Positions 1 to 20,657 of a stretch of DNA of 20,657 bases are shown here, one piece after another (within the stretch, counting starts at the first letter, position 1; the number at the start of each line of letters is the position of its first letter). This stretch comes from a virus. A program made the translations under genes and the position numbers. Under the pieces are notes generated by a model. The model was not told the origin of the DNA. It worked only from the letters and a program-made list of their open reading frames with translations, and made no database searches. The stretch spans positions 1-20,657 of the IMG/VR virus record IMGVR_UViG_3300010430_000536; one strand, 5' to 3'.

Positions 1-60
1 CACCAGCACCAGCACCAGCACCAGCACCAGCACCAGCACCAGCACCAGCACCAGCACCAG
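1..60 (+). repeat. (CACCAG)n hexanucleotide tandem repeat
   Basis: Ten perfect copies of CACCAG fill the first 60 bases and probably continue beyond the window edge. In the reading frame of the gene it lies in, the repeat encodes Pro-Ala dipeptides. The unit is 6 bp, so copy-number change lengthens or shortens a Pro-Ala linker without shifting the frame. Confidence 0.95.
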
Positions 61-173
61 CGCATGACATGTTGAAAACACCACGGGTGTACATGGTCAA
101 TGGTCAACCATATACCGCCGAACAATTAACAGCATCAGGTTACACACCTGAAATGATAGCGGCTTTAACGTAA
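3..173 (+). CDS. C-terminal end of a Pro-Ala-linker phage protein (5' truncated)
   Basis: Only the last 56 codons are present; the frame is open to the left edge. A run of about 20 alternating Pro and Ala residues is followed by a short tail containing YMVNGQPYTAEQL and ending SGYTPEMIAAL. Phage replication proteins, including DUF2815-type single-stranded-DNA-binding proteins, often end in a Pro/Ala-rich linker plus a small terminal motif of the type 'T.EQL...G.T.E.I'. The position upstream of MazG-like and DNA polymerase genes fits a replication role. The identity is inference from the tail and neighbours only; the catalytic or binding domain lies outside the window. The stop TAA overlaps a possible downstream ATG (TAATG). 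Confidence 0.7.
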   Translation, partial: PAPAPAPAPAPAPAPAPAPAHDMLKTPRVYMVNGQPYTAEQLTASGYTPEMIAALT

Positions 174-316
174 TGTTTTTATTAATTATGATACTGTTTT
201 TCCATAGTTTAAAGGACATTATCACGTGGTGGGTTGGGCTGTTGAACCCACCAAACAGAAAGGTTTTACTGATCGCACATCATCCCGCATGGATTTGGAC
301 CATGGTCGAGGGCTGA
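173..316 (+). CDS. Possible 47-residue membrane peptide
   Basis: A 47-codon ORF whose ATG overlaps the stop of the preceding gene as TAATG, a coupling arrangement used repeatedly elsewhere in this genome. The predicted product starts with a strongly hydrophobic stretch (MFLLIMILFF) that could be a single membrane segment, followed by a Trp-containing region. No family is recognised. It competes with the ORF at 226-363 in another frame; the two overlap by 91 nt and possibly only one is real. There is no clear Shine-Dalgarno sequence, so translation would rely on coupling. Confidence 0.3.
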   Translation: MFLLIMILFFHSLKDIITWWVGLLNPPNRKVLLIAHHPAWIWTMVEG

Positions 317-363
317 TTAATCATGGTGGTGTAGATGTAAGCCATTTAGAATTTTCAATGTAA
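226..363 (+). CDS. Small hypothetical protein, 45 aa (GTG start)
   Basis: An ORF below the usual length cutoff. The frame is open after a TAG at 205-207. A Shine-Dalgarno-like AAAGGA at 211-216 lies 9 nt before GTG at 226, which decides the start; a second GTG follows immediately. The product is polar and charged, with Gly- and His-rich stretches (MDLDHGRGLINHGG) and no hydrophobic segment. No family is recognised. Its amino-acid composition looks more protein-like than that of the overlapping 173-316 frame, so it is the slightly preferred call in this interval, but this is a weak judgement. Confidence 0.4.
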   Translation: MVGWAVEPTKQKGFTDRTSSRMDLDHGRGLINHGGVDVSHLEFSM

Positions 364-382
364 GACAGCTTTGCTGTCGTTA
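361..382 (+). other. Small hairpin in the leader of the 65-aa gene
   Basis: GACAGC (364-369) and GCTGTC (373-378) form a perfect 6-bp stem with a 3-nt TTT loop, and TAA/TTA can add three outer pairs around a bulged G379. It starts at the stop codon of the small ORF before it and lies 16 nt upstream of the AAGAGGA ribosome binding site of the next gene. The nearest T-run (388-392) is about 10 nt away, so it is a poor intrinsic terminator; an mRNA processing or stability element is possible. Confidence 0.5.
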
Positions 383-412
383 GCGCAGTTTTAAAACAAG
401 AGGATTGAACCC

Positions 413-610
413 ATGAAAGTTCACTATTTTAACCAAGCAGAATCAGACAAAGACGACCACCTCTTAAACATGGCAAAAATGCAAGGCTATGTACCAAAAG
501 GTTGTTTACTCGGTGGTGGCACTGTTATGACTGTAATCAACGAAGGGGATAACCCTTGTCACGGTTGTGAAGGCCCTAGAAATAAATGTGGCGGTAAACC
601 CAAGAAGTAA
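413..610 (+). CDS. Small Cys-rich hypothetical protein, 65 aa
   Basis: A clear ribosome binding site, AAGAGGA at 398-404, lies 8 nt before the ATG. The product has an unstructured-looking polar N-terminus and a C-terminal cysteine cluster: Cys31, then Cys49-x2-Cys52 and Cys59, in the motif CHGCEGPRNKCGG, followed by a basic tail GKPKK. This resembles a small zinc- or metal-binding knuckle, perhaps for nucleic-acid or protein binding. No characterised family can be named. It is co-directional with the MazG-like and polymerase genes just downstream, suggesting expression with the replication module. Confidence 0.8.
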   Translation: MKVHYFNQAESDKDDHLLNMAKMQGYVPKGCLLGGGTVMTVINEGDNPCHGCEGPRNKCGGKPKK

Positions 611-632
611 TCATGTCGAGAGAACACAATTG

Positions 633-1025
633 ATGAATGAGGTAAATGATTATATGAGTAAATTAAAATCTGGCGTAATAGCACTGGTGAATGAATGTCA
701 TGGTGCGGCTGTAAGGGGTCACTGGTGGCATAATATAGAAACCGGCGAACCTCTAGAACGTAACAAAGGTGAATTACTGTGTCTTATTCACAGTGAAATT
801 AGTGAAGCTATGGAAGGTGCGCGTAAAGGTCGCAATGATGACCATTTACCACATCGACCACAATTAGAAGTTGAATTAGCTGATGCTATGATAAGAATCT
901 GTGATTTTGCTGGTGGGTTTAACCTTGATATTGCTGGCGCTATAGTCGAAAAATTGGAATATAATGCTAAACGTGCCGACCATGACCCGGCTAACAGATT
1001 AAAAGATGGGGGCAAGAAGTTTTGA
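633..1025 (+). CDS. MazG-like nucleoside triphosphate pyrophosphohydrolase
   Basis: A 130-residue all-alpha NTP pyrophosphatase, expected to hydrolyse (d)NTPs to the monophosphate and pyrophosphate, using magnesium. The metal-binding signature of the family is visible: Glu55 and Glu58 in HSEISEAMEGARKG, then Glu81 and Asp84 in ELADAMIRICDFA. The open frame extends back to a GTG at 567 inside the previous gene, but ATG 633 gives a start just after that gene's stop with a GAGA-containing leader; ATG 654, preceded by TGAGG, is a second possibility that would drop 7 residues. In phages, such enzymes adjust the nucleotide pool or alarmones. Its TGA overlaps the polymerase ATG (TGATG), so the two are translationally coupled. 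Confidence 0.88.
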   Translation: MNEVNDYMSKLKSGVIALVNECHGAAVRGHWWHNIETGEPLERNKGELLCLIHSEISEAMEGARKGRNDDHLPHRPQLEVELADAMIRICDFAGGFNLDIAGAIVEKLEYNAKRADHDPANRLKDGGKKF

Positions 1026-3325
1026 TGTTAGGGCGCCGTAAGTGTAGTGATTGTGGTTCGATGTATGAGTATGAATTAACTCATTGTCCTAAGTGTAAAG
1101 CACCTGAATGTTTCAGTGATGTTATACCCTATGATATGCGTGATTGGATATACGACATTGAAACTTACCCCAATGTATTTACGGCATCATTCCTGCACGC
1201 CGCTTGTGGTATTCGTCAACGATTCCAGATAACTCCTTGGGTGAATCAATTACCCCACCTATGCCAATTTCTCAGTATGTTAGCAAAGAACGGTTGTCGT
1301 CTTGTGGGTTTTAACAATGTTGGCTTTGACTACCCTGTTATTCACTACATCATGCAACAGTCAGTTTATGTAAATGTTGAAAGTATCTATCAAAAAGCGG
1401 CTAGTATTATCGACTCAGATTTCAATGATTATAGTCATATCATATGGGATTCTGAAGTCATCATACCCCAGTTAGATTTATATAAAATACACCATTTTGA
1501 CAACAAATCACGGCGCACCGGCTTAAAGATGTTGGAATTCAATATGTGCTCTGATGACATTGAAGATTTACCCTATGAAGCGGGCTTACCTCTCACTGAA
1601 GATCAAGTACCATCATTGATGTATTACAATGACCACGATGTGGACGAAACGTTCAAATTTTACCGTAAATCGATTGATCAGATAGAATTCAGGGAACAAC
1701 TTAGCAACAAGTATGAACGCAATTTCATGAATCATAATGATACTAAGATAGGTAAAGACTATTTCATTATGGAGTTAGAACGACTTATACCCGGTAGTTG
1801 TTATGACTATAGCACTGGTAGAAAACAAGTCAGGCAAACACCCCGTGATATAGTGCAGATTAATGATGTTGTTTTCCCTTATGTACGATTCGAACAACAT
1901 GGTTTTAACCTTATCCTTCAATGGTTGAAAAACTTCTCAATCGCGGAAACCAAAGGTGTGTTTGAATATCTGGATGTTACACCTGAAATGGCGTGGTACA
2001 TGAACCCGGCGTTAATTAAGGTGCATAATCTAACCGTTGCTGATGTACCTCACTTGAAAGATGTGACGAATATTCAAGGCAAGTTACTAAAAGGTTTGCC
2101 ATTAAAAGAATGTAAAGAACAACTACAAGACCGTTCAGATTTACACCGGTTTAGGTTCGTTAGTGGATGCAAGGACCAAAGCGGTTTGAATGTGATTATA
2201 CAGGGTTTCCGTTATGATTTCGGTACCGGCGGTATCCATGGTTCTGTTGAGTCTCAAACAGTACACAGTGATGAAACACATGTGATTTATGATTGGGATG
2301 TTGCCAGCTATTACCCAAACCTTGCTATAGCTAACAGGCTTTACCCTGAACACCTCAGTGAACAGTTCTGTAACATCTACTTAGATGTATATAATCAGCG
2401 TAAACAACACAAGAAGGGTACCGCTGAAAATGCAATGCTGAAGTTAGCGTTGAATGGTGTCTATGGTGATTCTAACAACCAATACAGCCCGTTCTATGAT
2501 TGGTTCTATACAATGCAAGTCACGATTAACGGGCAACTACTACTGTGTATGCTGGCCGAACAACTGATTAATATACCGAATCTTGAGATGGTACAAATAA
2601 ACACAGATGGTCTAACTGTACGTTGTCCACGGGAATACGTCGACCACATGAAAACGGTGTGTAAATGGTGGGAAGATTATACCTGTTTAGAACTTGAATC
2701 AGCTATCTATGAGAAAATGTTCATACGTGATGTTAATAACTATGTGGCGTTATATGAAAATGGTGATGTCAAACGCAAAGGGGCATACGAGTATAAATTA
2801 GACTGGCATCAAAATTTCAGTGCATTGGTGATACCTAAAGCAGTAGAGGCGCATTTAATACACGGGGTACCGGTTGAACAGTTCATTATGAATCACTGTA
2901 ACATTCATGATTTCATGTACAGAACGAAAATTAACCGGTCAGATAGTCTGATGTATGGTGAAGAGAAGCTTCAACGCATCACACGATACTACATAAGCAA
3001 TACAGGCGATAAATTAGTAAAAGTGTCACCGCCGGTAAAAGGTGTTGAAGTAGGTCAGTGGAAACGTAAAAATGGTATCAGTGATGCATTCTATACACAA
3101 GTGTTAGGTGAAATAAGTGGTGGTGACGATCTTGATTCAACGGGTAAACCGTGGGATGAACGTATTAACACAAAGAATAAAAGCAGGTATGAAATCAGGA
3201 GAACCGATATACAGAGTGGTTGTACTGTCACGCCATGTAATGATATTACAACTGCGAACTATGGTGATATTGATTTTGAATATTATGTTGGGCAAGCGTT
3301 GAAACTAATAAATCCTCTACGCTGA
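1025..3325 (+). CDS. Family B DNA polymerase with 3'-5' exonuclease and N-terminal zinc ribbon
   Basis: The 766-residue replicative DNA polymerase of the phage. It opens with a zinc-ribbon-like Cys7-x2-Cys10 ... Cys21-x2-Cys24. The proofreading exonuclease motifs follow: ExoI Asp44/Glu46 (YDIET), ExoII around Asn97-Asp102 (GFNNVGFD), ExoIII Tyr201-x3-Asp205. The polymerase palm has motif A, Asp425 in DVASYYPN; motif B, Lys473 to Gly481 in KLALNGVYG; motif C, Gln524 to Gly529 as QINTDG. The usual family B motif C is YxDTDS; here Asn526 replaces the first Asp, but Asp528, the position essential in RB69 polymerase, is kept. Only 48 residues separate motifs A and B, so there is no room for a phi29-type TPR1 insertion. 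ATG 1025 is preferred over TTG 1022 because it gives the TGATG overlap with the MazG-like gene. Confidence 0.93.
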   Translation: MLGRRKCSDCGSMYEYELTHCPKCKAPECFSDVIPYDMRDWIYDIETYPNVFTASFLHAACGIRQRFQITPWVNQLPHLCQFLSMLAKNGCRLVGFNNVGFDYPVIHYIMQQSVYVNVESIYQKAASIIDSDFNDYSHIIWDSEVIIPQLDLYKIHHFDNKSRRTGLKMLEFNMCSDDIEDLPYEAGLPLTEDQVPSLMYYNDHDVDETFKFYRKSIDQIEFREQLSNKYERNFMNHNDTKIGKDYFIMELERLIPGSCYDYSTGRKQVRQTPRDIVQINDVVFPYVRFEQHGFNLILQWLKNFSIAETKGVFEYLDVTPEMAWYMNPALIKVHNLTVADVPHLKDVTNIQGKLLKGLPLKECKEQLQDRSDLHRFRFVSGCKDQSGLNVIIQGFRYDFGTGGIHGSVESQTVHSDETHVIYDWDVASYYPNLAIANRLYPEHLSEQFCNIYLDVYNQRKQHKKGTAENAMLKLALNGVYGDSNNQYSPFYDWFYTMQVTINGQLLLCMLAEQLINIPNLEMVQINTDGLTVRCPREYVDHMKTVCKWWEDYTCLELESAIYEKMFIRDVNNYVALYENGDVKRKGAYEYKLDWHQNFSALVIPKAVEAHLIHGVPVEQFIMNHCNIHDFMYRTKINRSDSLMYGEEKLQRITRYYISNTGDKLVKVSPPVKGVEVGQWKRKNGISDAFYTQVLGEISGGDDLDSTGKPWDERINTKNKSRYEIRRTDIQSGCTVTPCNDITTANYGDIDFEYYVGQALKLINPLR

Positions 3326-3697
3326 TTTGAACAATACACCTATAATACCCACAATTATAGCTGAACCGGCAACTACACCAACCCATTTGACAATACTGGT
3401 GACAGCCGCTGAAGAAGTCAAGCGCCTACTGACATCAGTTAATTGTTCAGCGTTTCGTTCAAGCATTACTAATCGTGTCTCGTATGAATTTAATGTTTTG
3501 TTTACATACTGCATCTGCTTACTGAGTCGAGAGACTTCAACTTGTTGGGCCACGAGTTTAGACATACTATCAGCCATGGTTTCAGTGACACCAACGAGTT
3601 TAGCTAATTCTTTATGCGTGTGTTTATTGGTAATCTGGTGTGATGTCTCCAACCGTGTGAAACGTTCCATTAATGCTAGCATTTCTTGATCAGCCAT
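3317..3697 (-). CDS. Coiled-coil protein with C-terminal membrane anchor (XhlA-like, lysis candidate)
   Basis: A 126-residue protein with a long charged, heptad-like helical region (about residues 1-95) and one hydrophobic segment at the very C-terminus (about 97-122, including VVAGSAIIVGIIGVLF). This layout is that of XhlA-like haemolysin/holin-associated proteins, which attach to the inner membrane and assist lysis; the assignment rests on architecture, not on a motif. The frame runs further upstream, but ATG 3697 follows the TGA of the preceding gene by one base, so it is the likely start. It is the last gene of the minus-strand operon, and its stop overlaps the end of the polymerase gene on the other strand. 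Confidence 0.72.
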   Translation of the reverse strand: MADQEMLALMERFTRLETSHQITNKHTHKELAKLVGVTETMADSMSKLVAQQVEVSRLSKQMQYVNKTLNSYETRLVMLERNAEQLTDVSRRLTSSAAVTSIVKWVGVVAGSAIIVGIIGVLFKSA

Positions 3698-3698
3698 A

Positions 3699-4058
3699 TC
3701 ACCAATTACCTCTAGTCCAGCCACCCGCACGCACACCCCAATAATACAAAGTGGACCTCCATCTTGATACACCGCAATCAATTAACATTTGTCTGAACAA
3801 CTCATCGCATTTAGACCTAGTTTCATATTGCATACCATACATGTGATCATGAAATACAGCGGCTTTTCTACTTTTACCAGTGCGACTAAAAAAGGGTCTA
3901 AGAAAAACAGGAATACTGGCTAAATCAGTTTCAGTACCTGCCTCAACTAAGTATGTAAAATCAGAATGAAAATACCAACAATCTTTTAATACGCAGAACC
4001 AACCCGGTTTATCATCTAGCACCCGCAAGTCTAAATCAGTGAATGTACCCACGGTCAT
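3699..4058 (-). CDS. DUF1353 family phage protein
   Basis: A 119-residue protein matching the DUF1353 pattern: TDLASIP at residues 44-50 followed by FLRPFF, a basic stretch, then FHDHMYG (His70-Asp71-His72), a DELFRQML helix and a C-terminal YYWGVRAGG. DUF1353 proteins are common at the tail/lysis end of phage structural operons; their biochemical role is not established. ATG 4058 forms an ATGA overlap with the stop of the preceding gene and has GAGG 8 nt upstream, so it is chosen over GTG 4067. Confidence 0.85.
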   Translation of the reverse strand: MTVGTFTDLDLRVLDDKPGWFCVLKDCWYFHSDFTYLVEAGTETDLASIPVFLRPFFSRTGKSRKAAVFHDHMYGMQYETRSKCDELFRQMLIDCGVSRWRSTLYYWGVRAGGWTRGNW

Positions 4059-4486
4059 AGGTTCCACCTCATTTTATATGCGTACCATAAATCGCGAGGC
4101 GTGACCCTATGTGTTTTCAATCTCATGTTTAAAACACCTGATTTTACCAATGCTTCTGCTACTAATTCAGAACAGAACCATTTGTTGTCATCATTCCATT
4201 TTTTACGTAATGGGATACCTGCTAACGCTGTGAAATCATAGTCCTTACCGATTTGTTTATTCAGCCATGTTTCAGCTAAGTCATTATTACCGTCTACTAT
4301 AATAGTTTCCCTATTTGGGTATCTATCAGCAAATGAATTTAAAGAACATTTTGTGACGCCCTTCTCAATTGTTGATTCGTACACAATGCCGTTGACGTTG
4401 ACGGCGCAATGACTAAAATGACTCAATGTTGCCAGTTTGATAGCCTCTGCTAATATACCGGTTCCTCTACAGAAATAAACTATCAT
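4055..4486 (-). CDS. Permuted papain-like cysteine peptidase/amidase (YiiX type)
   Basis: A 143-residue protein with the His-before-Cys order of the permuted papain-like (YiiX/YaeF, LRAT-related) fold. The candidate catalytic His26 is in SHFSHCAV, followed by a strand ending VYES (Glu37), a GKDYDF element at 80-85, and the candidate nucleophile Cys105 in WFCSELVAEAL. Such enzymes cleave amide or peptide bonds; in phages they are plausible peptidoglycan hydrolases or virion-associated peptidases. No signal peptide is obvious. Its position between tail-fibre genes and the membrane-anchored protein makes it the best endolysin or cell-wall-hydrolase candidate in the window, which is inference. 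ATGA overlap with the gene before it. Confidence 0.75.
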   Translation of the reverse strand: MIVYFCRGTGILAEAIKLATLSHFSHCAVNVNGIVYESTIEKGVTKCSLNSFADRYPNRETIIVDGNNDLAETWLNKQIGKDYDFTALAGIPLRKKWNDDNKWFCSELVAEALVKSGVLNMRLKTHRVTPRDLWYAYKMRWNL

Positions 4487-4890
4487 AACTTTGCCGCCTC
4501 TATGAACGCCTCATCTAACGCGTCACTGTCTAAACCAAGATCAGATGCTAGCATAATCAACTCAGGCCTGTTGCGCTCATATTCAGTTGAGTCATCCCAA
4601 AACGATTGCATTAATAATCTCTGTACATCATCGTCTATCACATCAATCAACGGTTGAACATGTTGATATAATCCTAGTATTATCAAGTGCTGTCTTGCCT
4701 GCCGTTTCGTGATACTGAATGGCACAAGGGGTGCAGGCGCTTCAGGTTTTACAAATTCATCTCCTGATTCAACCCATCCAATTTGGGCTATATTGTTGAT
4801 TATCCAGCCATTTTTCAATGCTGTTTCTGTATCAGATTTGACACGATTAATAACCACGCCGTCTTTAACGATTATTGCAAAATCTACCAT
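4483..4890 (-). CDS. Tail-fibre-associated small protein
   Basis: A 135-residue protein lying directly after the fibre gene and overlapping its end. The N-terminal half reads as a small beta domain ([15 protein letters not shown]). The C-terminal half, from about residue 58, has a helical pattern often found at the end of phage fibre or fibre-accessory proteins: [17 protein letters not shown], a [16 protein letters not shown] segment and a terminal [12 protein letters not shown] role in fibre assembly or as a tail accessory is inferred from position. ATG 4890 has GAGGG 7 nt upstream and is preferred to GTG 4896. Confidence 0.75.
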
Positions 4891-6035
4891 TGCCACACCC
4901 TCGCTCTACCATCACCGCCATCACCAGCATCACCAGCACCATTTAATGTTGTTGAGCCGCCAGCGCCACCAGGGACATCACCATCACCACCAGCAACACC
5001 ATTACCACCATTACCACCATCACCACCATATACTGATGTCCCACCAGGGCTACCACCGTTTGAACCGCCGCCGCCAGCACCACCGTAAATTGTATTACCA
5101 GCTTCACCAGAAACCCCAGCAGCGCCCCTACCTGCAATTGGATTCAACACCTGTGTACGTTGAATTTCAGCCGAAGTCCCCGTTATTCTACGGTTAACAG
5201 ACCCATCGTTGACTTTTATGTAGATATCACCTGAATCATTTTCACCACCCCATCCACCAGCAGCAGTTAACAATGATCCAAATGATGTATCCCCACCATC
5301 AACACCATCACCTGTACCAGCATTAACACCACCTGCACCTATCGTCACAGTCTCAGATGCAGCTAAATCACTAGCGTTGAATATACCAGTAACAAAAAGA
5401 CCGCCTGATCCACCGCTAGCATATGTACTAGTTTTTGTAGCACCGCTACCACCACCCCCAACCAGCTCTACACGCACAAAATTTGCACTAGGGTCTTTTG
5501 TGAAAGAACCAGATGTTAGAAATTCCTCGTATATGTATACCGATCTACCAGATAACACCCACTCAGGATCAACGCCGGGTTCTTTTGTTGTGACATCTGC
5601 TAAATTAGTCACTAGATTCCAGTATGTACCGCTGTGTAAAACTTGGTATGGGATATTAGCTGCACCCGTTTGGTCTGCCCAGTTTCCCTTGAAATTAGCT
5701 GAACTTTCTGCATTATCAGCTGCTACTTCAGCTCTATCAGCTTCTGTCTCAGCTCTATCAGCTTCTGTCTCAGCTCTATCAGCTTCTGTTGTTGCTAATG
5801 CGACTTGTGCAGCGCCGTTGTCAGTAGCATCGATGGCTGATTGTGCAGCAGCAGCGGCTTCAGTCTCAGCTATAACAGCATTGTCATATACATTAGTAGC
5901 TAAATCATTGGCTTCGTCAGTCCACGGTGTTAATGCGGCAACATGTGCATCAGCTTTCGTGACAAAAGTATCCGGGTCATCCTGTCGCTGTGGCGCATCT
6001 GGTAATGGGCTGATAGGGGTTGGTGTGGTCGCCAT
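4884..6035 (-). CDS. Tail fibre protein with coiled coil and glycine-rich tip
   Basis: A 383-residue fibre. Residues 1-60 resemble the N-terminal attachment region of many phage fibres ([14 protein letters not shown]). An Ala/Glu-rich helical stretch follows, with three exact TEADRAE heptads at 83-103, a trimeric coiled coil by pattern. Residues about 115-162 look like a small carbohydrate-binding module (FKGNW ... TYWNLV ... PEWVL). From about 187 to the end is a glycine-rich domain ([12 protein letters not shown] at the start, RARVWQW at the end), as in glycine-rich receptor-binding tips of phage adhesins. It probably contacts the host surface. The start overlaps the preceding TAA (TAATG). 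Confidence 0.88.
5728..5790. repeat. Three tandem 21-bp repeats encoding coiled-coil heptads
   Basis: Units at 5728-5748, 5749-5769 and 5770-5790; the first two are identical and the third differs only at its last base. Each unit encodes one TEADRAE heptad of the fibre on the minus strand. Near-identity at the DNA level suggests recent duplication by slippage or recombination and allows shaft-length variation in steps of one heptad. Confidence 0.95.
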
Positions 6036-6961
6036 TATGTTAATCCTTCTACTTCAATTGAACATGGTGAATTGTCTGGACTTCTAAATAATAGATCGAA
6101 ATCTCTATAATAACCATAGATTATAGTTGAGCCGTATTGTTCAGAACCGATCCATGTCACGGGGTTAGCCCGTAAACTAACTAACAAATTCTGAATGAAA
6201 TCAATTCTATTAGTCTGAACTAGTATTCGGTAATTTGCTGTTTTACTGAAGTTCCCTTCTACTATTATGGGTCTACCAAATGAATCGAGTTCTTTACGAG
6301 TGTAATCAATAATACCAACATTTGTACCGTGTTCAGTAACACCAATCACTTGTTGATAACCAAGTGTCATTAAACCGCACTTAGCTGTACCGGCTGGTGC
6401 GTTGATAGTAACGTTCACATCTGCATTGGCGTAAGGCGGTAAGTCAGTCAAGGCTATGTCTTGCTTGCTGTAAATAGGGTCAAAATAATATTCATACCAA
6501 TCATTAATACCACCATTATCTGTTAATGATATCGTTTCGTCATATACAATACCGTCAACAGGATCATCAACCTGTACAACTACTTCAGTACCATCCAGGT
6601 TAAATAACGCTAATGCATTAAAAACACTACCCGGTGTCACAGTAACGTTAATATCAACGGCCTTCTCAGTTTGATCGCTGATTTGATCGCTGAACATAGC
6701 CCATGTGTTAGTAGCACTAATCCTGATCCAATAAGTACCTATTCCCGTGTTAGGATCAACATCCACATTAGGTTTATTGGTTGCATCACTCGTGTGGGCC
6801 TGTATGCATTCGTACACAGTGTGGATGTCGGGGGTGGTGATTTGTATGACATCACCGACAAGATAACCTGTAGCAAGCGCCCAATCGGGTTGATCTAACT
6901 CAGTGACATCAGTGGCTGTTAAGGTGGTATCATTAATGTCAACTGGTATAATGATTTTCAT
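6035..6961 (-). CDS. Tail-tip protein with carbohydrate-binding-like module
   Basis: A 308-residue protein directly after the tape measure gene (TAA and ATG adjacent), the position of distal tail and tail-tip genes. Residues about 26-84 have the look of a CBM5/12-type sugar-binding repeat: Trp27, [18 protein letters not shown] and TYWIRI. The remainder is beta-rich with no catalytic motif seen. It may form part of the tail tip and bind surface glycans. The family is recognised only by context and the module pattern. The next gene, the fibre, overlaps its stop by one base. Confidence 0.78.
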
Positions 6962-9900
6962 TTACACTACCTCAACGCTTTGCGTATTTCTGAAATTAGG
7001 TATGCCACCACCATCCCATCGCTTCAATCTTTTACTCACATCACGAGTGTCAAACGCTATAACAGTTAATATTCTATCCATAGTATCACGTAATGAAGCT
7101 ATTTCTGCAATGACCTCATCTTGTTGCAATGCTTTCCCTGTGTCGTAATTACTCAATATTTTAGAACTACCCGTAAACTCTAATTCAGGTCCACCACCAT
7201 CCCCGACAATGCGCGCACCACCTGAATGAGTACCACCATTGGCAAATGCGGGAATAGATGCCAAATTGCCTATATTTGGATCGATATTCTGTATCAACGG
7301 TAAACCAAAAAAACCACCTGACAATGCTTCGTCAATAGCAGCGGCAGTATCAACACCGGTTGGTGGTGAAGGCGGTGGTGTCGGTTCGATTATCTCTTGT
7401 GCTTCTAAATTCTTTCTGGCTTGTGCTTCAGCTTGTAATGCAATACCAAACGCACTAACAGCAGATTCAACTGATTGGACACTTGTGTCAATACCTCTTA
7501 ACACATCAATCTGTGTCTGAGCATCTAACGCGATCTGATCTAATCTATCTAATTCAGCCTCATGTTGTTCTGTTGTTAATGTTAATTCACGTTCTAATTG
7601 TTCCTCAGCTGTTCCTATTAATAGTGCAGTGTCCGTTTTAGATTCCGCAATAGCTAAATCAGCACTTTCTTTAACACCCCTGGATTGTTCTACTAGTGCT
7701 GCAATTTGATGGTCTGTTGTTGCTCTAATGACACTCTGTTGTTGCTCTAGCAGTTGTATAGATTTTTCAGCTGATGATTGATGACTTAAACCACTACCTT
7801 CTAGATTAGTCAACAGAGTGTTCGTCAATCCTGTTTGTCTTCTGTAGTCTTCAGCTGATGCAAATTCACTAGCATCTATACTAGCCGCTATAGCTGCATC
7901 ATCACCAGCACCAGTTAGATTACCCGTGATCAAAGCGCGATTTAACCGCTCAAACGCTTTAGCTCTTCTAACTTCTTGACTAGTGGTCTTGGACTGTAGA
8001 GACTCTAACGCTGACGACACCCCGTTAACTTCACGGGTGATATCACTAAGACCGTTTTTAGCTGCATCAAGTGCTATTTTGACAGCACTCAAACGTTCTT
8101 TTTCTATAGCTTTTGCTTCTGTTTTAGATGCAGCTATAGCGGCCAAACGTGCTTTTTCAACAGCGTTAATAGCAGTTATCTCAGATTTACCACGCGACTT
8201 AATATTGTCTATTTCACTTGATGCTTGTTCTTTTCTTTCAGCAGTGACATTTTCAAAGATGTCACTTAATTGGTCTTTTTCAGCTTTAACTGATGCTTTC
8301 AGGGATTGTAATGCTGAATCAGTTGAATCTGCTGCTAAATCTAAGGCGTCAGTTAATAATTCAATGACATCAATGACATCTTCAACTGATTCAATGACAT
8401 CCCCGTTTGCTTCTTCGATCAATCCTACATAGTTTAAAAACTCATCCTGAACACCTAATAACGTGGCTATGTTCTGACGACCTGATTCATTGAATTGACT
8501 TTGTGCTTGCACAAGATCAGCAAAACCTTCAATTGTGTCAGGTAAACCTTCGGTTGCAATATCACCAAGTACATCATTTAATCGTCTAGATGAGTTACTT
8601 AATTGTTCATCTAAGGATAGGAAACTACGTTCAAATCTCAACAACGAATTACTAGCAGCACTAACACCACCTAGTTTATCTATTAGATCGCTGGCTATAG
8701 TTGCAGTTTGATCACCCGCACTTAATAAACTTAGACCTAGTACGTTATACGCTTCATCAGCTAATGCTACTTCAGTGCTAACCCTCGAAAGTGTTTCACC
8801 TAACCCTTCACCAGCACGTTGTAAATCCTTGAGGGATGGGATAGCAGCTGTGACAGTATCATCAAAAACCTTACTGAAAATCGCTTCAAATTCAGCCTGT
8901 GTTGCAGCATCATCTAAACCTTCCAGGCTGATCTTCTGAGTGTCGATAGTTACCTGTGATAGTGCATCCTCAATCTGTTTCTGATCAATACCTAAAGTTT
9001 TAGCGCCTTCAGTCACAGTGTCTACGATGGAGCCGAAAGCGGTGCCAAATTGGTCAGTAACTTCTGATCCCAATGCCTGAAATCTTTCTCTAACATCGTA
9101 GTCATCAAGGTAGTTCTTTCTAACTTTGAATGTAGCGAAGGCTTCAATGACAGTGTTATCAACAAGGTCTGTTAACTGACCGCCTAATATTTGCACGCCT
9201 TCATCAATCTGTTTAGATCGTGATCCGCTGGTAAATAAAGCAGATAAGCCCAATGTACCAGCACTCAACGCTTCTAGACCTAGACCAGCCGATGTACCTA
9301 ACCCAGTACCACCACCTGACGGTAATTGAAATTCAATATCTTCAATCGCTTTAGCAGTGACAGTGGTTATATTGCCTATACTGTCATTCAATTCACGAAT
9401 TGACAGCAACATATCGGAATTGATATTAACTAATGAGTCAGTTGCACTAGCTATGATTGCATTAGATGCATTAATTGAATCAGCTTTTTCATCAATACTA
9501 CCTAACACACTGCCGGTGCCTTGTTCCTCTTGTCGTTGCTCTGTGGGATCAACAACATCACCACCAATCAGGTTACCTATTCCCGTGACCAAACTCCCAA
9601 CAATACCACCAGCTAACGCGCCACCAATAGGCGCTAATGCCCCTGATAGTGCTGGTATTGAATCACCAAATGATTGAGTCAACGAATCTTGAATTGTGCC
9701 TGAAACGCCTTTACTGACTGAATTAGCAAGTACCCCTGCTATTGTGTCACCAATACCACCCCAATCACCTGATACAATAGCATCCTGTAATGAATCACCT
9801 ATTGAATCAGCCGCTGATTCAAATGCAGTACTAAATGCATTGCCTGATTCATCACCAGCTTTTTCAAACTCACGTTCCAACTTGCTAATTGTGTCAGCGG

Positions 9901-11200
9901 CTGTATTAGGGTCAATCAGACCTTTGAATGTAGCGTCTTGTATAATCGCTATTTCATCTTTTATCTTTCTTAATTTAGCGCCTACAGGGTCTAATTTATC
10001 AACTATGTCAGTGGCTGATTTACCTAATGCTTTATTAGACTTAATTAAATCGTCTGTTTCTTTCCTGTTCTTCTTCTTTTCTTCCTGATCCTTCTTGATT
10101 GCGTCTTTCTGTTTCGCTATTGCTAAAGCTGTTGTTTTAATTTCCTCACCAAGATCAGATTCAGCATCAACCCCTGCCTTACGCAAAGCAGTAGCAACAA
10201 CCTGTTCATCATTAGTCTTACCCAATAGATCAAGTTCAGCCTGCAAATTGGATAAAACAGTAGTTGCAGTTTTAAGGCGTTTTTCATCAAGTGCCTTTTG
10301 TTCACGGGATTGTTTTATTATTGTGTCAGATGCTTCAATTTTTCGGATTTGTTCAACTACTAAAGCCCGTTCAATATCCGTTAATTCTTCACCTGTTGCT
10401 TTTAACTTGACTGTTTCAGCTTGTTGAATCGCTAACAGTTCAGTCACATTAGCGGTGTTTTCAGCCTTGATTTTTAATATAGCCGCTTCATTTTCTAATG
10501 ACGTGATGTAACGGTTGAAACGTTCATCACCTTCACTAGCCGCTAATTCATCACGCTGTGTAATTAGTTTCTGTAGAATAGTCGCTTGGTCATTTAATTC
10601 TTTAGAGGCGCTTGCTATAGATTCTTTAGTGATACCTAATGCTTTACGGTTCTTTTCAGCAGATGTGGCGAGTCTTAACCATGATGCTGTTGCTTCATCG
10701 ACAATTTCTTGTTGCTGTTTTATATCGGCGTTTAATCCTTCTATCTTGAATCGATTAATACTATTACGAGTACTGTCAATTCTAGATTCAAATTCTTCTA
10801 ACTGTTTAGTAGTTTCATCTAATTCATCAGTTGTTTCAGACAATGAACGTACTAAAACCCCACTAACAGCCGAGCCAACAGCAATAATACCACCGACTAT
10901 TGCACCTGTTGGGCCGAATATAGAAGCTATTTGTGAACCCTGCTGACCAAGTACAGTTAATGCGTTTGTACCGCCTTGTAATTGTACGGCAACATCTTGT
11001 ACCTGGAAACCGAGTTGACCGGCTGCAAATCTCATATTTTTCATGCCACCAGATGCAGCTTTTTTACTCGCTTTATCTAATTCATCAGTGGCAAGTTCAG
11101 CACGTTGGGCCGATTCACTAAAATTATCTAGGTTGGTATCGGCTGTTAATACCTCGGTAGAGTCTACCTTCACTTTAAGTTTTGCGGTATCTTCAGCCAT
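6962..11200 (-). CDS. Tail length tape measure protein
   Basis: At 1412 residues, by far the largest gene, placed directly after the frameshifted chaperones as in lambda-like phages. The N-terminus is helical; residues about 57-117 carry the conserved segment of this family, with GQLGFQVQDVAVQLQGG and LGQQGSQIASIFGPTGA, then a hydrophobic stretch near 99-117. A second Gly/Ala-rich hydrophobic stretch lies at about 513-547. Long charged coiled coils occupy most of the rest, and near 1318 is the typical end motif with FANGGTHSGG and GDGGGPELEF. It sets tail length and is ejected before the DNA. Using the usual figure of roughly 0.15 nm per residue, the tail would be about 210 nm. AAGGG precedes the ATG. 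Confidence 0.96.
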   Translation of the reverse strand: MAEDTAKLKVKVDSTEVLTADTNLDNFSESAQRAELATDELDKASKKAASGGMKNMRFAAGQLGFQVQDVAVQLQGGTNALTVLGQQGSQIASIFGPTGAIVGGIIAVGSAVSGVLVRSLSETTDELDETTKQLEEFESRIDSTRNSINRFKIEGLNADIKQQQEIVDEATASWLRLATSAEKNRKALGITKESIASASKELNDQATILQKLITQRDELAASEGDERFNRYITSLENEAAILKIKAENTANVTELLAIQQAETVKLKATGEELTDIERALVVEQIRKIEASDTIIKQSREQKALDEKRLKTATTVLSNLQAELDLLGKTNDEQVVATALRKAGVDAESDLGEEIKTTALAIAKQKDAIKKDQEEKKKNRKETDDLIKSNKALGKSATDIVDKLDPVGAKLRKIKDEIAIIQDATFKGLIDPNTAADTISKLEREFEKAGDESGNAFSTAFESAADSIGDSLQDAIVSGDWGGIGDTIAGVLANSVSKGVSGTIQDSLTQSFGDSIPALSGALAPIGGALAGGIVGSLVTGIGNLIGGDVVDPTEQRQEEQGTGSVLGSIDEKADSINASNAIIASATDSLVNINSDMLLSIRELNDSIGNITTVTAKAIEDIEFQLPSGGGTGLGTSAGLGLEALSAGTLGLSALFTSGSRSKQIDEGVQILGGQLTDLVDNTVIEAFATFKVRKNYLDDYDVRERFQALGSEVTDQFGTAFGSIVDTVTEGAKTLGIDQKQIEDALSQVTIDTQKISLEGLDDAATQAEFEAIFSKVFDDTVTAAIPSLKDLQRAGEGLGETLSRVSTEVALADEAYNVLGLSLLSAGDQTATIASDLIDKLGGVSAASNSLLRFERSFLSLDEQLSNSSRRLNDVLGDIATEGLPDTIEGFADLVQAQSQFNESGRQNIATLLGVQDEFLNYVGLIEEANGDVIESVEDVIDVIELLTDALDLAADSTDSALQSLKASVKAEKDQLSDIFENVTAERKEQASSEIDNIKSRGKSEITAINAVEKARLAAIAASKTEAKAIEKERLSAVKIALDAAKNGLSDITREVNGVSSALESLQSKTTSQEVRRAKAFERLNRALITGNLTGAGDDAAIAASIDASEFASAEDYRRQTGLTNTLLTNLEGSGLSHQSSAEKSIQLLEQQQSVIRATTDHQIAALVEQSRGVKESADLAIAESKTDTALLIGTAEEQLERELTLTTEQHEAELDRLDQIALDAQTQIDVLRGIDTSVQSVESAVSAFGIALQAEAQARKNLEAQEIIEPTPPPSPPTGVDTAAAIDEALSGGFFGLPLIQNIDPNIGNLASIPAFANGGTHSGGARIVGDGGGPELEFTGSSKILSNYDTGKALQQDEVIAEIASLRDTMDRILTVIAFDTRDVSKRLKRWDGGGIPNFRNTQSVEVV

Positions 11201-11209
11201 TTCACACCC

Positions 11210-11997
11210 TTAGAATAAGTTTTCAACTTTCTGCGTTCTGGTTTCCCTGATGTAATCCATCAGTTCACCAAAAGGCGGTTTACAATCTCTTGTCTGGCTA
11301 ATACTGTGTTGTTCACAATACTGTTGAGATAATTTGATTAACAACCTAGATTCCCATGGTTCAACCACAGTTGCTGTGTTATTAATCCATGCGTTCAATT
11401 CCTGATGTGTCAATGGAGTCAAACCCATCCCACTACATGAAAATTTCCCTAATTGCCGCCACCATTCAATAATATGAGTATAATTATCTACTGGTGGTAA
11501 CTTTGTTTCAAGTTTTAAACGTTGTCGAGTAGCTAGCCGGGTTTCATTGTCGTCACCATCACAGGTGTTTAACCATGCGAGGTGACGAACATATATAACT
11601 AACTGACTTTCTACTCTTGAATAAAAAGGTCCATGCGAGCCAACGCTTTATTTATCTGTTTTTTAATCCACCAGACATCAAGCGCCTTCAGTTTGTCGTT
11701 AGGGTCAAAATCACCAAATTCAGTTTCTAACCCTTCCATGTTATTAAACTGTTTTATCCCATGTGATATTAATTCGTTTCTAGACTTATCAATGTCTTCA
11801 TCTTCGTCTTGGTCGCTGACTTTCTTCAGCGAATCATTTACCGCATTATTCCAATGTGCAGTATGAGTGCCATATATAACAGCCTCCATAGGCTTAGATT
11901 TATCAGGCTTACCCTTTTTATCCAGTGCAAAAAGGGGTTCACCACCTACAGGATGTTTAAATTGATATTTAGTTGTTTCATCAAATGCAATCTTCAT
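11210..11997 (-). CDS. Tail assembly chaperone G-T, made by -1 frameshift
   Basis: The long chaperone is read from ATG 11997 through the first 125 codons of the short form, then shifts to the -1 frame near 11623-11628 and continues to a stop at 11210, giving about 262 residues. The -1 frame is open only from 11647 (just after an in-frame TAA at 11648-11650) and has no ATG before 11428, so it needs the shift. Its product is protein-like and typical for this family: a segment with IIEWWRQLGKFSCSGMGLTP, then LTHQELNAW and a helical LSQQYCEQ region. Chaperones of this kind coat the tape measure protein during tail assembly. The gene sits between the tail tube and tape measure genes, as expected. 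Confidence 0.88.
11611..11997 (-). CDS. Tail assembly chaperone G (short, unshifted form)
   Basis: The 128-residue zero-frame product, ending with LARMDLFIQE at a TAG just after the slippery run. It starts at ATG 11997 with AAAGGA about 10 nt upstream. It is charged, with an acidic patch (DQDEDEDIDKS) and a C-terminal helix with WWIKKQINKAL. In lambda-like phages the short G form is made in excess and the frameshifted G-T form is minor; the same is inferred here. Located between the tail tube gene (behind a terminator) and the tape measure gene. Confidence 0.88.
   Translation of the reverse strand: MKIAFDETTKYQFKHPVGGEPLFALDKKGKPDKSKPMEAVIYGTHTAHWNNAVNDSLKKVSDQDEDEDIDKSRNELISHGIKQFNNMEGLETEFGDFDPNDKLKALDVWWIKKQINKALARMDLFIQE
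11622..11629 (-). promoter_or_regulatory. Probable -1 programmed frameshift site
   Basis: Minus-strand sequence CCTTTTTA, read in frame as GAC CTT TTT ATT. Moving back one base gives CCT TTT TAT, which enters the long downstream frame. The TTT tRNA re-pairs perfectly. It is the only strong homopolymer run in the stretch where both frames are open (11614-11647). It is not a canonical GGGAAAG-like heptamer, so the exact slip codon is uncertain. Confidence 0.75.
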
Positions 11998-12025
11998 ATT
12001 AATAATTCCTTTCTATCAGCAAGGT

Positions 12026-12084
12026 AAAAACAGGTAGCAGGGGTTGAAGAGACCCTTTTCAATTGTTGCCAATCTAGCTACCTG
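12026..12084 (-). terminator. Intrinsic terminator/attenuator after the tail tube gene
   Basis: An 8-bp perfect stem (CAGGTAGC with GCTACCTG, at 12077-12084 and 12031-12038) is followed on the minus strand by TTTTT at 12026-12030. An inner stem AGGGGT/ACCCTT (12039-12044 with 12052-12057, one G-T pair) lies inside the 38-nt loop. It sits between the abundant tail tube gene and the low-abundance chaperone genes, so partial termination would lower downstream expression. Confidence 0.75.
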
Positions 12085-12100
12085 AATGGGGGTGAAAATA

Positions 12101-12826
12101 TTACACGGCTGGTAATATTGTTGCCACATCTAACACAGCTGGGGCGCTTTCTGTAGGTCCGACAACCGTTAACGTCACGGTATCAGCAACAATGTAACCC
12201 GTCCCTGTATTAGTCACGGTAGCCGCTGTAACAGCCCCTGCAACTAATGTGACCTCAAACTCAGCACGTTTACCATCACCGCTAGTAGACGCCTGTGTTG
12301 CCGGGAACACTCCATCGGTTAGACCTGTGAATGTACCACCATCATTGATAGTTGCGGTTAACACACCTGTATTCAACAATCTAATGATATCATTGCAGAT
12401 ACTAGCGGACACCGTTGAACTGACTACTGACTCAGCAGTACCGTCAGCTTCAGTAAAACTCAACACCTTAGCTGTGAAATACGTTATGTTTCCATTCTGA
12501 TATGTCAGTTCAAACGAGACAGCCGTATAAATATCATTGTATTCAATCAATGCAGCTTGCCCATCATTAGACAAATCACGACCTAGTTGTATATCACGAT
12601 TACCCTGTGAAAACGTAGTTTTTAGCGTTTCAACTTCAGCTGTCTCAAGCGGTGAATGATCGGTACTATTCCATGCCTTACCACCTTCACCTGCATCAAC
12701 AACTTGTGCAACTGTAATCCAGTCACTGAGAGCTTGAAACCCCACAACGTCATGAGTAGCGGGTAGAGTAGGGCTAACCCGGATTCTCATGCCTGATGCG
12801 GTTATTACATTACTTTCCGTAGACAT
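12101..12826 (-). CDS. Major tail (tube) protein
   Basis: A 241-residue protein in the tail tube position, just before the chaperone genes. Residues about 1-150 look like a tube domain (alternating strands, MRIRVSPTLPATHDV near the start, YTAVSFELTYQNGN in the middle). Residues about 155-225 form a separate small beta domain with INDGGTFTGLTDGVFPAT, a GAVTAATVTNTGTGY segment and DTVTLTV, a pattern seen as an add-on in phage virion proteins; it is probably displayed on the tube surface. GGAGG lies 8 nt before ATG 12826, so this start is chosen over an in-frame start at 12847 inside the preceding gene. It is probably the most highly expressed tail gene, with a terminator following. Confidence 0.87.
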   Translation of the reverse strand: MSTESNVITASGMRIRVSPTLPATHDVVGFQALSDWITVAQVVDAGEGGKAWNSTDHSPLETAEVETLKTTFSQGNRDIQLGRDLSNDGQAALIEYNDIYTAVSFELTYQNGNITYFTAKVLSFTEADGTAESVVSSTVSASICNDIIRLLNTGVLTATINDGGTFTGLTDGVFPATQASTSGDGKRAEFEVTLVAGAVTAATVTNTGTGYIVADTVTLTVVGPTESAPAVLDVATILPAV

Positions 12827-12840
12827 AGCGCCTACCTCCG

Positions 12841-13230
12841 TTAGCAAAAATTAATATAAGGTATGGAGACTGGCGTTATCTGCCAACCACCATCAAAAAA
12901 AGAAGACGCAACACTACCGGGCGCTTCTATTCTCACACCGTCAAGTTGTAGGTTTCTAGGAAATCCATCCAATATCACTTGTGCAATATCTGATGATAAT
13001 ATTTCACCCTTGCCTTTCTTGACGAACACAGACACCTGAAAAATGCCTGCTTCCTTGTCGGTAGATACCTGATCAACCGCTAAGGTGGTGCTAGGTAAGA
13101 CAGTCACAACTAAATGACTATCATTTGGTACATCTGCCTCAATGTTAGAATAGTAAACATCAACACCAGCAGGTAAAACCAAACTGTTCAACTGTTCAAT
13201 CAATGAGGTTTTGATCTGACTAAGTGGCAT
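12841..13230 (-). CDS. Tail terminator protein (DUF4128/gpU-like)
   Basis: A 129-residue protein whose pattern fits the tail terminator family: an N-terminal helix (SQIKTSLIEQLNSL), a strand with VDVYYSNIEADVP, a HLVVTVLPSTT strand, then GIFQVSVFVKKGKGE and a helix leading to ILDGFPRNL. These proteins cap the tail tube and join it to the neck. Its position, immediately before the tail tube gene and after the gp10-like protein, is the usual one. It overlaps the preceding gene by 11 nt. The ribosome binding site is weak, suggesting translational coupling. Confidence 0.8.
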   Translation of the reverse strand: MPLSQIKTSLIEQLNSLVLPAGVDVYYSNIEADVPNDSHLVVTVLPSTTLAVDQVSTDKEAGIFQVSVFVKKGKGEILSSDIAQVILDGFPRNLQLDGVRIEAPGSVASSFFDGGWQITPVSIPYINFC

Positions 13231-13681
13231 TTCTTACAGCCTCTTTAACAATTGATTGAAATTCTAATACGGTTAACCTAACCATTCCTTGGGGTGCCTG
13301 TGTTGAATAACCGTATTCTATCCTTCTAGCATAAGACATCGGATTAGCTAAGAACGCAACTTTACCGGGTGCCTGTTTAGCAATTATTTTCACGCTACCC
13401 AATGCATTAGCCGCTGTGACATTAGGTGGGTTAACAGGTAGAACGTTGTCACCCTTACCTATACCAGCTTGCCAGTTGTTCACGAGTGAACCCGGTTTAT
13501 AATTAGGTGAAAACTCTAATACATTCATACCATCGGGAATACTTGACCACAGTGATTTATCGCCTATTGGTGTACGGCTGATGATTCTAGTTGCAAGACG
13601 TATGAAAACAGTACTAACAATGTTACGATGTTGTCGTTTTGTTTCTTTTGTCCATTTACTGACATCACCACTGAAGCTCAT
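13220..13681 (-). CDS. Tail completion / neck protein (HK97 gp10- or lambda gpZ-like)
   Basis: A 153-residue protein with family features: an N-terminal helix with TKETKRQHRNIV, IISRTPIGDKSLW, a VNNWQAGIG element, then YARRIEYGYSTQAPQGMVRLTV and a C-terminal helix. The combination 'TPVDTG-like ... NW ... YA..iEyG.S.qaPqGMV' is typical of HK97 gp10-type and minor tail protein Z families, which act at the head-tail junction or tail completion. The start overlaps the TAA of the gene before it (TAATG). Confidence is good for the family group, lower for the exact role. Confidence 0.85.
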   Translation of the reverse strand: MSFSGDVSKWTKETKRQHRNIVSTVFIRLATRIISRTPIGDKSLWSSIPDGMNVLEFSPNYKPGSLVNNWQAGIGKGDNVLPVNPPNVTAANALGSVKIIAKQAPGKVAFLANPMSYARRIEYGYSTQAPQGMVRLTVLEFQSIVKEAVRNAT

Positions 13682-14016
13682 TACACCCTACCCTGTACAA
13701 CATACATGAATGGGTCATCACCCGGCATGACATCATCCACGCTCATAATTTCGTATTCAACACCCTTGTCAACTATCTTACCCTTCTTGTCAATCACAAT
13801 GTCAGATATGATAGCGAATTCAGTGTCGTTACTCGTGATTATTGAACCATCGCGTTCACTGGCATCAAAATCAAACTCTATCAGATATATATCTGTATCA
13901 ACAGGTGTTTGTGTTGGGTTATAGTCAGGACCAGAATTTACGAAAGTTCTATAGGTGGCGATTCTACCACCACGTTTAATCAATTGTTTGATTCTAGTTG
14001 CGAAACCATCAAACAT
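13681..14016 (-). CDS. Probable head closure / neck protein
   Basis: A 111-residue protein located between the connector-like gene and the gp10-like gene, where head closure proteins are usually found. The N-terminus is a short helix (MFDGFATRIKQLIKR) followed by a beta-rich body with YRTFVNSGPDYNPTQTPVDT and a strand IYLIEFDFDAS. No diagnostic motif is seen, so the role rests on position and size. ATG 14016 overlaps the preceding TAA (TAATG) and has AGGG upstream, so it is preferred to GTG 14025. Confidence 0.72.
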   Translation of the reverse strand: MFDGFATRIKQLIKRGGRIATYRTFVNSGPDYNPTQTPVDTDIYLIEFDFDASERDGSIITSNDTEFAIISDIVIDKKGKIVDKGVEYEIMSVDDVMPGDDPFMYVVQGRV

Positions 14017-14399
14017 TACATACACCCTGGAAAATTGATACTCAATGGCATCTTACCAATCTGTGATAAACAACCGCCTGACATCATGTTCGCAGTCTGA
14101 CCGAATGATGTACTCATGATATCATTACCTGTTGCTTTCGGTGTTAAATACTCAACTGAATATTTACCGCGCAACGACTCTTTTGATATTGTAGCACTCG
14201 ATTGACCCACGGTTGATGTGACTAACAGATGTGATGTGATATATATATGTATCTGATCAACACATTCTTCTGTCATCTCAGCTGTACAACTGGTGATTTG
14301 AGCCATTATACAACTAGCTGCAATAATAAATGGCGTGATAGCATTGTCTTCCAGTTCACTACCTGTGATATCACGCACCTTCTCAGGGCATATCGACAT
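14016..14399 (-). CDS. Head-tail connector (DUF4054/gp6-like)
   Basis: A 127-residue, mostly helical protein. After ITPFIIAASCIMAQIT and a Cys-rich helix comes a HLLVTS segment, a Ser/Gly stretch and RGKYSVEYLTPK; the order 'helix, HxL, G.vs.sy' matches the DUF4054 / HK97 gp6-type adaptor family, which sits under the portal. It has six cysteines, unusual compared with neighbours. ATG 14399 has GAAGGAG 10 nt upstream; TTG 14408 would be too close to that site and is rejected. Confidence 0.68.
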   Translation of the reverse strand: MSICPEKVRDITGSELEDNAITPFIIAASCIMAQITSCTAEMTEECVDQIHIYITSHLLVTSTVGQSSATISKESLRGKYSVEYLTPKATGNDIMSTSFGQTANMMSGGCLSQIGKMPLSINFPGCM

Positions 14400-14400
14400 A

Positions 14401-14835
14401 TCAAACAAACTCCTTCGGTACTCTGTAATACATCACAGTGACTAATATATCACCGTCATTAGTCACGGCGTTAATCCATCGTCCAACAGGAACAATAAGA
14501 TTCAATCCAATGTATGAAACATTTGACGATCTGATTAACTGTGGTGCAACGATACCTTTAATCACAGTTAATGAATCTGGGCCATCGGATTCATATATTA
14601 GTATATCAGCCGGTGTTGTATTACTGACATTTTTATCGGCATTGACTATTATACCAGTGATCACAATGGATTCACCGGTTGATGGAGTCAGCATGTTGAA
14701 CGCAACATTATTGGCAGTTAATCTTTCTAATACTGGTTCACTATATGCTAATGGCGCAGTGACCAATTGACCGTATTTAGTCACTTTAGCGCGTACATCG
14801 TCATGTTCACCTGTAATTTTAACATTTAACGACAT
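14401..14835 (-). CDS. Beta-rich virion protein, probable head/neck decoration
   Basis: A 144-residue beta-rich protein with the pattern KYGQLVTAPLAYSEPVLERL near residues 20-40, then FNMLTP, a SIVITGIIVNADKNV strand pair, ILIYESD and GLNLIVPVGRWINAVTNDGD. I recognise this as a type found in phage structural clusters but know no established function. It is the last of the island of beta-rich genes before the connector gene, so a decoration or fibre role on the head or neck is inferred. TAATG overlap with the gene before it. Confidence 0.7.
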   Translation of the reverse strand: MSLNVKITGEHDDVRAKVTKYGQLVTAPLAYSEPVLERLTANNVAFNMLTPSTGESIVITGIIVNADKNVSNTTPADILIYESDGPDSLTVIKGIVAPQLIRSSNVSYIGLNLIVPVGRWINAVTNDGDILVTVMYYRVPKEFV

Positions 14836-15374
14836 TACAGTAACCCATCAACAATTGATATCAAACCTTCAACTGTTACCGCCGCTGAACTTCTGAATGC
14901 TATGGCTTTACCCTGTGGGACAATGATATTTGATGTTGTTTTCAGATTGTTTCGCGCGTTAGCTGTTGATATTTTTTCGAAGAACAGTACACCCTCTGAT
15001 GTTAAACCTGTGATGTTCTCATCAGAACTAACATCAGCGGTTAACGTTTTTGGACTACCTAGGTTTCTATTAACTGTGATTATTGGTGACTCGCTTGAAT
15101 AGACCGGCGTACCTGATACCTCTTCGTAATATAGTGTAGTTGGTGCTGATGCCGATACTCTAAAGTCAGTGAAGAAAATGTCAGTAATACCGTTATTCTT
15201 GAAATAAAAGAAATAATCATCAGTACCAGCTACAGCGACAGAGAAGTAAGCACTATGCATCCCACCATCCTTATTCAACTGCTTGTCTTCAGGTTCTGAA
15301 ACTGCAAACGCTGTGAGTCTTCCACAATCATCAACTACAACTATTTTACCGTCTGGTCCTCTTATATCAGCCAT
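14835..15374 (-). CDS. Beta-rich virion protein, paralogue of the next upstream gene
   Basis: A 179-residue protein. The N-terminus has GPDGKIVVVDDCGRLTAFAV followed by SEPED, which lines up with the same region of the 197-residue protein encoded just before it (DGNTAIVDDSGRLTTKAV). Both continue with strands ending in a Phe/Tyr-x-KNN element (YFKNNGITDIF here). The rest is beta-rich and ends with VPQGKAIAFRSSAAVTVEG. Probably a duplicated head or neck decoration/fibre protein; no enzyme motif is seen. Confidence 0.72.
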   Translation of the reverse strand: MADIRGPDGKIVVVDDCGRLTAFAVSEPEDKQLNKDGGMHSAYFSVAVAGTDDYFFYFKNNGITDIFFTDFRVSASAPTTLYYEEVSGTPVYSSESPIITVNRNLGSPKTLTADVSSDENITGLTSEGVLFFEKISTANARNNLKTTSNIIVPQGKAIAFRSSAAVTVEGLISIVDGLL

Positions 15375-15968
15375 TTAAACACCCTCCGTGTCTCTATATG
15401 CTAATGCGTTAACTTTAACATTCATTGATGTGTTACCTGTGGGTGGTGTCACTGAAAATGATATTGATGTGCCGGGTGGGAATACTATCGGACCCGTAGA
15501 AAAAGGAAACGTGGCCTGATCATTAGTAATCAAAGCGGGGAAAAAACTAACACCACCGGTAGCAGTAGCGCCCTCACTACCTGATTTAATCGTTGCGGGT
15601 AATATATTTGCAGCGCCGATATTCAAATTAACAGCAACACCGTCATCACCGTTTAATATAGTACCGCCTGTAGGCGCTAATGTAACCTGCGTCTGAAAAT
15701 CACCACCATCGCCATCAGTAGATTTACCGAACGTAACAGTTACACTTTCTAATATCCAATCAACAATATCATTATTTTTAGCGTAAAAAACCACTGATTC
15801 ATTATCTGATGTGAGAGTAATAAGTTCATGTATGATTAAAAAAGCCTCACCAGCTTTCGCACGCTCGATACTCTCAGATTGTGTAACAGCTTTAGTAGTG
15901 AGTCTTCCACTATCATCAACTATAGCTGTGTTACCGTCCTTACCTGATTTTATTACACCGCCTGTCAT
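15375..15968 (-). CDS. Beta-rich virion protein (paralogue pair member)
   Basis: A 197-residue protein related at its N-terminus to the product of the gene that follows it (DGNTAIVDDSGRLTTKAV, then FYAKNNDIVDWILESVTVTFG). The C-terminal half has GPIVFPPGTSISFSVTPP and GNTSMNVKVNALAY, patterns found in beta-sandwich phage structural proteins. Stop and next start are directly adjacent (TAA ATG). It starts with an ATGA overlap to a 57-residue gene. A decoration or fibre role is inferred from position. Confidence 0.72.
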   Translation of the reverse strand: MTGGVIKSGKDGNTAIVDDSGRLTTKAVTQSESIERAKAGEAFLIIHELITLTSDNESVVFYAKNNDIVDWILESVTVTFGKSTDGDGGDFQTQVTLAPTGGTILNGDDGVAVNLNIGAANILPATIKSGSEGATATGGVSFFPALITNDQATFPFSTGPIVFPPGTSISFSVTPPTGNTSMNVKVNALAYRDTEGV

Positions 15969-16138
15969 ATCAAGTCATCCTCATTAATACCTGTGTTAAA
16001 TGCCTCTTCGACTCTAGCATTTAATAATTGTAGTTGACATACCAATTCACTCAACAAAGATGTTATATATTCAATTGATGTTGACTCATCTTCTGATGAT
16101 TCGATCAATCCAGTCTCAATATATGGTATCCACGCCAT
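15965..16138 (-). CDS. Small acidic helical protein, 57 aa
   Basis: A short gene filling the only sizeable gap in this part of the operon. ATG 16138 has GAGG upstream, and its TGA overlaps the next ATG (ATGA), the same coupling used by its neighbours. The product starts MAWIPYIETG, is acidic (ESSEDESTSIEY) and has a helical stretch with ITSLLSELVCQLQLLNARVEE that could be a coiled coil. No family is recognised. Tight packing and overlap on one side strongly favour a real gene. Confidence 0.75.
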   Translation of the reverse strand: MAWIPYIETGLIESSEDESTSIEYITSLLSELVCQLQLLNARVEEAFNTGINEDDLI

Positions 16139-16141
16139 CAG

Positions 16142-16420
16142 TCACACCTCTAACACTGCTAGTAAACCCGCTGCATTGAGGCAGTAGGCCCATGCACCAA
16201 CATCGCCTTCTTCATTTCTAAACCATTGGCCGGTGCTACGCTGTAAAACACAATACGCTGTCAATTCCTCAGATGGTTCAAATCTAGACGACGATAGATA
16301 TACATCAGTTACCCCGATATTCTGAACAGCGATTACAGTACCCACGGGTAATTCACTGGCATCATATAGATTAATCCATGTATTATGAGGTATAGGTATA
16401 TTTGGTTCAGTGTCAGGCAT
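16142..16420 (-). CDS. Small beta-rich virion protein
   Basis: A 92-residue protein with IPHNTWINLYDASELPVGTV near the N-terminus and strands IAVQNIGVTDVYLSSS and WAYCLNAAGLLAVLEV at the end. The pattern 'tW..ly..s..pvGt.i..qN.g...v.l' is typical of small beta-sandwich proteins found among phage structural genes; no function is established. ATG 16420 overlaps the TGA of the gene before it (TGATG) and is preferred to TTG 16426. Confidence 0.72.
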   Translation of the reverse strand: MPDTEPNIPIPHNTWINLYDASELPVGTVIAVQNIGVTDVYLSSSRFEPSEELTAYCVLQRSTGQWFRNEEGDVGAWAYCLNAAGLLAVLEV

Positions 16421-16698
16421 CAGCAAGACTCCACGAAGTTCATTAGAAATGATTCTTCACGACCAGCAACAGTTACCACGTCAACTTGTACAGTACCGCT
16501 AGTACCCTCCACCCAGACAGTAACACTAGTATCATCATTCGTATCTGAATCAACAGTAACATCCACTGGCGTTAGCGTGTATGAACTAATAGTGTCGCCG
16601 TTCGTCAACCATGGTCCACCGTCAGATGTTGATGCATTTAGGTCTAATTTATAATCCAACCTCGAAACATCATTTTTATAGAAGATACGCGTTTGCAT
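16420..16698 (-). CDS. Ig-like beta-sandwich protein (fibre adaptor-like)
   Basis: A 92-residue protein with a phage Ig-like sandwich pattern: LDYKLDLNAS, a short loop, then GDTISSYTLTPVDVTV, VTVWVEGTSGTVQVDVVTVA and GREESFLMNF. The order 'dY.lD ... GDtI.sy ... t.vtvw.eGg.sg ... vTv.GReE' is seen in small phage proteins proposed to link fibres to the virion. Role inferred from pattern and place. Confidence 0.7.
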   Translation of the reverse strand: MQTRIFYKNDVSRLDYKLDLNASTSDGGPWLTNGDTISSYTLTPVDVTVDSDTNDDTSVTVWVEGTSGTVQVDVVTVAGREESFLMNFVESC

Positions 16699-16702
16699 GA
16701 TA

Positions 16703-17263
16703 TTACACGCTAGCAGCTGTTAATGTCACCGTGACCTGTAATGTATCACCATCATCTAGTGATTTATCACCCGCTGAAAAAGCCGCCGCACCGTATAGTG
16801 TACCAGTACTACCACCTTTGGTATTATTAGTGGTCACGAAGCCACCACCAATCACTGTTGTATCCGCATTTATACTAAATGTTGCTTTAGATGCGGAATT
16901 GTCAACTGATTGACTCGCAACACTACCGAGCGTCAAAGTTTGCCTGACTGCTTCGGAATATGCCGTAACTTCAACCCACCCCACGTGCGACGACATCGTG
17001 TCACCGGCTGCAATAGTAGGTGTTCCATCAGTCAAACCCACGAAAAAACCAGCCGTGTATGCCGATCCCTTGAAATATTTATCTAATACATCATCAAGAC
17101 CTACATTAACCACTGTATTATGGTTGGTTTCAGACCATTTTAAATCACCTTGATCAACCCGTTCCAATGGTGTGAGTGAACCCCATTCTTCTACACTAAT
17201 ATGATCAGGTTTAGAATAACAATCAAATTGATAAATCGATGACACGCCTATACTTTCTCTCAT
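16703..17263 (-). CDS. Phage structural protein, probable fibre or decoration
   Basis: A 186-residue protein with a conserved phage pattern: LDDVLDKYFKGSAYTAGFFV, GLTDGTPTIAAGDTMSSHVGW, a YSEAVRQTLTLG segment, NSASKATFSIN and a C-terminal GDTLQVTVTLTA. This combination occurs in uncharacterised proteins of phage structural clusters. Mostly beta, with no transmembrane or catalytic features. ATG 17263 has AAGG about 10 nt upstream; GTG 17272 would overlap the previous stop but lies too close to that site. Confidence 0.75.
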   Translation of the reverse strand: MRESIGVSSIYQFDCYSKPDHISVEEWGSLTPLERVDQGDLKWSETNHNTVVNVGLDDVLDKYFKGSAYTAGFFVGLTDGTPTIAAGDTMSSHVGWVEVTAYSEAVRQTLTLGSVASQSVDNSASKATFSINADTTVIGGGFVTTNNTKGGSTGTLYGAAAFSAGDKSLDDGDTLQVTVTLTAASV

Positions 17264-17268
17264 TGTGT

Positions 17269-18744
17269 TCACACCTTGAATATTCTGTCGTCAGCTTTGA
17301 CGCTGAATGATCTTAAATCAATTTTAACATTAAACACCCTATCATCAGGTGTAATAATACCAAATATAATACTTTGAGCGGTGGTTGTCACGGATACAAC
17401 CTGATTCAATGATAAACCGGCTTGCGCAGCGGCTTGCGCAAATACCACCATCCCAACCTGCGCACCTAAATTCAGACTAGCATCAGCTTGCGCAGCGGCA
17501 TTGATATCAGCGGCTAGTACACTACCAAGCGTAACGCTACCATCTAATACAGCAACTATTGTATTAGCTAATGAATTAGATAACCCCAGTGACATAGCCG
17601 CTGATATTGTTTGACCGGCTGTGACAATACTCACACCGAGTTCATTATCAAACAATACTGATGCTACTGAATTAGCTAATGCTGATATTGTTTGATCTAA
17701 CTCGACACCAACAGCAATAGCACCCGTGGCAGTAGAAACCCCTGTGAAAGCATCACCAAACCCATTATCGAAAGATATGTCTACATCAAACGCAATAATA
17801 CCAGCAAGTTCGTAACCTAATTGTTTAGCTAAAGAAACAGCACCTGCAGCTTGTGCTATACCACCGTCATCACATGAGACGCCGCTTGATAATTGTATAG
17901 CAGTATTGAAAGTGGCGTTAGCGACATCAGTTATATTATTTGATAACCCTAGTGACATAGCCACATCGACGATAGTGCCGCCAGCGGGTGTAATGAAACC
18001 GAACATCGGCGTGATTGGTTTTACTAACTGATATGGATCACGCGAGAGTGATAGTTTAGCGGCGTCTGTTGGGTCATTCTCGAACACAAATAAACTATAG
18101 AATAACCCTATCCAACCTGATCCACCTATTGTAATAGCACGTTCGTTAGTGTCATTCGTTGTCGCTCCTCCTGTACCGCTGTAGTGTTTCCTATCACCCA
18201 CGGCAACGGATGCACCAACATCCAAATCCCACCCGAAAACTACAACACTGGCTTGTTGTAGTTCTGCATTAGATAATACTTTAGGTGATGCTAGTGTGCT
18301 GATTGTAGTACCGAAACCACCTCTAGTAGTCGCCTGCCAATTTCTACCCGATGAGAACCCATTATACTGCAATTGCAAAGCTTCGCCTGATCCTGACCAG
18401 TTCAGGAGAAATCTAGACGCGCCTGTACTATATGGTGCCGTACACCTAGCATGTGCAACAATACATCCCGATTCAATCACATGTTGGAATGTTCCCAAAT
18501 TACCATCGTTGTTGATATATATACCGTTTGGGTCAATCTTGCCAGTTGAACTAGGTGATGTTGAGGTATGACGTTTACCAGTAACTATATCGACTGCTTC
18601 GTTTGGGCTGATAGCTATGATTGCATTTTTAAGTTTACCCAACTTAGATACAGCGTTGTAATCAACTTCTACCGGTACATTAGGTTTGACACCGGTACGG
18701 TAGAAGTCGGGGTGTAGCTGTTTAGGTAGCGGGTAAAATGGCAT
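17269..18744 (-). CDS. LamG/concanavalin-like lectin domain protein with five C-terminal repeats
   Basis: A 491-residue protein. Residues about 40-245 look like a LamG-type concanavalin sandwich of the phage kind: ASRFLLNWSGSGEALQLQY, VVVFGWDLDVGASV, IGLFYSLFVFEND and the closing LSRDPYQLVKPI. Residues about 262-460 hold five degenerate repeats starting near 262, 302, 344, 383 and 422, each beginning like AMSLGLS or AVSLAK and Ala/Val/Leu/Ser-rich. The C-terminus has three short DDRVFNV-like units. Sugar binding and surface display are inferred. AGGA lies about 8 nt before the ATG. Confidence 0.78.
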   Translation of the reverse strand: MPFYPLPKQLHPDFYRTGVKPNVPVEVDYNAVSKLGKLKNAIIAISPNEAVDIVTGKRHTSTSPSSTGKIDPNGIYINNDGNLGTFQHVIESGCIVAHARCTAPYSTGASRFLLNWSGSGEALQLQYNGFSSGRNWQATTRGGFGTTISTLASPKVLSNAELQQASVVVFGWDLDVGASVAVGDRKHYSGTGGATTNDTNERAITIGGSGWIGLFYSLFVFENDPTDAAKLSLSRDPYQLVKPITPMFGFITPAGGTIVDVAMSLGLSNNITDVANATFNTAIQLSSGVSCDDGGIAQAAGAVSLAKQLGYELAGIIAFDVDISFDNGFGDAFTGVSTATGAIAVGVELDQTISALANSVASVLFDNELGVSIVTAGQTISAAMSLGLSNSLANTIVAVLDGSVTLGSVLAADINAAAQADASLNLGAQVGMVVFAQAAAQAGLSLNQVVSVTTTAQSIIFGIITPDDRVFNVKIDLRSFSVKADDRIFKV

Positions 18745-18747
18745 TGT

Positions 18748-19209
18748 TTATCCTGCAAATGAATGTGGGCGCCAATAGAGTGTATTAGCTGATGCTGCTA
18801 GGGTCACACCTGATACATTACGTACACCAACCTTCCATTTACCCGGTGGGATTGCAATACGTTCTTTGGTTATCTTCTGCGCTTCTGTAGCACCGGTTGT
18901 AGTCATCGAGAATGCGAAATACTGTTCGTTTTGCTGTTCGTCAGTTGTTACGTTACCAGTCCAGTCCGGATAGTTAGTACCGTCAACACTAGGTATTAAA
19001 TAAACTATGACAGTCGACCCAACACCTGTAAACGCCGCTGAACCTAATTCTAAATAGAAGTCAGCCATCACATATTTATTAGTTGAATTATCTATTTCAT
19101 CACTGAGGTTGGTCCATTCATTATTAGTTAATGAATCGAGTGTTTGTGTACCAGAAAATGAAACTGAAGCCGCTGACGCTTGATACCCCGTTGAAGTTAA
19201 ATCAGCCAT
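18748..19209 (-). CDS. Beta-sandwich phage structural protein
   Basis: A 153-residue protein rich in Thr, Ser and Asn. Visible elements: LDSLTNNEWTNLSDEIDNST near residues 24-43, a strand YVMADFYLELGSAAF, VIVYLIPSVDGTNYPDW and RIAIPPGKWKVGVRNVSG. This looks like a single beta-sandwich, found in uncharacterised phage virion proteins next to capsid genes. It begins at a TAATG overlap. Decoration of the head is the likely role by position, unproven. Confidence 0.75.
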   Translation of the reverse strand: MADLTSTGYQASAASVSFSGTQTLDSLTNNEWTNLSDEIDNSTNKYVMADFYLELGSAAFTGVGSTVIVYLIPSVDGTNYPDWTGNVTTDEQQNEQYFAFSMTTTGATEAQKITKERIAIPPGKWKVGVRNVSGVTLAASANTLYWRPHSFAG

Positions 19210-19616
19210 TAGATTTTACCCTCAATTCTTAAACGCCTAGCTTTTTGTAAATCCGACAGTGTTAAACCTGGAAATTTAGGTTCATGACCTAATGCTATGA
19301 TAGCGTTTCTCTGATCCGTTGTTATATATTCGGAAATTTCCAAACTTTCAAGTGTCGATTGCGTGTCAGCGTGATTAACATCTATACCATGACCCTCAAT
19401 CCATCTAATTATACGACTAGGTAATACACCATCTGACACGGCTTGTTCGATAGCTGTCATGATTGCAACACCTCGGATCAATCCTAAATCGTTAGCAATA
19501 GATTGATCTGTCAATAAACGTTGACCGTTTCCATGTGTCATTTCAGATGACATAGCGTTGAAAGCATCATCGACAGCACCACCAGGGTCATTATCGGCTA
19601 TTTGTTTCAGGTTCAT
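19209..19616 (-). CDS. Hypothetical helical protein in the head cluster
   Basis: A 135-residue, mostly helical protein and the first gene after the hairpin that follows the capsid region. It has AFNAMSSEMTHGNGQRLL, a long helix GLIRGVAIMTAIEQAVSDGV, GIDVNHADTQSTLESLE and a C-terminal DLQKARRLRIEGKI. No named family is recognised. It differs from the beta-rich genes that follow and may be a small head or packaging accessory. GAGG lies 8 nt before the ATG. Confidence 0.72.
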   Translation of the reverse strand: MNLKQIADNDPGGAVDDAFNAMSSEMTHGNGQRLLTDQSIANDLGLIRGVAIMTAIEQAVSDGVLPSRIIRWIEGHGIDVNHADTQSTLESLEISEYITTDQRNAIIALGHEPKFPGLTLSDLQKARRLRIEGKI

Positions 19617-19634
19617 GTCTATACCTCAATCAAG

Positions 19635-19660
19635 AAGATAGCCCCTTCAGGGGCTATTTT
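19635..19660 (-). terminator. Strong hairpin after the capsid genes, terminator/attenuator
   Basis: ATAGCCCC (19638-19645) and GGGGCTAT (19650-19657) form an 8-bp perfect stem with a 4-nt loop; two A-T pairs and one G-T pair can extend it. On the plus strand it is followed by TTTTA; on the minus strand, the coding direction, by the T-rich TATCTTCTTG, which is less ideal. It could act in either direction and reduce expression beyond the capsid genes, or stabilise the capsid mRNA 3' end. Confidence 0.7.
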
Positions 19661-19662
19661 AC

Positions 19663-19887
19663 TTACTTGCCTGCTTTCTTCGTTGTTTCAGATGCAACAA
19701 CTGTTTCAGGTGGTACATACAATCTCAATTTACCCTTCAGAGATTGTCTGATTTCACCATCTTCACCAAGCACCTGTTTGTCAGTCAACAATATATGTGA
19801 CCCAACTTTCAGCCTTTTTAACCCACCGTTCACTGACATACTCAGTTTAGGGTGTAAAACTTCATAACGTTTTGATTCATTAGCCAT
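19663..19887 (-). CDS. Small head-associated protein, 74 aa
   Basis: A 74-residue protein directly after the major capsid gene, with AAGGA upstream of ATG 19887. The frame is open far upstream, but those codons overlap the capsid gene and are not the real N-terminus. The product begins MANESKRYEVLHPKLSMSV and is Lys-rich, with LKVGSHILLTDKQVLGEDGE and a C-terminal LRLYVPPETV. Small proteins of this size and place often sit with the head, but no family is certain. Confidence 0.72.
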   Translation of the reverse strand: MANESKRYEVLHPKLSMSVNGGLKRLKVGSHILLTDKQVLGEDGEIRQSLKGKLRLYVPPETVVASETTKKAGK

Positions 19888-19891
19888 GATA

Positions 19892-20657
19892 TTATTCCTT
19901 CGCACTAAATGAGCAAGTATTGCCATTAAAATCATCGCGGAATTGGAAACCAATACCGGCTGCGGTAATGAACGAATAGTCGCTGTTATACATCGGGCGT
20001 GGTAATGCAATTGTACTAGTTGCCATACCAACCAACGGTTTAACATCCTCACCGTCAAGAGGGTATCCCGCAATTTCATTACCAGATAGATCAGAGGTAG
20101 GTTTAATTTCCTTGATACCTCTCAGTCCCGCAAGCCTTTGCAACACGTCTTTCGATGCGTATGACTCAGATGATGCACGTTCAATGTTAGATGCTACCTC
20201 TAAACTAACATACCACGTTAGCTCCTTACCGCATTTATTAGTAATCCACATTGTATCCCGGATTTGTTTAGCAGCGGCCTCAATTTCAAGGTAGGTTTTA
20301 GTTGTATCAGTGAAATCGAAATTAACCCCGCCAGCACCTAAATCGATTTGCTCAACGTGGGAATCGTTACGTAAACCCTCCCATGACAAACCATCAACAA
20401 CGATGAAATTACCATCAGCGTCTTTATGACCTTCTAGTAAATCAAGCTGAATATGTCGTCTAAATGTCAACAATGTTTCACGCTGATCATCTATGATTGC
20501 GTCATAACCTTCTGATGTACCCGCTGCAACTTCACGCCAGTCACGAGCAAAGCCGATATCATGCATTGGAATGATAGAACCATCGTAAGACTTTTCAGTG
20601 TTATCCATCTTAACGCCTGTTCTACCAGACATCGAAGTCTGCGCGCGTCCTGCATCA
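19892..20657 (-). CDS. Major capsid protein (5' truncated by window edge)
   Basis: About 255 C-terminal residues are present; the frame is open past ATG 20632 (codons reading DAGRARQTS precede it) to the edge, so the true start lies outside. The pattern matches a phage major capsid family: SGRTGVKMDNTEKSYDGSII, PMHDIGFARDWRE, GYDAIIDDQRETLLTFRRHI, LSWEGLRNDSHVEQIDLGAG, LRGIKEIKPTSDLSGNEIAG, PLVGMATSTIALPRP and a final GIGFQFRDDFNG. It forms the icosahedral shell, presumably with an HK97-type fold; the fold is family inference. It is first in the visible operon, so portal and terminase genes are expected to the right. Confidence 0.85.
   Translation of the reverse strand, partial: DAGRAQTSMSGRTGVKMDNTEKSYDGSIIPMHDIGFARDWREVAAGTSEGYDAIIDDQRETLLTFRRHIQLDLLEGHKDADGNFIVVDGLSWEGLRNDSHVEQIDLGAGGVNFDFTDTTKTYLEIEAAAKQIRDTMWITNKCGKELTWYVSLEVASNIERASSESYASKDVLQRLAGLRGIKEIKPTSDLSGNEIAGYPLDGEDVKPLVGMATSTIALPRPMYNSDYSFITAAGIGFQFRDDFNGNTCSFSAKE

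Follow-up and report, generated by a model that had tools for sequence, protein, structure and literature searches.

Two apparently separable cassettes of candidate virion-appendage genes between the capsid and connector genes of a long-tailed phage

Introduction

Two described systems resemble part of the locus examined here. One is Fiber I of the Ralstonia podophage GP4 with its Ig-like adaptor, gp77 (PDB 8JOU, PF23148); GP4 is cited as bearing a 15-fold collar on its 12-fold head-tail adaptor ring (PMC10925440). The other is an optional payload-fibril-Ig module, gp34-gp35-gp36, of the Alishewanella siphophage LSH1. It was described in 2026 and detected in virions by mass spectrometry; the authors were unable to model any attachment for it (PMC13243795). 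Further comparators are the KPP25-type Pseudomonas podophages (PDB 26la, 44nx), which encode a phrog_8123 "structural protein", and phiPLPE and the Vibrio myophages, in which a phrog_4770 gene directly follows the capsid gene. A possible functional parallel is offered by the neck fibers of cyanophage A-1(L) (gp80-gp82), which sit on a 15-fold ring. The structure of this fiber has been studied: it bears a distal carbohydrate-binding module, and no binding was found toward the Anabaena material tested (PMC10966104).

We analyzed a 20,657-nucleotide stretch of viral DNA (IMG/VR record IMGVR_UViG_3300010430_000536), termed "the window" below. An earlier note on it had pointed to a large island of beta-rich small genes between the capsid and connector genes, and had interpreted this island as a poorly described head or neck appendage system that could let capsids stick to glycans or surfaces.

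Results and Discussion

Genomic setting of the island

Only a few genes lie between the capsid gene and the connectors in most siphoviruses. In the window, as the earlier note had said, the capsid gene and the first connector are kept apart by an island of about 5.2 kb (14401-19616): ten tightly packed minus-strand ORFs, with neighbors that overlap or sit a few bases apart (Table 1). The capsid gene was identified (PF19774, E 3.6e-74; phrog_771, E 1.2e-76), and its product can be aligned with annotated major capsid proteins. Homologues of gB are found immediately after the capsid gene in L056, L062, L063, L066, L070, L092, and others (L numbers designate the loci compared). A terminator-like hairpin lies between gB and the island; the pattern scan that returned it found 5 sites against 3.7 expected, rendering the set as a whole weak. 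On the opposite, downstream side, n1 closes the island in the relatives compared; the connector genes there are phrog_302 (n1), Hc1, Neck1, the tail terminator, and the major tail protein. The tail region of the window is ordinary and has its own fiber gene (4884-6035), apart from the island. The earlier note had also considered homologues that belong to the tail tip; none of g1-g10 has a PHROG tail-tip match, and the island is on the head side of the connectors.

Table 1. Features of the island and its flanks (positions in the window).
Feature	Coordinates	Strand	Length	Description	Basis
Major capsid protein	19892..20656	-		C-terminal part, cut by window end	PF19774 DUF6260, phrog_771
gB	19663..19875	-	70 aa	Small protein	Follows capsid gene in most relatives
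Hairpin	19638..19657	-		Terminator-like, between gB and island	Pattern scan, fold z -2.2
g1	19209..19616	-	135 aa	Cassette A	Looks helical (by eye)
g2	18748..19209	-	153 aa	Cassette A, small beta-rich protein of virion type	Weak similarity to L003, L027
g3	17269..18744	-	491 aa	Cassette A, putative fiber/payload	20-residue repeats, shared C-terminus
g4	16703..17272	-	189 aa	Cassette A, putative connector (fibril) protein, phrog_8123	phrog_8123 E 2.7e-31
g5	16420..16698	-	92 aa	Cassette A, predicted Ig-like fiber-to-virion adaptor, GP4 gp77 family	PF23148, 8jou_D
g6	16142..16426	-	94 aa	Cassette B, phrog_4770	phrog_4770 E 1.3e-12
g7	15965..16138	-	57 aa	Cassette B, helical tail	Helical look (by eye); C-terminus of fused g6 proteins
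g8	15375..15968	-	197 aa	Cassette B, one jelly roll plus a hairpin arm at the N-terminus	AlphaFold2 model
g9	14835..15374	-	179 aa	Cassette B, g8 paralogue	BLASTP g8/g9 E 1e-10
g10	14401..14835	-	144 aa	Cassette B, N-terminal arm motif of g8/g9	Orthologues in relatives
n1	14016..14408	-		Head-tail adaptor candidate	phrog_302 E 2.3e-5

Homologues elsewhere were found for nine of the ten island genes (g2, g3-g6, g7, g8, g9, and g10); g1, the exception, has a positional counterpart only. At the DNA level, the island had no match in 50,697 phage records, and tblastn with g8, g10, and g2 matched zero phage records. Relatives of g8 and g10 were recovered from viral contigs; a separate scan with g10 returned a near-identical contig as its sole match.

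Two cassettes in one slot

Across 22 relatives with both ends of the capsid-connector gap, its length ranges from 218 to 6157 bp. Seven of these, with related capsid proteins, have no island. The spacing in the window is unusual but not unique: calling the island unusually large is fair with respect to siphoviruses generally, but islands of similar size occur within the same capsid clade (L048, 5735 bp; L074, 6157 bp).

The island comprises cassette A (g1-g5, 16420-19616), with g3-g4-g5 as its recurring core, and cassette B (g6-g10, 14401-16426). In L003 the order is capsid-gB-(131 aa)-(151 aa)-g3-g4-g5-n1, and cassette B is missing. Conversely, L092 and L095 (capsid-gB-g6-g7-g8-g8-g10-n1) and the partial locus L084 (g6-g8-g9-g10-n1) lack cassette A. 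Because each cassette occurs without the other (L003 vs. L092/L084), we treat them as independent; the island thus appears to be two separately inherited packages, not a single system. The idea of a head or neck appendage system therefore needs amending: candidate virion-appendage genes do lie among the head and neck genes, but g1-g5 and g6-g10 occur separately. The earlier note had proposed a search for the same gene set in other phages; each cassette was found in relatives that lack the other.

We consider it probable that, in this capsid clade, virion-appendage genes can optionally dock in the capsid-connector stretch, and that this phage has two independent cassettes there: a GP4-type side fiber (A) and a head or neck appendage (B). 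A variable, optional island preceded by a terminator-like hairpin could also be moron-like cargo, expressed in the host or simply carried along, and not part of the virion. This is very improbable, given that the relatives of g4 and g5 are solved virion proteins, that the LSH1 module and the phiPLPE neighbors of g6 relatives are found in virions by mass spectrometry, and that the genes are tightly packed within a structural gene run.

Cassette A resembles known fiber-adaptor modules

The earlier note's Ig-like adaptor was borne out: g5 scored 40.6 bits against Pfam Gp77 (cut-off 27) and matched PDB 8jou_D with an E-value of 9e-4. Judging by sequence, it is an Ig-like adaptor of the Gp77 family. 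Its neighbor in the window is g4, and the gene after g4 is Gp77 in 11 of the 16 loci scanned, bacterial genomes included.

The profile of g4 matched PDB 26la_U (E 2.1e-53), a sequence of the KPP25-type phages whose phrog_8123 protein is homologous to most of g4; 8jou was not found with this sequence profile against PDB. A structure model of g4, built from loci other than annotated phage records, mixes helices and strands. Among the 350,542 chains compared with it, the best was 8jou_a (E 3.4e-3, probability 0.96), with a TM of only 0.35-0.45. The modeled fold of g4 may resemble that of the 8JOU fiber subunit, a comparison of modest quality. The gene is also found beside unrelated capsid families (SU10_MCP, Phage_capsid_3) and, in podophages, among tail-fiber and tail genes. 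The KPP25-type phages differ from the window in having another capsid family and, downstream of the g4 homologue, phrog_3758 instead of a Gp77 adaptor.

The layout of g3 is a variable N-terminal head, 20-residue repeats, and a C-terminal conserved R-x-F motif. The repeat period is 20/40; the 20-residue period exceeds the 95th percentile of shuffles and is present in relatives too. The last 45 residues are common to L003, L004, L006, L010, and L012 (z 5 to 24), whereas the first 250 are unrelated to all of these (z about 0) except L003. The g3-g4-g5 order is shared by the window and the same five loci, and is absent from many capsid relatives. The earlier note had called this protein a lectin-like repeat protein. 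The repeats are present; Pfam gave no match to the g3 head even at an E-value of 10 and recognized no lectin domain, and we do not claim that g3 is a lectin. A lectin-like nature is plausible; the positional counterpart in L012 matched Laminin_G_3 at 1.1e-5, just short of the cut-off.

Weak similarity links g2 to L003 7982-8437 (E 0.002), at an identical position, and to L027 9072-9554 (E 2e-6), which lies close to a further g4 gene. No sequence relatives of g1 were found; the 131-aa gene in the same place in L003 has no detectable similarity to it, and a g1 common to both was rejected. It is a possible assembly helper. To the eye, both g1 and g7 seem helical, which, together with the mixed g4 model, makes the description of the island as nearly all beta-sandwich slightly overstated.

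Cassette A is accordingly not wholly undescribed: g3-g4-g5 resembles the GP4 Fiber I/adaptor complex and LSH1 gp34-36. With GP4 it shares the adaptor (by sequence), possibly the connector fold (by model), and the adjacency of the two genes. However, GP4 is short-tailed and carries its fiber on a podophage tail, whereas cassette A belongs to a long-tailed phage and lies between capsid and connector; to position it at the neck of a siphophage is to extrapolate. The g3 repeat fiber head, which has no sequence relative in PDB, differs from GP4 as well. LSH1 is likened to the window by description, not by sequence: its module is optional, and it has the same order of payload, fibril matching 8JOU, and Ig-fold protein. 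That module is located behind lysis genes, however, and has a beta-helix lyase-like domain for its payload, unlike g3.

In the arrangement we propose, cassette A would build a side fiber of the GP4 "Fiber I" type. The Ig-like g5 subunits would form a collar on the n1 head-tail adaptor ring, each anchoring one g4 fibril; the conserved g3 C-terminus would plug into g4, with the variable N-terminal head farthest out, where it would contact the host or nearby polymers. The g5-g4-g3 order and the C-terminal docking of g3 are suggested by the GP4 and LSH1 precedents and by domain swapping in relatives.

Cassette B is the uncharacterized part

The domain represented by g6 is, in relatives drawn from capsid-anchored loci and tblastn, the N-terminal domain of 360-574-aa proteins that adjoin the capsid gene; L068 joins it to a phrog_1645 ("head and packaging") protein. 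In phiPLPE and the Vibrio phages, g6 relatives lie 1-2 genes after a related capsid gene, and the annotation of neighboring genes names them as virion components, with confirmation by mass spectrometry. As in the window, a variable island precedes the connectors in these myophages, with variable virion proteins after phrog_4770. They differ in their contractile tail, and phiPLPE has an acylhydrolase and other virion proteins after the g6 homologue instead of jelly-roll paralogues. We propose g6 as a head-anchoring domain. Against PDB its sequence gave a weak, partial match only; a ThreeFoil (beta-trefoil) hit spanning 30 residues (E 0.005), in which no individual stretch passed, was not used. 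By eye, g7 resembles the C-terminus of 137-146-aa g6 proteins (L070, L073, L074, L085), and L092 has a g7 homologue after g6 (E 6e-9); g7 thus looks as if it had split off from the C-terminus of a fused g6-g7 protein.

The AlphaFold2 model of g8 has a pLDDT of 88.5 and a pTM of 0.80. The paralogous pair reported earlier is confirmed, with 28% identity between g8 and g9 (BLASTP, E 1e-10); L084 has a g9 orthologue (E 7e-43). Orthologues of g10 occur in L084, L091/L092, and L089 (E 8e-24 or better), and its profile matches the g8 family across the N-terminal 70 residues. In relatives, as many as four g8-family genes form a tandem array. Such arrays are also found in L086 and L093, where no capsid gene of the clade was seen; the jelly rolls are therefore not strictly head-linked. 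Searched against PDB by sequence, g8 had no match and g10 nothing credible. Fold matches to g8 reached a TM of about 0.3, a generic jelly-roll resemblance, and identification as a picornavirus-type coat protein or an A-1(L) short-fiber domain was set aside. In the PDB comparisons (g6, g8, g10), cassette B had no homology to a known solved head fiber or decoration protein. Cassette B is an uncharacterized set and the interesting part of the island.

Where might cassette B attach? It sits behind the capsid gene in L092, which has a tail sheath (phrog_165, E 4.5e-51), and also accompanies a siphophage-type major tail protein (the window, L070, L085). Because it is found with contractile and non-contractile tails alike, within one capsid clade, attachment to the head or neck is suggested, in agreement with the earlier note. 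An alternative is that both cassettes encode tail-tip or side-tail fibers whose genes merely moved beside the head genes, rendering position uninformative. Appendage genes are certainly mobile: the LSH1 module and the g4 relatives among podophage tail genes attest to this. Nevertheless, we judge this reading unlikely. Cassette B holds its slot and gene order in sheath-bearing and sheathless relatives, the window's tail region already has a fiber gene, and the Gp77-type attachment in GP4 is reported to be a collar near the head-tail adaptor.

Cassette B might instead encode plain capsid decoration (cement) proteins, shell stabilizers with no adhesive role. Small beta proteins with a jelly-roll fold, in a slot behind the capsid gene, would fit, and tandem paralogues could fill different lattice sites. 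We find this doubtful: among the 22 relatives, whose capsid proteins are related, 7 do without them, indicating that the shell does not need them, and in several relatives g6 carries sizeable, divergent additional domains fused to it, more like an appendage anchor.

We thus favor a head- or neck-bound appendage for cassette B, in which the small g6 domain would be the anchor and the jelly rolls of g8, g9, and perhaps g10 would make at least one surface knob or short fiber; in other phages, g6 itself is directly joined to larger domains. The A-1(L) parallel would be one of neck-mounted fibers with a distal carbohydrate-binding-type module; no sequence relation was shown, and the A-1(L) fiber genes, unlike the island, are far from that phage's other structural genes. 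A bolder proposal, possible but tentative, is that g6 (phrog_4770) serves as a general anchor to the capsid or neck, with interchangeable payloads, either fused (360-574 aa) or tandem jelly-roll paralogues sharing an N-terminal arm. Phages with different tails would then shuffle surface structures at one fixed slot, combined here with a GP4-type neck fiber.

Implications

If these assignments are right, two families formerly of "unknown function" would gain roles: phrog_8123 as a fiber connector and phrog_4770 as an anchor. The capsid-connector stretch of this capsid clade would become a predictable place in which to seek surface appendages, and the docking of GP4-type Ig adaptors on long-tailed phages, through a g5-n1 collar, would become a testable question.

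Gene organization of the island and its flanks

Ten minus-strand genes, packed end to end and numbered g1 to g10 from the capsid side, exactly fill positions 14401-19616 of the window (20,657 bases of a virus record). The earlier note's observation of a ten-gene island between the capsid and connector genes was both correct and useful. On the other flank lie n1 (phrog_302, a candidate head-tail adaptor) and the genes for a head-closure protein, Neck1, a tail terminator, the major tail protein and a 1412-aa tape measure. Genes of the replication type occupy the plus strand at the opposite window end; the structural and replication genes thus converge. A terminator-like hairpin separates gB from cassette A and could keep island expression below that of the capsid gene. 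Two tail genes merit comment: the extra C-terminal part of the major tail protein may give the tail tube an additional surface domain, and phrog_1128 is possibly a tail-region family under a wrong label.

Features of the island and of its surroundings in the window
Feature	Position	Strand	Product size	Matches
Major capsid protein, C-terminal part (capsid-side flank)				PF19774, phrog_771
gB, small gene after capsid gene	19663-19875		70 aa	
Terminator-like hairpin	19638-19657	minus		
Cassette A (g1, g2, g3, g4, g5)	16420-19616	minus	135, 153, 491, 189, 92 aa	
Cassette B (g6, g7, g8, g9, g10)	14401-16426	minus	94, 57, 197, 179, 144 aa	
Major tail protein	12101-12847	minus		Extra C-terminal part: weak, to baseplate-wedge and other virion PHROGs
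Tail-region gene	4055-4486	minus	143 aa	phrog_1128 "enoyl-CoA hydratase-like moron", E 5e-26
DNA polymerase; pyrophosphatase-like protein	413-3325	plus		phrog_1252, E 1.4e-191; phrog_5658

Variability of the island among capsid relatives

For comparison, 22 other loci, a few of them near-duplicates, contain the capsid gene together with n1. The two genes lie 218 to 6157 bp apart in these loci and about 5.5 kb apart in the window. Seven of the 22 have no island (≤361 bp), most hold one to five genes, and two exceed the window's length. From these distances, we conclude that an island is normal for this capsid clade, with a gene content that varies widely. In Vibrio phage 1.122.A (L048), the corresponding 5.7-kb stretch is partly taken up by an HNH endonuclease gene, which ends that island (L048 13883-14557); such an endonuclease is a possible means of gene gain and loss at this place.

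Two separately inherited cassettes

Does the island constitute a single head/neck fibre or decoration system, as the earlier note had read it? The relatives argue for two systems, since g1-g5 and g6-g10 occur apart. In L003 the order is capsid, gB, a 131-aa gene, a 151-aa gene, g3, g4, g5 and n1, with none of g6-g10; g1 corresponds to its L003 counterpart by position only, and g2 is weakly similar to its own. Conversely, L092 and L095 read capsid, gB, g6, g7, g8, g8, g10 and n1, and the partial locus L084 reads g6, g8, g9, g10 and n1; all three lack g1-g5. Four further loci (L070, L073, L074 and L085) have g8 plus a g6 with g7 fused to it (a 137-146-aa protein). The window has both cassettes in series.

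Cassette A

The g5 product belongs to PF23148 ("Podophage GP4 fiber-tail adaptor protein gp77", above the Pfam cut-off) and matches chain D of PDB 8jou (E 9e-4). Its neighbor g4 (phrog_8123) matches 26la_U with E 5e-12 as a single sequence and 2e-53 as a family profile; over the 139-aa aligned stretch, 26la_U has the exact sequence of a protein from Pseudomonas phage KPP25 and its close relatives. An AlphaFold2 model of g4 (pLDDT 80.6, pTM 0.79) has as its best PDB fold match 8jou_a, "Fiber I and fiber-tail-adaptor of phage GP4" (E 3.4e-3, probability 0.96, TM 0.45 by target). Thus, g5 by sequence and the adjacent g4 by fold point to the same solved complex. Given the modest fold match and a g4 sequence profile that did not find 8jou, we speak of a resemblance for g4.

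A Gp77-type adaptor directly follows g4 in 11 of 16 scanned loci, bacterial genomes included, and slightly farther downstream in L010; the loci were picked to span near and distant relatives, so the fraction should not be read as an unbiased estimate. The bacterial assemblies with this pair (L106, L107, L110 and L118, from Omnitrophota, Alphaproteobacteria, Chloroflexi and Haliea salexigens) presumably harbor proviruses. As g4 also accompanies unrelated capsids (SU10_MCP in Vibrio phage ABTNL-3, Phage_capsid_3 in KPP25) and occurs in the archaeal virus MetMV, at least this connector is portable.

The g3 product falls into three parts. A periodicity of 20 residues runs through its C-terminal half (lags 20 and 40 exceed the 95th percentile of shuffles) and recurs in the counterparts in L003, L004 and L006. 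The last 45 residues, in which R-x-F/I motifs recur, are common to g3 and its counterparts in L003, L004, L006, L010 and L012 (z 5 to 24), and the first 250 resemble the L003 counterpart only. A constant C-terminus beside a constant connector gene, combined with a swapped N-terminal head, fits C-terminal docking with the head exposed, the fibre direction that we infer. The g3 head has no Pfam match; among g3 and its counterparts, a Laminin_G_3 match, just below cut-off, appears only in L012.

One of the two systems is of a recently described kind. Alishewanella siphophage LSH1 has an extra three-gene module, comprising the payload gp34, gp35 (matching 8JOU_g in HHpred) and gp36 (an Ig fold), which is present in about half of its relatives and whose products were detected in virions by mass spectrometry; in its authors' working model, the Ig protein holds the fibril and the fibril the payload, and the docking site was not found (PMC13243795, June 2026). 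According to the DEV paper, 15 fibre N-termini make up a collar that sits on the 12-fold ring of the head-tail adaptor, "like in the podophage GP4" (PMC10925440).

The g5 gene of L003 is the immediate neighbor of n1. Long-tailed phages, too, possess a head-tail adaptor, and on these two grounds we propose that g5 might form a collar on n1.

Cassette B

The g6 product (phrog_4770) is a free 94-aa protein in the window and is joined to a g7-like helix in L070-type phages. It also forms the N-terminal domain of 360-574-aa proteins in L054, L063, L066, L067, L068 and L076, whose remainders differ; the L068 remainder matches phrog_1645, a virion protein of the "head and packaging" class. A g6 homologue is the first or second gene after a capsid gene of the related family PF09950 in cultured Vibrio phages and in Iodobacter phage phiPLPE. 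The latter carries it as a tandem pair, after which come a putative acylhydrolase and two proteins whose annotation marks them as confirmed virion components. We regard g6 as a putative anchor.

Genes g8 and g9 form a paralogous pair (E 1e-10), and profile comparison reveals an N-terminal arm common to them and g10. The g8 model (pLDDT 88.5, pTM 0.80) shows a jelly-roll fold plus an N-terminal hairpin; many uncharacterised phage proteins are similar to it (TM up to 0.83), and no solved phage protein is a close match. Tandem arrays of as many as four g8-type genes occur in relatives: in L086 (3-6546) and L093 (1-4793), four such paralogues are preceded by a very long gene (L086: at least 1199 aa) and one of 68-75 aa, and no capsid gene of this clade is close by.

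Probable location and significance of the putative appendages

Cassette B occupies the same place in L092, a contractile-tail phage (tail sheath phrog_165, E 4.5e-51), and in L070, whose major tail protein is of the window's kind. This constancy across both tail types is the main argument for head/neck attachment; a weak point is that g8-type arrays also occur at loci where this capsid was not seen. The first interpretation holds in part: head/neck appendages are likely, and the single system gives way to two, one of them of a kind described recently. The island's products would be present in virions, where they may be adhesive. The main value of these findings lies in cassette B and in the docking question for Gp77-type adaptors in long-tailed phages.
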